Source of the DNA: Candidatus Uhrbacteria bacterium | GTDB lineage: Bacteria; Patescibacteriota; Patescibacteriia; 2-12-FULL-60-25 | Direction: 5' to 3' | Assembly: GCA_018499965.2 (NCBI GenBank) | Contig: JAHBAS020000002.1 | Coordinates: forward strand, 1-64,000 | DNA: 64,000 nt | Shown here: piece after piece, positions 1-64,000 of the stretch | Numbering within the stretch: position 1 is the first letter of the stretch | How the letters are laid out: every line of letters starts with the position of its first letter | The notes under the pieces: model-generated | Databases searched by the model: none | What the model was told of the DNA's origin: nothing | Seen by the model: only the letters and a program-made list of their open reading frames with translations | Position numbers and translations under genes: made by a program

Positions 1-924
1 GGTTGGTTCGACAGCACGAACGCATTGAACCGGGATACCGAAACCGTTTTCCACGGACAAGCCTGGGCGGAACGTGGTCTCGACGCCATTGAAGTCTACG
101 TGAACAATACGCTCAAGCGTACATGTGATTTCTCCACGACCTACGGCAATCAGGACTGCACGCTCACGATCCGTGCAAACGACTATGCGGGCGGTACCAC
201 GCTTTCCGTAAAGGTCCGCGCCATCGATATGAATGGCGTATCAACGTACGGGGACGCGAAATCGATTTACGTGAACACCTCTTCTTCGAACAGCTCCACG
301 AATACGACGAACACCTCCGGTGAAGTCAAAGCCTGGGAATGGACGGATAAGGACGTGACATCAATCACCTTGGATCAGACCTATACCTACCATGCGGGCG
401 CATGGGCCGAAAAGGGCGTGAAGTCTGTGACGATGTACGCCAATGGCGCAGCCGTGTACACCTGTTCGTACTACAGTATGAGCGGAAACAAGGATTGCTG
501 GATCCGCATCGACGGTCGCGGATTCGCCGCCGGATCCACGATCTTCGTGAACGCGCTCGTGCGCGATGCGAACGGCAAGGAAGCTTGGACCACGGGAAAG
601 ACCGTTTCCATCACCTCGGGATCTGCAACAACGGCAACGGATACGAACCGAAGCACGATTTCCGTAAGCACGAACCGCGACTCCGGCTACACGTCGACGC
701 AGCTCGTCACGCTTACCGCGAATGCCGCGGATGCCGACGGCATCAATCGCATTGAAATCTACGTGAACGGAAAGCGCGTGCGCGTATGCAGCAATACCAC
801 AGTATGTGCCCATACGACCCTTCCGGAATCAACGGACAAATACCTCGTCTACTCCGCTTCGATCGTCGACAAACTCGGCAATATCACGAGCACGGATTAC
901 AAGCAGATCGCTCGGATCAAATAA
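1..924 (+). CDS. Secreted/surface protein with repeated bacterial Ig-like domains (5' end outside window)
   Basis: Frame is open from base 1 (GWFDSTNALNRD...); three ~90-aa repeats of the type 'GVKSVTMYANG...C...DCWIRID...VRDANG'. The track's start at 25 is an internal TTG. Confidence 0.75.
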   Translation, partial: GWFDSTNALNRDTETVFHGQAWAERGLDAIEVYVNNTLKRTCDFSTTYGNQDCTLTIRANDYAGGTTLSVKVRAIDMNGVSTYGDAKSIYVNTSSSNSSTNTTNTSGEVKAWEWTDKDVTSITLDQTYTYHAGAWAEKGVKSVTMYANGAAVYTCSYYSMSGNKDCWIRIDGRGFAAGSTIFVNALVRDANGKEAWTTGKTVSITSGSATTATDTNRSTISVSTNRDSGYTSTQLVTLTANAADADGINRIEIYVNGKRVRVCSNTTVCAHTTLPESTDKYLVYSASIVDKLGNITSTDYKQIARIK

Positions 925-980
925 ATTTGATTACGAATTGCGAATTGCGGATTACGAAATAGCATTGCGTTGAACGTGAT

Positions 981-1014
981 AAAACCCCGATCGTCACCAG
1001 ATGATCGGGGTTTT
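981..1014. terminator. Bidirectional intrinsic terminator
   Basis: AAAACCCCGATC-GTCACCAGAT-GATCGGGGTTTT, perfect 12-bp stem with A/T tails between convergent genes. Confidence 0.85.
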
Positions 1015-1036
1015 GGTTTGAAAAACGATAGTAGTC

Positions 1037-1726
1037 CTATTCCACCCGATCTCCACCTTCCCCTTCGGCGCTGCGTTCGAACACGACTTCTGCTTCGAGC
1101 TTTTCTGGATCCAAGACTTCGCCTCCGAAGTACACGCGATCTTCCCAATCTTCGACTTGCGAGAGGATGTCGCCCGCATCAAGTTCCGATTCTCCCAAGC
1201 CTGTTTCGCGATATCGTTTGATATGCTCTTCGATCCTTGCAAGCAACGTCTGCGCGGTTCGCGCATCATCCGCCAAACGTTCTTTCACTTCGTGCCACAT
1301 GTTCGGCAAAAGATGGATGCGAACCTCTGAGATCTCAATACGCTCCGCATCATGGAGCGCCTGACCGGATTCATCATGCGCGAGAACCTCTTCGAGCGAC
1401 GATGCGCCTTCGCTCTTCTTGAAACGCTCCAAAAGATGCGCCGTGGAATTGCTCACGGCCGCAATGACGCGACGCCACTCATCGTCTTTTCCGGCTTGCG
1501 TACGCAAGTATCGTCCAAGGACCACGCGAGGTACCCATGCCGCTCGTCCAACGTCCCGAGCTACGGCCGCAAGCGTTTCACGGGAAACTTGCCCGCCATG
1601 CTGCGCATCATGCGCCACTTGTTCGGCTCGCGTGCGGATGAGCGAATCCGATGGCAAGTACTCCACGTATTCCAAAATGAAATCGATCACGGAAATACGA
1701 TGGTGAAGATCAAGGTAACGGGACAT
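1037..1726 (-). CDS. Hypothetical protein
   Basis: 229-aa ORF, charged/helical, no family recognised. Confidence 0.65.
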   Translation of the reverse strand: MSRYLDLHHRISVIDFILEYVEYLPSDSLIRTRAEQVAHDAQHGGQVSRETLAAVARDVGRAAWVPRVVLGRYLRTQAGKDDEWRRVIAAVSNSTAHLLERFKKSEGASSLEEVLAHDESGQALHDAERIEISEVRIHLLPNMWHEVKERLADDARTAQTLLARIEEHIKRYRETGLGESELDAGDILSQVEDWEDRVYFGGEVLDPEKLEAEVVFERSAEGEGGDRVE

Positions 1727-1761
1727 ACGGATACGAGTGTACCAGGAGATGAAAACTTACA

Positions 1762-3024
1762 CTATGAGGCGTTCTGTTTTCGACGCGAGCCGACGTTCGT
1801 ATATAAACCTTTTTGCGCCGCAAGATATAACGATTTTACAAGCTCCCCGTACTGCGACGGACGCACGAGCGCTTTCATTGCCTCAATGCGGTCCGCTTGG
1901 CCAAAACGCGCTTTTACCTCCTCCATTGTTTTCATGTGGTACAGCGTTTGAACAAACGCTTGATCAATATCATTCGCAAATCGCTCAGCCCGTTGGGAAG
2001 AAACAGATACCCGCGCAAATCGCTTGCCCGTGTCTTTGGTATTTCCTTGCTCCAGCTTCTCTTTATACATTCCCGTTTCTCCGGCATGCGCTAATGTCTT
2101 TATCTTCCTTACCAATGCACCCACTGCTCCAAGCGCATAATATAAACGATCATTATCATCGGTTAACGGATATTTTTTGCACACCTCCATCAAGCCCGGG
2201 GTCGTTATCAATGCATCGGTCGGGATTTCTTGATATACCTGACTTGCGATGTATTCATTGAATTTTGGCGTCCCATCCACTTCCGTTTTTCGCGATGCGG
2301 CATCAGGAGCTATCCGCTCCGGCAAGATCTGAAGCGCCGATTTCGAATTTCGAATTTCCAAAAATAATTCCCGTTCCGCATCCACCACTTTTTCCGGATC
2401 CGCTTCGCGCATCAACTGCTCCGTGATTTCATCGCGAATAGCGGATGCGAGAAAAAATCCGCCAACCTCTTCCAGTTCTGGAATTTTTTGTAATCCGTCA
2501 TCTACGATTTTTTGTGCATTCACGATCGTAGTGATATTCGGTCCGTCATCCATGATCTGAAAAAGGATGCTGCGCAATTCCTCCCTCTTCTCTTTTGCGT
2601 GTGCATGTCTTTTTTCTAATGTCTCGGCATCGTACCCTTTATCATGACTCCCAAAAGACACGATCGTTTCCAGGTCATCATCAAAATCCATCTTCATCAT
2701 CGCTGCAACCGCTTTTCGAATCTGCTTGAGATACGTCTTTGGACATGCTTTTGCAATCCGCTGCATTTCCCCACTCAAAACTTCCCCTCGAAGTTTTGGT
2801 TGCCCTAATGTCTCGATGCTCAATTCGATGAACCGATCAACGGCCTTCGAAGCGATCTCTCCGGCATCCCACATATCTAACAATTTCTGCTCTTCTGCCC
2901 GTTCCGGTGTCTTTACGGTTTCCACGATTTGAGACCGCCGAACCTCACGCCCCTCTTGGACTTTCGGCTGTTCTTTTCGATTTCCTCCTGGAAACTGAAA
3001 CACCTGTCCCTCTGGCCTTGGCAT
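1762..3024 (-). CDS. Hypothetical protein
   Basis: 420-aa ORF, helical and charged, no family recognised. Confidence 0.65.
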   Translation of the reverse strand: MPRPEGQVFQFPGGNRKEQPKVQEGREVRRSQIVETVKTPERAEEQKLLDMWDAGEIASKAVDRFIELSIETLGQPKLRGEVLSGEMQRIAKACPKTYLKQIRKAVAAMMKMDFDDDLETIVSFGSHDKGYDAETLEKRHAHAKEKREELRSILFQIMDDGPNITTIVNAQKIVDDGLQKIPELEEVGGFFLASAIRDEITEQLMREADPEKVVDAERELFLEIRNSKSALQILPERIAPDAASRKTEVDGTPKFNEYIASQVYQEIPTDALITTPGLMEVCKKYPLTDDNDRLYYALGAVGALVRKIKTLAHAGETGMYKEKLEQGNTKDTGKRFARVSVSSQRAERFANDIDQAFVQTLYHMKTMEEVKARFGQADRIEAMKALVRPSQYGELVKSLYLAAQKGLYTNVGSRRKQNAS

Positions 3025-3160
3025 ATTTATACGTTAGTATAGCGGATTTGCCAGGAACCGAAAACGGCCTTTTTAAAGCCAAAATACAGGCTCTCTGAAA
3101 TCCCCGCTCAGGGCGGACTTTATGGCCATTTTCCCCTTGCCAATTCAGCTTGAATCATGT

Positions 3161-3269
3161 ACCGTCCTCATACGTTATTTATCCCGCGGTCGCGGTCCAG
3201 ATGGACCATCCCTTAACCAGGGCACCGCACTGCTCCTCATTGGCGCTCTTGGGTCGGCCAAAGGACGGT
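3161..3269 (+). ncRNA. Putative structured leader RNA upstream of rpsA
   Basis: ACCGTCCT (3161-3168) pairs with AGGACGGT (3262-3269). Inside: GCGGT (3186-3190)/ACCGC (3224-3228) enclosing GGTCC-AGAT-GGACC (3194-3207) and CCCT-TAACC-AGGG (3210-3222); then TTGGC (3240-3244)/GCCAA (3257-3261). rpsA ATG at 3289. Confidence 0.6.
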
Positions 3270-3288
3270 TTATCTCTCATCGACCCCT

Positions 3289-4389
3289 ATGACAAACATT
3301 GTTTCTCCTGAAGAAACGAGCGAGCTCGGAAAGCTCCTCGAAGCCAACACGCAGTTCACCGCCTTCCCAAAGGCCGGAGACGTCGTGAAAGGCATGGTGA
3401 TCGCCGTTGGTCGTAATGAAGTCCGCGTAGACATCAATGGTATCGCCATTGGTATTGTGCGTGGTCCGGAACTCGAACCAGGCATCACGCTCCACCCAGG
3501 CGACGAAGTGGAAGCAACCATCATCGAAGTTGATAACGAGATGGGTGAGCTCGAACTCTCCCTCCGCGGCGCAGGTCGCAAGCGTTCTTGGGACAAGCTC
3601 CGTGAACTCTTCACAGCCGGTTTGCCGGTTTCTGCGAAAATCTTGGAAGCGAACAAGGGCGGTCTCATGGTTCGCATTGAAAATGCGAGCGCATTCCTCC
3701 CTGTTTCCCAGCTCTCTCCGGAAAACTACCCTCGCGTAGCCGGTGGCGAGAAGACCAAGATCTTGGAAAAACTCCGTGAAATCGTTGGCAAGTCCCTCGA
3801 CGTCAAGCTCATCGACGTGAATGAAGAAGAAGACAAGGTGATCGTGAGTGAAAAGGCCGTTTGGGAAACCAAGCAGGAATCCGTCATCTCGAAGTATAAG
3901 GTCGGTGATCGCGTAGAAGGTGACGTGACGGCGGTAACGGACTTCGGTGCATTCGTCCGATTCGACGAAAACTTAGAAGGCCTCGTACACATCTCCGAAA
4001 TCGCCTGGCAGCGCATTGAAGATCCTCGCGATGTCTTGAAGGTTGGTGATACGGTTCGCGCGGAAATCATCAACATCGAAGGCTCCAAGATCTTCCTCTC
4101 CATGAAGAAGCTCATCGCTGATCCATGGAAGAAGGTTGCTGAAAAGTACAAGCTCGGCCAAAAGATTCAGGGCAAGGTCCTCAAGATCAACCCATTCGGT
4201 TTGTTCGTTGAGCTCGACCCGGATATCCATGGTCTCGCCCATATCTCTGAACTCTCCAGCAAGCCAGTTCGCGACGTGAACGAATTCGCCCGCATCAACG
4301 ATGAATTCGAATTCACCATCGTGTCCATTGACCCCGAAAATCACCGCTTAGGTCTCTCCCTCCGACGAGACAAGGTGGACGAAAAGTAA
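3289..4389 (+). CDS. rpsA: 30S ribosomal protein S1 (multiple S1 domains)
   Basis: S1 repeats such as 'GDRVEGDVTAVTDFGAFVRFDENLEGLVHISEIAWQRIEDPRDVLKVGDTVRAEIINIE'. Confidence 0.93.
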   Translation: MTNIVSPEETSELGKLLEANTQFTAFPKAGDVVKGMVIAVGRNEVRVDINGIAIGIVRGPELEPGITLHPGDEVEATIIEVDNEMGELELSLRGAGRKRSWDKLRELFTAGLPVSAKILEANKGGLMVRIENASAFLPVSQLSPENYPRVAGGEKTKILEKLREIVGKSLDVKLIDVNEEEDKVIVSEKAVWETKQESVISKYKVGDRVEGDVTAVTDFGAFVRFDENLEGLVHISEIAWQRIEDPRDVLKVGDTVRAEIINIEGSKIFLSMKKLIADPWKKVAEKYKLGQKIQGKVLKINPFGLFVELDPDIHGLAHISELSSKPVRDVNEFARINDEFEFTIVSIDPENHRLGLSLRRDKVDEK

Positions 4390-4397
4390 AGACAACG

Positions 4398-4425
4398 GAG
4401 GGCATTCGCACGAATGCCCTCTTTT
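4398..4425 (+). terminator. Intrinsic terminator after rpsA
   Basis: GAGGGCATTC-GCAC-GAATGCCCTC-TTTT. Confidence 0.85.
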
Positions 4426-4492
4426 GTGTCAGAATAAGGTTAGGGCATAGAAAACCGCTCTCCCTCCTATTCTAAACTCTGCATTCTCTCCT

Positions 4493-6334
4493 ATGAATAA
4501 ACACCTCCGGACAATTCTCTTGTTCGTCGGCGCACTCGTCCTTGTTGGCGCGTTATTGGCCATGTTCAATACGAGCAAGCCGAACATGATCGACGTGGCG
4601 ACCCTGGCATCCAAAGTCCAAGACGATCAAGTCACTTCTGTGACTGTTGAAGGGACGAAGATGACGGTTGAATTCAAAGACAACACCAAAGCCGTTGTCA
4701 TGAAAGAGCCGAATGATTCGTTCAGCGGCCTGCTTTCGAACTACGGCGTAGACGCCGCCAAGGCGCGTGCCGTAAAAACAGATATCAAAGAAGCGACCGG
4801 CGCAGCGTACTGGGCTGGCGTCATCATTCCGAACGTTCTCCCGATCGTTCTCTTGTTCGTCTTGATGTGGATCATCTTCCGTCAGATCCAAGGACAAAAT
4901 TCTAAAGCCATGAGCTTCGGACAATCCACGGCACGGGAACTCCAAAAAGGCGGACCAGATCGCGTCACCTTTGCGGATGTTGCCGGAGCCAAGGAAGCGA
5001 AAGTTGAGCTCATGGAAATCGTGGAATTCTTAAAGCAACCAGATAAATTCAAGGCCGTTGGCGCAAAGATTCCAAAAGGTGTGTTACTCATGGGTGCTCC
5101 TGGTATCGGAAAGACGCTTCTCGCTCGCGCGGTTGCCGGTGAGGCGGAAGTGCCATTCGTGCATATCAGCGGATCGGAATTCGTGGAAATGTTCGTGGGC
5201 GTTGGTGCGAGCCGCGTACGCGACCTCTTCGCAAAAGCCAAGAAACAAAAGCCGTGCATCATCTTCATCGATGAAATCGACGCGGTCGGACGACAGCGCG
5301 GTTCCGGACTCGGCGGATCTCACGACGAACGCGAGCAAACGCTCAACCAAATTCTCGTGGAAATGGATGGCTTTGAGCCAAACCTCGGCGTGATCGTAAT
5401 CGCTGCAACCAACCGTCCAGACGTGCTTGATCCTGCGCTCTTGCGCCCAGGTCGCTTTGACCGACGCGTGGTGCTCGACATGCCGGACATCAATGACCGG
5501 GAAGCGATTTTGAACGTGCACGCCAAAAACAAGCCGCTCGCGAAGGACGTGAATATTCGACGCCTCGCAGAACGAACGCCTGGATTCAGCGGCGCGGATT
5601 TGGCCAACCTCATGAACGAGGCCGCCATCTCTACCGCACGCGCAAACGAAAAAGAAATCGCCATGCACACCCTCTTCGATTCGATTGAAAAGGTGATGCT
5701 TGGACCGGAACGCAAGAGTCATCTCATGAACGCCGAAGAGAAGAAAAAGACGGCGATCCATGAGCTCGGCCATGCCATCGTGGCGCATCTTCAGCCGCAT
5801 TCGGATCCGGTGCAAAAAATCTCCGTGATCTCGCGCGGACATGCGGCAGGATATACGATCAAAATGCCAACCGAGGATCGCGCCATGCATACGCGTGAGG
5901 AATACCTGGAAGATATCGCGACCATGCTCGGAGGTTATGCCGCCGAAGAAATCTATTTCGGACAAACCACAACCGGGCCGTCTAGCGACATGAAGGAAGT
6001 GACGAAGCTCGCTCGAAAGATGGTAACCCAATGGGGCATGTCTGAGACGCTCGGGCCTCGCGTCTACGGCGAGCAGGAGGATATGATTTTCTTAGGCCGT
6101 GAAATCCATGAGAACCGCAACTACTCCGAAAAGATCGCGGAACTCATTGATACGGAAGTAAACGGTATTATCAACCGGGCACTCAACACCGCTCGAGACA
6201 TCATCAAAACGCATCGCGAAAATATCGATCGCGTGGTAGACATTCTCCTCGAGAAGGAGACCCTTGAACGCGAAGCCTTCTATGAAGCCGTTGGCATTCC
6301 TCCGGCAAATCCAGGGAACGTTTTGAAAGGATAG
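4493..6334 (+). CDS. ftsH: ATP-dependent zinc metalloprotease FtsH
   Basis: N-terminal TMs; Walker A 'GAPGIGKT'; SRH '[20 protein letters not shown]'; zinc motif 'HELGH'. Confidence 0.97.
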
Positions 6335-6360
6335 GTCATAGACAGGAGGTAGTTAGGTGG

Positions 6361-6390
6361 AAAATACATCTCGACATCGGGATGTATTTT
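6361..6390. terminator. Intrinsic terminator
   Basis: AAAATACATC-TCGACATCGG-GATGTATTTT. Confidence 0.7.
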
Positions 6391-6460
6391 CATATCATCT
6401 ACTTTTTTACCTATGATCTACCACCTACGACCCACCAACCCGTGCTATACTATTCCCCGT

Positions 6461-7474
6461 ATGGCAACGCCAAATAATGAGTCCGTGTATCGTCCTGTTC
6501 TCCGTGATGCGATCGTCACCGCGTGGCAAGAAAAACGCCTGTGGCCATTCGCCGTATTCGCCGCCATCCTCATGAGCGGCAGCGTCGCAGACGTATTTTG
6601 GAGCAAGCTGAATATTTTCGCTCCCCAAGCTTCCGCCTTTTCAACGATCATCCCGTTCTGGGAAAAAGCCTCCGCTGCCTGGAGCAAGCTTTCTGCCACA
6701 GAACTCATTCTCGGATCCCTGCAAGCATTCCTCTTGGTCGCGTTTGGACTCGTGATCTCCTGCGCGCTCATCATCGCTTCCGCCATTTCCCAGGCTGTTA
6801 TCGTATATGTGATCGGTGCTCGCCGACGAGGGCGCGACATCACCATCCGAGACGCGCTCACCGTTGGGACGCGCTCGCTCTGGCCGGTGCTCGTGCTTAA
6901 CCTGCTCACGCTCGCCGTTCTCATGGCTACGCGCTCGCTGATCGCCATCACGCTTTCGATCGCCATGGGGGTTCCAACCGGCCTCCTCTTTACCCTGTAC
7001 CTCGTAGCTTTCATCACCTTTACCGCAGTGAGCGTCGGCGCGGTCGTGATCCAGATCTATGCCTTGAATGCCATGATCCTTCAGGGCGCCACGCTCCTCC
7101 AAGGCATCGTCCGAGGATGGAACATCCTTCGCCGACACTGGATCGTTTCGATTGAGACCATCGCCCTCCTCTTCCTCATTTCTGCAGGCGCATACGTGCT
7201 TGTGATCACCGCCGGCATGATCCTTGCGATTCCCTACCTCATCCTGCTTGCCGTAGCCACGGTATTCGGTTCTGGATTCCTCTTCCTCGCTACCACGATC
7301 ATCTTCATGCTCTTCTTCGTCGCGATCGTCCTTTCCGTGCTCGCGATGGCCGTTCTCGCGCAATACGCGGCCTGGACGTACTTGTACCGCATCTTCGGAG
7401 AAGGTGGATTCCTTCCAAAAATCCACCGCATCGTCCGATCCTTCTTCCATCAAACGAAGATCCCGGGAGCATAA
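6461..7474 (+). CDS. Multi-pass membrane protein
   Basis: Hydrophobic ORF with ~6 TM segments; start MATPNNESVY preferred over the track start. Confidence 0.75.
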   Translation: MATPNNESVYRPVLRDAIVTAWQEKRLWPFAVFAAILMSGSVADVFWSKLNIFAPQASAFSTIIPFWEKASAAWSKLSATELILGSLQAFLLVAFGLVISCALIIASAISQAVIVYVIGARRRGRDITIRDALTVGTRSLWPVLVLNLLTLAVLMATRSLIAITLSIAMGVPTGLLFTLYLVAFITFTAVSVGAVVIQIYALNAMILQGATLLQGIVRGWNILRRHWIVSIETIALLFLISAGAYVLVITAGMILAIPYLILLAVATVFGSGFLFLATTIIFMLFFVAIVLSVLAMAVLAQYAAWTYLYRIFGEGGFLPKIHRIVRSFFHQTKIPGA

Positions 7475-7570
7475 TCATTTCAACGATCGTTTACGGGCGT
7501 AGGGATCAGATCATAGGGAGCAGGATTCTTCCTACGCCCTCACGATCTACGCCCTACGCCTTTTTGCCAT

Positions 7571-9409
7571 ATGCCTCAGCCTCAACGCGCCACATCCATT
7601 GAAGAGCTCATGAAAAAACCGGGATCAGAGCCGGTCACGGATCCTGCTGCCGCCCCTCCTCCACGGACGACGAAACTTACCGCAGGCTCCAAATCCAAAG
7701 AGAGCAAATCCTCCCAGGAAAAACTCGATGACAAAATGGAGGAGATTCGCTTAAGCGGACTCGAAACGATTGCAAAACGCGAAGCGGAAAAAATCGGACT
7801 TCCCTACATCAACCTTGCCGGTTTTCCCGTTGCTCCGGAAGCTCTTTCGCTCATCCCTAGGGAAGAAGCGAATAAGCATCACATCATCGCCTTTCTCCAT
7901 CTTGGAGATGAATTGCGTTTTGGAACCACACAGCCTTCACCGGAGGTCGACGAAATCGTCAAACGCATTTCAAAAGAACAATTCGGAACCGGAGAGCTCT
8001 ACTACATTTCCGAATCGTCATTCCGTTCCGCAGAACGGCTGTACGACGCCTTACCGGAAATCCGAGAAGTCGTGTTCGGCTATCGCATCGAACAGAAAGA
8101 TCTCGAACACTACGCGGGTGAAATCTCAAACTTTAGAGACCTCCAAAAAAAGATCACTGAAGTATCGACCACGGACGTGGTCACGCTCATGATCGGTGCG
8201 TCACTCAAGAGCAGCGCATCCGATATCCACGTAGAAGCGGAGGAAGAAGATATCAAAATCCGCTTCCGTATCGATGGCATTCTCCAAGACGTAGCCACGC
8301 TCGCCAAAACATCCTGGCAGCAAATCATCAGCCGTCTCAAATTGCTCGCCGGGGTCAAAATCAACATCATGGACGTGCCGCAAGACGGCCGCATCACGAT
8401 TTACCTCGTTGATGAAAAGATCGACATTCGTGTCTCTTTCCTCCCAACCGCCTTTGGAGAATCCGTGGTAATGCGTTTACTTCGCCCGAAGTCCATTGCT
8501 CTCGAATTCGTCAATCTCGGCATTCGCGGCAAAGCGCTCCAAGACCTCTCCACGGAAGTGGAGCGTCCAAACGGCATGATCATCACGACTGGTCCGACCG
8601 GATCCGGAAAAACGACCACGCTGTATGCCATCCTCCAAAAACTCAACACGCCGGACGTAAAAATCATTACGCTCGAAGATCCGATCGAATACAAGCTTAA
8701 AGGCATCAACCAAAGCCAGATCCAGCACGATAAAGGCTATACGTTCGCCATGGGACTTCGCGCCATTCTTCGCCAAGATCCAGACGTCGTGATGGTCGGA
8801 GAAATTCGCGATCTTGAAACCGCAGAAACCGGCATCCAAGCCGCGCTCACCGGACACCTCGTCATCTCTACCATCCATACCAACTCCGCGGCTGGCGTCA
8901 TCCCCCGTTTCATCTCCATGGGCGTCAAACCGTTCTTGCTCGCTCCCGCGCTCAATGCCGTCATCGGACAACGACTGGTGCGCAAGCTCTGCCAAACCTG
9001 TAAACAGCCGATGGTGGTTTCTCCATCCGTTCTCGCGCAGGTGAAAGATGAACTCTCACATATCCCGCCTGCCGCGAATACGAAGGTCGACATGCAGAAC
9101 CTTACGTTCTTCGCTCCGCCTCCAACGCCGAATGCGTGCACCGTATGCAACGGACTCGGGTATAAAGGACGTATCGGTATCTACGAAATTTTCACCATGA
9201 ACAAAGAAGTGGAAGAAGCGATTCTCGCCGAACAGGTCAGCGCCTCGCACATCGAAGATATCGCACGCAAGCAAGGCATGATCACCATGGTCCAAGATGG
9301 CCTCCTCAAAGCCATGGAAGGACTCACATCCGTCGAAGAGGTCTTGCGCGTCGCAGCCCTAGCCGTTGACGCGACGGACGCTTCAGAACCGCCTCCTGCC
9401 ACCGTCTAA
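7571..9409 (+). CDS. pilB: Type IV pilus assembly / type II secretion ATPase (GspE/PilB family)
   Basis: 'GPTGSGKTTTLYAIL', 'DPDVVMVGEIRDLETAETGIQAALTGHLVISTIHTNSA', CxxC zinc motifs. Confidence 0.93.
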   Translation: MPQPQRATSIEELMKKPGSEPVTDPAAAPPPRTTKLTAGSKSKESKSSQEKLDDKMEEIRLSGLETIAKREAEKIGLPYINLAGFPVAPEALSLIPREEANKHHIIAFLHLGDELRFGTTQPSPEVDEIVKRISKEQFGTGELYYISESSFRSAERLYDALPEIREVVFGYRIEQKDLEHYAGEISNFRDLQKKITEVSTTDVVTLMIGASLKSSASDIHVEAEEEDIKIRFRIDGILQDVATLAKTSWQQIISRLKLLAGVKINIMDVPQDGRITIYLVDEKIDIRVSFLPTAFGESVVMRLLRPKSIALEFVNLGIRGKALQDLSTEVERPNGMIITTGPTGSGKTTTLYAILQKLNTPDVKIITLEDPIEYKLKGINQSQIQHDKGYTFAMGLRAILRQDPDVVMVGEIRDLETAETGIQAALTGHLVISTIHTNSAAGVIPRFISMGVKPFLLAPALNAVIGQRLVRKLCQTCKQPMVVSPSVLAQVKDELSHIPPAANTKVDMQNLTFFAPPPTPNACTVCNGLGYKGRIGIYEIFTMNKEVEEAILAEQVSASHIEDIARKQGMITMVQDGLLKAMEGLTSVEEVLRVAALAVDATDASEPPPATV

Positions 9410-9414
9410 ACCAT

Positions 9415-9456
9415 CCAAAAAATCCCCATATTATAGCAATAATATGGGGATTTTTG
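9415..9456 (+). terminator. Intrinsic terminator
   Basis: AAAAATCCCCATATTAT-AGCA-ATAATATGGGGATTTTT. Confidence 0.85.
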
Positions 9457-9523
9457 ATTCCTACGCTTGACGTTCCCGCCAAAACAACATAGCATTTCCC
9501 ATAACCCGAAAGGAGTCCGCACC

Positions 9524-9775
9524 TTGTCTCAATCAACATTCGTTTCCAATCAATCCGAAACCTCTCCCCCGTTCTTCTATCATCGCCTAGGACGACGCTA
9601 CTTCTGTACCAGCGACCACCGAAGTATCATCGTTCCGTATGAAAGTGAGGAGGAGCTCGAAACGTTCTTCACTCAGTTGGATGAACAGACGAGATCCGAG
9701 TATCTCGCCGCCATCGAACGCGAAGGCGCCACATCCGGCGTCTGCCATATGCGGCCTGATAACGGAGCATTGTGA
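9524..9775 (+). CDS. Small hypothetical protein
   Basis: TTG start after GAAAGGAG; 83 aa 'MSQSTFVSNQSETSPPFFYHRLGRRYF...'. Confidence 0.5.
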   Translation: MSQSTFVSNQSETSPPFFYHRLGRRYFCTSDHRSIIVPYESEEELETFFTQLDEQTRSEYLAAIEREGATSGVCHMRPDNGAL

Positions 9776-9795
9776 CGATGAAGGAAGATCGCGCC

Positions 9796-9837
9796 AAGCG
9801 CCTGTCGTGTTTTACTTACACGATAGGCGCTTCTTTA
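9796..9837 (+). terminator. Intrinsic terminator
   Basis: AAGCGCCTgTCGTGT...ACACGAtAGGCGCTT hairpin then TCTTT. Confidence 0.7.
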
Positions 9838-9896
9838 CATATTCTTTTTGATATTTCAACTACGGATACCGATGCTTTCTTGGTATACTCAACCTC

Positions 9897-10724
9897 ATGA
9901 AACGAGGCTTCACCCTCATTGAACTATTGGTCGTGATCGCGATCATCGGCTTGCTTGCGACCTTTGCCGTCGTTCAACTTGGTGGATCGCGAGAGAAAGC
10001 TCGTATGGCAAAAGCTCTTGGGTTTGGAAAGCAGCTCCAACGAGCGGCGATGGATGAAGCTGCGGGTATATGGGACTTTGATGAATGCTCTGGCACAACC
10101 GCCTATGACACGAGTGGCAATCAATTCAATGCTTCACTCATCAATACACCGACGTGGTCAACGGATACGCCATCGGGACAAGGGTGCTCGTTATCACTAA
10201 ATGGAACAAACCAATACGCCTCCATCGGATCGCTCAGTCAAAGCATCCCGCAAGGCAGCGCACTCACGCTTTCCGCATGGGTCAAAAATAACACCGATAC
10301 CTGGCCAGACTACAAAGGCATCATCAGCTCGCGCGCTGGCAATGCCCTCTATTTCATGGCCGGAGTTCCGTCAACGAGAACGCTCACGATGTATGTTGGC
10401 GACGGAACGACATACAACTCGGCGGCAACCACGCTCACCGACCTTCTCAAATGGCATCAATATACCTCTGTTTTTGACGGCAATCGCATCACCTTCTATA
10501 TCGATGGTGCACGGGTCAACCAATCAGGCCCTCTAGGCATTACACTGAATGCTGGAACAGGGCCGGTTTATATCGGCTCCGATGCGTTGATCGCATCACG
10601 ATATCTCAATGGGCTCATCGACGAGGTTCGTATTTACAAAAAAGCCCTCAGCGCTGCTGACGTATATCGGATGTACGCGAAGGAATCTTCTTCACTACAT
10701 CTCGCTGCGTATACGACACGATAA
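9897..10724 (+). CDS. Type IV pilin-like protein fused to LamG/concanavalin-like domain
   Basis: Prepilin motif 'MKRGFTLIELLVVIAIIGLLATFAVVQLGG' then 'GTNQYASIG...LTLSAWVKN...YIGSDALIASRYLNGLIDEVRIYKKALSAADV'. Confidence 0.85.
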   Translation: MKRGFTLIELLVVIAIIGLLATFAVVQLGGSREKARMAKALGFGKQLQRAAMDEAAGIWDFDECSGTTAYDTSGNQFNASLINTPTWSTDTPSGQGCSLSLNGTNQYASIGSLSQSIPQGSALTLSAWVKNNTDTWPDYKGIISSRAGNALYFMAGVPSTRTLTMYVGDGTTYNSAATTLTDLLKWHQYTSVFDGNRITFYIDGARVNQSGPLGITLNAGTGPVYIGSDALIASRYLNGLIDEVRIYKKALSAADVYRMYAKESSSLHLAAYTTR

Positions 10725-10729
10725 AGGGT

Positions 10730-11557
10730 ATGAATAAAAAAGGCTTTACCCTCATTGAACTCTTAGTCGTGATCGGGATCATCGGCCTTCTTGCGACGTT
10801 TGCCGTAGTGCAACTTGGCGGATCGCGGGAAAAAGCACGTATCGCCAAAGCTCTGGCGTTCTCAGGACAGATGCGGCGCATCGCCGCAGACGAAGCGGTC
10901 GGTATTTGGGGTTTTGATGAATGCAGCGGCACGACCGCTTATGATTCAAGTGGGCTCGCGAATAATGCAACGCTCATGAATGCGCCAACATGGTCTACGG
11001 ATACGCCCAGTGGAACCGGATGTTCCATGCAGCTTGATGGCGTAAACCAATATGCGGTCGTAAATAATGTCTTGCCGGACATGACTTCTAACACACTTAC
11101 CGTTTCGGTATGGGTAAAAAGCGCAACACCCACATGGAACGCATACGGGTGGTTCTTAAGCGCACGTACTTCTGGAGCGGGCAGGGACTTTGTTTTTCAT
11201 CCAAACACTACAGCGCAAAGCATGACCATGTACCTAGGCAACGGATCCTCGTGGTTCGCGGCCCTAAGTGTCACACCGAGTGATATCACCGTATGGCATC
11301 AGTATAGTTTTACCTACGATGGAGCGCTCTTCGTCACATATCTGGATGGACGTCTGATACAAAAGGTAGCCATTGCCGCCCCGGCGTTTTCAACGGAAAA
11401 TACTCCGCTCTATATCGGGAGCGACTCCCTCATCGGCGGACGCTATGGAAACGGCTGGATCGATGAAGTTCAAATATTCAACAAAACGCTCACCGCTTCA
11501 GAAATCCAACGTCGCTACGCGCAACAGGTCCAACGTTTTGAAATGGCCCAACGATAA
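10730..11557 (+). CDS. Type IV pilin-like protein fused to LamG domain (tandem paralogue)
   Basis: Same architecture and 275-aa length as 9897-10724; nearly identical N-terminus. Confidence 0.85.
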   Translation: MNKKGFTLIELLVVIGIIGLLATFAVVQLGGSREKARIAKALAFSGQMRRIAADEAVGIWGFDECSGTTAYDSSGLANNATLMNAPTWSTDTPSGTGCSMQLDGVNQYAVVNNVLPDMTSNTLTVSVWVKSATPTWNAYGWFLSARTSGAGRDFVFHPNTTAQSMTMYLGNGSSWFAALSVTPSDITVWHQYSFTYDGALFVTYLDGRLIQKVAIAAPAFSTENTPLYIGSDSLIGGRYGNGWIDEVQIFNKTLTASEIQRRYAQQVQRFEMAQR

Positions 11558-11598
11558 AAACGATTCATGACAAAAAGACGCCATCCATGGCGTCTTTC

Positions 11599-12066
11599 TT
11601 ATTCAAGTCTTGCCCGTCTCCCTTCTCCATCAATTTCCATGAGGAGATTTCGATGCTTCCTTGTCGAAAGCCAACGCGAAACGCGCTCCGGCCATTCAAG
11701 CACAAGGATCGTTCCCGGAATCGCCAGCTCCTCATCCAAATCCAAGGCGATCATATCCGCTTCATTTTCGATTCGGTACGCGTCAACGTGCAACATGCGA
11801 AAAAGTCCGTTCGCCGAAATCCGATATGTTCGTAACATGGAAAACGTGGGGCTCTTCGGCGTCGAAGCGGATCCGAGCGCAGACGCCAGGGTTTGCACGA
11901 ATGTCGTTTTCCCCACACCAAGCGGACCGGAAAGCGTCAGAATATCGCCATCATGGAGCTGGCCCGCGATCTCCTGCGCGACATCTTTCCAGGCTTCGGG
12001 GGCTGGAATAGTCCAAGAAGTAGGATGTGGGGAGAGGGTAGAGGGTAGAGGAGAACTCATAGTCAT
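11599..12066 (-). CDS. tsaE: tRNA threonylcarbamoyladenosine biosynthesis ATPase TsaE
   Basis: 'GDILTLSGPLGVGKTTFVQTLASALG', 'LFRMLHVDAYRIE', 'ILVLEWPERV'; adjacent to tsaD. Confidence 0.9.
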   Translation of the reverse strand: MTMSSPLPSTLSPHPTSWTIPAPEAWKDVAQEIAGQLHDGDILTLSGPLGVGKTTFVQTLASALGSASTPKSPTFSMLRTYRISANGLFRMLHVDAYRIENEADMIALDLDEELAIPGTILVLEWPERVSRWLSTRKHRNLLMEIDGEGRRARLE

Positions 12067-12121
12067 CAAGCTGCATTTCGACTTACGGACATACGGACTC
12101 ACGATCCTACGGACCTATAAG
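12065..12121. repeat. Period-8 repeat element
   Basis: TCAAGCTGCATTTCGACTTA-CGGACATA-CGGACTCA-CGATCCTA-CGGACCTA; related to 54343-54395. Confidence 0.7.
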
Positions 12122-13224
12122 TCCAGCTCCGGTTCGGCTTCGATAGCTTCAAGCTCATCGTACTCCCCACGCAGCGCGTGCCAAGCGCCGGCTGCCGCGA
12201 TCATAGCAGCATTATCCGTTGAGAACTTCGGGTTCGGTTTAAGGAAACGGACGCCAGGCAATTCGCGTGCGATCGCCTTATCCAAATCCTCACGCAAACG
12301 ACGATTCGCCGATACACCACCCACGAGAAGGATATTTTTGATCGAATGCATCTTCGCCGCGCGAATCGTTTTTGCAATCAGGACGTCCACGATCGCGCAT
12401 TCAATTGACGCACAGAGATCCGCGAGGAGCCGTTTGGATTTCGCTGACTTTGGAGACTTTTTGAACTCGCCACCAACGTCTTCAACCAACTGACGAATCG
12501 CAGTCTTCAATCCCGAAAAGCTCATGTCGAGCGTTTCGTCATGCAACATGGGCCGCGGAAGCTTGAATGCCTGATCATTCCCATGTATCGCAAGTTTTGA
12601 AAGCTTTGGCCCGCCAGGATAACCGAGACCGAGAAGCTTGGCGCTTTTATCAAACGCCTCGCCCGCCGCATCGTCCCGCGTAGTTCCGATCACTTCGTAA
12701 TCACCGAAATCCTTCATGAGCACGAGTTCCGTATGGCCGCCGGAAACGAGCAGCGCGAGGGATGGAAACGCCCAATGCTTTCGATGCTCTGCCACGAGCC
12801 ATGCGCTCGCCATATGCCCTTCGAGATGGTTCACGCCAATGATCGGCTTCCCGCTCATCCACGCGAGCGTTTGCGCGGCCTGGATGCCCACGCGCAACGC
12901 TGTTGCCAATCCTGGACCCTTTGTGACGCCGATCACGTCAAAGGCATCCAAACCCTTTCGTCCAAGTGCTTTTGTGATAAGCGCGACCGTCTCAGGAACA
13001 TGGCTACGAGCTGCGACTTCCGGTACCACGCCGCCATATTTGGCATGGATATCGATCTGGCTCGAAATGAAATGCTTTTTCAAAACCGCCTTCGGAACCT
13101 TTCCAGATCCATCCACGCTTAAAAGCGCGACGGACGTTTCGTCGCAACTCGTTTCGATGCCGAGGATAGTGAATTTCAGAAGAAAGTGAGTTAGTCGGTT
13201 AGTCGGTAGGTCGGCAAGTATCAC
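12115..13224 (-). CDS. tsaD: tRNA N6-adenosine threonylcarbamoyltransferase TsaD
   Basis: 'LGIETSCDETSVALL', 'GVNHLEGHMASAWL', 'SGGHTELVLM'. The exact start is uncertain because of the repeat at the 5' end. Confidence 0.94.
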   Translation of the reverse strand: MILADLPTNRLTHFLLKFTILGIETSCDETSVALLSVDGSGKVPKAVLKKHFISSQIDIHAKYGGVVPEVAARSHVPETVALITKALGRKGLDAFDVIGVTKGPGLATALRVGIQAAQTLAWMSGKPIIGVNHLEGHMASAWLVAEHRKHWAFPSLALLVSGGHTELVLMKDFGDYEVIGTTRDDAAGEAFDKSAKLLGLGYPGGPKLSKLAIHGNDQAFKLPRPMLHDETLDMSFSGLKTAIRQLVEDVGGEFKKSPKSAKSKRLLADLCASIECAIVDVLIAKTIRAAKMHSIKNILLVGGVSANRRLREDLDKAIARELPGVRFLKPNPKFSTDNAAMIAAAGAWHALRGEYDELEAIEAEPELDL

Positions 13225-13258
13225 TCACCGACTAACCGACTCACTGACTTATCGACTC
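13189..13258. repeat. Inverted period-8 repeat between divergent genes
   Basis: GTTAGTCGGTTAGTCGGTAGGTCGG ... CACCGACTAACCGACTCACTGACTTATCGAC. Confidence 0.7.
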
Positions 13259-13319
13259 TAGAGTGCCTGATATTCGCTCAAAAATCAACCTCACGTTATA
13301 CTTTCCCTATACTCTTCTT

Positions 13320-13733
13320 ATGTGGATTCTCTACGCGCTTGGCGCCGCCATTACCGCAGCTCTCATGACCATTGTCGGAAAGATCGGCCTCAAAGGCATT
13401 GACCCGACATTCGCGACTGGCGTACGCAGCATCGTCATGTGCGTGTTCATGGTGCTCGTCGTCCTCTTATCCGGGAAGATCAAACATATTTCTTCGTTGG
13501 ATAAAAACGCGCTCATCGCCATCGTCATCTCTGCGGTTTTCGGCGCACTCTCTTGGTTGTTCTACTTCCTCGCCTTACGAGACGGCTCGGCGAACAAAGT
13601 CGCAGCCATTGATCGTACGAGCATCGTGTTCATCATCCTCCTTTCGATCTTCTTCCTCGCGGAAAAGCTCACGATCAAAACCGCCATCGGTGGTATCCTC
13701 ATCGCCCTTGGCGCCATTGCTATCGCCCTGTGA
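13320..13733 (+). CDS. EamA-family (single-unit) membrane transporter
   Basis: 'MWILYALGAAITAALMTIVGKIGLKGIDPTFATGVRS...ALSWLFYFLALRDGSANKVAAIDRTSIVF', ~5 TM. Confidence 0.85.
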   Translation: MWILYALGAAITAALMTIVGKIGLKGIDPTFATGVRSIVMCVFMVLVVLLSGKIKHISSLDKNALIAIVISAVFGALSWLFYFLALRDGSANKVAAIDRTSIVFIILLSIFFLAEKLTIKTAIGGILIALGAIAIAL

Positions 13734-14179
13734 TCCTCACCGCTCCTTCCTCCCACTCACCCATCCCCCGCATCCCAGAGGAAGAATTTTGGATCACATA
13801 CGCGCGATCTTCCGGCCCAGGCGGACAGAACGTGAATAAGCGGGAGACGAAAGCCGTCGCACGATGGAATGTCGAAGGATCGTCCGTGTTCACCCATGAA
13901 CAGAAACAGCAAATCCGCGTGGCGCTGAATAACCGCATCAATGCCGACGGTTTCCTGGTCGTAGATGCGGATGCCGAGCGCAGCCAGGACCAAAATCGCC
14001 AACAAGCCATCGAGACCATCCAGCGACTCGTGGCCGAAGCCCTTACCCCCGTGAAGCCGCGGATCGCCACAAAACCAAGCCGAGCCGCAAAGCGTCAGCG
14101 GGTGGACGAGAAGGTCCGCCGAGGGGCCGTAAAACAAGGCCGAAATATCAAAAGAAATCCCATGCCAGAATATGATTGA
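13730..14179 (+). CDS. arfB: RF-1 domain peptidyl-tRNA hydrolase (ArfB/YaeJ/ICT1-like)
   Basis: 'ARSSGPGGQNVNKRETKAVARWNV' GGQ motif and basic C-terminal tail. Confidence 0.85.
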   Translation: MILTAPSSHSPIPRIPEEEFWITYARSSGPGGQNVNKRETKAVARWNVEGSSVFTHEQKQQIRVALNNRINADGFLVVDADAERSQDQNRQQAIETIQRLVAEALTPVKPRIATKPSRAAKRQRVDEKVRRGAVKQGRNIKRNPMPEYD

Positions 14180-14225
14180 CATTTCCTGTAAAATCTCGTA
14201 TTATCGCTCCGCACAACCATACCGT

Positions 14226-14300
14226 GGCTCCATCGTCTAATGGTTAGGACAGCGGCTTTTCAAGCCGTTAACAGGGGTTCAATTCCCCTTGGAGCTACCA
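14226..14300 (+). tRNA. tRNA-Glu (TTC), CCA encoded
   Basis: Acceptor GGCTCCA/TGGAGCT, anticodon loop TTTTCAA, T-arm AGGGG-TTCAATT-CCCCT. Confidence 0.95.
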
Positions 14301-14305
14301 GTTCA

Positions 14306-14335
14306 AAACCCACCTGATCGGTGGGTTTTGGTTTG
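14306..14335 (+). terminator. Terminator after tRNA-Glu
   Basis: AAAACCCACC-TGATC-GGTGGGTTTT. Confidence 0.8.
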
Positions 14336-14402
14336 CATAAAAACAAAGAGCGCACCCGTGGACGACTGAGCGAGCATGCTCTTTGCCGCGCGGGTGCGCA
14401 AA

Positions 14403-15074
14403 TTAGATATGACTTCCTCCAAAAAGCCATGCGATGGTAACTAGTGTCCACGATAATTCATTCGTCCCCTCACCAATAAACAACCCCATGTGGCTCCTCG
14501 TCCACTTCCCCCCTCGCTCACGCGAAAGGATGACTTGGCCGAGGCGGATCAACGTGGTTATGTGTGCCGTCCAAATAGCAACGGCCGCGTAGCCCTCTCC
14601 GCCGTCCCTCCACATTTTCCACGCCATTAGCAATTGCGGGAGCGCTTTTGAGCACGTGGCGAGCAGGCCGCGCACGATGGGATCATGGATGGAGTACCGC
14701 TTGCCCAAGGTTCCGACGATAAGGACGCTCCCGACTGCAGCGCACAACATTGTGATCGTGTCGCTTCTCGTCCAAATATAGAACCCTGTAAGTAAGTGCT
14801 TTGCAAGAAGCGCGGTACATGGACCGATTGCACCGAACCCAACGAGATAAATCGCTAGAATCTGTATCGTTGCGCGCGTTGCATGCGCGCGGTGGGCGTT
14901 CAGAGCAATCATAGCCATGAACGTGAGAAAAGCCATGAAACACAGATGCATACTCATGCTGACCCCTTCCACAGAGTCGAACATGCGGACGAACTGACTT
15001 GTACCGACCATGATCAGGCCAAGAACTTGAGTTACGAACAGGATGTTCGCAACTCTTTGCGTTTGTTGAGTCAC
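14403..15074 (-). CDS. Multi-pass membrane protein, possibly PQ-loop-like
   Basis: ~7 hydrophobic segments; 'SKALPQLLMAWKMWRDG' resembles a PQ-loop motif. Confidence 0.65.
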   Translation of the reverse strand: MTQQTQRVANILFVTQVLGLIMVGTSQFVRMFDSVEGVSMSMHLCFMAFLTFMAMIALNAHRAHATRATIQILAIYLVGFGAIGPCTALLAKHLLTGFYIWTRSDTITMLCAAVGSVLIVGTLGKRYSIHDPIVRGLLATCSKALPQLLMAWKMWRDGGEGYAAVAIWTAHITTLIRLGQVILSRERGGKWTRSHMGLFIGEGTNELSWTLVTIAWLFGGSHI

Positions 15075-15310
15075 GAAACACCTCTTATTTATGAAAGAGC
15101 CACAGCTTTCCCTGCCGTAGGGGTCAGAATGACGTGAATTTATAACAGATTTCTACCCTCCTGTCAACTCTATCTTTCCCTACCACTTCTATGATTTCTA
15201 CCCTATTACGACAACCTCATAGGGATATAGAAAGCTCCTATTCAGCGGCATAAAGTTGTTTCAGCTCCACAATAACACGACTCCAAAACTCTACAAACTG
15301 GGCTACCAGC

Positions 15311-15340
15311 AAAATCCCCACCTCACCGTGGGGATTTTTG
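15311..15340 (+). terminator. Intrinsic terminator
   Basis: AAAATCCCCAC-CTCACC-GTGGGGATTTTT. Confidence 0.75.
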
Positions 15341-15396
15341 TTTGCCTCTTTGCTTTTGCCCTCCGCTCCCTCTGGGCGTATGATGGTTTCAACTCT

Positions 15397-15597
15397 ATGG
15401 ACGACGAACTTCGACAGCGGCTTGATGCGCAAGATGCGACGCTCAACAATATCAATGCCTCGCTCAACCGTATTCGAGCATATTTCAAGTGGACGTTTAT
15501 CATCATGATCGCGGTCATCGTATTGCCTCTTATCGGTATGCTCTTTGCGATCCCAAGCATTCTTAGCGCGTACTCATCGATGTATAGCGGATTCTAG
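15397..15597 (+). CDS. Small single-TM protein
   Basis: MDDELRQRLDAQDATLNNINASLNRIRAYFKWTFIIMIAVIVLPLIG...; the upstream part of the 15256 ORF overlaps a terminator. Confidence 0.5.
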   Translation: MDDELRQRLDAQDATLNNINASLNRIRAYFKWTFIIMIAVIVLPLIGMLFAIPSILSAYSSMYSGF

Positions 15598-15607
15598 CGT
15601 AGCCATC

Positions 15608-15658
15608 TTGACTTTTTAGCTCTATTTCGTATGCTAGCACCCTCCCGCAAGGAGGGTG
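15608..15658 (+). promoter_or_regulatory. Promoter-like site followed by hairpin containing the Shine-Dalgarno
   Basis: TTGACT (15608-15613)...TATGCT (15630-15635), then CACCCTCC-CGCA-GGAGGGTG-like hairpin (15639-15658) upstream of ATG 15666. Confidence 0.45.
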
Positions 15659-15665
15659 TTTGCTC

Positions 15666-16085
15666 ATGCAAAATAACAAACCGCGACGCAGAACGCTTCA
15701 AGGCGCACTGTGTTCTGACCGGGAATATAACAAAAGACATTACCGGAAATACCATCGGCCAAGTCTCAGCTTCAGCATTCCAAACCAACATCAACCACCG
15801 GAACCGCCGAAGTCCGAGGAACCAATTCCCCCTGAAAAGCAGGTCTTCAGCTCAATCACATTCCGGGAGGCTCTCAACGAAAACAAATTGAACCGCCTGA
15901 GAGGATTCATGAAATGCGAGATCTATCTTCTCCATGAACGAGGGATCATCGCCCTTACATCCACTCAGAAAGGCATCATTCATACCTTTGGCGGTCCAGA
16001 CTTTCTCGTCGAAGACATCCAGACCTACATCGGACTTCACCTTTGTCCTTTCATTCTCACGTCCGAGGAAACTGTCGCCACCTGA
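15666..16085 (+). CDS. Hypothetical protein
   Basis: MQNNKPRRRTLQ..., GGAGG 10 nt upstream. Confidence 0.55.
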   Translation: MQNNKPRRRTLQGALCSDREYNKRHYRKYHRPSLSFSIPNQHQPPEPPKSEEPIPPEKQVFSSITFREALNENKLNRLRGFMKCEIYLLHERGIIALTSTQKGIIHTFGGPDFLVEDIQTYIGLHLCPFILTSEETVAT

Positions 16086-16185
16086 ACGGCGAACATTCCT
16101 CATCGAAGCGTCTCGAACTCCATCGGGACGCTTTCGTGTATCACCCCGTTCCCTTTTTCCCTTTTTTGTACTACGATCTCCCCAC

Positions 16186-17118
16186 ATGTCCATCCTTTCC
16201 TTGATCATCACTGTCGCCGGACTCTGTTTGTTTGAAATCGTGAGCTCCATCGACAATGCCATCGTGAACGCCGAAGTGCTTTCCACGATGTCGCAAAAAG
16301 CGAGACGCTGGTTCTTGATTTGGGGGCTCCTGATCGCCGTCTTTGCCATTCGCGGACTCCTCCCGTGGCTCATCGTGTGGTTCGCAACCCCGGGGATCGG
16401 ACCGTTCGAAGCCCTCACCGCCGCATTCAGCGGAGACGCGCATATCATGGAGGCCGTAGAGAAATCCGCGCCGATTCTCTTAGCCGGAGGCGGAACGTTT
16501 CTCGTTTTCCTTTTTTTCCACTGGCTCTTCCTTGAACCAAAAGTGTGCGGACTTCCGGGTGAAGGATTCTTTCTCAAACAAGGCATTTGGTTCTACGCCG
16601 TGGTATCCGGACTTCTCGCGACCATCGTCTGGTTCGCGCTCGGTATCAACCCTTCAATGGCGTTTGGCGCCGTGATCGGATCAACCGCTTTCTTCATTAC
16701 GCATGGCTTTAAACAGAACGCGGAACAGGCGGAACAAAAACTCGTCCACGGCGCATCCGCGCTTTCGGACATGAGTAAAATCCTCTACCTCGAAGTCATT
16801 GACGCCACGTTTTCCATCGATGGCGTACTTGGCGCATTCGCCTTCACCCTTTCCGTTCCACTCATCCTCTTGGGAAACGGCATCGGTGCGGTCGTACTCC
16901 GACAAATTACGGTTGGAAATATCGAGCGCATCAAACGCTATTGCTATCTCAAAAATGGAGCCATGTATTCCATCCTCGCCCTTGGCAGCATCATGCTCTT
17001 GGATGCCTTCGGCGTTCACATCCCAAGCTGGGTTTCGCCAGCCATCACGTTCGTCCTCGTCGGATTCTTCGGCTGGAAATCCTGGAAAGCTCTTCAACTG
17101 GTAGCTACCGCCAACTGA
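16186..17118 (+). CDS. DUF475/TerC-like integral membrane protein
   Basis: 'VAGLCLFEIVSSIDNAIVNAEVLSTM...FSIDGVLGAFAFT...GNGIGAVVLRQITV'; start at MSILSL. Confidence 0.83.
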   Translation: MSILSLIITVAGLCLFEIVSSIDNAIVNAEVLSTMSQKARRWFLIWGLLIAVFAIRGLLPWLIVWFATPGIGPFEALTAAFSGDAHIMEAVEKSAPILLAGGGTFLVFLFFHWLFLEPKVCGLPGEGFFLKQGIWFYAVVSGLLATIVWFALGINPSMAFGAVIGSTAFFITHGFKQNAEQAEQKLVHGASALSDMSKILYLEVIDATFSIDGVLGAFAFTLSVPLILLGNGIGAVVLRQITVGNIERIKRYCYLKNGAMYSILALGSIMLLDAFGVHIPSWVSPAITFVLVGFFGWKSWKALQLVATAN

Positions 17119-17124
17119 TACGAA

Positions 17125-17649
17125 CTACGATCTCTTCGGCGTCACGAGCAATGCTTCGCGCTCGGGAATCGCGCATGTGAGTCCGCTATTTTCAATCATG
17201 CGCTCACTTTGTTTGTATAACAAATAACTTAATCCCACACAGATCCCGCAGAGCAGGAGAGACGAAAGCGCATCTGGAACTCCGGAGCCCATGCGAAAAA
17301 GCCATTTCCCCTGCGTTGCGAAAAACGCGAAGACAATCGAAAATCCGGCAAAAGAATAGAGGAGCGGTGCAAAAAGATCGTGCTGACGGCGGAAAAACGG
17401 GATCAACAGAAGCGCAAAAGCGGCCACGAGATAAAACGATCCTCGAATATTCCACTGGTAGATATCTCCAAGACTAGAAATGAGCTGACGATTCTCCGTT
17501 TGGCAAAGCGTGCTTATGCCGTCCTGACAAAGCGTATCCCATGTGGGCTGGCGATAAATCGCATGGACCAAAAAAACGATACCGTGGAGTAAAACGAACG
17601 ACGCGATAAGGATCACGGCGAGGAATCCGAGACGTTTTACGGTAAACAT
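17125..17649 (-). CDS. Membrane protein, unknown function
   Basis: Hydrophobic ORF, start MFTVKRLGFLAVILI preferred. Confidence 0.6.
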   Translation of the reverse strand: MFTVKRLGFLAVILIASFVLLHGIVFLVHAIYRQPTWDTLCQDGISTLCQTENRQLISSLGDIYQWNIRGSFYLVAAFALLLIPFFRRQHDLFAPLLYSFAGFSIVFAFFATQGKWLFRMGSGVPDALSSLLLCGICVGLSYLLYKQSERMIENSGLTCAIPEREALLVTPKRS

Positions 17650-17778
17650 AGATGTCAAAATCGTTTTCAGTATACCCCTCTTTAGATTTTCTTCATAGAA
17701 AAACGAAAACGCCGTGCCACCAAGAGATGACACGGGTTTCGAGTAGTACATAGGACGCATCCGAGAAAGAACGACGGT

Positions 17779-18153
17779 TCAATGCATTGAGCTCACATTC
17801 CCGCCAAGATCCGACTCTCGAGGAAAGTAGGCCCACAATGAGCAGCGAGTGAGGACCTCCATGAGTTCCGGATCCCGTCGTACGAATCCTCTTCTCGCAC
17901 GAGGAATGTCACGAGGTTGAGGTGCGCACTTGGGAGCAGCCTTTTTCACCCCCGGGCATTCTTCACGAATAGCTCCATCGAGAACGGATTGCAGTCGCGG
18001 GATGCCGATGGTCTTCATGAGAAACAACACCTCGCCCCGATCTAATCCGGTCGCGCGCTGGCATCTCTCAACCGCTCCATCCAATTGACGACGAAAAAAA
18101 CGCTCGGACACTTGCTGCAACAAAAGAACGACGCTTGGATTATCCTGTTTCAC
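17779..18153 (-). CDS. Hypothetical protein
   Basis: 124-aa ORF, no family recognised. Confidence 0.55.
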   Translation of the reverse strand: MKQDNPSVVLLLQQVSERFFRRQLDGAVERCQRATGLDRGEVLFLMKTIGIPRLQSVLDGAIREECPGVKKAAPKCAPQPRDIPRARRGFVRRDPELMEVLTRCSLWAYFPRESDLGGNVSSMH

Positions 18154-18213
18154 GGAAAAACCTCCCTGACTTCACCCGTCCCAATAACGGGGAATGATTG
18201 ATATTTAGCTCCT

Positions 18214-18313
18214 TTTTAGCCAAAAGGTCAAGAAATATTCACATAACAAAGGCATAAAGCTAAAAACCGTATTATCAAGCAGGGTTGACATTTTAGTCAA
18301 AATATGGTAGCCT
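18214..18313 (+). promoter_or_regulatory. Promoter region with TTTTAGYCAAAA words
   Basis: TTTTAGCCAAAA (18214-18225); TTGACA (18285-18290) + TTTTAGTCAAAA (18291-18302) + ...GGTAGCCT. Confidence 0.5.
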
Positions 18314-18334
18314 GCTTGATCCGGAGGTTTAGAC

Positions 18335-18580
18335 ATGAACAGTATTCACCCAAGCGCCGCTGCACTTTCCGTGGAACAGATGGAGACGGATATTCAAGAA
18401 ACAAAGAAGAAAGGACTGCGATTCGTAGAAAAGCTTCTAGCAATTCCCTTTGGAATCATCGCGATCTGCGCGCTCATTACACCTTCCACCCGAGAAACGC
18501 TCGGCATCGTCTTACTAGCGATCGCTATTGGTTTCGGAACCTTTCTCATCCTTCCCCATCGCCCTCCTCAACAACCGTGA
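18335..18580 (+). CDS. Small two-TM protein
   Basis: 81 aa 'MNSIHPSAAALSVEQMETDIQETKKKGLRFVEKLLAIPFGIIAICALI...', CCGGAGG upstream. Confidence 0.6.
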   Translation: MNSIHPSAAALSVEQMETDIQETKKKGLRFVEKLLAIPFGIIAICALITPSTRETLGIVLLAIAIGFGTFLILPHRPPQQP

Positions 18581-18660
18581 AACTCGCGGTTACAACAAAC
18601 GCCCGCTGAACCAATTCTTGGTACAGCGGGCGAAATGTTTTTTAAAGATGTTTTTCTCCC

Positions 18661-19077
18661 TCACGCCGACTCCGCCTCAGCAAAACTCGATGTCATCGCC
18701 AGCCGCACAAGTTCTTCCGCAGACACGATCTGTACACCATCTTCCTTGCGGACCAGGAGTTGGCGATCCGACGTTTCACGAAACGAAAAATCCCCGACCG
18801 TGCGCTCCTTGGCGTTTTCGTAAATCTTTTCCAAGGACGGTCGCAGTCTCTCAAGGTACTCTTTGGTCGCTGCCAGTTTCTTTGCCACGGATTCGCGATC
18901 TTCTTCTCCTTCTGACTGCAACTCCTCAAGGCGCTCGCGCAAGGCCAAGCAACGTTTCAAAACCTCCTCATCAGATAAATCCGCGCACTCCCGAAGTGCG
19001 GATAAGAGATGTTTCAACGTGAGATCCGGCTGTACATCCGAATCTTTCCTTCGTATCCCTGATTCATTGCGCTCCAT
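18661..19077 (-). CDS. Hypothetical coiled-coil protein
   Basis: Charged heptad-like ORF. Confidence 0.6.
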   Translation of the reverse strand: MERNESGIRRKDSDVQPDLTLKHLLSALRECADLSDEEVLKRCLALRERLEELQSEGEEDRESVAKKLAATKEYLERLRPSLEKIYENAKERTVGDFSFRETSDRQLLVRKEDGVQIVSAEELVRLAMTSSFAEAESA

Positions 19078-19079
19078 AG

Positions 19080-19919
19080 CTATTTGATCGGAACAATGCT
19101 CGTCGCGAGCTTTGCAAGATCCGTATTCGTAATACCAAGGCTATACAAACGCATCACACGATAAGCCTCTTCGCCATTCTTGAGATAGTACACGGAAAGA
19201 TCTTTTGGATGAATATAATAGGCCTCCCCATGCGCCTGCGCACGCAACACGATCCGTCCTCGAAGGCGGGACTTGAGAGCCGTATCATTACTCAATTTTG
19301 CATAATCCGTTTCTGTGATTCCAAGTCCGAAACTTCGCATCATTTGATACGCGGTCGGACCGTCTTTCATGTAGTATCGCTTTGAAGATACCGGATCCAC
19401 GTACCAAGCCTCTCCGTGGCTCTGCGTTTGAAGGAGGATATACCCCTTAAGACGGCTCATAAGTGCGCTATCCGTGGTCGTCTTTACTTCCACGATCGAT
19501 TCAGCCGTAACGACGACTGGTACGACTTCCTCTGGCGCAGGATCCGGTGATGCTGCTCCTTTGACGCTTGGATAGGTCTTCATGTAATCCGCGTACGAAT
19601 CCCATACATTCCCTTCAAAACGTTTCTGCGTCACGCTCATGAGCGATGAACCGACCCATCCGCGGGTGCCGTTCCACTCTACGCGATACCACCCGTCCGT
19701 TTCTCCGATAATACGGACTGATGTTGATTTCGGAATCGTCGTTAAGACCGCGCTGCCGTCCATACACGCTTGATCACGAACGAATGCGCCGATATTCGTG
19801 GTCCCAGTCCAATCATGGACCGCCACGGGATCCGCATAACAATCCCCGGCTTTCACATCGTGCGTACCAAGAAAAAAAGCACCGCCAATCACCACGGTTA
19901 AGAGAAGAAGCTTTTTCAT
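19080..19919 (-). CDS. Secreted protein with SH3-like domain and two C-terminal repeats
   Basis: Signal peptide MKKLLLLTVVIGGAFFLG; 'SVRIIGETDGWYRVEWNGTRGWVGSSLM'; two repeats 'LKGYILLQTQSHGEAWYVDPVSSKRYYMKDGPTAYQMMRSFGLGITETDYAKL'. Confidence 0.8.
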   Translation of the reverse strand: MKKLLLLTVVIGGAFFLGTHDVKAGDCYADPVAVHDWTGTTNIGAFVRDQACMDGSAVLTTIPKSTSVRIIGETDGWYRVEWNGTRGWVGSSLMSVTQKRFEGNVWDSYADYMKTYPSVKGAASPDPAPEEVVPVVVTAESIVEVKTTTDSALMSRLKGYILLQTQSHGEAWYVDPVSSKRYYMKDGPTAYQMMRSFGLGITETDYAKLSNDTALKSRLRGRIVLRAQAHGEAYYIHPKDLSVYYLKNGEEAYRVMRLYSLGITNTDLAKLATSIVPIK

Positions 19920-20052
19920 ATAGGAGTCATGATAGACGACGAGGGAAGAGAAAGGAAGTTCGACCCAACCCCCATCTTCCTGTACCCTATTCTTAATATC
20001 TAACATCCTTCGCGCCCCCTACCCTCTCGCCACTCCTCTCTCCCCCTCCCCT

Positions 20053-20664
20053 ATGCAACGTCTTCGAATCATCCTCATCTGGAGTTTTCTCGGCATTCTT
20101 ATCTGTTTTTCCGCTGGCATGTACGCCGGATATAAAGTCTTTACGCCAAAAGCGAAGATGGAAACGCGCATAAGCACGCAAGCGATTTTAACCGCTTTGC
20201 ATGACCGAGGCTTCCTCGTAAGCCAGACATACGTTTTCGATACACCCGTAACGATAGACCGATCCTCCGGCAATGCCTTAAAGGACTTTTTCTTCGGTCA
20301 AACCATAGAGGCGCGCGGAACGATGGAAGTGAACCTTGGCGTTGATCTAGCAGACGTCAAAGCCGAAGATATTATCGTAGACAATGCAGCGAATACGATC
20401 ACGGTACGCGTTCCAAAAGCCAAGCTCTTCAATGCCCGGCTCGTCGGACCGATTGAATTGAAAAACAAGCAAGGTGTACTCAAAAAACTTCTCGACTCGG
20501 ACAATGGCTACAACGAGTCCTTGGCGCTCCTCTCAAAAACCGCCGAGGAAATGGCACAACGCCCCGAAATCATTGCTCGTGCAGATGAAAGCGCAAAAGA
20601 CGATCTCGTACGCATGTTGGGATACGTAGCAGAAGGAAAGACGGTGCAAGTCGAGGGAAAGTAA
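20053..20664 (+). CDS. DUF4230-type membrane-anchored protein
   Basis: N-terminal TM, 'TQAILTALHDRGFLVSQTYVFDTPVTID...VRVPKAKLFNARL'. Confidence 0.75.
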   Translation: MQRLRIILIWSFLGILICFSAGMYAGYKVFTPKAKMETRISTQAILTALHDRGFLVSQTYVFDTPVTIDRSSGNALKDFFFGQTIEARGTMEVNLGVDLADVKAEDIIVDNAANTITVRVPKAKLFNARLVGPIELKNKQGVLKKLLDSDNGYNESLALLSKTAEEMAQRPEIIARADESAKDDLVRMLGYVAEGKTVQVEGK

Positions 20665-20677
20665 ATAATAAGAAGAG

Positions 20678-20716
20678 AGAGAAAAAACCGCGAGACGATC
20701 TCGCGGTTTTTTCTCT
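20678..20716. terminator. Bidirectional terminator
   Basis: GAGAAAAAACCGCGAGA-CGA-TCTCGCGGTTTTTTCTC. Confidence 0.85.
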
Positions 20717-20725
20717 TCTGCGTTC

Positions 20726-22162
20726 TTATTCCCTAATACTCACCGGCGTCCCAACATCTGCCCAGTTATATACCCACTCCGCGTTCGTATAATGCACATT
20801 AACACATCCATGACTCATGCGATGACCAAAATTATTATGCCAGTACGCACCGTGGATATAGACAGGACCATATATGCGCAAATTCCATTTCACATTCGGT
20901 AAATCGTAGTTATCCGGATTCCCAGCGCCATAGATCCAGCGATATCGTTTGACCGGAATCTTTTCCGAGACCTGCGTATCTACGATCGGCGTGGAATGCT
21001 TCGTAACGCCAGATGAGATCAGAAAGGTCTTCACCTCGCGTCCACGCTCATAGGCATAGAGACGCTGTTCGGAAATATCGACCACGATATATTTCGCCGC
21101 ATTGGTCTGGCTCGTTGCCAACGGCGCGACCGATACGGATGCAAGCTCCGATCGGGCATCTCCATCGGATTGGACGCTCGTCAGCGAAAGCCCTCCTCGA
21201 TACGTAGGATCGTGCAGAAGGTATTTCTTATAAAGCGTTCCGTAGACGTCGAAAACCCGGACCTCCGGTACGGTCTCACCGTTCTGCCAGGCCGCAATTT
21301 CATCGACGCCATCACCATCAAGATCATAGGCGGCCACGGAAACGCCAGATGTCGATGTTGCTCCGAATACATAAAACTCTTTATCAAGTCTTCCGCCCTG
21401 CTGATCGAAAGAGTAACGACGAATGAGCGGAGATGACCAATGTTCTGTTCCGACTACGAGTTGGTCTCCCCACATCGTCTTGATCACGGCGATTGAAACG
21501 CCGTCCTGCATGCTCGCATCAAACGCGAATACATCCATGCCCTTATTCTCCAATTTCTCATTAAACAATTTCACGTGCGGACCTCCGCCCGGACCGGACG
21601 ATGTAACGATCTCGCTCTTCCCATCGCGATCCAAATCCCCAATCGCTACGCGCACGCCTCCGCGAAAATCTTTTCCGTATACCAGCGCTTCCCGCTGTTT
21701 CTGACCGAGATCATTAAAGATCATCACCACCGGTTCCAATCCCGACGCTGGAGCAACGACGATTTCTTCTTTTTTCGCATCACCATCAACTGCGCCAACG
21801 GCAACCCGAACGCCTCCTTGATAGTTCCACACGAACGGCTGGAATGATTTGATAAGCTTCCCGTCTGTCGTGTAAATACGAACCTCATTCTTTCGGCCAG
21901 GACCTGATCCGATCACGATTTCATCTTTCCCATCTCCATTCACATCACCCGATGCAAGATATCCGCCCTGCATATACGCATCCTCAAACGTTGAGAACGT
22001 TGAACGCGATCCGATCCCTTCCTGCCATACGGAAACTTGGGCTTTTCGGGTATATTCCGGAGCGGAAACGAGTGGCTGAGCCGCCCGCGCCACAGAGCCG
22101 AAAAACAAAAAACCGGCTGCGCACATCGCAACCAGGCTGCCTGATCTTAAAAAATGTTTCAT
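20726..22162 (-). CDS. L,D-transpeptidase (YkuD) with N-terminal FG-GAP-like repeats
   Basis: 'HGAYWHNNFGHRMSHGCVNV' catalytic motif; repeated 'DVNGDGKDEIVIGSGPG', 'DLDRDGKSEIVTSSGPGGGP'; signal peptide. Confidence 0.9.
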   Translation of the reverse strand: MKHFLRSGSLVAMCAAGFLFFGSVARAAQPLVSAPEYTRKAQVSVWQEGIGSRSTFSTFEDAYMQGGYLASGDVNGDGKDEIVIGSGPGRKNEVRIYTTDGKLIKSFQPFVWNYQGGVRVAVGAVDGDAKKEEIVVAPASGLEPVVMIFNDLGQKQREALVYGKDFRGGVRVAIGDLDRDGKSEIVTSSGPGGGPHVKLFNEKLENKGMDVFAFDASMQDGVSIAVIKTMWGDQLVVGTEHWSSPLIRRYSFDQQGGRLDKEFYVFGATSTSGVSVAAYDLDGDGVDEIAAWQNGETVPEVRVFDVYGTLYKKYLLHDPTYRGGLSLTSVQSDGDARSELASVSVAPLATSQTNAAKYIVVDISEQRLYAYERGREVKTFLISSGVTKHSTPIVDTQVSEKIPVKRYRWIYGAGNPDNYDLPNVKWNLRIYGPVYIHGAYWHNNFGHRMSHGCVNVHYTNAEWVYNWADVGTPVSIRE

Positions 22163-22185
22163 GCAAAAAAGTATAGCGAGATATC

Positions 22186-22240
22186 GGGGAATTCGTAAGT
22201 AGGACATCCGCCCAGGGGATGTCCTACTTACGAATTCCCC
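22186..22240. repeat. Perfect 24-bp inverted repeat
   Basis: GGGGAATTCGTAAGTAGGACATCC-GCCCAGG-GGATGTCCTACTTACGAATTCCCC. Confidence 0.9.
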
Positions 22241-22256
22241 CATCCAACACCCCCCC

Positions 22257-22305
22257 TTGACGCCTTTCTTAAGATATTCTAATATATAGATACTTGTCTA
22301 TATAT
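22257..22305 (+). promoter_or_regulatory. Promoter and palindromic operator of the sdpR-sdpI-like operon
   Basis: TTGACG (22257-22262), 17 bp, TAATAT (22280-22285); ATATATAGA-TACTTG-TCTATATAT (22282-22305). Confidence 0.75.
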
Positions 22306-22307
22306 CT

Positions 22308-22568
22308 ATGGAACATTCCTTATTTAAAGCCTTGGCAGATGGGAGCCGGCGAAAGATCCTCACGCTCTTAAAAGAGCGAGAAATGAGCGTTTCTGAGCTT
22401 CAAGAGCATTTCCAAATGGCTCAAGCTTCGCTTTCCCATCACCTCGACATCCTCAAACGAGCCAACCTCGTCCGCAGCCGTCGCGAGGGACAATTCATCT
22501 TCTACGAGATCAATACATCGGTCTTCGAAGAAGCGGCAGCTGTGCTCTACGAACTTTTCTCAAAATAA
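22308..22568 (+). CDS. sdpR: ArsR-family regulator (SdpR-like)
   Basis: 'LFKALADGSRRKILTLLKEREMSVSELQEHFQMAQASLSHHLDILKRANLVRSRREGQFIFYEIN'. Confidence 0.85.
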   Translation: MEHSLFKALADGSRRKILTLLKEREMSVSELQEHFQMAQASLSHHLDILKRANLVRSRREGQFIFYEINTSVFEEAAAVLYELFSK

Positions 22569-22605
22569 ATACGTCCCCAAATACGAACCCCTATCTTCAA
22601 ATCAT

Positions 22606-23319
22606 ATGAACACCCTTACTCCTCAAATCCCTACCGAGCAAAAACTCGCTCCCTGGTATCCGCCAAAAACCGTGCTTGCCATCGTGGCCGGCATGTTCCT
22701 GTTTTCGATCGCGATCTACAACAAACTTCCAGACATGGTGCCGACACACTGGGGCCTTTCCGGTGAAGCCGATGCCTTTTCTCCAAAAGCGTTCGGCGCG
22801 TTCTTCGCCCCAGTTCTTGGACTGGCGATCGCCATCCTCTTCCCGGTTCTGCAGCGCATGGATCCGAAACGGGAATCCTATGCGAATTTCCAAAGCACCT
22901 GGGTACGCTTCCAAATCGGCATCATCTCCTTCTTCGCCTACATCCACGTTATCACGGTCTTAGCCGGACTCTCTCCATGGATGAGTAGCCATGTTGCGAT
23001 GTTTATTACGAGCGGCATGGGCGTACTCTTCATCCTCCTTGGAAACTCCATGGGCAAAATCGAGCAGAACTGGTTCGTCGGCGTTCGAACCCCGTGGGCG
23101 CTTTCGGATCCAGAAATTTGGCGCAAGAGCCAACGTCTTGGCGGACTTCTCTTTGTCCTCGGCGGCATCGCGATCCTCATCGTCTCGCTCGCCATCCAAT
23201 CCAGCATCGCGCTCTTCGTCACATTCATCACCATCATCCTTACGATTTGTATCGTCCCTACGGTCTACTCGTATATGCTGGCGAAAAAGAAAAGCAAAGA
23301 GCCATCGGCTAACAACTAA
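22606..23319 (+). CDS. sdpI: SdpI/DUF1648 family membrane protein
   Basis: 'LPDMVPTHWGLSGEADAFSPK' and 'NWFVGVRTPWALSDPEIWRKSQRLGG'. Confidence 0.85.
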   Translation: MNTLTPQIPTEQKLAPWYPPKTVLAIVAGMFLFSIAIYNKLPDMVPTHWGLSGEADAFSPKAFGAFFAPVLGLAIAILFPVLQRMDPKRESYANFQSTWVRFQIGIISFFAYIHVITVLAGLSPWMSSHVAMFITSGMGVLFILLGNSMGKIEQNWFVGVRTPWALSDPEIWRKSQRLGGLLFVLGGIAILIVSLAIQSSIALFVTFITIILTICIVPTVYSYMLAKKKSKEPSANN

Positions 23320-23329
23320 CGATCAGTGC

Positions 23330-23363
23330 AAAAAAACAGCACCTACAAAGGCGCTGTTTTTTT
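23330..23363. terminator. Bidirectional terminator
   Basis: AAAAAAACAGC-...-GCTGTTTTTTT. Confidence 0.75.
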
Positions 23364-23373
23364 ATTCTTCTTT

Positions 23374-25278
23374 CTACCGCTTCTCCGTATGGATGCCGAA
23401 CCCTCGAGGGAACAAAACCTTCGTGCCGTCTTTCGTTTTTCCATCCACGGAGATTGGAAGCTGCTTCACGCTCGCGGGCCATGGGAGCGGGAGCTTTCCT
23501 ACAAAAGGCTGTTTCCCGAAAAGCACATCCGCAACGCCCTCCCCTTCGCTCCCCGGAAGCCAGGCTTCAACGAGCGCATCCCAATCATTGATCTTATCAG
23601 CAATCATCAATGGTCGGCCGGAGACGAGAACGACGATCACGCGATCGCACGAGGCACGAAGTCGATCGATGGTTTCGAGATCTTCTTTGGCGAGCGATGG
23701 ATTCGCATCATCTCCCCAGCCTTCGGCATACGGTTTTTCACCCACGATCGCGATACCGACGTTCGCCCGTTTCGCTGAAACGAACTTAGCCTCACGATCG
23801 TATTCAACGGTCGTTGAAGATGAAACGGCATTCTTGATTCCCTGAAGGATCGACGTTCCACCTTCCAGCCAATTGCCGTCGATGCCCCGCCACTCAACCG
23901 TCCATGCGCCGGATTGCCGACCCACGTTATCCGCCGCACTTCCGGCGATACGTAAATGATTCATCTTCGGAGAAAGCGGCAAGAGATCCTGATCGTTCTT
24001 TAAAAGTACGAGCGATTTTGAAACCGCTTCACGCGCGATTGCGTGATGCTCGCTTGAACCGATCACCGAAAGCTCGGATTCGGATGCGAGTGGACGCTCA
24101 AATAATCCGGCCTGGAACTTCGCTCGAAGAATGCGTCGCACGGCATCATCAATACGGGCTTGGGGGATATCTCCGGTCTTTACCGCGAGGCGCATATTCA
24201 TGAGAAAACCTTTGTAATCAAACGGCAGCATCACCATGTCCACGCCGGCATTGATCGACTTCACGAGACCCTCGTACTGCGTAAACGAATGTTCATACAC
24301 CGCATACCAATCCGAAATCACAAAACCCGAAAACCCAAGATCGCCCTTGAGGGAACCTGTGATCAAATTCTTGTCATACGAAGCCCAGGTCCCGTCCCAG
24401 CTATTCAATCCGATCATCACGGACCCTACCCCTGCATCGACGACAGCCCGATACGGCGGAAGATATTCTTCTTGAAGCGCCGCAGTACTTGATGGCGTTC
24501 GGCCCTGATCAATCTTAAAATTCTTATTGCTCGATGAACCCCATTGCATGGCTCCAATGCCAAGATAGTGCTTCGCCGTCGCGATCACGTTCATTGAAGA
24601 TCCTGATCCTTGCGTGCCACGCACGTACGCAGCTCCGAGCTCTCCCGCGAGCGTCGGATCATCCGTAAACGCTTCGTACGTTCGACCCCATCGAATATCG
24701 CGCGGGAGATCAAGGTTCGGAGAATACGTCCAATAGATACCCGTTGCTTCCATTTCTTCTGCCGTGGCGCGTGCGACCCGTTCAACGAGATCTGCATCAC
24801 GTGTCGCGCCAAGTCCGATCATGTGCGGAAACATCGTCGCACCAAACACGTTGCTATGACCATGGATCGCGTCTGCACCATATAACAACGGAATACCGAG
24901 GCGGGAAGAAAGCGCAGAACGCTGAAAAGACCCAACCATATTTAACCAACCGCTTGGCGTATTCGGCTCCGGCTTCGCGCCCATACCGCTCAACATCGCC
25001 CCGATCCCGTAACTCGCGATATCATCCACATCATGCACACTATTCTTTTCCACCAACGCCATTTGTCCGATCTTCTCATCAAGCGTCATGCGCGCGAGCA
25101 GGTCTTCAATGCGAACATCAATCGAAGATGATGATAACCGATACGGTGCATCTTGCGGCGGCTTTTCAAGCGTCGCTTGCGGTGTACGAAGATACGCAAT
25201 CCCGATCGCTAAAACCAAAAGAACGACGAACGTAGGCACGATCACCCGTAACCATCGCGTTTGAAAATAAATAGGCAT
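23374..25278 (-). CDS. Glycoside hydrolase family 3 (beta-glucosidase-like), membrane anchored
   Basis: 'DLGFSGFVISDWYAV', 'NAGVDMVMLPF', 'LPLSPKMNHLRIAGSAADN', N-terminal TM. Confidence 0.9.
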   Translation of the reverse strand: MPIYFQTRWLRVIVPTFVVLLVLAIGIAYLRTPQATLEKPPQDAPYRLSSSSIDVRIEDLLARMTLDEKIGQMALVEKNSVHDVDDIASYGIGAMLSGMGAKPEPNTPSGWLNMVGSFQRSALSSRLGIPLLYGADAIHGHSNVFGATMFPHMIGLGATRDADLVERVARATAEEMEATGIYWTYSPNLDLPRDIRWGRTYEAFTDDPTLAGELGAAYVRGTQGSGSSMNVIATAKHYLGIGAMQWGSSSNKNFKIDQGRTPSSTAALQEEYLPPYRAVVDAGVGSVMIGLNSWDGTWASYDKNLITGSLKGDLGFSGFVISDWYAVYEHSFTQYEGLVKSINAGVDMVMLPFDYKGFLMNMRLAVKTGDIPQARIDDAVRRILRAKFQAGLFERPLASESELSVIGSSEHHAIAREAVSKSLVLLKNDQDLLPLSPKMNHLRIAGSAADNVGRQSGAWTVEWRGIDGNWLEGGTSILQGIKNAVSSSTTVEYDREAKFVSAKRANVGIAIVGEKPYAEGWGDDANPSLAKEDLETIDRLRASCDRVIVVLVSGRPLMIADKINDWDALVEAWLPGSEGEGVADVLFGKQPFVGKLPLPWPASVKQLPISVDGKTKDGTKVLFPRGFGIHTEKR

Positions 25279-25305
25279 GTTAGAAGAAAGTATACAGGGA
25301 CGGGG

Positions 25306-25346
25306 AGGAACCCCCAAACCCCCTTGTCAGGGGGCTTTAGCGCGAT
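25306..25346 (+). repeat. REP-like element, copy 1
   Basis: ggaacccccaaa-CCCCC-TTGTCA-GGGGG-CTTTAGCGCGAT. Confidence 0.65.
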
Positions 25347-25404
25347 AAAAATCAGATCATCACATTCTTCCTGACAGGGCTTTTAGCGATGGAATGATAT
25401 CGGA

Positions 25405-26268
25405 TTACTCCGCTTCGGACACGTCTGATTGCTGATCAAAAGCCTGAAATGGAATCACGTGTTTAAAATGATCAACTTCATACACAGGAAGATTCAAATG
25501 CGATACGCGCTCCGCGCAAAATACGTTAATTTCTCTCCAAGGAATCATCGATCCATCAGGCTGCGGCAACATACTTTGTCCGAAAACAAATCCTTTTGGG
25601 AGGTTATTCGTTCGTTGCAATGCCTGTATCAAGTTCTCCAGATAATATCCGATATCACGCATGCCTTCCCCTACTCCGCCAGGGTGATATTCAAGAAATA
25701 AAAAACGATCATGCAAATCAATCGGATACTGCAGAAGCATGAGAAGCGTAAGAGTCGCATGTCCTCCGATCATCGGCGTTAACGAAAGATCAATGCTCGC
25801 CGAAGAGGGCGTAAGAGGATTCAGAAACAAAGGTGATAGCCTGCCCGTCCTTAAAAAAGAAAATAAAAATTCCCGATCAGCTGCGAGCGGGAAATACTTC
25901 CCAAAACTCGTGAGAGATTGTCCATAAAAAACAGGCACTCCACGAGAAATCGCCATCCATGCAAAATGCGTAAAATCACTTAATCCATAAAAAGACTTTT
26001 TTGATTCCTGAACCAAATTCCAATTAATCAACGGAAGCGCCTGAATGCAGGAATATCCTCCTCGTACAAACCACACCAAATCTGCATCAGACTTTAACGC
26101 TTCATGAAATCCTTCTATTTTTTGCTTCATGCTTTTTGCGCCAGAAGCAAAATCAATATACTCAAAACCTTCACTTTTCATGATCTCTAAAGGTTCCCTC
26201 CAGTATTCATCTTCGATTCTTTCCTGTACGTCCCCCTCTCCACATAGATCGACAAGCGCTAATTTCAT
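25405..26268 (-). CDS. S66-family peptidase (LD-carboxypeptidase/MccF-like)
   Basis: 'ADLVWFVRGGYSCIQALPLINWNLVQESKKSFYGLSDFTHF' and 'GGHATLTLLMLL...FLFLEY'. Confidence 0.75.
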   Translation of the reverse strand: MKLALVDLCGEGDVQERIEDEYWREPLEIMKSEGFEYIDFASGAKSMKQKIEGFHEALKSDADLVWFVRGGYSCIQALPLINWNLVQESKKSFYGLSDFTHFAWMAISRGVPVFYGQSLTSFGKYFPLAADREFLFSFLRTGRLSPLFLNPLTPSSASIDLSLTPMIGGHATLTLLMLLQYPIDLHDRFLFLEYHPGGVGEGMRDIGYYLENLIQALQRTNNLPKGFVFGQSMLPQPDGSMIPWREINVFCAERVSHLNLPVYEVDHFKHVIPFQAFDQQSDVSEAE

Positions 26269-26286
26269 ATAAGCATCATGGCAAAA

Positions 26287-27048
26287 TTATTTCCCCCGCA
26301 TTCCCTCTCTCCACTCTTTGATCTTCTTGTGATTACCTGAAAGGAGAACCTCTGGAACCTTCATGCCGAGCCAGACTTCGGGACGGGTGTACTGCGGATA
26401 TTCTCCCGTTCCGGGAATTACGGATTGCGGATTGCGGATTGCGGATTTTGAATTCGCAATCCGTAATTCGTCATTCGTAATCGTTCCTACGTCCGCCCAA
26501 CTCTCTTCATCCAAGCTCGCTTCTTTCCCAAGCACTCCTGGGATATGACGCGAAATCGCATCCATCATGACCATGGCTGGAAGTTCGCCGCCGGTGAGGA
26601 CGTAGGGACCGATACAGAAAGACTCGTCGCACAAGCGATCGATCACGCGCTGATCAATGCCTTCATATCGTCCGCAGAGGAAAATGACACGATCGCACTT
26701 CGAGAGACGAACCGCATCCGCATGCGTGAACATCTTCCCGTTCGCTGCGGTCATAATCACCCGCGTCTTTTTTGCGGTCGCCGTGGCTTTCCCGTCCTTT
26801 TTGGTACGAGCCTTCAAGGTCACCAATGCCTCATGAAACGGCTCCGGCTTCATCACCATGCCAGGACCCCCGCCGAACGGCTTATCGTCTACCGTATGAT
26901 GCGCATCATGCGTCCAATCACGGAGATTATGCGCCTTGAACTCGATCAACTTCTGCTTCCGCGCACGACCAAGAATCGACGCATCCATATAGGAGTCAAA
27001 CGCTTCCGGGAAGATAGAGATCGCTTCGAGCTTGAGAGGCTTTTTCAT
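26287..27048 (-). CDS. trmD: tRNA (guanine-N1)-methyltransferase TrmD, with repeat-encoded linker insertion
   Basis: 'FPEAFDSYMDASILGRARKQKLIEFKAHNLRDW', 'DKPFGGGPGMVM', 'YPQYTRPEVWLGMKVPEVLLSGNH'. Confidence 0.93.
   Translation of the reverse strand: MKKPLKLEAISIFPEAFDSYMDASILGRARKQKLIEFKAHNLRDWTHDAHHTVDDKPFGGGPGMVMKPEPFHEALVTLKARTKKDGKATATAKKTRVIMTAANGKMFTHADAVRLSKCDRVIFLCGRYEGIDQRVIDRLCDESFCIGPYVLTGGELPAMVMMDAISRHIPGVLGKEASLDEESWADVGTITNDELRIANSKSAIRNPQSVIPGTGEYPQYTRPEVWLGMKVPEVLLSGNHKKIKEWREGMRGK
26415..26482. repeat. Period-7 inverted repeat inside trmD
   Basis: GGATTGC x3 then GAATTCGCAATCCGTAATTCGTCATTCGTAATC; resembles intergenic 929-959 GATTACGAATTGCGAATTGCGGATTACG. Confidence 0.85.
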
Positions 27049-27102
27049 ACAGAGAAGCTTACGGGGAATTAGGAGGAAAGACAATGTCTGAGTAAACAAA
27101 AA

Positions 27103-27137
27103 CCGCAGGTGGGAGCCAACCACCTGCGATCATTTTT
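27103..27137 (-). terminator. Terminator-like hairpin
   Basis: GCAGGTGG-GAGCCAA-CCACCTGC with A/T flanks. Confidence 0.6.
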
Positions 27138-27155
27138 TGACTAGTGTTGGAATGA

Positions 27156-27536
27156 TTAGATTCCGAGGTCTGCCAAATCTTCGTCCGTGACCATGCCGAC
27201 TTCCGGAGCGGAAGTGGAACGCGTGTCGCCCTCTGGGCTTCGAGGCGTCAATGCCTTGCGTTCATGATGTTCACGACGGAGTTCTTCCGGCTCGTAAATC
27301 TTAAGATTGACCCGGGCATTCTCTTTGGCGCCAACCGTCTTAAGGAGAATGCGGAGCGCACGGGCGGTCTGACCTTGGCGGCCAATGATGTAGCCCATGT
27401 CTTCCTGATTAATGTGGAGGGTAATGAGCACGCCGCGGTCATCCACGGTTCGTTCGGTTCGGACATCCTCGGCATGATTGACGAGGGCCTTAACGATGTA
27501 CTCTACAAACTCCTGATCCTTTTGAAGTTCAGCCAT
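27156..27536 (-). CDS. khpA: KH-domain RNA-binding protein (KhpA-like)
   Basis: 'MGYIIGRQGQTARALRILLKTVGAKENARVNLKIYEPE'; located between rpsP and trmD. Confidence 0.85.
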   Translation of the reverse strand: MAELQKDQEFVEYIVKALVNHAEDVRTERTVDDRGVLITLHINQEDMGYIIGRQGQTARALRILLKTVGAKENARVNLKIYEPEELRREHHERKALTPRSPEGDTRSTSAPEVGMVTDEDLADLGI

Positions 27537-27710
27537 AGCGAGGCAAAATAGATAGCGAAAACGCTTCGTATATTAAGGAATCTTTGACAATCGATCTTGG
27601 CTCAAGGTCAATCGCCAACCATATCGTAGCATTTTCCCTCTTTTTTGAAAAGACAGGAGCTAAAAAGCCGCCACATCGAATGTGGCGGCCCTTTTCGATA
27701 TTGATCAAAT

Positions 27711-28229
27711 TTACTCGGCAGCTGGAGCTTCCGGTGCCGCTTCTTCGGCTGGAGCCTCTGGAGCAACCTCTTCAGCCTTTGGAGCTTCTGCTTCGGCCTT
27801 TGCAGCCTCCTCAGCCTCCTCAGCCTCCTTAGCGGCCTGTTCGGCAGCTTTCTTGGCCTCGGCGTCTGCAATGCGCTTCGCCTCAGCAGCGGCCTGTTTC
27901 GCCTCATCCTTGGCCTGCTTGTCTGCACGGGACTTGGTGAGCTTTTCGGCACGGCGCTTGGAGATTTCCATGGTCTTGCGCTTGTCACCCTTTACAATGC
28001 CCTTATCGACGAGCAAGTTCCAAACGGTATCGGAGCACTGAGCACCCTTGGAAATCCATTCCTTGATACGGTCTTCCTTGAGCTGAACTCCATCGGCTTC
28101 AACGCGTGGGTTGAATGTACCCAAATTCTCCAAGTAGTCCCCCCATGGGTCCTTGGCTTTTTCACACACAATCATGCGGTACATTGGCTGCTTTTTCTTG
28201 CCAACCCGGCGGAATCGAATATGGAGCAT
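27711..28229 (-). CDS. rpsP: 30S ribosomal protein S16 with long Ala/Glu/Lys-rich C-terminal extension
   Basis: 'MLHIRFRRVGKKKQPMYRMIVCEKAKDPWGDYLENLGTFNPR...'; tail 'AEAPKAEEVAPEAPAEEAAPEAPAAE'. Confidence 0.93.
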   Translation of the reverse strand: MLHIRFRRVGKKKQPMYRMIVCEKAKDPWGDYLENLGTFNPRVEADGVQLKEDRIKEWISKGAQCSDTVWNLLVDKGIVKGDKRKTMEISKRRAEKLTKSRADKQAKDEAKQAAAEAKRIADAEAKKAAEQAAKEAEEAEEAAKAEAEAPKAEEVAPEAPAEEAAPEAPAAE

Positions 28230-28372
28230 ACGTGGCCCAGATCTTACGAAACTTTGCTGAGATTGTCAACATTTTATGGCCGGATAAGGTCATTCAAACC
28301 TTTATTAGGGTTAGTAAACTTTACGTATTGATCAAAAATGCCTAAAAATAAAGGGTTCGGGAGGTAAATACA

Positions 28373-28406
28373 AAACCCGGCCCTGTCTTTTAAACAGAAC
28401 CGGGTC
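28373..28406 (-). terminator. Terminator of the efflux operon
   Basis: AACCCGGCCCTGT-CTTTTAA-ACAGAACCGGGTC hairpin just past the RND gene stop. Confidence 0.6.
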
Positions 28407-28424
28407 ATTCACCGACTCACCAAC

Positions 28425-31400
28425 TTATCGACTAGCCAACTCCTGCTCCTTCTTCACCTGCTTCCGGTACATCGAGATATACAAGGTCGGGACCACGAAT
28501 AACGTGAAGAACGAAGAAAGCATCAATCCGGCGATCACGGCGCTTCCTAACGCGCGCCAGGTAGCATCCGAGAACGTGATCGGTAAAATACCGACAATCG
28601 TACAGATCGACGTGATGAAGATGGCCTCTAATCGAGACGTGCACGCATCAACAACGGACTCGATGAATGGAATACCGGAACGACGATTGAGGTTCATCTT
28701 ATCGACCAGGATGATGGCATTTTTCACCACGATGCCGAAAAGCGCCACGATGCCGATCAATCCAGGGAATGAGAGACGGATACCTGTAATCGCAAGACCA
28801 AACATCACGCCGATGAGTGCGAGCGGGATCGTTACCAACACGATGAAGGACTGTCGCAATGAATTGAATTGGACGATCAAGGTAATGATGATCAACATGG
28901 CCGCTACCGCCATGGCGCGGATGATCGACGTGACGGATTCGGTGTTCTGTTCATTCTGACCTCCGTACTTGATGGAGACGTCATCCGGAATATGACCATC
29001 GGAAGCGAGCTTTGATTGGAAAGCGGTGAGCGCTTCGGCTGGACGCGTGTTCGCATCCACGGATCCGGAAAGGACCACCGTGCGCTTCTTGTCGATGCGG
29101 CTGATGGATTCCACGCCTGGCTGCAACTCGACCGTCGCCACATCTTTGAGGAAGATCGGCTGGCGCTTGGTATTCAAGATCTGGAGATTCTGCACGTCTT
29201 CAAGCGTTGGAATGCGGTCCGGCATGAAAGTCGCGACCACACTCTTCTCCTTACCGTCTTCCAAAATAGTCGTGACTTCGGTTCCGGAAATCGCGGTGCG
29301 AAGGGATCCACCAACCATGGCTGCGTTCACGCCGTAGAATTCCATGCGGCTCGGATCCAAACGGAACGTATAATCCGCCGGAGCCTGCTTTAACGAGATG
29401 TCCGTGGAAACCACGCCGGAAATGCCTGCGAGGAGCGGACGGAGCGCATGGGCAGTCGCTTCCAACTCCGCGAGATCATCCCCGCTCAACTGCATCTCGA
29501 TATCCGAACCCGCAGGCGGACCGGATTCCGGAGATTCCACGGTCACTTTGGCATCTTTGATATCCGAAAGTTCCTGGCGGAGCGTGGCGGCGAGTTCGTA
29601 TGATGGCTGCGTGCGCTCTTCTTCCGGCTTCAACTTGAGCGTGATCGTGGCCGTATGCGATGGCGTAGATCCGGACACGGAAATCACGCCTTGGCTTGAT
29701 CGCACGCCTACGAGCGTGGAATAGCTCTCGATTTCCGGACGGATGCGTAATCGCGCTTCAACGCGTTCAACGATGGCATTCGTCACATCCAACTTCGTGC
29801 CCGGAGGCGCTTCTACGAACACGGACAATTGTTCGAAGTCCGAATTTGGAAAAAACTCCATCTTCACGATGCCGAATACCGGAAGCGCGATCGCGGAAAC
29901 GAAAAGCGCGCCGATCACCGCAAGCGTCGTCATGCGACGCTTCCCGGTTTTCAAAATCGACCGAAGCACGCGCTCGTACCATGGAAGGATCGCGTGGAAA
30001 TTCACGATGCCGTGCATCAACTTTGATGCGAATGATCCATGTTCTTTGGCGCCTTGTGCACGGAGTTTAGCCTTGATGAGTTCATCATCATTCCACTCCC
30101 GTTCAACCAATGCACCGTTCTGCGCCAATACCGCACGTCCACGCTTCGCGAACCAGAGTCCGAGCATCAGCACGCCTGCGGCACAGATACCAGCAACGAT
30201 AAATCCGATCATCGTGCCCGTGACGCCGGAAGCAAGACCGATCGCAAGAAGGGCGATGATCGTGGTCCAGAAAAATCCGGCGGTGAATCGGATACGTTCA
30301 AGCACAGCCGCCAACGGATGGTTCACGAGCAAGGCGATGAAGAGGGATGCGAGCAAGGTCGTGGATGCCGTGATCGGAATCGACTTGATGAATTCGCCCA
30401 TGATGCCGGTCGACATAAGGAGAGGCAAGAAAGCCCAGACCGTGGTCAACGTGGTCGTGGTCAACACGACTTTGAAGTCGTTCAACACGAGCAACACCGC
30501 TTCTTCCGGCGTGAATTTGCCGGTATTCAAGTACTGCTTCGTCGCGGATACCACCACGATCGCATCATCGACCAACAATCCAAGCGACAGGATGAGCGAG
30601 AACATCGAAAGGAAGTTCAAGCTGATCCCGGAAATCAACATGATCACGAAGGTCGCGAAGAATACGAGCGGAACAGCCAAGCCAGCTACAAACGCTTCCT
30701 TAAGACCTACGACGAGGAAGAGAATACCGAAAACCAAGATGACCGTGAGCAAGAAGTCGCGGGTGAGATGGCTGAAGTCCGTCTTGATCAACTCGGATTG
30801 GTCCGAGACCACATGGACGACCGTTCCCTGTGGCTGCGTCTTCACGAAGGCGTCGATGCGACGCTGTGCCTCATCAATCGTTTTAATGATCGAGCCACCC
30901 GTCTTCTTAATGATTTGGATCGTGACCGTATCACGACTTGGCTGATCCCCCGGGGTTCCAAAACGGGAAAGCACGGTTTTCTTGATCACGGTTTCCTGCA
31001 CGCGTGCAAGATCTTTCACGGCAATCACGCCGCCGTTTTCCGCATGCGTCACCGGGATGTTCCCGATATCTTCGGCCGTCCATATGCGACCATCCGATCG
31101 TACCGGATATCGGAACTCGCGTCCGTCGAACGAGCCGGACGGAACTGCCACGTTCGTCATCGCGATCGCCTGATTCGCCTGATCCGCCGAAATGCCGAAT
31201 TGCGTGAGCTTAAGCGGATCATACGCCACCTCGAATCGCGTTTCATCACCTCCGGAAATCGACACTTCGCGAACGCCTGGAATCTTTTCCAATTCATCCT
31301 GAAGTTCTTCGCCCATGTCGCGCAAGGTTTTTCCGTCGACCGGCGAGGTCATCGCTGCGGTCCAAATCGGCGTATCATCAAGCGAGATTTCCCGAACACT

Positions 31401-31883
31401 CGGATCGTTTGCGTCATCCGGCAACTTCCCTTTCAATCCGCTTACGGCGTCACGTAACGAACGGATCGATTCTTCAAGATCCGCTTTCGCTTCGAATTCA
31501 ACCACGATCATCGACACGCTGTTCGCGGACGACGATTCGATCGTTTTCACATTTTTGACGTTCGAAATGCCATTCTCGATTTTCTTGGTCACGAGTTCTT
31601 CGATGTCTGCCGGGGAAGCGCCTGGATATGTGGTCAAAATCGAAGCCATGGCGATCTTCACTTCCGGATTCGATTCGCGCGGTAATTGCGTGAAGGCGTA
31701 GACTCCCGCGATCGTGAGCGACACGATAAGCAAGAGCACGATACGCGGCTTGGTCACGAAGATATTCAAAAAGCTCTTGCGAAGCTTCGGATTGAAAGTC
31801 AATCGCGCAAGATACTGTTGATCCGACGTGGAGTGACCAGCATCCGACGAGGTCGGACGCGGAGTGTTGTTCGTCTCAGACAT
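28425..31883 (-). CDS. RND-family efflux transporter (AcrB/HAE1-like)
   Basis: 'PRIVLLLIVSLTIAGVYAFTQLPRESNPEVKIAMASILTTYPGASPADIEELVTKKIE', 'LLVDDAIVVV'; ~1150 aa. Confidence 0.93.
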   Translation of the reverse strand: MSETNNTPRPTSSDAGHSTSDQQYLARLTFNPKLRKSFLNIFVTKPRIVLLLIVSLTIAGVYAFTQLPRESNPEVKIAMASILTTYPGASPADIEELVTKKIENGISNVKNVKTIESSSANSVSMIVVEFEAKADLEESIRSLRDAVSGLKGKLPDDANDPSVREISLDDTPIWTAAMTSPVDGKTLRDMGEELQDELEKIPGVREVSISGGDETRFEVAYDPLKLTQFGISADQANQAIAMTNVAVPSGSFDGREFRYPVRSDGRIWTAEDIGNIPVTHAENGGVIAVKDLARVQETVIKKTVLSRFGTPGDQPSRDTVTIQIIKKTGGSIIKTIDEAQRRIDAFVKTQPQGTVVHVVSDQSELIKTDFSHLTRDFLLTVILVFGILFLVVGLKEAFVAGLAVPLVFFATFVIMLISGISLNFLSMFSLILSLGLLVDDAIVVVSATKQYLNTGKFTPEEAVLLVLNDFKVVLTTTTLTTVWAFLPLLMSTGIMGEFIKSIPITASTTLLASLFIALLVNHPLAAVLERIRFTAGFFWTTIIALLAIGLASGVTGTMIGFIVAGICAAGVLMLGLWFAKRGRAVLAQNGALVEREWNDDELIKAKLRAQGAKEHGSFASKLMHGIVNFHAILPWYERVLRSILKTGKRRMTTLAVIGALFVSAIALPVFGIVKMEFFPNSDFEQLSVFVEAPPGTKLDVTNAIVERVEARLRIRPEIESYSTLVGVRSSQGVISVSGSTPSHTATITLKLKPEEERTQPSYELAATLRQELSDIKDAKVTVESPESGPPAGSDIEMQLSGDDLAELEATAHALRPLLAGISGVVSTDISLKQAPADYTFRLDPSRMEFYGVNAAMVGGSLRTAISGTEVTTILEDGKEKSVVATFMPDRIPTLEDVQNLQILNTKRQPIFLKDVATVELQPGVESISRIDKKRTVVLSGSVDANTRPAEALTAFQSKLASDGHIPDDVSIKYGGQNEQNTESVTSIIRAMAVAAMLIIITLIVQFNSLRQSFIVLVTIPLALIGVMFGLAITGIRLSFPGLIGIVALFGIVVKNAIILVDKMNLNRRSGIPFIESVVDACTSRLEAIFITSICTIVGILPITFSDATWRALGSAVIAGLMLSSFFTLFVVPTLYISMYRKQVKKEQELASR

Positions 31884-31884
31884 A

Positions 31885-33813
31885 CTATTTCGTCGTTTCC
31901 GCAATGGAAACAGGACCGCCATCGAGAATAAGCTTTGCGCCTCGAATGATTACCTGATCGTCTTCACGAAGATCCGTTGCCGTCACGATCGTGCTCTCAC
32001 CGAACATCGAACCGATCTGGGCCGGCAATCGCACGGCGGAGCCGTCACGGACCACGAACATGGCACTCGCATCTGAACGGACATCCATCGCATCGATCGG
32101 AAGGATGATGGACGGCGACGGCGCTTCACGCGTAACCGGCATCTGAACGCTCACCACCGTACCGAGTAGCAAACTTCCGGATGGGCGGATCTCAACCGCA
32201 AAACGCTTCGTCATAGCATCCGCAACCGGTGAAACCGTAAGAACCGTTCCGGAGGCCGCCGCACCTTCTGCCGGCGCAATCGTCACGTCCATCCCTGGAC
32301 GGATACCTGCGATATTCGCTTGGTCGACGTACGCGATCACTTTTATTGCATCAACCGTGCTCACGGTGAGGACCGGTGTCCCTGGGGTGATTGATGCGCC
32401 GTTTTCTACGAAAACCTTCGTGACCACGCCATTCATGGAGGCGACGACTTTTCGGCTATCAATCAAGCTCTCAAGTGCAACAACGGCATTATCGTATTGA
32501 AGCTTTGCAAGTTCCATCTGGCCGCGAGAAGCTGCAAGCTGACCATCGACGCGTGCACGCGTGGTGGATTCCTGATTACGAGCCGCTTCCACACCATAGC
32601 CGAGCTGATCTTGCTGCGTTTTCGTTCCTGCCTCCAATGTCTTGATATTCTGTTCCGCTGACGCGAGCTGCTGCGTGGCAAGATCCCTCGCCTTCTCAAG
32701 CGCATCAAGCGAAGAGCGATTGGAAAGCACGAGGCTTTCAAGACCTTGCTGCGTAGCCTGAATCTGCGTAAGCAACGCATTCGCCTGCGTCTGCGCAGAT
32801 GCGAGCTGCTGCTGGAATCCGCTGATGGATGCGCCCGCTGCCGAAGATTGCGGAAGCGCCACGGATGGAGGCGTATGATCAAAAACGTTCTTCGTGGCAT
32901 CAACCATCATCTTCGTGGCATCTACAACTTTTCGTGCGGCTTCAAGACGCTTCTGCGGATCCGTTTCCGTCATCTTCGCATACGCATCCGTCGAAGCCTT
33001 TACCGTCTCCCACGCGGAACGTGCGCGCGTATACGACGAACCGTCCGTTGCGCCGAGATACTTTGCGTATGACAAATTTCCGCCATCCGGACTTCCGAAT
33101 GCGGCAAGCGAATCCATCTGCGTGACGAAGGTGCGGCACGTATCAACGGCATTGTTTGCGGTCAACGAGGCATTTGCCTTGGCATCCGTTTCGGACTGCG
33201 TCACTTGCGTTTTTCGATTCTCCAGAGCAAGACGAGCCTGTTCCGCTGCGGTCGCAGCCGTATCCCGACCAAGTTTTGCCGCCGTAAGCTGCTCGCCGAG
33301 CGAGGCACCGGTATTCGTTTGTCCGGATTCCGCCTGACGTCGAGCGATTTCCGCCTGCGACAAATCCTTGGCCGAAGTTTGCACCACGGTCTGATAGCTC
33401 GTCTGGGCGATCTGATATCCCTGCAATGCCTGCGAGACCGCGAGTTGAGCTTGGCGCACCTGATCCGCTTTTAACGTATTCGATGGGATCGCTGCGTTAT
33501 CCGCATCATTCACCACAGCAAGCTCCTGCGCGATCGTCACACGGTCGCCGACTTTTACCGAAAGCCCACGAAGCGTTCCGGCGGCTTTCGCGGCATAGGT
33601 CGTTTCCTGATTTGCCGCGACGATGCCGGAATAGGTCAACGTCCGCGTCATGCTCCGAAGATCGGAAACGGATGCCACCTGTACGGATGGCGGCGTTGGC
33701 ACGGATGTCTGCTCGGTTTCCGTTGGCTTAGCTCCGCATCCGGCAAGCACGATAGAACTCATAGCCACGATGGCTACGGCGAGAAATACACGAGAGGAAT
33801 TGAAGTTTTTCAT
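31885..33813 (-). CDS. RND periplasmic adaptor / membrane fusion protein (lipoprotein)
   Basis: Lipobox 'LAGCG', 'VKVGDRVTIAQELAVVND', long coiled-coil, 'VVASMNGVVTKVFVENGASITPGTPVLTV'. Confidence 0.9.
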   Translation of the reverse strand: MKNFNSSRVFLAVAIVAMSSIVLAGCGAKPTETEQTSVPTPPSVQVASVSDLRSMTRTLTYSGIVAANQETTYAAKAAGTLRGLSVKVGDRVTIAQELAVVNDADNAAIPSNTLKADQVRQAQLAVSQALQGYQIAQTSYQTVVQTSAKDLSQAEIARRQAESGQTNTGASLGEQLTAAKLGRDTAATAAEQARLALENRKTQVTQSETDAKANASLTANNAVDTCRTFVTQMDSLAAFGSPDGGNLSYAKYLGATDGSSYTRARSAWETVKASTDAYAKMTETDPQKRLEAARKVVDATKMMVDATKNVFDHTPPSVALPQSSAAGASISGFQQQLASAQTQANALLTQIQATQQGLESLVLSNRSSLDALEKARDLATQQLASAEQNIKTLEAGTKTQQDQLGYGVEAARNQESTTRARVDGQLAASRGQMELAKLQYDNAVVALESLIDSRKVVASMNGVVTKVFVENGASITPGTPVLTVSTVDAIKVIAYVDQANIAGIRPGMDVTIAPAEGAAASGTVLTVSPVADAMTKRFAVEIRPSGSLLLGTVVSVQMPVTREAPSPSIILPIDAMDVRSDASAMFVVRDGSAVRLPAQIGSMFGESTIVTATDLREDDQVIIRGAKLILDGGPVSIAETTK

Positions 33814-34268
33814 ACGGTCTGTTCGTTCAGGGAAGAATCAAGGAGATGATGAATGGTTGAGAGAACACGTTCGCAGGTCGCGACATCGTCTGGGTGCAAA
33901 GAACGTTCAAGTTCGAGAGAGCGGAAGGAGATGGCATGCATGAGCTCATCCGTTTTTTCTTGACCAAGAGCCGTTAAGGCGATCCTTCGACATCGTTGGT
34001 CGCCACCGGGTTCCGTTACACGCTCGATCAGTCCTTTTTCTTCCAGTAAGGTTAGACGCTGGGAAACATTCGATTTCGTTACGCGTAACGCCTCTTGAAT
34101 TCGCATTGGCGTACACATACCGTGATGAATGAGGAGCAAGATACGCGCCGAAGAAAAACTCAATCCCATCGGCTCAAAAATCAACTGATTGCCGTATTGT
34201 TCAAGACGCCCCGCAATGCACATCATATGGCTCGCGAGGCTATGCTGAAGATCAAAAGGCTTCGTCAT
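33810..34268 (-). CDS. MarR-family transcriptional regulator
   Basis: 'MRIQEALRVTKSNVSQRLTLLEEKGLIERVTEPGGDQRCRRIALTALG'; 4-nt overlap with the MFP gene. Confidence 0.87.
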   Translation of the reverse strand: MTKPFDLQHSLASHMMCIAGRLEQYGNQLIFEPMGLSFSSARILLLIHHGMCTPMRIQEALRVTKSNVSQRLTLLEEKGLIERVTEPGGDQRCRRIALTALGQEKTDELMHAISFRSLELERSLHPDDVATCERVLSTIHHLLDSSLNEQTV

Positions 34269-34325
34269 AGAAGCCTTTTAGTTAACCCATAAACTACTGT
34301 TTGTCAAGGCATTCCCCTGAGATAC

Positions 34326-34360
34326 AAAAACCCCATCGCGGTACACGCGATGGGGTTTTA
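34326..34360 (-). terminator. Intrinsic terminator
   Basis: AAAACCCCATCGCG-GTAC-ACGCGATGGGGTTTT. Confidence 0.85.
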
Positions 34361-34374
34361 TGCTTATTTTGGCT

Positions 34375-35859
34375 CTATTCAGCCACAAAACTAATCTGAT
34401 TGGAGTACGCGCCACACTTGCCACCAAGGTATTCACAGACGCGGACATAGTAGGTTTGACCAGATTCTACGCTCGAAACCTCACCAGATCGCGTAGAAGG
34501 TTCGTCATAGTAGTTATAGGAATCACCATCGCGACTTGGATAAGCCGGATTCACATTCTTAGACCAAACGAGCTTATATCCCATGGAGGAGTTCGCCGTA
34601 TCAGTCCAGGAGAACGATGTGCTCGTCCCTTTCTTGAGCACAATCGTATGTGCCGAAGAAGAGACCGTTTCATTATTCGTCGTTTCCGTCGTTGGAGCGA
34701 CAAAGCTCACCTGGTTGGAGTACGCGCCACACTTGCCACCAAGGTATTCGCACACGCGGACGTAATAGGTTGCGCCAGACGTAAGGCTCTCTTCGATCTT
34801 TCCCGATTTCGTCGATGATTCGGAGTAGTAGATGTAGGTATCGCCATCACGTGTCGGATAGGTTGGATTCGCGTTCTTGGAATAGACGAGCTTGTATCCC
34901 ATGGAAGAAACGGCCGTGTCGGTCCAGGAGAAAGATGTTGTGCCGGTCTTTTTGAGAACGATCGTGTGCACGCCGTTCGTCGTTTCTTCAGAGTTTGAAT
35001 CATCTTCCGTTTCCGTAACCGTCGTTGGGGCGACGAAGCTCACCTGGTTGGAGTACGCACCACACTTGCCGCCAAGGTATTCGCAGACGCGGACGTAATA
35101 CGTTGCACCGGATGCAAGACTCTCCGTGATTTTTCCGGCCTTTGCGGAAGATTCGGAGTAGTAGATATATGAATCCCCTTCACGATTCGGATATTCCGGA
35201 TTCGCATTCTTCGACCAGACCAGCTTGTATCCCATGGATGAGACCGCTGTATCCGTCCAAGAAAAATACGTGCCTTCAACGCGCTTCAAGACAATCGTGT
35301 GCGAAGCTGAAGATGACGATGTATCCGTCGTTGATTCGGACGATAAGAGCTTGGCGACATTCGTATATGTCGTGCGCTCGGTTTCTGGATGATAGGAATC
35401 ATCCGAAGCAATCGATGATCCGACTTCGTAATCGCCAAAAAGGCTGTCCGAAAGATCATGGACCTGCTTAGCCCAGTCCGCGCCATACAATCGCTTCGCC
35501 AATTCCTCGCTCGTGATCCACCGAAGGACGCCGTGTCCGCTCACGGCGTATACGCGAGGATCGGATGTCACTTTGACTAACTTCGTCCCCGGGCGATACG
35601 TCACATTGCCACCGATCTGGATGGCTGCGAGTTCCGCATCCGTAATTTCCTTTACGCTTGAAAAATCAGAATACCACGAGAAAAAAACCTTATCGTTCGG
35701 AAAAACGTATCGTTTTCCATCATCACCGTAAAAATAGACAGCGGATAGAGAGCCTTTGATTAACGTGCCTTGGAGATCGGTTGTCACCGTGACGGCACTT
35801 GCCATCATTGGTGCGAGCACGATCGCAACGAAGGCGAGGATTGTTGCAAGACGCTTCAT
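34375..35859 (-). CDS. Secreted protein with three near-identical ~100-aa Fn3-like repeats
   Basis: Signal peptide; three copies of 'HTIVLKK..TSFSWTDTAVSSMGYKLVWSKNANPxYPxRDGDSYIYYSESSxKSGKIxESLxSGxTYYVRVCEYLGGKCGAYSNQVSFVAP'. Confidence 0.85.
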   Translation of the reverse strand: MKRLATILAFVAIVLAPMMASAVTVTTDLQGTLIKGSLSAVYFYGDDGKRYVFPNDKVFFSWYSDFSSVKEITDAELAAIQIGGNVTYRPGTKLVKVTSDPRVYAVSGHGVLRWITSEELAKRLYGADWAKQVHDLSDSLFGDYEVGSSIASDDSYHPETERTTYTNVAKLLSSESTTDTSSSSASHTIVLKRVEGTYFSWTDTAVSSMGYKLVWSKNANPEYPNREGDSYIYYSESSAKAGKITESLASGATYYVRVCEYLGGKCGAYSNQVSFVAPTTVTETEDDSNSEETTNGVHTIVLKKTGTTSFSWTDTAVSSMGYKLVYSKNANPTYPTRDGDTYIYYSESSTKSGKIEESLTSGATYYVRVCEYLGGKCGAYSNQVSFVAPTTETTNNETVSSSAHTIVLKKGTSTSFSWTDTANSSMGYKLVWSKNVNPAYPSRDGDSYNYYDEPSTRSGEVSSVESGQTYYVRVCEYLGGKCGAYSNQISFVAE

Positions 35860-35965
35860 AAGATAAATCATTGAAGAATAACTTCTTTATGATAGAGCTT
35901 TTTCAAAGCATATCCAAGAGTTTTGTCGAGAGATCCATGAAAAAATATTGCTCTATAAAGCAAAA

Positions 35966-35990
35966 ATATCCCGACATTCATCGGGATATC
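35966..35990 (-). terminator. Intrinsic terminator
   Basis: ATATCCCGA-CATTCA-TCGGGATAT. Confidence 0.6.
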
Positions 35991-36013
35991 TCTGATTCGA
36001 TTTTATCTTTTAC

Positions 36014-36937
36014 CTATATTCCTCCTAAATATTTTTCCGCATCAAGCGCGGCCATGCATCCACTTCCTGCGGCCGTGATCGCCTGACGATAGTGTGCATC
36101 TTGGAGGTCACCGCACGCGAAGAGACCCGGGATCATGGTCTTCGATGTTCCAGGAATCGTCTGCACATATCCTTTTTCATCCAGCTCAAGCATCCCTTTA
36201 ACGAGATCCGAATTCGGCGTATGACCAATAGCCGCGAAGACGCCGTCAATTTTCATCTCGCGCGTAGTACCGTCGACCGTTGATTTGAGCATCACACCCG
36301 TAACCCGTCCGACGTCTACGCCGAGAATATCCGCGACTTCCGTATTCCAGATGACTTCGATTTTCGGATTCTGCAAAACGCGGTCCTGCATAGCTTTTGA
36401 TGCACGGAACGCATCGCGACGATGGACGATAGACACTTTAGATGCGAAGCGCGTGAGAAAATCCGCTTCTTCCATGGCGGAATCTCCACCACCGACTACG
36501 ATGATTTCCTTTCCTTTAAAAAAGAACCCGTCGCATGTGGCGCAAGCGGAAACACCCTTTCCGTACAATGCCTGCTCAGACGCCAAACCAATACGCTTCG
36601 CCGTCGCACCCGTTGCAAGAATGACAGCGCGCGCCTGATGAACTTCTCCCTTTACGGTCACAGAAAAAGTCCCGTCATCGTTCCGTGCCAACGCATCAAC
36701 GCGTTGCGAAACGATTTCCGTTCCGAAACGTGTGGCCTGCTTTTTCATCACGGTCATGAGATCCGGCCCTTGGATGCCGTGCTCAAAACCCGGAAAATTT
36801 TCGACTTCCGTCGTCGTGGTCAACTGTCCACCAGGCTGATCGCCTTCGAAAACAAGAGGATGCAAATCCGCACGCGCCGCATAAATTGCCGCCGTCCAGC
36901 CTGCCGGTCCTGAGCCGATGATGATGAGGTCTTTCAT
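36014..36937 (-). CDS. trxB: Thioredoxin-disulfide reductase
   Basis: 'IIGSGPAGWTAAIYAARADL', 'CATCDGFFFKGKEIIVVGGGDSAMEEA'. Confidence 0.96.
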   Translation of the reverse strand: MKDLIIIGSGPAGWTAAIYAARADLHPLVFEGDQPGGQLTTTTEVENFPGFEHGIQGPDLMTVMKKQATRFGTEIVSQRVDALARNDDGTFSVTVKGEVHQARAVILATGATAKRIGLASEQALYGKGVSACATCDGFFFKGKEIIVVGGGDSAMEEADFLTRFASKVSIVHRRDAFRASKAMQDRVLQNPKIEVIWNTEVADILGVDVGRVTGVMLKSTVDGTTREMKIDGVFAAIGHTPNSDLVKGMLELDEKGYVQTIPGTSKTMIPGLFACGDLQDAHYRQAITAAGSGCMAALDAEKYLGGI

Positions 36938-36944
36938 AGGAAAT

Positions 36945-37007
36945 CGGTAAATCGATGAGTTCGGTAGGTCGGCAAGTTCTACATCGACCGACTACCGACT
37001 TGCCACT
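36945..37007. repeat. Inverted period-8 repeat
   Basis: AAATCGGTAAATCGATGAGTTCGGTAGGTCGGCAAG...CATCGACCGACTACCGACTTGCC. Confidence 0.6.
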
Positions 37008-37011
37008 TTAT

Positions 37012-37329
37012 TTATACATGCTTCTCAACACGAACTTTCATTTCTTCCTTATCCATGACGCCAACGAGCTGTTCTACGACATTTCCACCTTTAAAAACCA
37101 AAAATGTCGGAATGCTCATGATGCCGTACTTCTGTGCGAATTGGTTGTTCTCATCCACGTTCATCTTTCCAACCGTCACTTTGCCATCCAAGTCTTTTGC
37201 AAGCTCATCAATGACCGGCGCCATCAAACGACATGGACCGCACCATGGCGCCCAAAAATCAACGAGCACCGGGCGGTCAGCCTTGAGAACCTCTGCCTCG
37301 AAATTGTCATCAGTGAAGATTTTTTCCAT
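37012..37329 (-). CDS. trxA: Thioredoxin
   Basis: 'PVLVDFWAPWCGPCRLMAPVIDELAKDLDGKVTVGKMNVDEN'. Confidence 0.95.
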   Translation of the reverse strand: MEKIFTDDNFEAEVLKADRPVLVDFWAPWCGPCRLMAPVIDELAKDLDGKVTVGKMNVDENNQFAQKYGIMSIPTFLVFKGGNVVEQLVGVMDKEEMKVRVEKHV

Positions 37330-37453
37330 ATGAATAGGGAATAGAAAGGATGATGTTAGGAACGCGTCGCTTCTGCCCACCGCTCTCGCGAAACGTGTAG
37401 CAGTGAATATAGGAAGCGCGCTTTAAGATGTCAAGAAAAGTTGATAACACCTT

Positions 37454-37488
37454 AAAAAAGCCCCGATGGACATCGGGGCTTTTTTTTA
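37454..37488 (-). terminator. Intrinsic terminator after infB
   Basis: AAAAAAGCCCCGATG-GA-CATCGGGGCTTTTTTTT. Confidence 0.85.
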
Positions 37489-37499
37489 ATCTAACGATC

Positions 37500-39515
37500 T
37501 TATCGTGGAATCTGGACTTTTCGTTCCGTCACTTCTTCATGATAGACCTCGAGACGATCACCGACTTCAACTTTGATCTTTCCTTTAATGGAAGCTCCAC
37601 ACTCGGTTCCACCGGCCGCTTCTTTGACCTTTTGTTTTCCGATCTGTACGGCTTCGATATCGATGTCGCCGAGCGGCTCTTCCTTGCGCCACACGCGTGC
37701 CTTTTCGCCACCGACGATCTTTCCATCCCGCACGAGACCTCCGATGATCTGACGATGCGTTTCGGTTCGGAAGATGGCGAGCGTTTCAAAACTCCCAAGG
37801 TTCACCAGCTCGATCTTCGGCTTCAACATCTTATTCAATTCCGCGATGATATCGTCCTGCAATTCGTAGATGATTTTGTACTTGCGGATTTCCACGCCTT
37901 TTTCACGCGCTAATTCGGCCACGCCAGGGCCAGGGACCACGCCGAAGGCGTAAATGACTTTTGATGCCGTCGCGGCCTGCGACACGTCCGCTTCCGTAAC
38001 GAATCCAAGTCCTTTTTTGATGATCGATACGCCGACTTCTTCGTCACGAATCTTTTCGAGCATGCCCAAAATGGCTTCGAGCGATCCGAGCACGTCAGCT
38101 TTCAAGATCACGGAGAAAACGTTTTTCGGTTTCGCACCTTCTTCCAATGGCGCCTCCATCTGCTTCTTGGCGACGAACGATTCCGTGACCTGATGCGCGG
38201 TCTTCATCTTCGTCGTTAACGTCTTGAGATCTTCCGGGACTTCGGCAATATCACCGACCGCAGGCGCCACTTTAAATCCGAGGATCTTTACCGGGGTTCC
38301 TGGTTCCGCCTTCTCGATTTGCTTTCCGGTCCAATCGCGCATGGCACGCACGCGTCCATACAATGCCCCGCTGATACCAACGGCGTCGTTCCGACGAAGC
38401 GTCCCGTTCTGCACGAGCACCGTGGCAACCGGACCTTCGCCCTTATCCACGCGCGCTTCGATGACCGTTCCGATCGCTAAACGATTCGGGTTTGCCATGA
38501 TCCGTTCCGGATTCATGTCCGCAACCAACAGGATCATCTCAAGAAGTTCATCAATGCCAATCCCCTTTAAAGCGGAAATCTTTACGAGCGGCACCGTTCC
38601 TCCCCATGCTTCAACCTGCACATGATAATCCGCCAACTGTGCGAGTACGCGATCCACGTCGACATCCGATTTGTCGATCTTGTTCAATGCGACGACGAAT
38701 GGGAGACCAGCGGCCTTGATGATATCGATCGCTTCTTTCGTTTGCGGCTGGACTCCGTCATCCGCGGCAACGACGAGCACGGCGACGTCGGCGATCTTGG
38801 CGCCACGTGAACGCATGACCGTGAACGCTTCATGTCCTGGCGTATCGATGAAGGTCAGCTTGCGTCCGTTCTTTTCAGCCTGATATGCACCGATATGCTG
38901 TGTGATTCCACCGGCTTCGGTCGCGATCACGTTCGTCTTTCGGATCGCATCCAACGTCTTCGTCTTTCCGTGGTCCACGTGACCCATCACCACGATGACC
39001 GGCGGACGCGCCTTGAGGTTATGCGTTTCTTCCGAATCCATGATTTCCTTCAATCGATCCTGTGACGAGTCGTCTCTCGTAATGCTCGCACCTGTTTTTT
39101 CCGGTGCAGGCTCCGCCTTGAATCCGAGCTCCTCTACAATGATGGCGGATGTCTCGTAGTCGAGACGTTCATTCTGCGCAGCAAGAATGCCGTTACGCAT
39201 CAATTCCTGAATCACGCGCGTTACCGGAAGATTGATCAACCCGGCGAGTTCGCGAACCGTAATGATCGCCGGAACCGCAATCGGCTTTAAAGCGATCGGC
39301 TCCCCACGCATATCTGTGCGGCTCGACGTCTTCATCAAAGAAGAACGCATGCGCTCACGACGACGGTTCTCATTCCACTTTCGGGTGATTTTATCCGCGA
39401 GGATATCGTCGATTTTAATGGCACGTCGGCCAATAGCGAAACCGAGCCCTGGAAGTCGATCCAGGAGCTCGTTCGGGGTTACGCGTAGCTGTCGTGCGAG
39501 CTCAGAAACGTTCAT
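37500..39515 (-). CDS. infB: Translation initiation factor IF-2
   Basis: 'VVIVMGHVDHGKTKTLDAIR'-type G1, 'FIDTPGHEAF', 'ALNKIDK'; IF2_N domains. Confidence 0.96.
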   Translation of the reverse strand: MNVSELARQLRVTPNELLDRLPGLGFAIGRRAIKIDDILADKITRKWNENRRRERMRSSLMKTSSRTDMRGEPIALKPIAVPAIITVRELAGLINLPVTRVIQELMRNGILAAQNERLDYETSAIIVEELGFKAEPAPEKTGASITRDDSSQDRLKEIMDSEETHNLKARPPVIVVMGHVDHGKTKTLDAIRKTNVIATEAGGITQHIGAYQAEKNGRKLTFIDTPGHEAFTVMRSRGAKIADVAVLVVAADDGVQPQTKEAIDIIKAAGLPFVVALNKIDKSDVDVDRVLAQLADYHVQVEAWGGTVPLVKISALKGIGIDELLEMILLVADMNPERIMANPNRLAIGTVIEARVDKGEGPVATVLVQNGTLRRNDAVGISGALYGRVRAMRDWTGKQIEKAEPGTPVKILGFKVAPAVGDIAEVPEDLKTLTTKMKTAHQVTESFVAKKQMEAPLEEGAKPKNVFSVILKADVLGSLEAILGMLEKIRDEEVGVSIIKKGLGFVTEADVSQAATASKVIYAFGVVPGPGVAELAREKGVEIRKYKIIYELQDDIIAELNKMLKPKIELVNLGSFETLAIFRTETHRQIIGGLVRDGKIVGGEKARVWRKEEPLGDIDIEAVQIGKQKVKEAAGGTECGASIKGKIKVEVGDRLEVYHEEVTERKVQIPR

Positions 39516-39574
39516 AGAATTGCTGGAAGACTACTGAAAAATGCGCGTTCTGTCAAACGGAGAAGACAGAACCC

Positions 39575-39616
39575 ATCCTAAATCCTTCCCTTGTCAGGGA
39601 AGGACTTGAGCGCGAT
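39575..39616 (+). repeat. REP-like element, copy 2
   Basis: ATCCTAAATCCTTCCC-TTGTCA-GGGAAGGACTTGAGCGCGAT. Confidence 0.65.
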
Positions 39617-39753
39617 TCTTAAGTAACCATCACTAAAATAAAAGAAGTCTCTCTATATAACCTCCGGATCCCTCGGATGCACTCGGGACAGGCTCCCGGG
39701 CCTACTTCTCGCTTTTGCCTCGAGACCCGAACCTTGATACGCTCTTTTCATTC

Positions 39754-40509
39754 ATGTCCACCACGACTCCCTACCCCCTCCTCCCCACCCCTTTCCCCAG
39801 TGGCTTGCTTCTCGTAGACAAACCTGCGGGCATCACGAGCCACGACGTGGTCTCTCGCGTGCAACGGACGATCTGTCCGGAAAAAGTCACGAGAAAAAAT
39901 CGCTCGCAGTATCGCGTGGGCCATGCAGGGACGCTCGATCCATTTGCAACAGGACTCCTCATCGTCGGCATCAACAAAGGCACAAAAGCGCTCACGGGTC
40001 TCGTGGGCTTGGATAAGACGTACGAGGCTGTCGCGAAGCTGGGCGCCACGAGTACGACGGATGATCTTGAGGGAGAAATTACGGATTCGAAGCCTGTCAG
40101 CGCTCCTACCGTAGAAGAGATTGAAAAGGCCTTTGATCGATTCCGTGGCGGTTATTTGCAGACTTCGCCTGCGTTCAGCGCGAAAAAGATCAACGGAAAA
40201 AAGATGTATGAGCTTGCCCGTAAAGGAAAAACAGAAGGCATCGAGCTTCCCAAGAAAGACATTCGGATCACGGAACTGCGCGTGATATCATATCAATGGC
40301 CTGAACTCGCATTCACGGTATCGTGCTCGTCCGGGACGTATATCCGATCGCTCGCGCGAGATATCGGTGAAACTCTCGGTTGCGGAGGATACCTCACGGC
40401 ATTACGACGAACACGCATTGGATCATTCGACGTAAGCGATGCAATACCTCTTGCAGTACTAACGACCAAGATGATTGAAAAACATCTCTTGCCTATTAAA
40501 AACGACTGA
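39754..40509 (+). CDS. truB: tRNA pseudouridine(55) synthase TruB
   Basis: 'GLLLVDKPAGITSHDVVSRVQR', 'VGHAGTLDPFATGLLIVGI', 'SCSSGTYIRSLARDIGE'. Confidence 0.95.
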   Translation: MSTTTPYPLLPTPFPSGLLLVDKPAGITSHDVVSRVQRTICPEKVTRKNRSQYRVGHAGTLDPFATGLLIVGINKGTKALTGLVGLDKTYEAVAKLGATSTTDDLEGEITDSKPVSAPTVEEIEKAFDRFRGGYLQTSPAFSAKKINGKKMYELARKGKTEGIELPKKDIRITELRVISYQWPELAFTVSCSSGTYIRSLARDIGETLGCGGYLTALRRTRIGSFDVSDAIPLAVLTTKMIEKHLLPIKND

Positions 40510-40558
40510 TGAACATGTCGTTGATCCGGAGTCACGATTCCCGATCACCCATCCCTCT

Positions 40559-40966
40559 ATGACACCCCTCAAACCCCTCCTCTCCGATCTCTCTCGAGCG
40601 GCAATTCCACCGATCGTCGTCGTGGCGCTTCAGGCCACGCGCATGTCCCTGCTCCCCGGCGCACTCTCTTTTGATATCCTCATGCATTTTTTGGGAGGCG
40701 CTGCCATCGCATGGTCCGCGATGATTGTGTACCGACGCTGGGAGGCGCGTGGATGGATTCACGCGGATGCGATCGTACGAGACTACGCGGTTTGGATGAC
40801 CGCAGTCTTCGTTGGCGTGATCTGGGAGTGGTGGGAATTCTGGATGGAACGATGGACGCATCGCATCTATCAACTCTCCATGGGCGACACCATGCAAGAT
40901 CTCTTCATGGACACGATCGGTGCGCTATTCTTGGTACTGGTGTATCGGTTAAGGAAGAAGAAATAA
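40559..40966 (+). CDS. Small multi-TM membrane protein (DUF2238-like)
   Basis: 'LMHFLGGAAIAWSAMIVYRRW...VIWEWWEFWMERW...GDTMQDLFMDTIGALFLVLVYRL'. Confidence 0.65.
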   Translation: MTPLKPLLSDLSRAAIPPIVVVALQATRMSLLPGALSFDILMHFLGGAAIAWSAMIVYRRWEARGWIHADAIVRDYAVWMTAVFVGVIWEWWEFWMERWTHRIYQLSMGDTMQDLFMDTIGALFLVLVYRLRKKK

Positions 40967-40968
40967 TT

Positions 40969-41000
40969 CCCGTAGGGGCGGGGTCCCCCCCGCCCTTCCC
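40969..41000. repeat. GC-rich REP-like palindrome next to RAYT
   Basis: CCCGTAGGGGCGGGGTCCCCCCCGCCC. Confidence 0.6.
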
Positions 41001-41009
41001 TTGCACGCA

Positions 41010-41549
41010 TCAATTAACGTGATCCTCCAATGGATTATCACGTATGTACATGCGTACACCTTCCAGTTCGCGATAGGAACGAACGATTCGTTCATAATAA
41101 TTTCGTTGCCATTGAAAACAAATTTGAGATGAACATTCGTTTATTCGTCTGGATGAAAAAGATTTAATTGCACGAACGATTTCAGACAACGGAACCTCCT
41201 GCCTCGTAGGGGCGGGTCTGAGACCCGCCCCTACGGCCGACCCGCTGGTGCGTGGCACGATATTTTGTTTTCTTTTCTGATGCTTAATCAAAATCACAAC
41301 ATGCACATGGTTTGGCATGATGACGTATGAATCAATTGCAACTGAATGATAATGATTCGAAATGTCCGTGATGGCATTACGTACGATGATTCCTTGCGCA
41401 TTCAACGATACCCTACGACCAACAATCTCCCCGAATACCGTGCGACGATCTTTGGTGCATATTGTGACGAAATACCACCCTGGATCTGAATAGCAATGTG
41501 AAGGAACCCGAATAGATCGACGGTGATGCTGTTTTGGATCAAAAGCCAT
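41010..41549 (-). mobile_element. REP-associated tyrosine transposase (RAYT; IS200-like Y1/HUH)
   Basis: 'SDPGWYFVTICTKDRRTVFGEI', 'SYVIMPNHVHVVILI', 'YRELEGVRMYIRDNP'. Confidence 0.9.
41205..41235. repeat. Perfect palindrome inside the RAYT coding sequence
   Basis: CGTAGGGGCGGGTCT-G-AGACCCGCCCCTACG; translated as part of 'SAVGAGLRPAPTR'. Confidence 0.9.
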
Positions 41550-41605
41550 ATATCTATTCCGTCTCACGATATAAAGCATTCGTCAAAAAAGGCTTTACTA
41601 AGCCA

Positions 41606-41662
41606 TTTTAGCTAAAATAGACGCCAATACCCCTTGACAAAAGGACAAGTCTGTGTTACACT
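41606..41662 (+). promoter_or_regulatory. Sigma70-like promoter of the structured-RNA locus, with upstream palindrome
   Basis: TTTTAGCTAAAA (41606-41617); TTGACA (41634-41639), 17 bp, TACACT (41657-41662). Confidence 0.7.
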
Positions 41663-41688
41663 GGCGTCATAACAATCAAAGATTCTCT

Positions 41689-41795
41689 GGGGAGAGAGCC
41701 TGCGTAGCAAAGGTCATTGCTACATCTACAAAGTTCACTCTTTGTATTGGCGCGTACTCCCCCTGTCGAGTAGGCGTTTTTTCGTTCTTCGACAG
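41689..41795 (+). ncRNA. Structured 5' leader element
   Basis: GGGGAG (41689-41694)/CTCCCC (41757-41762) enclosing GTAGCAA-AGGTCA-TTGCTAC (41704-41723) and TACAAAG-TTCACT-CTTTGTA (41727-41746); then CTGTCGA/TCGACAG (41763-41769/41789-41795). Confidence 0.6.
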
Positions 41796-41956
41796 AGACC
41801 TAGGGAGGAGAGAGAACCGTGGTGGATACCCAACAGGGAATGCCATCCGGCGGGCGGAGTGTGAATCTGATTGGGACTCGTCTCGATCGCTTCCACGCGA
41901 AACCCACGGTGCGGACGTGGCTTGCCACTAACCCGTGCCACACTTCCCTAGATCTC
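41795..41956 (+). ncRNA. Putative structured RNA motif 1, copy A
   Basis: Closing helix 41795-41808/41943-41956; P3 41821-41848 with ATA internal loop and AACA loop; P4 GTGTG (41859-41863)/CACGC (41894-41898); P5 GATTGGGA-CTCG-TCTCGATC (41869-41888); P6 GGTGCGG (41908-41914)/CCGTGCC (41933-41939) with GTGG-CTTG-CCAC tip. Confidence 0.8.
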
Positions 41957-41995
41957 TGGATAAGAACACCTCGTTCATTGCACAAAGGATTCGTC

Positions 41996-42184
41996 ATGAC
42001 TACCTGGAAAATCATCTCTGTCGTTCTCGGCATCCTCTTTGGCATCATCAGCGTCCTCATGGTAATCCGCACACTCCGTGCAGATCGGCAACCTAGCCTC
42101 ATTAAGATCATCGGATGGGGCATGGTAGTAAACGTTCTGAACGTTTGCGTTGGAATGGCCTGCATGCACTTCGACCTCCCATGA
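41996..42184 (+). CDS. 62-aa two-TM small protein
   Basis: MTTWKIISVVLGILFGIISVLMVIRTLRADRQPSLIKIIGWGMVVNVLNVCVGMACMHFDLP; the track's start at 41819 lies within the RNA motif. Confidence 0.6.
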   Translation: MTTWKIISVVLGILFGIISVLMVIRTLRADRQPSLIKIIGWGMVVNVLNVCVGMACMHFDLP

Positions 42185-42191
42185 GGAGACC

Positions 42192-42283
42192 GTGCGGGGT
42201 AGAGATCACTCGATCCCTATCCCGCAACACACCCCAGTTCATCACTCGTTGATGACTTGAGGCGTGAGCAAAAAAAACCTCAC
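42192..42283 (+). ncRNA. Putative structured RNA motif 2, copy A
   Basis: GCGGGGTAGAGATC-ACTC-GATCCCTATCCCGC; CAGTTCATCA-CTCGT-TGATGACTTG; GTGAG...CTCAC. Confidence 0.7.
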
Positions 42284-42311
42284 ACGAACTTTACAACGCT
42301 TCGCACCGATT

Positions 42312-42473
42312 GATCTGGGGAGGAGAGAGAACCGTCGCTGATACTCAACAGAGGATTCAGCCCGGTTGGACCATATTGGAGGACGATTTGATTGGGATTC
42401 GTCTCGATCGCTTCACCTCCAGGCCCACGATGCTGGAACGGTTTACCGTCACCCAGCATCCCCTTCCTAGATC
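42312..42473 (+). ncRNA. Putative structured RNA motif 1, copy B
   Basis: GATCTGGGGAGG (42312-42323)/CCTTCCTAGATC (42462-42473); P3 GCTG-ATA-CTC-AACA-GAG-GATT-CAGC (42337-42361); P4 TTGGAGG/CCTCCAG (42376-42382/42416-42422); P5 GATTGGGA-TTCG-TCTCGATC (42390-42409); P6 GATGCTGG/CCAGCATC (42429-42436/42453-42460) with ACGG-TTTA-CCGT tip. Confidence 0.8.
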
Positions 42474-42518
42474 TATCGGCGCGAACAACTACACCATCGC
42501 GTTTGAGAAAGGATCGCC

Positions 42519-42773
42519 ATGGCAAATATCATCTGTCTGACACTTAGTGTTCTCGGCGTCATCGGGCTCATCTGGAGTTACTTCGGACCCTATCGGTCAT
42601 CGAGACAGGAGATGACGAGAATACTCGTCATGCACAAGAACGGCACGGATGTCGAGACAAAGGCGAAAAACGCAAGGAGCTACCTGGAAGCTCTTCTCCC
42701 AGTAACCGTCCTCTCGACATTTTTCGCCACATTCTGGATTGTTCCAGTCATCAACTGGCTTTCCAGCCTCTAA
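42519..42773 (+). CDS. 84-aa small membrane protein
   Basis: MANIICLTLSVLGVIGLIWSYFGPYRSSRQEM...LPVTVLSTFFATFWIVPVINWLSSL; two hydrophobic segments. Confidence 0.6.
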   Translation: MANIICLTLSVLGVIGLIWSYFGPYRSSRQEMTRILVMHKNGTDVETKAKNARSYLEALLPVTVLSTFFATFWIVPVINWLSSL

Positions 42774-42782
42774 CAACGCGTC

Positions 42783-42868
42783 GTGCGGGATAGAGATCAC
42801 TCGATTTCGACTCCCGCGCACACCTTAGCCCATCACCGAGTGATGATCTAAGGCGTGAGGAAACTCAC
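42783..42868 (+). ncRNA. Putative structured RNA motif 2, copy B
   Basis: GTGCGGGATAGAGATC-ACTC-GAT...TCCCGC; CCTTAGCCCATCA-CCGAG-TGATGATCTAAGG; GTGAG-GAAA-CTCAC. Confidence 0.7.
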
Positions 42869-43051
42869 AAGACTAGGAAAGAACTCCCCTTCTTTCCCAA
42901 TCCATCGATGAGAGTTATCATTTTTCCGCATCGCCCATCGATGACATTTGTTCCTTCATAAAAACCATTCACGCCGAAACACGTTTGGAGATCGCTTCTC
43001 CCCACATGCTTCGGCGCGAATCACAACCATCAGCGCGCCAAAAGGAGAACC

Positions 43052-43345
43052 ATGACTACCATGACCAAGCTGTTTCCGCTGCTCATCACGGAATCCAACA
43101 TCCTCGCTCTAGCGGCCACCTTCTTCATCATCATTATCGCAGTAAGCGTTATGAAAGGCCTCTGCGAGAGCAGCATCCACAAACAATGGAAGGCCGAAGG
43201 CGTCCGAATGAACCAACCGCTCATAACGCGGTATCAAGATACTCAGCTCGTATACTGGGCAACAATGATCTGCGTCATCATCCCGGCGCTTCATCAACTC
43301 GTGGCCTACGTCTTGACCACGGTCCCGCCGAATTGGCCGCACTGA
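43052..43345 (+). CDS. 97-aa small membrane protein
   Basis: AAAAGGAG upstream; MTTMTKLFPLLITESNILALAATFFIIIIAVSVMKGL...YWATMICVIIPALHQLVAYVLTTV. Confidence 0.65.
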   Translation: MTTMTKLFPLLITESNILALAATFFIIIIAVSVMKGLCESSIHKQWKAEGVRMNQPLITRYQDTQLVYWATMICVIIPALHQLVAYVLTTVPPNWPH

Positions 43346-43359
43346 TGCTTGATTGCTTA

Positions 43360-43434
43360 GGGAGGATGGAAGACGCTCGTCTTGCCATCCTCCCTTCCAC
43401 TCTTGATCGCATGAGCTAAAACTCACGCGATCAA
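43360..43434 (+). other. Two strong hairpins between small ORFs
   Basis: GGGAGGATGGAAGACG-CT-CGTCTTgCCATCCTCCC (43360-43394); TTGATCGCaTGAG-CTAAAA-CTCAcGCGATCAA (43403-43434). Confidence 0.75.
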
Positions 43435-43449
43435 ACCCTGGAGAACAGC

Positions 43450-43569
43450 ATGAAAACGATTCAAAAAATTCCGCGAAAATATCGCAAGCCCCTTCTCATT
43501 CTCGCCACTGGCTACGTTCTGCCGAACATCATTCAAGCCGCAACATTTTACCTGATGTTTGCAGGCTAA
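43450..43569 (+). CDS. 39-aa single-TM small protein (not in ORF track)
   Basis: MKTIQKIPRKYRKPLLILATGYVLPNIIQAATFYLMFAG*; CTGGAGAACAGC upstream. Confidence 0.5.
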   Translation: MKTIQKIPRKYRKPLLILATGYVLPNIIQAATFYLMFAG

Positions 43570-43673
43570 CGCCTAACCTTGACCCGCGGGAAGGAAATTC
43601 TTTCCTCCCGCACGATCCCGAACGCATCACTCCCCTGGTGCCTTCAGGATCGTCCCTTCCATGACGGATATTG

Positions 43674-43730
43674 CTTGACCTACTAGCTCGCTGCATAACG
43701 CCGAGCGACCCTAAAAAGGAGTAGGTCAAG
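43674..43730 (+). promoter_or_regulatory. RBS-proximal hairpin before the secreted-protein ORF
   Basis: CTTGACCTACT (43674-43684)/AGTAGGTCAAG (43720-43730) enclosing GCTCG/CGAGC; AAGGAG overlaps the 3' arm. Confidence 0.55.
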
Positions 43731-43742
43731 GAATCTTCAGGC

Positions 43743-44213
43743 ATGAAATACGGCCTTTCAACATTTCAACAACTTGTAGGAGGTATCGTGAGGAAACCCA
43801 TCTGTACGATTGCATTGAGCCTATTGCTCTTCACCACGGACGCGGCTTACGCAAAGCCACCAGCCTGTACGAGCGAATGTGTAAGAGTCACATTCGACAT
43901 CGAAGCGAAGAACCCACAGGGCGGAGGCACGGAGATCGTCATCTGGACGGCAGAAGGTGAAGAATATGCTTCACGACAATGTCCCACCTTCCACACCGGA
44001 AGCGCATGCATCCTCAAAGGATATTCGACGGGAGTGTTCTCGCAAGGAGAGGAGATCACCATCCAATCGAATCACATGTTCAAACCCGACTCCTGGAAAG
44101 TCTGGGACTGGGTCCGCTCCCCGATCGTGACGCGTCGCATCAAAATGGACGCCGGCACCTGGTCCTTGGATCAGGAAGGTCTCAAGACCAAAGTCACCGT
44201 GACGCGAATCTAG
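43743..44213 (+). CDS. Small secreted protein
   Basis: Signal peptide 'RKPICTIALSLLLFTTDAAYAKPP'; four Cys; 156 aa. Confidence 0.7.
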   Translation: MKYGLSTFQQLVGGIVRKPICTIALSLLLFTTDAAYAKPPACTSECVRVTFDIEAKNPQGGGTEIVIWTAEGEEYASRQCPTFHTGSACILKGYSTGVFSQGEEITIQSNHMFKPDSWKVWDWVRSPIVTRRIKMDAGTWSLDQEGLKTKVTVTRI

Positions 44214-44356
44214 TCACACACCCTTCTACACCCACAAACCGCACTTTCACGTGCACCTTTCACTCCTAGCGGAATCTGATTCACACCCAGATTTCGCGAA
44301 GACCCAAGTTCTTCATCGAAATGATAGAGAACTTAGGACTTCCATCAAACCGCAAG

Positions 44357-44447
44357 CCGCTTGATACAACTGCGTCATTCGTCTAGCCGATTCTCCCCAA
44401 TCGCCTAGAACACCAAACGAATGACGCGGTGGTATGAAGCGGTTTTT
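44357..44447 (+). terminator. Long terminator hairpin of the structured locus
   Basis: CCGCTTGATAC...GCGTCATTCGT-CTAGcCGATT-CTCCCC-AATCGcCTAG-...ACGAATGACGC...GTATGAAGCGG-TTTTT. Confidence 0.75.
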
Positions 44448-44451
44448 GTAT

Positions 44452-44665
44452 AGAACCCCTAAATCCCCTTGTCAGGGGACTTTGACGCGGTGCTAAAAAT
44501 TCCTTGCCGATCCCAAACCCACCCCTAACCCCTCCCTTCGGCAAGCCGAAAGGAGGAGAATTGTTTGAATGCGAATGCGCTAAAAACTCACCATTAAGAT
44601 TTACGTTATCTGGCATCCATTCAGTATCGCGCTCAAGTCCCCTGACAAGGGGATTTAGGGGTTCT
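44452..44665. repeat. Composite repeat bounded by perfect 31-bp inverted repeats (REP-like copies 3 and 4)
   Basis: AGAACCCCTAAATCCCCTTGTCAGGGGACTT (44452-44482) and its reverse complement (44635-44665); right copy continues to GCGCGAT. Confidence 0.9.
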
Positions 44666-44715
44666 CGCATCCTCTTCTTGCCCTCCACGCCTGGAACCGC
44701 TACGCTATCTCCGTT

Positions 44716-45999
44716 ATGAAGATGTCCACCCTGTTCACCAAGACCCTCAAAGACGCTCCGCAGGATGCGGAGAGCGCGAACGCCAAATACCTCATCCGTG
44801 GCGGATTCGTTGATCAGCACATGGCTGGCGTGTACTCGTACTTGCCGCTTGGCTTGCGCGTACTCCGAAAAATCCAAGAAATCGTCCGCGAAGAAATGGA
44901 CGCCATCGGGGGACAGGAAATCCTGATGCCCGCCCTCCTCTCATCGGAACCCTGGAAAACATCCGGTCGTTGGGATGATCCGGATTGCAAAGAAGTGATG
45001 TTCCAGTTTAAAGGTGCAGGCGATCGCGACGTATGCTTGGGGTGGACGCATGAAGAAATCATCACGCCGCTCGTCCAGAAGTTCGTCCACTCCTACCAGG
45101 ACCTTCCGGTGTTCGTGTATCAAATCCAAGACAAGTTCCGCAATGAACTTCGCGCGAAATCCGGCATCCTCCGCGGACGCGAGTTCAACATGAAAGATCT
45201 CTACAGCTTTCATACTACGGAAGAAGAGTTGGAAGAATACTACGACAAAGTGCTCGAAGCGTACCGCCGCGTATTCACGCGCTGCGGCATCGTGGCGCTT
45301 CCAACCGAAGCTTCGGGCGGAGCATTCTCAAAAGTCAGCCATGAATTCCAGATGCCGACCGACAGCGGAGAAGATGTCGTGTACGTGAACCAAGCCGGTG
45401 ACTATGCCTGGAACAAAGAGATCGCACCGGATTTGAAGGATGGCGCCATGGCACCAGACGGCTCCGGTCCGGTTAAAGAAATGAAAGCAATTGAAGTCGG
45501 AAACATCTTTAAACTCAAAACGCGTTTCACGGAACCGTTCAAGATGACGTACATGGATGCGGAGGGAAAACCGCAGCCGGTGATGATGGGATGCTATGGT
45601 ATTGGACCATCGCGCGTGGTCGGATCCATCGTTGAAGCGCATCATGACGATCGCGGCATTATCTGGCCAAAGTCCGTTGCACCATTCCAGGTTCACATCG
45701 TGAGTTTGAGCGCAAAAGACGAGAGTGTTCAAGATCGCATTCGCACAACGGCTGAAGACCTCTACGAAGACCTTCGCAAAGAAGGCATCGACGTGATCTG
45801 GGATGATCGAACCGGCGTATCAGCCGGAGCCAAGTTCGCGGACGCGGATCTCATGGGCATGCCGCTCCGTCTCGTGATTTCCGAAAAAACCCTCGCGGAA
45901 ACATCCGCAGAATGGAAGATCCGCGGAGAAGCGGATGCCCGTCTCGTCCCGCTTGAAGGACTCATGGAAGAAATCTCGTCATTCGTAAGCGAAAAATAA
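44716..45999 (+). CDS. proS: Prolyl-tRNA synthetase (short form, apparently without INS editing domain)
   Basis: 'AGVYSYLPLGLRVLRKIQEIVREEMDAIGGQEILMPAL', 'RDVCLGWTHEE', 'FNMKDLYSFH', 'GCYGIGPSRVV'; 427 aa. Confidence 0.95.
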   Translation: MKMSTLFTKTLKDAPQDAESANAKYLIRGGFVDQHMAGVYSYLPLGLRVLRKIQEIVREEMDAIGGQEILMPALLSSEPWKTSGRWDDPDCKEVMFQFKGAGDRDVCLGWTHEEIITPLVQKFVHSYQDLPVFVYQIQDKFRNELRAKSGILRGREFNMKDLYSFHTTEEELEEYYDKVLEAYRRVFTRCGIVALPTEASGGAFSKVSHEFQMPTDSGEDVVYVNQAGDYAWNKEIAPDLKDGAMAPDGSGPVKEMKAIEVGNIFKLKTRFTEPFKMTYMDAEGKPQPVMMGCYGIGPSRVVGSIVEAHHDDRGIIWPKSVAPFQVHIVSLSAKDESVQDRIRTTAEDLYEDLRKEGIDVIWDDRTGVSAGAKFADADLMGMPLRLVISEKTLAETSAEWKIRGEADARLVPLEGLMEEISSFVSEK

Positions 46000-46017
46000 A
46001 AACGTCATAGAATGAAA

Positions 46018-46050
46018 AACGCCCCGATGGACATCGGGGCGTTTTTCTTG
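46018..46050. terminator. Bidirectional terminator
   Basis: AAAACGCCCCGATG-GA-CATCGGGGCGTTTTT. Confidence 0.85.
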
Positions 46051-46066
46051 ATCGCATCAAGCGTGA

Positions 46067-47125
46067 TTACTTAAAGATTTCTTTATTGCGTGCGTAGGTG
46101 ATCGCTGTTTCTTTTGTAATGAACCCTTCTTGTACAAGCCATCGCAATTCTTGATCCAAGGTATTCATATGCTCATCCGGCGCACTGTAGAGCACGTTCT
46201 GAATCTGGTTGATCTTGGATTCGGTGATGAGGTTGGCGATGGCCGTATTGTTCACCAATACCTCGTGCGCGGCGATCAACATGCCATCAACCTTCGGGAT
46301 CAGGATCTGCGAGATCACGCCTGTGAGCACCATGGAAAGCTGCAAACGGATCTGCGCCTGCTGGGCCGGAGGGAAGACGTCGATGATACGGTCAATCGTT
46401 TCTGCCGCACTGTTCGTGTGGAGCGTCGTAAATACCAAGTGACCGGTTTCCGCGAGCGTCAGCGTGGCGCTGATCGTTTCCAGGTTACGCATTTCTCCAA
46501 CAAGGATCACATCCGGATCTTGGCGAAGGACGTGCTTCAAGCCTTCTTCAAAAGAAATAAAGTCTGAACCGTACTCACGCTGGGCAATGATGCTCTTCTT
46601 CGATTCATACATGAACTCAACCGGATCTTCGAGCGTAATGATATGCCGCGCTTCGGTTTGGTTGATCTGTTCGATCATGGCTGCCAACAACGTGGATTTT
46701 CCCGTACCCGTCGGACCCGTGACCATCACGAGACCGGATTCGCGTTTCACGAAGTCATATGCCGCTTCCGGTGCGATGAGATCTTCCAGGGTTGGAATGA
46801 GCTGCGGAATAAAACGGGCCGCCATGGCAGGATTCCCCCGCTCCCAAAAAACGTTAATACGAAAACGTCCGCCGTCCGGCAAAGCAAGCGAAGCATCAAG
46901 CTCTCGTTCATTGTTGAATCGATCCCACTGTTCTTTATTGAAAACTTCTTCAATGCACTTGAGTAATTTCGCACTCGTATATGCCGGATGCGCTTCCTGC
47001 GGATAGAGCACGCCGTTCAAACGGAAAATCGGGGGTTTCCCAACCATGAAATGCACATCGGACACGTGGGTCTTTGCAGCTTCTTCCAAGATCGCGAAGA
47101 AACCGGATTGCTTCGAGAGAGACAT
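46067..47125 (-). CDS. pilT: Type IV pilus retraction ATPase PilT
   Basis: 'VTGPTGTGKSTLLAAMIEQIN', 'RQDPDVILVGEMRNLETISATLTLAETGHLVFTTLHTNSAAETIDRIID'. Confidence 0.95.
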   Translation of the reverse strand: MSLSKQSGFFAILEEAAKTHVSDVHFMVGKPPIFRLNGVLYPQEAHPAYTSAKLLKCIEEVFNKEQWDRFNNERELDASLALPDGGRFRINVFWERGNPAMAARFIPQLIPTLEDLIAPEAAYDFVKRESGLVMVTGPTGTGKSTLLAAMIEQINQTEARHIITLEDPVEFMYESKKSIIAQREYGSDFISFEEGLKHVLRQDPDVILVGEMRNLETISATLTLAETGHLVFTTLHTNSAAETIDRIIDVFPPAQQAQIRLQLSMVLTGVISQILIPKVDGMLIAAHEVLVNNTAIANLITESKINQIQNVLYSAPDEHMNTLDQELRWLVQEGFITKETAITYARNKEIFK

Positions 47126-47293
47126 AGATGTCTCTATGTTAGCATGAATAGAAAATGGGAAACAGAAAAGAAGTCAGTGAGTGATGTGCGGTCCGCGAGC
47201 ATCGAGTCCCAACAACACGCGATCAAACACATTTTAAACGTTCTAACTTTCCAACTCGCTAACCCGCCAACGAATGTCGATACCCTCCCTTTC

Positions 47294-48256
47294 CTACTCA
47301 CCCCACACACCCGTCATATATGACGTGGCATCCAGCGGATCCGCACCGTATGCGCTCGAAACCGAGTGATCAAATAATTCAAACGTCGTTTTTGGATGAA
47401 GCGCTTGCATGGCTACGAAAAGCGCGGCAACGGATTTTCCGCTATCGATAAATGCATCCGTCGCCTGAGCGATCGCAATGTCTTTTTCCTTCAACCAATG
47501 AAGCGTATCCACGTCATGTGCGAACGCTTCTCGTTCGGAAAGGTAATGACTCATGTCCGCGGAGATCAAAACAAATGTCTTTTCATCCCACAATCCCTCA
47601 ATCACTTTTGCCAATGCAGACACGCGATCCTTGGACATCTTACCGGAAAAAGCCAATGGAATAATCCTTGCCTCAGGATAGGCACGCGATACGAATGGCA
47701 CAATCGCACCAATGCCATGCTCACGTTCAAAGAGCACACCTCGCTCTTCCGTCACCAAAGGGTTTAAGAGTACGGTTTGTACGGCATCTTCATCGATCCG
47801 CACAAGACCTGCGTCCGTTTGATACGGCCGACGATGCGTACTCACATCCCCTCGTCCGCCCATAAAATGATCCGGAGCGATGATAACGAATCGCTCGATG
47901 TCCGGACGCGCCGCGCGAAGACGAACGAAGAAGTTCGCCAAAAGATCAGCGGCGAGCGCATGGTGATTCACGATTCCGGCAACAGGATGCTGACGGGATA
48001 CGCTCGACGCATACGCTTTCATGGCCCCGGACCATGCCCGATCTGCTTGAGTCGATTCGATAAAAACACTTGTATTGATCGGCGCATCAGCTACGGAAAA
48101 ATCCACTACAGCAGGCGAAGCGCCCAATGATTTTGAAGACTTCTCCTTTACCAACCCTTCTTTGCCTTGATATCTGCTCATGCCAATAGCGGCCGCTCCG
48201 AGGAGGGCCGCTATGACAATGCCAAGATACCAATGCCGTGTGGACATGCTACTCAA
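47294..48256 (-). CDS. MEMO1 / AmmeMemoRadiSam system protein B family, membrane anchored
   Basis: 'GIVNHHALAADLLANFFVRLRAARPDIERFVIIAPDHF', 'FVLISADMSHYL'. Confidence 0.85.
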   Translation of the reverse strand: MSSMSTRHWYLGIVIAALLGAAAIGMSRYQGKEGLVKEKSSKSLGASPAVVDFSVADAPINTSVFIESTQADRAWSGAMKAYASSVSRQHPVAGIVNHHALAADLLANFFVRLRAARPDIERFVIIAPDHFMGGRGDVSTHRRPYQTDAGLVRIDEDAVQTVLLNPLVTEERGVLFEREHGIGAIVPFVSRAYPEARIIPLAFSGKMSKDRVSALAKVIEGLWDEKTFVLISADMSHYLSEREAFAHDVDTLHWLKEKDIAIAQATDAFIDSGKSVAALFVAMQALHPKTTFELFDHSVSSAYGADPLDATSYMTGVWGE

Positions 48257-51200
48257 TCGTTATGCGCTGTTCATTCGAGAGCGCCGTGACGTCTGGGTGA
48301 TCCATATGTTGAATCACCGCAGGTTCCGCCGTATACGACCCACGCGCCGTAGGTTTAACGCGATAACGGATCGACTTCTCCTGCCACCCCTTACACAGCA
48401 CGAAGGTCGGACTCTCCGCCTCGAATGGCGAAACGTACCCTGCTGAATAATCACTGGCCCATGGATCCCATCCCGTCATGGCGGAAAAACCAGCTGGGAC
48501 ATGATCCTGGATCGTATAACATCCACCCGGAGCATCGCTTGCAAGTTCCGCTTTCAATTCCACGGTGATCGTTTTCCCACCATCCTTCAGTACATCCGAT
48601 GATGGCTTTCCGTCTTGGAGATACGTACGCGTAAGTTTGATACGAGCATCCGTTTGCGGCTTTGTCGCAACGCGCTTGAGATAGGTTAATTCTACCGGCC
48701 CGCTCACTTCAGCGATCTTGAAGGTACGAACTTCTCGTGCGATCAGGTCAACGCTTCGCGGCCATCCATCCGTTAACGCGATCTTTGTCTTCTTTCCATC
48801 CACCTCATACGTCACGCTCGCCTCCCCGCCGATCGCCGCCGGGACTGCGGCCTTCAAGAAGTCGATACGGGCAAGTGGCGTATACACATTTGAATACCAC
48901 ATATTTCTTACGGCATTCTGAAGAAGATTTGCCCGTGTATCACCGAGACGTATTGCGATCGCCGCAAGCTGTACCGTCGCTTCTTTATCTTCTTCATCCT
49001 TGTCGCTCACATCCGCCATCAATGCATCGTCCTTCGTTTCTTTTCCATCCAGGAATTCGTTCAGGAACGGGCGCGCAGCTTCCAAATCCCCGATCGCGAC
49101 CAATCCGCGCATAAGGGAAAGTTTTTCGCGCCATGTGAGATCCTTCAATGCCATAACGGAGCGAAGATCCAACAAGACCGGCTCGCCGATGGCTGCAAGA
49201 CCCGAAAGCGCTTCGATCTGCACTTCACGTGGCGCATTCGCCTGCGTGAGCTGATCACGGAAATACTGCGCAAGCTGCACGCGATCAAATCCTTCTGGGA
49301 AGGTGTAGGCAACGCGCGAAGAGAGCGCAACATCACTCGACGCATGGGGCAAGATCGCGATGCCTCCATCTGATTTCTGATAGTTCAAGAAGAGAGACGC
49401 ATCACCTTCGCTTACATCCTCACCGAAATAGTCACGGAGCAGCGTTCCAGCTAATCGCGATGCGACCAATCCTTCTATGCGCTGACTCCAACCCCAACGA
49501 AGACTATTGAGATCCTGGAGGTACTGCGCGCGGTTCTTCGGTACGAAAGAAATTCGAACGTCTGGCGCCGTGCCAATATCCAATGTCGTATCCGTCGTCA
49601 CATTCGTCTGCATGCCTTCATCGCGTTCAAATCGACTGGAAACGATCGTGACTTTCTTTTCTAGAGCATCCGTTCCTGAGGATGATTTCAATCGGATCGT
49701 CACGGCATGCGTTCCTGCCACGGGACGATCGATATCCACGAACACAGACTCCCCGGCTTTCGCTTTTACTTCTTTCGCCTTCATCTCCAACGTTGGGGCA
49801 TCGACGGTATACGTAATATCTTCACCCGTTTTCAATCCCACGCCATAGGCACGCAATTTCATCTTCGGGCGATCAGCCTCGAGGAACGTTTCCGGTACAA
49901 CGACATTCACGAATACTCGTTTTGTCACTTTGATCGATGAACGACCATTTCCAGCATAACGATCCGGAGACGCGGCTACGCCACTCACGCGCCACGTCGT
50001 GATATTGTCCGGAAGCTTGATTTTCACCTCACCTTCGCCGCTCGCATTCGTCGTGACGACCTCATACGCTGCCGTATCTTTAAAGTTCTTTCGGCTTGGT
50101 TCATTTCCACCCCCTCCGTATTCGCCGCCGCCTCCACCACTAAACACATCTTCGTCGCTCCGATGTGTCTTTGCGGAAAAGAGGATTCCGCTACTCACGG
50201 ATTGATAGAGGCTTCCAAGCGAATTCTCATCCACACTTCCATTTGCCACCTTGAAAAGTGCTTCATCGACCACCGCGATCGAAACGCGCGTATCCGACTT
50301 CGGCTTTCCGGCCTCGTCCTTCACTTTTACGCGAATCGTCGCTTCGCCTCCTGGCGAATACGTCTCATTATCCGTCGAAAGATCTATGGAGAGCTTTCGA
50401 TCTTCGGTGTTGTAGTAGACGCCAGTGGTGTATTCCCGGAATCCGCCTTTTCGGAAGGCGATCGCCTTCACGGAGACATTCGGGGCATAGGATTCTATGA
50501 ACGGAAATGTGATTGTCGGATCCGTGCTCGCCTTCGCATCCAAAATACCCATATGTGCCTTTACGTAGAGGTAGGTCGGTGAAGACGTTCGAGGCAAAAG
50601 CTGATCGTCATTCGTAAGACTCAGCGAAACGACTTCATTCGTGCGATACGTGTAGCTTTCGCGATGCGTTTCCGTAGGACCGAATGAAATGTACGTCGAT
50701 TCGTTTTCTGACTGACCTGAAACATCCGAAGAGCTGTTGTAATAGCAACTGCGACATGGGTACACCCATTGCTTCGTCACAGACCATCGTCCCTTCTCGT
50801 CTTTCGCATACATGACAACGGTATACGAACGGTCTTCTTTCGTTTGGAATGAGAAAGAAACGTTTCCTTTCACATCCGTTTTCCCTTCCAATGGAGCGCT
50901 CGCGACTTCACGCTCATCGTATCGATACGTTGGATAGGTCGTTTTCTCGATTTCATTATATCCCGTTCCGGTTTGTACCTTTTCCCACCAATGTTCTAAG
51001 ACGACTGCGCGAACCGAAAGATTTGAAATCGGCTTTCGCGACTCCTCTTCCTCAGATGGAAGCGTGACCCTATTCGCTCGAACGGAGACCGTTGCCTTGT
51101 CGCCATCGAAACGCGTATTCCAATCCGGTACGAGATTGATATCCGTATTCCATACGTACACCGAACTGTAATCCTGGATGTTCGACGTAGATTCGGATTC

Positions 51201-53591
51201 CGTTGGAGCAACGGCGACCGGGAAATACGTCGCAAATTGACAGTCCGCTTTTGGATTCTGTTCAATGTCACAATTCGGAACGTTCGTATCGAAAGTGAAC
51301 GATACCATACCATCGTCGTTCGTCGACTGCTTTAATTCGTTGATCGACAGTTCGAGATTCGACAGTGGCGTTCCGTCGAAAAATGCCGCGCGTGCCGTTC
51401 CGGTAATCTTCTCCCCGGCAAACACTTCGCTCACATCTGTTGCTGATTCGAGCGTATAATCCGGCTTGATGTAATTACGGATCTCAATGCTCTGCGAGCG
51501 GATCACGGTATCCCCGCGCTTCAGAACGAGTACATACCACTGCGCTCCCACGCTGTTCCATGAAAGATTCGCGCGGAAAAACCCTCGCTCATCCGGCGTG
51601 ACCGTTACATGTTCAAACGTTTTCACGTCACTACGATCCTCCGGACAGGACCATTCCGTACAGTTCTGCATAAGCGAAACCGTAACTGGTTCAAACGGCT
51701 TACGACCCGTCTCACGATCCTGGATGATACCGGAAAGCTCCGCCGTATCCGTTGGTCGATATAATGGACGATCGTAGTGGAGATATGCCACGGTCCGATC
51801 TGCCGGATCTTCGATATTCGATCCGTACCACCAAAACGACGACCGAAGATCCATAGAGTCCGACAATGGAAGCAACGTTCCGCTTGATCCTTCTCCGATG
51901 CTAAGAACAGTCGATGGATGTTCCGCATCCGTATTATCCACGGTTCGTGCGATAGCCGCTGATGTCTTCAATCGGGCAATACCATCCTTATCCGTCTTCG
52001 CGGTTTGCGATCCATCGGAAACCATCATGCCTTCGATCGGTCGATTCTCGGTTACGTGCATTGCCCACACAATCGACTGATCCTTGTCAGCGACCATGTA
52101 GACCGCCGTATTCGTGACGTTCAAGAATACCCAGCTTGAAACCGGATTCACGTCATCCGCACTCGTGAGTTTTAAGAGATAAAATCCTGCATTGATCGTG
52201 CTCGGCAACAACAAATGCTCTACCCAGCTCGTGGTCTGAATCGTCGACGTTGCCACGAATGCACGCTCTTTAGCATACGACGCTTCAAGCGTTCCGTATT
52301 CCCGTCCGGCACGGCTATACCATGGACGCTTCCCGTCTTCAGCAAGATACGAAGCTGCGCGTTCCCGGGAGAGAACGTATCCCTCGATATTCACCTGCGA
52401 AGGTTCGGTTGTTTTGCCATAGGTATACACCGGAATCCTCACCGCCTTTCCCGGCGCACTTGCGACAAACGGATACGAAGGATTGATCCAGTGATACTGC
52501 CGCTGTTCCACTTCAGCGCGCATCTTGCTCATGGTTTCAAATCGAATCACTTCGTCTTTCCCGAGCGTCACATCGGAATCTTTCATTCCCCAATCTTTGT
52601 TCCAGGTCGCAATGTACACCGTTCCGTACGCCAATGGCTGATCCGGAATGAATGTGATCGTTCGACCCTTTGTTTGAAATTTCCCCTTTACGTCCGGCTT
52701 GATGCTGAAATGCGCCGCCGGATCGCTCCATCGATCCATGCTCACCGTCACTTCGATCACCGTATTCACCGGAACCGTATTCGAAGCATCGGATGGAACC
52801 GAAGAGAGGACGCGGAACACATCTTTCGTCTGAATCGCCCAAGAGAAAGTCCGTGCCTGGAGTTCTCCGCCTTCGGCTTGAACGGCTGCGCGAAGCTCAA
52901 CGCGATACGCCGTACCTACTTCAAGCGGAGCGGCTGGAATCACACGGAATGTTTCTTGATCCACTTTCTCAACGCGAACCGCAAGGATCTTTGATTCATC
53001 ATCGCCAATAACTCGAGATGGCGCGATCACGATATGACGCGCAAGGTCATCGGCGGAAAGGTCGATTTTTGAATGAATGAGAAACGTCGTGCTCGTAGAC
53101 GCGCCGCCCACGTCTTCCGTTTCCGCCTGGAACGTAAACGCATCCGCGGCCATAGCTGCCGGGATAATCAGATCCGCGATGCGACGAGTGATGCCGCCCT
53201 GCGGATTTACCGTTACGCCACGCGGGAGCACGAGGGTAAAGATAATGATCGCAACAAAAGCCATTGCCCCAACAGGAGCGAGTGACATCTTCCATGAATG
53301 ACCGAGGCGACCCCACGCCTCTTTGAGACGCTGGGCGACCGATGGCCCCTTTGCCGCTTCTTTGAGAACGGCATTCGTTGATTTGATTTCTTCTGACTTG
53401 GACATAAGAATGGCCCGCTGTTTTGCCATGACATCGGAAGACATCTCCGACCCTTTGGCCTCAGACGAGCGCTGTAATGAATTCGATATCTCCTGTAACG
53501 AACCAAGCGCCGGATCATGACAGGTCCCGCCCTTCTTCAGGAGACGTTCGAGCTTCTTTGCCCGTTTTTCCTCAGCATTTCTCATAAACAT
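48249..53591 (-). CDS. Alpha-2-macroglobulin family protein with cytoplasmic N-terminal region
   Basis: MG-domain features ('HYDRPLYRPTDTAELSGIIQD', 'PDNITTWRVSGVAASPDRYAG'), 1780 aa; ~100-aa charged N-terminus then one TM ('APVGAMAFVAIIIFTLVLPRG'). Confidence 0.88.
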   Translation of the reverse strand: MFMRNAEEKRAKKLERLLKKGGTCHDPALGSLQEISNSLQRSSEAKGSEMSSDVMAKQRAILMSKSEEIKSTNAVLKEAAKGPSVAQRLKEAWGRLGHSWKMSLAPVGAMAFVAIIIFTLVLPRGVTVNPQGGITRRIADLIIPAAMAADAFTFQAETEDVGGASTSTTFLIHSKIDLSADDLARHIVIAPSRVIGDDESKILAVRVEKVDQETFRVIPAAPLEVGTAYRVELRAAVQAEGGELQARTFSWAIQTKDVFRVLSSVPSDASNTVPVNTVIEVTVSMDRWSDPAAHFSIKPDVKGKFQTKGRTITFIPDQPLAYGTVYIATWNKDWGMKDSDVTLGKDEVIRFETMSKMRAEVEQRQYHWINPSYPFVASAPGKAVRIPVYTYGKTTEPSQVNIEGYVLSRERAASYLAEDGKRPWYSRAGREYGTLEASYAKERAFVATSTIQTTSWVEHLLLPSTINAGFYLLKLTSADDVNPVSSWVFLNVTNTAVYMVADKDQSIVWAMHVTENRPIEGMMVSDGSQTAKTDKDGIARLKTSAAIARTVDNTDAEHPSTVLSIGEGSSGTLLPLSDSMDLRSSFWWYGSNIEDPADRTVAYLHYDRPLYRPTDTAELSGIIQDRETGRKPFEPVTVSLMQNCTEWSCPEDRSDVKTFEHVTVTPDERGFFRANLSWNSVGAQWYVLVLKRGDTVIRSQSIEIRNYIKPDYTLESATDVSEVFAGEKITGTARAAFFDGTPLSNLELSINELKQSTNDDGMVSFTFDTNVPNCDIEQNPKADCQFATYFPVAVAPTESESTSNIQDYSSVYVWNTDINLVPDWNTRFDGDKATVSVRANRVTLPSEEEESRKPISNLSVRAVVLEHWWEKVQTGTGYNEIEKTTYPTYRYDEREVASAPLEGKTDVKGNVSFSFQTKEDRSYTVVMYAKDEKGRWSVTKQWVYPCRSCYYNSSSDVSGQSENESTYISFGPTETHRESYTYRTNEVVSLSLTNDDQLLPRTSSPTYLYVKAHMGILDAKASTDPTITFPFIESYAPNVSVKAIAFRKGGFREYTTGVYYNTEDRKLSIDLSTDNETYSPGGEATIRVKVKDEAGKPKSDTRVSIAVVDEALFKVANGSVDENSLGSLYQSVSSGILFSAKTHRSDEDVFSGGGGGEYGGGGNEPSRKNFKDTAAYEVVTTNASGEGEVKIKLPDNITTWRVSGVAASPDRYAGNGRSSIKVTKRVFVNVVVPETFLEADRPKMKLRAYGVGLKTGEDITYTVDAPTLEMKAKEVKAKAGESVFVDIDRPVAGTHAVTIRLKSSSGTDALEKKVTIVSSRFERDEGMQTNVTTDTTLDIGTAPDVRISFVPKNRAQYLQDLNSLRWGWSQRIEGLVASRLAGTLLRDYFGEDVSEGDASLFLNYQKSDGGIAILPHASSDVALSSRVAYTFPEGFDRVQLAQYFRDQLTQANAPREVQIEALSGLAAIGEPVLLDLRSVMALKDLTWREKLSLMRGLVAIGDLEAARPFLNEFLDGKETKDDALMADVSDKDEEDKEATVQLAAIAIRLGDTRANLLQNAVRNMWYSNVYTPLARIDFLKAAVPAAIGGEASVTYEVDGKKTKIALTDGWPRSVDLIAREVRTFKIAEVSGPVELTYLKRVATKPQTDARIKLTRTYLQDGKPSSDVLKDGGKTITVELKAELASDAPGGCYTIQDHVPAGFSAMTGWDPWASDYSAGYVSPFEAESPTFVLCKGWQEKSIRYRVKPTARGSYTAEPAVIQHMDHPDVTALSNEQRITIE

Positions 53592-53609
53592 ATAGGTAAA
53601 ATCGCTTTT

Positions 53610-54176
53610 CTACGCCGTAGCGACAACGGCTTTCTTTCGCAATCGAGCCAAGGCACGATACACCAGAACGGATGCATGATTCGCAGAAACACCGATCGCT
53701 CCCCCGATCTCCATAGGCTCCAGTCCGGCAAAAAACCGCAAATCCAGTATCTGCTGATCCCGCTCGCTCAATGTCCGCATAGCATTCACAAGCTTCTCGC
53801 CCTCAATCACAACCTCCGTATTCCAAGCCGGATCATCGTCTGTTGGAATCTGCTCGGCTTCCGATTCATCATCCGCCAATCGATTCCCAGCCTTTCGGAA
53901 ATGGTCCGTGAGCGCGTTCGAAGCGACCGTAAAGAGCCAGGATTTGATCCGGACGCCTTGCCATTTCAATGTCGTGGATGATTCAAGCAGTCTCATGAAA
54001 ACATGGGCAACGAGATCTTCCGCCGTTTCTTTGTGTCCGCAACGCTTTAAGAGAAAGCCATATAACTCGTTCGCATGGAGATCATAAAGCTCCCCGATCA
54101 CAGACGGGTCTTGCGTCAATCTCTCAAACAACTGTTTTTCCTGTTTGAGCATGAGTGCGGAAGAAGGCTTGCCCAT
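53610..54176 (-). CDS. ECF-type RNA polymerase sigma factor
   Basis: 'ELYDLHANELYGFLLKRCGHKETAEDLVAHVFMRLLES', 'LRFFAGLEPMEIGGAIGVSANHASVLVYRALARLRK'. Confidence 0.92.
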   Translation of the reverse strand: MGKPSSALMLKQEKQLFERLTQDPSVIGELYDLHANELYGFLLKRCGHKETAEDLVAHVFMRLLESSTTLKWQGVRIKSWLFTVASNALTDHFRKAGNRLADDESEAEQIPTDDDPAWNTEVVIEGEKLVNAMRTLSERDQQILDLRFFAGLEPMEIGGAIGVSANHASVLVYRALARLRKKAVVATA

Positions 54177-54264
54177 AAGCTGTAACGAATGAATGGTATC
54201 ACTATGACACCCACAAAAATCTACCCGCAGTATACGATCTTTTCAGGTTCTCTGATAGCGAGAA

Positions 54265-54395
54265 TAAGTCCGTAAGTCTGTAAGTCTGTAAGTCTGTAAG
54301 TCTGTAAGTCTGCCGAGAGTGTCGATTTCTAAAATGCTTTCGTCAAGTCGCATTTCGACCTACGGACCTACGATCCCACGGACCTACGGACCTAC
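54265..54395. repeat. Inverted period-8 repeats
   Basis: AGTCCGTA(AGTCTGTA)n at 54265-54312 and CGACCTA(CGGACCTA/CGATCCCA)n at 54357-54395; right arm preceded by TCAAGTCGCATTTCG. Confidence 0.85.
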
Positions 54396-54440
54396 CCAAC
54401 ATTGACTTCCCCTTTGCCTCCCCGCATCATAGCTACATAT

Positions 54441-55268
54441 ATGTTTCGCATTATCTTTCTCGGAGACATCATGGGTCGCATTGGGCGCGAGGCGCTTCGC
54501 TTAACGCTCCCGTCATTGCGCGCGGAATATGCGGCGGATCTCGTGATTGCGAATATCGAAAACGCATCGCATGGCACAGGCGTGACTCCGGCTGCGCTCC
54601 AAGAATTATCCGATGCGGGCATCGATGCGTTTACCGGAGGAAATCATAGCTGGGACAATCCAAGCGGCACGGCGGTATATGACACTTCGCCCTGGAGCGC
54701 CAGACTCGTGCGTCCGGCAAATACCAGACGAGGCGATCCTGGACGAGGATCCATCGTGTTAAAAACACCATCCGGCGTTCGCGTCCTTCTGATCAATCTC
54801 ATGGGTATGCATGCCATGCCTGGCTCCGCGACCGTTGAACGTCCATTCGAGGCGGCGGATACGCTCATTGCTTCGCATCAAGCGGATAAACCGGATATCA
54901 TTTTCCTCGATATTCATGCGGAACTTACCGCAGAAAAAGAAGCGCTCGGTCATTACGTGGATGGACGCGTTTCTGCCATTATCGGGACTCATACGCATGT
55001 CCAAACCTCTGACGCACGCATTCTGCCCGGCGGAACAGCCTATTGCACGGATGCCGGAAGAACAGGCGCCTATGATTCCGTACTCGGATTTAAAAAACAG
55101 TCCTCTATTAAACGTTTTTTGAATCTTGAGCAGGACTCAGATAACATTCCGGAATTCGGCCTAGCTGAAATCGACGGTGTTTTCATTGAAGTTGACGAGC
55201 GATCAGGAAAAGCCCTGCGTATTGACACGTTCCGAAAGCTTGTTGAGGTTTTAGCCAAAAAGAGGTAG
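54441..55268 (+). CDS. ymdB: YmdB-family metallophosphoesterase
   Basis: 'MFRIIFLGDIMGRIGREALRLTLPSL', 'NIENASHGTGVTPAALQELSDAGIDAFTGGNHSWDN', 'DIHAELTAEKEALGHYVDGRVSAIIGTHTHVQTSD'. Confidence 0.93.
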   Translation: MFRIIFLGDIMGRIGREALRLTLPSLRAEYAADLVIANIENASHGTGVTPAALQELSDAGIDAFTGGNHSWDNPSGTAVYDTSPWSARLVRPANTRRGDPGRGSIVLKTPSGVRVLLINLMGMHAMPGSATVERPFEAADTLIASHQADKPDIIFLDIHAELTAEKEALGHYVDGRVSAIIGTHTHVQTSDARILPGGTAYCTDAGRTGAYDSVLGFKKQSSIKRFLNLEQDSDNIPEFGLAEIDGVFIEVDERSGKALRIDTFRKLVEVLAKKR

Positions 55269-55310
55269 CCTATAGACACCACTTTTAACGCTTCCCGTCC
55301 AAAGACGGGA
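55243..55310 (+). promoter_or_regulatory. HU upstream region: TTTTAGCCAAAA promoter-like module and start-proximal hairpin
   Basis: TTGAGG-TTTTAGCCAAAA-AGAGGTAGCCT (55243-55271); TCCCGTC-CAAA-GACGGGA (55293-55310), ATG 55318. Confidence 0.5.
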
Positions 55311-55317
55311 TCCACCT

Positions 55318-55647
55318 ATGAATAAAGCAGAACTCATCACGCAGATCGCGGATAAGGTCGGCGTGACTAAGAAGCAGGCAGAGGATATGGTTGAATCCTT
55401 TGTCGTGATCGTCACCGACACTCTTCGCCAAGGCGGAGAGGTCAACATTGCTGGTTTCGGGGCTTTCATGTCAAAGCAGCGCAAGGGACGAACAGGGGTC
55501 AATCCACAAAACCCTACAGAAAAGATTCAGATCCCTTCGGTCGTTGTTCCGAAGTTCAAGGCAGGCAAGGGCCTTAAAGACGCCCTCAAAGGCCATCGCG
55601 CCCCAGCCGCTCCAGCCCCAGCTCCACAGGAACCGGCCGTGATGTAG
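55318..55647 (+). CDS. hup: HU-family DNA-binding protein
   Basis: 'MNKAELITQIADKVGVTKKQAEDMVESFVVIVTDTLRQGGEVNIAGFGAF', C-terminal Ala/Pro tail. Confidence 0.95.
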   Translation: MNKAELITQIADKVGVTKKQAEDMVESFVVIVTDTLRQGGEVNIAGFGAFMSKQRKGRTGVNPQNPTEKIQIPSVVVPKFKAGKGLKDALKGHRAPAAPAPAPQEPAVM

Positions 55648-55661
55648 ATTTAGCAAAATTT

Positions 55662-55690
55662 CAAAAAGCTCGCAGTACTGCGAGCTTTTT
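55662..55690 (+). terminator. Terminator after HU
   Basis: AAAAAGCTCGCAGTACTGCGAGCTTTTT. Confidence 0.85.
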
Positions 55691-55703
55691 GATTTATAGC
55701 TTA

Positions 55704-55770
55704 TTTTAGCCAAAAAGATCTATTTAATAAGATAAGTGTACTTGACAAAAAGGCATTTTTATGCTATAGT
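55704..55770 (+). promoter_or_regulatory. Strong sigma70-like promoter with upstream TTTTAGCCAAAA
   Basis: TTTTAGCCAAAA (55704-55715); TTGACA (55742-55747), 17 bp, TATAGT (55765-55770). Confidence 0.75.
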
Positions 55771-55827
55771 AGCCGTTATCTAGTGGAACGATTCCCTAGA
55801 AAACCTTCACAGCCCATAGGAGGCACC

Positions 55828-56142
55828 ATGAACTATTCTAGTTTCGTTATTTTTTCCGCCCTCACGTTCACCGCGCTCACGATCTATCTAACGGCATACC
55901 TACTATCTGCCGTAAAAGACATTCATACGAAACGGGACGCCTACGAATTCCGGATCACGAATGCGATCACCGTATTCACCTTCTGCGTAGTCGTAGACCA
56001 CATCACGAATCCAACCAGTAACTTCGTAACGAAAATTGCCACTGGCAGCATTACCTCGATTTTCGTGATTGCGAATCTACTCATTGGACGACGCCTCTCA
56101 AGGGCAATCGTGGAATGGCGGGCACTTCAAGCCTCTTCTTAG
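55828..56142 (+). CDS. Small multi-TM membrane protein
   Basis: ATAGGAGG upstream; MNYSSFVIFSALTFTALTIYLTAYLL..., ~3 hydrophobic segments. Confidence 0.65.
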   Translation: MNYSSFVIFSALTFTALTIYLTAYLLSAVKDIHTKRDAYEFRITNAITVFTFCVVVDHITNPTSNFVTKIATGSITSIFVIANLLIGRRLSRAIVEWRALQASS

Positions 56143-56244
56143 GACTTTACACGACCTACGTAGAAACCAGAGTTCGCACTCGCGTCTCTGGTTTTTGCAT
56201 ACCAAAAACCTCCCGACGGGAGGCTTTGGATTCATTCTTGAAAT

Positions 56245-57768
56245 CTACTTCGCGTACTCGACGACGCGCTTTTCGCGGATCAAGGTAATGCGGATTTCGC
56301 CAGGATACTTCAACTCCTGTTCAAGACGATTCGCGATATCACGTGCGAGTTTTTCGGCCGACAAGTCATCGATCGCTTCCGGATTCACGAACACGCGAAT
56401 TTCACGTCCAGCTTGGATGGCGTAGCTACGATCAATGCCAGGGAAGCTGTTTACGACCTTTTCAAGTTCTTCTAAGCGCTTGATGTACTGTTCATACGAA
56501 TCCTTGCGAGCGCCTGGACGTGCGCCACTAATGGCGTCTGCGGCTTTGACGATCACGGCTTCGATGGTTCGTGGCTTGTCCTCGTGGTGGCCGATGCTCT
56601 GGTAGCAGATCTCTTCTGGCAACCCGAACTTCTTCATGATCTGATAGCCGAGTTCCGGATGACCACCCTGCAAATCATGGTCAACGGCTTTGCCGATGTC
56701 ATGCAATAATCCGCCGATGCGGCACACACGCATGTCTGCACCAAGCTGTTCGCCGATGGCGATGGAAAGGTGCGCCACTTCCATGGAGTGCATGAGCGCA
56801 TTCTGCCCGTAACTCGTTCGATACTTCATGCGACCGAGAATCTGCACGAGCTTCGGATCGAGTTCCGCCGTGGAAATACCGAGTTCGTAGAGTGCATCTT
56901 CTCCGGCCTTCTTCATGTCGATCGCGAGTTCACGCTTGGCTTCACCGACCGCATCTTCAATGCGACCCGGATGGATACGTCCATCGGAAAGCAATTTTTC
57001 GAGCGCACGCTTGGCGACCTGTCGACGGATCGGGCTGAATCCGCTGATCGTGATCATGCCCGGGCTTTCATCCACGATCAATTCGCAACCCGTAAGTTGT
57101 TCGATCGCTTTGATGTTTCGGCCTTCTCGTCCGATCACGCGTCCCTTCATCTCGTCGCTTGGAAGTTCCACGTAAGACGTGGTCGTTTCCTGCACATGAC
57201 TGGCTGCCTGACGTTGAATCGCAACGGCGAGAATGTTATGTGCCTTGCGATCGATTTCATCCTGGGACTGTTCATCGAGCTTGCGAATGCGTGACACGAT
57301 CGTGTCATGGTTCTGCTGCTCAACCAATTGCATGATGCGGGAGCTTGCCTCCTCCTTGGTCAAGCCGCTCACCTCTTGGATTTTCGCCAATTCTTCATCA
57401 CGCAACTTTTCAATTTCCACCTTCACGGCTTCGGCGTTCGCGATCTCCGATTCGAGCTGCTTACGCTTATCATCCAACTCGATGAGCTTGGAAGCGAACT
57501 GGTTTTCACGGTTCGTCAATTCCGCGCGCTCGTTATTCAATTCATCGAGCATGCGCTTCTGGTCAAGACGCGCTTCTTCGAGGATCTTCACGGCCTTGTC
57601 CTTGGCTCGGATCAAGACGTCTTTCTCTTTATTCTCCGCTTCCTGAACGATACGTAAGGCCTTTGCCTCTGCGCTATTCGCGTCTGTTTTTCCTTTGGTA
57701 TCACGGATGTACCAGCCAATGCCGGCACCCGCAGCTGCACCAATCAATAGATAAATAAAAGTAGTCAT
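56245..57768 (-). CDS. rny: Ribonuclease Y
   Basis: N-terminal TM, coiled coil, KH 'MKGRVIGREGRNIKAIEQLTGCELIVDESPGMITISGFSPIRR', HD 'LLHDIGKAVDHD'. Confidence 0.96.
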   Translation of the reverse strand: MTTFIYLLIGAAAGAGIGWYIRDTKGKTDANSAEAKALRIVQEAENKEKDVLIRAKDKAVKILEEARLDQKRMLDELNNERAELTNRENQFASKLIELDDKRKQLESEIANAEAVKVEIEKLRDEELAKIQEVSGLTKEEASSRIMQLVEQQNHDTIVSRIRKLDEQSQDEIDRKAHNILAVAIQRQAASHVQETTTSYVELPSDEMKGRVIGREGRNIKAIEQLTGCELIVDESPGMITISGFSPIRRQVAKRALEKLLSDGRIHPGRIEDAVGEAKRELAIDMKKAGEDALYELGISTAELDPKLVQILGRMKYRTSYGQNALMHSMEVAHLSIAIGEQLGADMRVCRIGGLLHDIGKAVDHDLQGGHPELGYQIMKKFGLPEEICYQSIGHHEDKPRTIEAVIVKAADAISGARPGARKDSYEQYIKRLEELEKVVNSFPGIDRSYAIQAGREIRVFVNPEAIDDLSAEKLARDIANRLEQELKYPGEIRITLIREKRVVEYAK

Positions 57769-58122
57769 AACATACGCTGTTCTAGCTACGATAAGACTAA
57801 ACCGGTTGCGGTTTTTTCGGTCTTCTATTGTTTCGAGATGTGCCACCTACGGAACACGGGCCACGGCCCTTTGCCCCGACGACGTTCAAACTCAATAAGA
57901 TCAATGAAGGCCGACACCGGAAACAGAATCAATCTCATCAACCAAAACAGACAATCAATGGGTCGGTGATTCGAGGGTACCACGGACCAGCCTATTCGTA
58001 AATGGACCATGCGGTAAACAATCTTTACACGTCTTGACGCTTATACCTGACAAACGCTACGAGAGGCTTCCAAGCCGGAATCAGGAGACTTCATTATTTT
58101 CAGATAAAACGACATGAACAAA

Positions 58123-58149
58123 ACAAAATCCCCGTTTCCGGGGATTTTG
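58123..58149. terminator. Terminator-like hairpin
   Basis: AAAATCCCC-GTTTCC-GGGGATTTT. Confidence 0.75.
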
Positions 58150-58152
58150 TAG

Positions 58153-58229
58153 TGGTGCGTCGCCCCAGAATCGAACTGGGAACCTTGGGCTTAAGAGGCC
58201 CCTGCTCTAACCAATTGAGCTAGCGACGC
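58153..58229 (-). tRNA. tRNA-Lys (CTT), CCA encoded
   Basis: Reverse strand GCGTCGC...CTCTTAA...GCGACGCACCA; T-arm CCCAG-TTCGATT-CTGGG. Confidence 0.92.
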
Positions 58230-58335
58230 ATGATTTGTGGCCAAAATATACAGGTCGCCAGACAAGATGTCAATAAAACCCCATGATCCTTGCCCTAGAA
58301 CGAGCCTTCCAGTATGATCGGCAGACAATCAACCC

Positions 58336-58412
58336 GCACCCATAGCTCAGCTGGATAGAGCGCTTCCCTCCGAAGGAAGAGGTCAGACGTTCGAATCGTC
58401 TTGGGTGCACCA
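58336..58412 (+). tRNA. tRNA-Arg (CCG), CCA encoded
   Basis: GCACCCA...CTTCC-CTCCGAA-GGAAG...TGGGTGC-A-CCA. Confidence 0.94.
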
Positions 58413-58414
58413 TG

Positions 58415-58444
58415 AAAAAACCTCGCTATAGCGAGGTTTTTTTC
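58415..58444 (+). terminator. Terminator after tRNA-Arg
   Basis: AAAAAACCTCGCTATAGCGAGGTTTTTTT. Confidence 0.85.
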
Positions 58445-58550
58445 TATTTCGATGCTTGATTTACCGTCCTGAACGATAGGCTTGGATGCCGACTTTTTAA
58501 AATCAAAATCCCCCTGAGCTCATCAAGGGGATTTTTCTATTTCAACGAAA

Positions 58551-59012
58551 TTACTGCGTGACGCTGATCGAAGCGCTCAACTCTGCGCTAGGAGCGGCGA
58601 TCGTGATACGGCTTGAAGAAGCATTCATGACGATCGTGTAACCCGTATTGTAGTCCGCGCAGCTCGTGTAATGCGCCGCACCGCCGCTTGGATCGGATGG
58701 GAGGGCATTCGTGAGCGTTGGCACGAGACAACTACAAAGGTCGTATCCGCCGGTTGAGGCGATCAACGTGGCTGTTGACGTTGGGATCGCTCCTGCGGCA
58801 CAGGTAAACGTTCCGCGATTTTCAACGGTGTTCTGGCTGATAAGGCCGAGAATGGCGTTGGCATGGCTCCAGCGTTCGGAGTTACGAGCGAGAGCGAACT
58901 GACGGGCCGGGTTAAGGGCCACGATAACGGCACCTGCGAGCACGGCGATGAGGGCAATGACGATGAGGAGTTCAATGAGCGTGAAACCCTTCATCCGTTT
59001 TTGCAACTTCAT
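58551..59012 (-). CDS. Type IV pilin / major pseudopilin
   Basis: 'RMKGFTLIELLIVIALIAVLAGAVIVALNPARQF'. Confidence 0.88.
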   Translation of the reverse strand: MKLQKRMKGFTLIELLIVIALIAVLAGAVIVALNPARQFALARNSERWSHANAILGLISQNTVENRGTFTCAAGAIPTSTATLIASTGGYDLCSCLVPTLTNALPSDPSGGAAHYTSCADYNTGYTIVMNASSSRITIAAPSAELSASISVTQ

Positions 59013-59125
59013 AGTGAAGTAAAAATTGGATAAGTATAATCTTTGACCCTTCTAATAAGGTTGAACCTAGTATAGCACATTTTTACGTCTTGATAAAATT
59101 TTGCTTAACAAAAACCTCTTTTTGA

Positions 59126-59554
59126 TTAAAAACTTCCGACTTTTGACCAAGAAGTGATATCCACAGGGTTACGATTTACGAGCTGAATTTGATACCGAGC
59201 CACCCGACCATCCACCGTGGACTCCGTTTGGATGATCCAACCGCCCGAGGCTACGATCGGACGAATCGTGCAGGTAATTCCCCCGCCGATGTCCAAAGAC
59301 TCGTTTCCTGCATACGCACCATCTCGACCCAATCGATCAATCGCAATATCTCCACACGCATTCGCAGCCTGTTCGGCGACTTTCATACGATACTCTTCCA
59401 CAAACCCCTGACGTTCACGGATGACCGTCGCGATCCCGATGATGGCGAAGCTCAACATGATCGCCAAAAGAATGAGCAACGTGATGATCATGACGCCTCC
59501 GTGCGGACGGAAGATCTTCCGAAAAGGATTATTCGATGAGTATCGACGTTTCAT
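59126..59554 (-). CDS. PilX-like pilus-associated protein
   Basis: 'GGVMIITLLILLAIMLSFAIIGIATVIRERQ' N-terminal TM; within pilus cluster. Confidence 0.65.
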   Translation of the reverse strand: MKRRYSSNNPFRKIFRPHGGVMIITLLILLAIMLSFAIIGIATVIRERQGFVEEYRMKVAEQAANACGDIAIDRLGRDGAYAGNESLDIGGGITCTIRPIVASGGWIIQTESTVDGRVARYQIQLVNRNPVDITSWSKVGSF

Positions 59555-59560
59555 ATCTTA

Positions 59561-60157
59561 TTACTGTTCACGCCGTACGGATGCGCTCCCTGTGAGCGTG
59601 AATGGATATTCATACGCTCCGTTCGCATTACGCACGTCTCCACTCACCTGGATGCGGATGATCGGAGGATTCGTATTCGACCGGGTAAATGTCGCGGAAG
59701 AAATCAACATTTCATTGGATGTGAGCGGCAATTCTTGCGCACTCCCTTCTTTGAGGTACATCCGCCCTTGGGCGAGACGGAACGCATATGTATTCCCACT
59801 TACCGTAACCGAGAGCGACGAACTGGCCGAACCCGCAGATGGGAAGGTGACCGTTTCCGACTCGCGAACCGTTGCTGTCACACGATCCAGGATGAACCGC
59901 ACCTGTTCGTGCACGATCGCAGCCGTACGAACGCGAGCGCGGGCATCGTACATCGTCTTGGTCGTAAAGACGATCGCCGCCATCATCGAGGCCGTGATCG
60001 CGGTATAGATCATGAGTTCGATGAGCGTAAACGCCTGCGCACGTTCATGGATTTTTCGTGCGATCGCCCTGAACGCAAACGATCCCTTTCTTGATCGGGA
60101 TTCGCGCGCTGACTTCTTTGGGGATCGCCTAGTATGCGGTAATGATGCGGAGCGCAT
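59561..60157 (-). CDS. PilW/GspJ-like pseudopilin
   Basis: 'AQAFTLIELMIYTAITASMMAAIVFTTKTMYD'. Confidence 0.75.
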   Translation of the reverse strand: MRSASLPHTRRSPKKSARESRSRKGSFAFRAIARKIHERAQAFTLIELMIYTAITASMMAAIVFTTKTMYDARARVRTAAIVHEQVRFILDRVTATVRESETVTFPSAGSASSSLSVTVSGNTYAFRLAQGRMYLKEGSAQELPLTSNEMLISSATFTRSNTNPPIIRIQVSGDVRNANGAYEYPFTLTGSASVRREQ

Positions 60158-61583
60158 ACTGCTGGAAAACCGAGATGTAGAAGATATTGTTCTGGTAGTA
60201 CACGTCCGTCGGAACGTCGTCTACGCCAAAATCAATGCCCCCGTAATAGGTGAGCGCCGGAAGATGCGAAACGTCATAGGCCTTGAACTCCTCTTCACCC
60301 AACGCGAGCACGAACATGAGATTCCCTTCGGCGTATACGCTATCCACGCTCACGTCATAATCCAATGATCCAATGATCTGCGGATTCGCAGGGTTCGATA
60401 CGTCCACGACCACCACTTCCGGTTCACCCGGAGCGGTACTAAGCTGACGACCGACATACAAATACCCCGTGGCATGATCCACGTACAATCCTTCGGTATT
60501 GTTCCCGCCCGGAAGATCCAGGAGACTCACGACCGTTGCCGCGCTCGGATTCGAAACATCCACGATCGCAACTTCGCGATCATCCACGTCCGTGGCGAGA
60601 TAGGCGTAATTCCCAAAAACCATCACGTCGTTGATATCGTTTCCGATTTTCGCTGAACTCTTAACCTTCGGAGACGTCACGGTCGTTACATCGATCACGT
60701 AAAACTCCGCCGTAGCCGGACCTTCCGTACCGAGATAGACGAGATTACCAACCAAGTCGATACTACGACCTTTTTGCGTATTTCCGGAAATGCCGTAGGT
60801 CTTCGTCAAGCTCAACGCATTCGGATTCGCCACGTTAATCACCTGCAATTGGCCCGACGTATTCGCATTGGCCACGAAAGCGTACTTGCGAACAGGATCG
60901 ACCGCAACTTCATTGATACCGGATCCCGTATTGATCGATCCTCGCTTAAACGGATTGTTCGGATTCGAAACATCGACGGCCCAAAGTTCATACGCGGCCG
61001 TTACCGAACCGTGACCGGCGAGATAGAGCGTCGTCGATGCCACATCCACGGCAATGCCGCGGAAACCCATTCCGAAATCCAACATGTTCCCGGCGATCTC
61101 CGGATTATGCCAATCTCCTTCCAGCGTTCCACCGGCATCATCCGCTGGAAGATTGCGCCAATCTGCCAACATAGTTGAAAGCTCGTACAGGCGAGGCGTT
61201 CCCGCCTTTGTTGTCCAAGCCACGTCAACCGATACTTTTCGCTCCGTTGGACTAATATCCGTAATCGTCACGGTTCGCGACAATCCATCCTGCGTATCGG
61301 ATGCGCTCGACAAAGACCATCCGCTCGCCGTAAACGCCAGCCCATGCGTTCCAGGCGTCAACGCTGACCAATTCGTATCCCGGATGGATCGCACGGCTTC
61401 AAGCCCCTCTTCCGCAAGGGAGATCGCTCGCATTTCACTGTCCGACGATGCTACGTGCGTCAATTGTCCGGAAAGCGACAGGAGCACGGTTGAAAGCATC
61501 ACGCCGAGTAGCACGATGGAAAACAACACTTCAACGAGCGTGAATCCTCGAAAGCGTTTTGAACGAACGGAAATGCGTGGCAT
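60129..61583 (-). CDS. PilV/GspI-like pseudopilin fused to LVIVD-type beta-propeller repeats
   Basis: 'RGFTLVEVLFSIVLLGVMLSTVLLSLSGQ' then repeats such as 'LQVINVANPNALSLTKTYG', 'VAIVDVSNPSAATVVSLLD', 'VVVVDVSNPANPQIIGSLD'. Confidence 0.85.
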   Translation of the reverse strand: MPRISVRSKRFRGFTLVEVLFSIVLLGVMLSTVLLSLSGQLTHVASSDSEMRAISLAEEGLEAVRSIRDTNWSALTPGTHGLAFTASGWSLSSASDTQDGLSRTVTITDISPTERKVSVDVAWTTKAGTPRLYELSTMLADWRNLPADDAGGTLEGDWHNPEIAGNMLDFGMGFRGIAVDVASTTLYLAGHGSVTAAYELWAVDVSNPNNPFKRGSINTGSGINEVAVDPVRKYAFVANANTSGQLQVINVANPNALSLTKTYGISGNTQKGRSIDLVGNLVYLGTEGPATAEFYVIDVTTVTSPKVKSSAKIGNDINDVMVFGNYAYLATDVDDREVAIVDVSNPSAATVVSLLDLPGGNNTEGLYVDHATGYLYVGRQLSTAPGEPEVVVVDVSNPANPQIIGSLDYDVSVDSVYAEGNLMFVLALGEEEFKAYDVSHLPALTYYGGIDFGVDDVPTDVYYQNNIFYISVFQQYALRIITAY

Positions 61584-61589
61584 AGAAAA

Positions 61590-62024
61590 TTATTGCACCT
61601 CAATCATACCATACCTATTCACGGTAATGGATGCATCATGATCCGCTCCGACCGTAATGGAAATCGTTCCCGTTGCCGTAGCATTCCCAAATGGAGGAGA
61701 GAAAACAATTTCCGATGGACCGGTGATCGCGATACGAGGAGCGAATGGATGCAGGAGATCGTACGTGGTATCGCGTGAACCGTAGGTCGTTCCTTTGAAC
61801 AATACGGCGGTACTCGTGCCGAACGCCACGCCCCATGATGAACCGTCCCGCCCGCTTAACGTAGCATCTCTCGCAGACATGAGTTCGTTGCGTATGGTCT
61901 GAACCGTTCGATCAAGTTCCTGAACGTACAAGGATGAAATACCGAAAAGCGCCACCATTCCAAAAAGAATCAATGAAAACGTAATCACGATAAGAAGCTC
62001 GATGAGCGTAAACCCCCTCCGCAT
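61590..62024 (-). CDS. GspH/FimT-like pseudopilin
   Basis: 'MRRGFTLIELLIVITFSLILFGMVALFGIS'. Confidence 0.8.
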   Translation of the reverse strand: MRRGFTLIELLIVITFSLILFGMVALFGISSLYVQELDRTVQTIRNELMSARDATLSGRDGSSWGVAFGTSTAVLFKGTTYGSRDTTYDLLHPFAPRIAITGPSEIVFSPPFGNATATGTISITVGADHDASITVNRYGMIEVQ

Positions 62025-62087
62025 GTGCGCAGTATAGCAGAAAAACCGTATCCGTATCAGTTTTCTCTATCGTGCGAAGACGAAGGC

Positions 62088-63386
62088 TTATTTAATGCCC
62101 TGCGTGATCTGGTAAATCGGCGTAATGATGGAAAGCGCGATGAATCCGACAAGTCCTCCGACGAACAACAACGTCAATGGCTCGATGAGCGTGGAGAGAT
62201 TTCTCGTAAGATCATCAACTTCTTTTTCACTGAATTCCGCGGCAGTCATCAAGCTCTCGGCAAGGCGTCCGGTTCGATCGCCGACTTTGATCATGCCCAC
62301 CGTGATTTTCGGAAAGAGGTTCGGATAGCGCTCAAGTTCACTCGTAATCGCTTCGCCACGCTCCACGTTTTCCGCGACCGCCCGAAGCTGCTTGCGATAC
62401 ACGAGGTTGGACGCCGAGTCCGACGTCACGGCAATCGCCTGCACGATTTGCACGCCGCTCGTCAAAAGAATGCCCAAAATACGGGTAAAAAACGCGACCT
62501 GAATCGTTCGGAGCAGGTTTCCGAACACCGGAATATGAAGAATGAGCTTATGCACGGTAAATTTTACGGCTCGAACACGATAGAGAAAAAAGATGGAAAG
62601 CCCGAGCGCTACGACGATCGCAATCAAGAGCGGCCACTTATGCAAGACGAAATTACTAATCGCTAAAAGCGCGAGCGTCGTTCCCGGAAGTTTGACGTTC
62701 AAGGAATTGAACATCGGGATCATCTTTGGAAGGATGAAGAACGAGAGGTACGACGCAATACCGATCGCGCCGACGAAAATGATAATCGGATACAAGAGCG
62801 CGCTCTTCACCTTTCCTTCCAGCTCACGACTCTTTTCCAATTGAATCGCCTGGAACTTCAAGGCATTCGGAAGCGTACCGGACGATTCCCCGACGCGGAT
62901 GATGTTAATGCTGAACGGTTTAAAAACGCGCGGGAATTTTTCCAGCGTGGAACTCAACGTGAATCCATCCGAAAGATCCTTCATCATGAGATTCAACATG
63001 CGCTGCAATGGCTTGGAGCTTACCTGCCCGGCCATCACCTCAAGCGCTTCGCGAAGCGGGATACCGGAATCAAGCATCACGGAAAGATGCTTTGAGAACA
63101 TGATTTTTTCACGTGAACTGATATTGAGGTACTTGGAACCTCCGCCTTGCTTTTCAATGTTCACTCGATGATCGCGAGCATCCTGCGTCACGGTCTTCGC
63201 CGCTTTCGAAGAAGACGACTTTTCCTTTGGATCTTCTTTCGGCTTTTTTTCTTCCTTCTTCTCTTCCGAGACCGGAGTCACCGTATCCGAATCCTTCGAT
63301 GACGCGAATGGACGTCGTGGTTTTTTTGGCAGCTCTTTTACGACCGCTCCGGTGACGACATTTTCTGTTGGTTGTTCAGCTCCCAT
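62088..63386 (-). CDS. pilC: Type IV pilus inner-membrane platform protein PilC/GspF
   Basis: 'MFSKHLSVMLDSGIPLREALEVMAGQ', 'GESSGTLPNALKFQAIQLEKSRELEGKVKSALLYP'. Confidence 0.93.
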   Translation of the reverse strand: MGAEQPTENVVTGAVVKELPKKPRRPFASSKDSDTVTPVSEEKKEEKKPKEDPKEKSSSSKAAKTVTQDARDHRVNIEKQGGGSKYLNISSREKIMFSKHLSVMLDSGIPLREALEVMAGQVSSKPLQRMLNLMMKDLSDGFTLSSTLEKFPRVFKPFSINIIRVGESSGTLPNALKFQAIQLEKSRELEGKVKSALLYPIIIFVGAIGIASYLSFFILPKMIPMFNSLNVKLPGTTLALLAISNFVLHKWPLLIAIVVALGLSIFFLYRVRAVKFTVHKLILHIPVFGNLLRTIQVAFFTRILGILLTSGVQIVQAIAVTSDSASNLVYRKQLRAVAENVERGEAITSELERYPNLFPKITVGMIKVGDRTGRLAESLMTAAEFSEKEVDDLTRNLSTLIEPLTLLFVGGLVGFIALSIITPIYQITQGIK

Positions 63387-63391
63387 ATATC

Positions 63392-64000
63392 CTAATCATG
63401 AACGACGCGTAAGATCTCTTCAATGGATGTGATGCCGGTCGCGACTTTCGCGAATCCGTCTTCCAACATGGTGGTCATGCCTTGCTCGCGCGCTTTGGCG
63501 CGAATGTCATCGGAACTCGCGCGACGCTTGATGAGCTCGCGGACTTCTTCGGTGACTTCGAGCACTTCGTAAATTCCCTGACGTTTGACGTATCCCGTAT
63601 GATTACACTTCTCACATCCTTTTGCGCGGAACACGGTTCGATTCGCTTCGAGTAATTCTTTCGGCATCAATTCTGCGAGCGTTTCGATTTCTTCTTTAGA
63701 CATCGTGTACTGCTCCTTGCAATCCTGGCAGAGACGACGAACCAATCGCTGACCAATGGCTACATTGACCGTGGTCGCGATCAAAAACGGCTCGATCTTC
63801 ATATCCAACAAACGAGGCAACGTGGTTGCCGCATCGTTCGTATGAAGCGTTGAGAGGAGCAAGTGTCCGGTCATGGCCGCGTTCACGGCAATGCTCGCGG
63901 TTTCCGTATCGCGGATTTCTCCGACGAGAACGATATTCGGGTCTTGGCGAACAATGGCGCGCAAGCCCTGTGAGAACGTGAGGTTCGTCGTGGCATTGAC
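63392..64000 (-). CDS. pilB: PilB/GspE ATPase, C-terminal part (gene continues past the window)
   Basis: '[44 protein letters not shown]'; frame open to base 64000. Confidence 0.92.

Follow-up and report, generated by a model that had tools for sequence, protein, structure and literature searches.

Several elaborate RNAs of bacteria and their phages were considered as the closest described systems. OLE RNA (ornate, large, extremophilic) is a ~600-nt RNA of Gram-positive bacteria, lineage-restricted and of obscure function, for which membrane association and protein partners are known (PMC12265935, PMC9723947). ROOL (~660 nt) and GOLLD (>800 nt) are large ornate RNAs of phages and prophages, of unknown function and often near tRNA islands (PMC12286853), while the put RNA of HK022 is a structured RNA lying immediately after a promoter and a precedent for antitermination by RNA alone (PMC9378689). 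Tandem riboswitches, finally, place two copies of one structured element 5' of genes. The locus examined here shares with OLE its restriction to a lineage and its elaborate fold, but it is built of ~160-nt four-way-junction modules repeated in tandem, gives no OLE match in Rfam scans and encodes proteins that are not conserved. As near some ROOL and GOLLD RNAs, a tRNA-like element follows the RNA in five relatives, but the fold is different, there is no ROOL or GOLLD match in Rfam and the locus is chromosomal, beside rpoB in many relatives, with no match in phage collections. Unlike put it also occurs as promoter-RNA-terminator units without a downstream ORF and has a different architecture, and in contrast to tandem riboswitches each copy is followed by a different non-homologous ORF, the neighbours vary and ORF-less units exist. 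No paper describing it was found among the open-access literature searched.

Organisation of the locus in the window

The window is a stretch of 64,000 nt (positions 1 to 64,000 of contig JAHBAS020000002.1, Candidatus Uhrbacteria bacterium) from a 1.1-Mb, 94% complete genome whose closest named proS relatives are Candidatus Uhrbacteria and other Patescibacteria, so that it is probably a member of the ABY1 group, as inferred from those names. A preliminary description made from the sequence alone had proposed a ~2.8-kb transcript, about half of it non-coding, in which one promoter and one terminator enclose five small ORFs separated by stable, partly recurring hairpins. This observation was confirmed, with corrections to its details. 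All features lie on the + strand. The sigma-70 promoter TTGACA-17-TACACT is present at 41634-41662, with a TG before the second hexamer, and the intrinsic terminator (44354-44447) is a long hairpin with a sub-hairpin, formed by a 29-nt, 86% paired inverted repeat (44354-44382/44417-44445) followed by T5. The coding fraction is 47%.

Four families of direct repeats, D1 to D4, link the spacers. Repeats D2 and D4 are parts of one longer unit, copies of which were located at 41797-41955 (copy A) and 42312-42474 (copy B), and D1 is a two-hairpin module in two copies (42191-42272 and 42782-42863, 73% identical). A structured spacer at 42864-43030 carries a short third copy of D3 and is possibly a decayed third RNA copy, although it was not found by the covariance model described below. 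Strong hairpins also occupy the spacers between the last ORFs, as a pair at 43359-43440 and a set at 43585-43735. The structured leader between promoter and copy A (41663-41796) contains GGGGAGAGAG and, at 41751-41782, a terminator-like hairpin CGCGTACTC/GAGTAGGCG, whose loop side carries CUCCCC and which is followed by T6. This is a possible attenuator, so that the single transcript, itself inferred from sequence alone, may be attenuated. As read by eye, a similar leader with compensatory changes occurs in locus L039 (~5950-5830), and similar leaders occur in G002, a genome of the window's genus, and in another family.

ORFs of 62 (41996-42184), 84 (42519-42773), 97 (43052-43345), 39 (43450-43569) and 156 aa (43743-44213) are present, and codon scores favour the stated frame in each (z 2.5-5.0 against shuffles). 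The four smallest had been described as possessing TM segments, but strong TM-like segments, two per ORF, were found only in those of 62, 84 and 97 aa; the 39-aa ORF is weakly hydrophobic and does not reach the usual threshold. The 156-aa ORF has a signal-peptide-like N-terminus.

Fold, spread and genomic setting of the tandem RNA

Copies A and B are predicted to fold into the same shape, a long closing stem (P1) and three arms (P2, P3 and P4) around a four-way junction, with z = -3.5 and -7.1 against dinucleotide shuffles. Two further copies in G002 fold alike, and from these four copies 17 pairs already showed compensatory changes. A covariance model from the four copies found pairs of the element in all four genomes of the genus and in two more genera. 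A second model, from eleven copies, found it in 33 of 41 genomes of the family (18 of 21 genera) and in several other families of the class, while in a phylum-wide sample of 380 genomes all eight matching genomes belong to the class. The eight family genomes without a match may represent divergence, incomplete bins or loss, and the E-values are rough. There is usually one locus per genome, and scans without filters showed that tandem copies (one to three, usually two) are the rule, with 26 of 30 and 10 of 19 loci having at least two on the same strand.

On the 11 copies, 93.6% of paired cells are standard pairs and 34 of 43 pairs have changes on both sides, which none of 500 shuffles reached, and sliding the partners dropped pairing below 50%. 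On 58 recovered copies, 56 of them not used to build the model, 91.6% of paired cells are intact with 788 double-change cells against 242 in shuffles, all ten helices covary, 0 of 500 shuffles reach this and slid controls were at most 43.4% paired. Both alignments were fitted to the model, which favours the structure, but the slid and shuffled controls and the clean result outside the class argue that this does not explain the signal. One antisense match included among the 58 copies does not change the picture. Chance structure was therefore rejected. G.U pairs far outnumber A.C (210 versus 71 cells in one alignment, A9, and 46 versus 9 in another, A8), so the + strand RNA is the functional molecule and not a DNA hairpin. 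The ~155-165-nt module is marked by a conserved GGAGGAG purine strand (GGnGGAG in P1 in the derived signature), a GG-N-UUCG-N'-CU tip on P3 with an almost invariant G.U and G-C pair below a mostly UUCG-type loop, and a UUCG-type loop in P4.

The RNA matches no family of Rfam 15. Scans of the window and of the loci L039, L053 and L050, also at permissive thresholds, gave nothing over the RNA and only chance-level hits elsewhere. Of the outcomes that had been set beforehand as refuting the proposal, neither an absence of homologous loci nor a phage or Rfam match that explains the locus was observed, and no plasmid match explains it either. A divergent version of a housekeeping RNA that Rfam misses was also considered, as the small and large SRP models and the 6S model find nothing in the 41 family genomes although the controls were detected, so that a slot is open. 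This reading is very unlikely, because the four-way junction lacks, as read by eye, the SRP domain IV signature and the 6S bubble, and because the RNA comes in two unequal copies and was not found in other classes. tmRNA is found elsewhere in the genomes, the full-length tmRNA of genome G000 lying on another contig.

In 26 family genomes (plus one partial and two in other families) the RNA lies 0.5-1.7 kb (2.0 kb in one of another family) from rpoB and is divergently transcribed. In many of these a RodZ-like gene, ftsK and recA lie on the other side; the identities of rpoB and these three genes were verified in locus L117. In the window's genus the locus has moved and follows truB instead. The model gave no match in 32 neighbourhoods of proS homologues in named genomes, as expected if the site beside proS is peculiar to the window's genus. 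A near-consensus sigma-70 promoter with exactly 17-nt spacing precedes the first RNA in most loci: within 450 nt upstream, 34 of 47 loci have a match of >=10/12 against 3.7 expected, and 26 have 11/12 against 0.1 expected. In some it lies only 60-75 nt upstream, so there the RNA is close to the 5' end of the transcript.

The stable chromosomal site beside rpoB indicates vertical inheritance and speaks against a domesticated mobile, viral or satellite element whose structured RNA would be a replication or packaging signal. That all encoded proteins are orphans and evolve fast, that the transcript is heavily structured and that five relatives have a tRNA-like cloverleaf would be in keeping with such an origin. 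However, no match was found in IMG/VR or in phage and plasmid collections, the proteins have no PHROG family beyond marginal hits and in one family the RNA occurs without proteins, so that this origin is considered very unlikely.

Associated ORFs, ORF-free units and interpretation

Family loci carry orphan ORFs downstream of the RNA, and none, including the five of the window, match Pfam, PHROGs, NCBIfam, PADLOC or PDB sequences beyond marginal scores. They are real genes at least in genus g13, where three small ORFs and the large one are homologous between genomes G015 and G031 with dN/dS 0.2-0.3. A 300-650-aa protein that is the last gene in many rpoB-linked loci is one diverged superfamily (hhalign 4.7e-8 and 2e-5 between subgroups). 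In the window's genus the ORFs are small and mostly hydrophobic and do not align between species, apart from one pair in genomes G001/G003 noted by eye. It is thus considered very unlikely that the RNA is an OLE-like membrane ribonucleoprotein acting with the small proteins encoded between its copies. The TM-like segments in the window and the hydrophobic small ORFs of G002 would suit this idea, but the rpoB-linked relatives mostly carry the different 300-650-aa orphan family, many relatives thus having large soluble-looking proteins instead, some have none and no OLE match was found in Rfam scans.

In another family, genomes G200, G216, G230 and G182 carry a promoter, one or two RNA copies and a terminator or T-run, with no ORF between. 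In G002 the first copy has its own TTGACA-17-TATAAA promoter and is followed at once by a terminator hairpin with T7. The RNA is therefore most simply a noncoding RNA in its own right, the ORFs being additions in other lineages. The main rival is a cis-acting 5' leader, namely tandem aptamers, an attenuator or a put-like processive antiterminator that would let RNA polymerase read through the many downstream hairpins so that the ORFs are expressed. It is supported by the position of the RNA, directly after the promoter and before same-strand ORFs in most family loci, and by terminator-like hairpins with T-runs in leaders. A cis role is not excluded, as glyS lies beyond the terminator in three of the ORF-free cases, but it is considered unlikely given the stand-alone units with terminators right after the RNA and the lack of a consistent downstream gene across families. 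The leader terminators, moreover, lie upstream of the RNA, where it could not act.

The interpretation first offered, of an RNA-centred system with tandem aptamers or regulators, or structural RNA with small membrane partners, was partly supported: a structural RNA in tandem copies is strongly supported as the conserved component across many genera, a membrane partnership is not supported and tandem cis-acting elements are less likely. With moderate confidence, the locus is best explained as expressing a new class of structured noncoding RNA, in this lineage co-transcribed with fast-evolving small proteins. The sequence analysis establishes the conserved fold, its usual occurrence as tandem copies directly after a strong promoter, once per genome throughout the family, vertical inheritance and independence from ORFs in one family. 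Expression as a discrete RNA, co-transcription with the ORFs and everything on mechanism are inferred. In this view the modules fold independently because of the long P1 and act in trans as a stable RNA or RNP particle, with the P3 tip and the purine junction strand as contact sites for a conserved cellular partner, and the small membrane or secreted proteins, each insulated by hairpins, would be co-expressed cargo rather than parts of the RNA machine. More tentatively, this may be a class-wide, abundant structural RNA of Patescibacteria, conserved as one locus per genome, whose modules assemble like beads on a string into an RNA or RNP particle with a core cellular partner, the window's lineage using its transcript to carry the fast-evolving small membrane or secreted proteins. 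Structured bacterial RNAs of this size and conservation are rare and each one opened new biology, and presence in 33 of 41 genomes of a family of tiny, mostly uncultured Patescibacteria that keep very few genes argues for an important role. The RNA gives a concrete covariance model and stand-alone, ORF-free versions that can be expressed and probed directly, and it marks a region of orphan proteins that automatic annotation would leave blank.

Minor elements of the loci

Long-range pairing of the GGAGGAGAGAG purine strand with CUCUCUCC sequences near transcript ends was suggested by some loci but is not supported overall (4 of 46 loci at p<=0.05). Loop-loop pairing between the leader (GGGG) and the terminator sub-hairpin (CCCC) was seen only by eye, in a few species, and is not claimed. 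The tRNA-like element is not a real tRNA by the criteria applied, as ARAGORN finds none there and the best Rfam score is a sub-threshold tRNA-Sec (17.4 bits). Its conserved motif is absent from the window, and motif hits with 3 mismatches in genomes G029 and G013 were judged to be chance. In the five relatives that have it, the cloverleaf lies after the RNA copies and comprises a 4-bp 'anticodon' arm, a 7-nt loop that reads UAYCCAY in four of the five (no U33), a variable-arm hairpin and a T-arm.

Sequences flanking the locus

The divergent gene just upstream of the locus (41010-41579, - strand) was found to match the REP-associated tyrosine transposase family (NCBIfam NF047646), although the score of 62.7 bits is below the cut-off of 80 for this model, and also Y1_Tnp of Pfam (6.6e-11). 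It is possible that the locus of the window moved here with or beside a mobile element. Just after the terminator there is a MITE-like inverted repeat (44452-44665) with 46-nt arms, which are 87% complementary and 122 nt apart. Further along the window, a 1780-aa secreted-looking protein (48249-53591, - strand) resembles alpha-2-macroglobulin, an impression taken from its sequence only. Just upstream of the related locus in the same-genus genome G002 (L039), there is a run of N (masked) at 6562-6463, flanked by short repeats (GCCCGATGCC).

Orphan proteins of the rpoB-linked loci

The last gene of the rpoB-linked loci of relatives (L106, L108, L112, L117, L121, L061, and others) encodes an orphan protein of 300-650 aa with no database match. 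These proteins form a very divergent superfamily, with several possessing acidic or proline-rich C-terminal tails.

Housekeeping RNAs and a tRNA-like element

Searches of the 41 family genomes with the Rfam models for small and large SRP RNA and for 6S RNA returned nothing in any of them, although the controls were detected and tmRNA was found in all. Either these RNAs are lost or they are very diverged. A tRNA-like cloverleaf with a long variable arm was identified after the RNA copies in the loci of five relatives, namely L050 (8045-8138), L053 (8009-8103), L039 (3694-3788, - strand), L051 (6383-6473), and L061 (5704-5810). It was not called by ARAGORN; four of the five share a conserved GCCCUAYCCAYGGGCC arm and three have CCA at the end.
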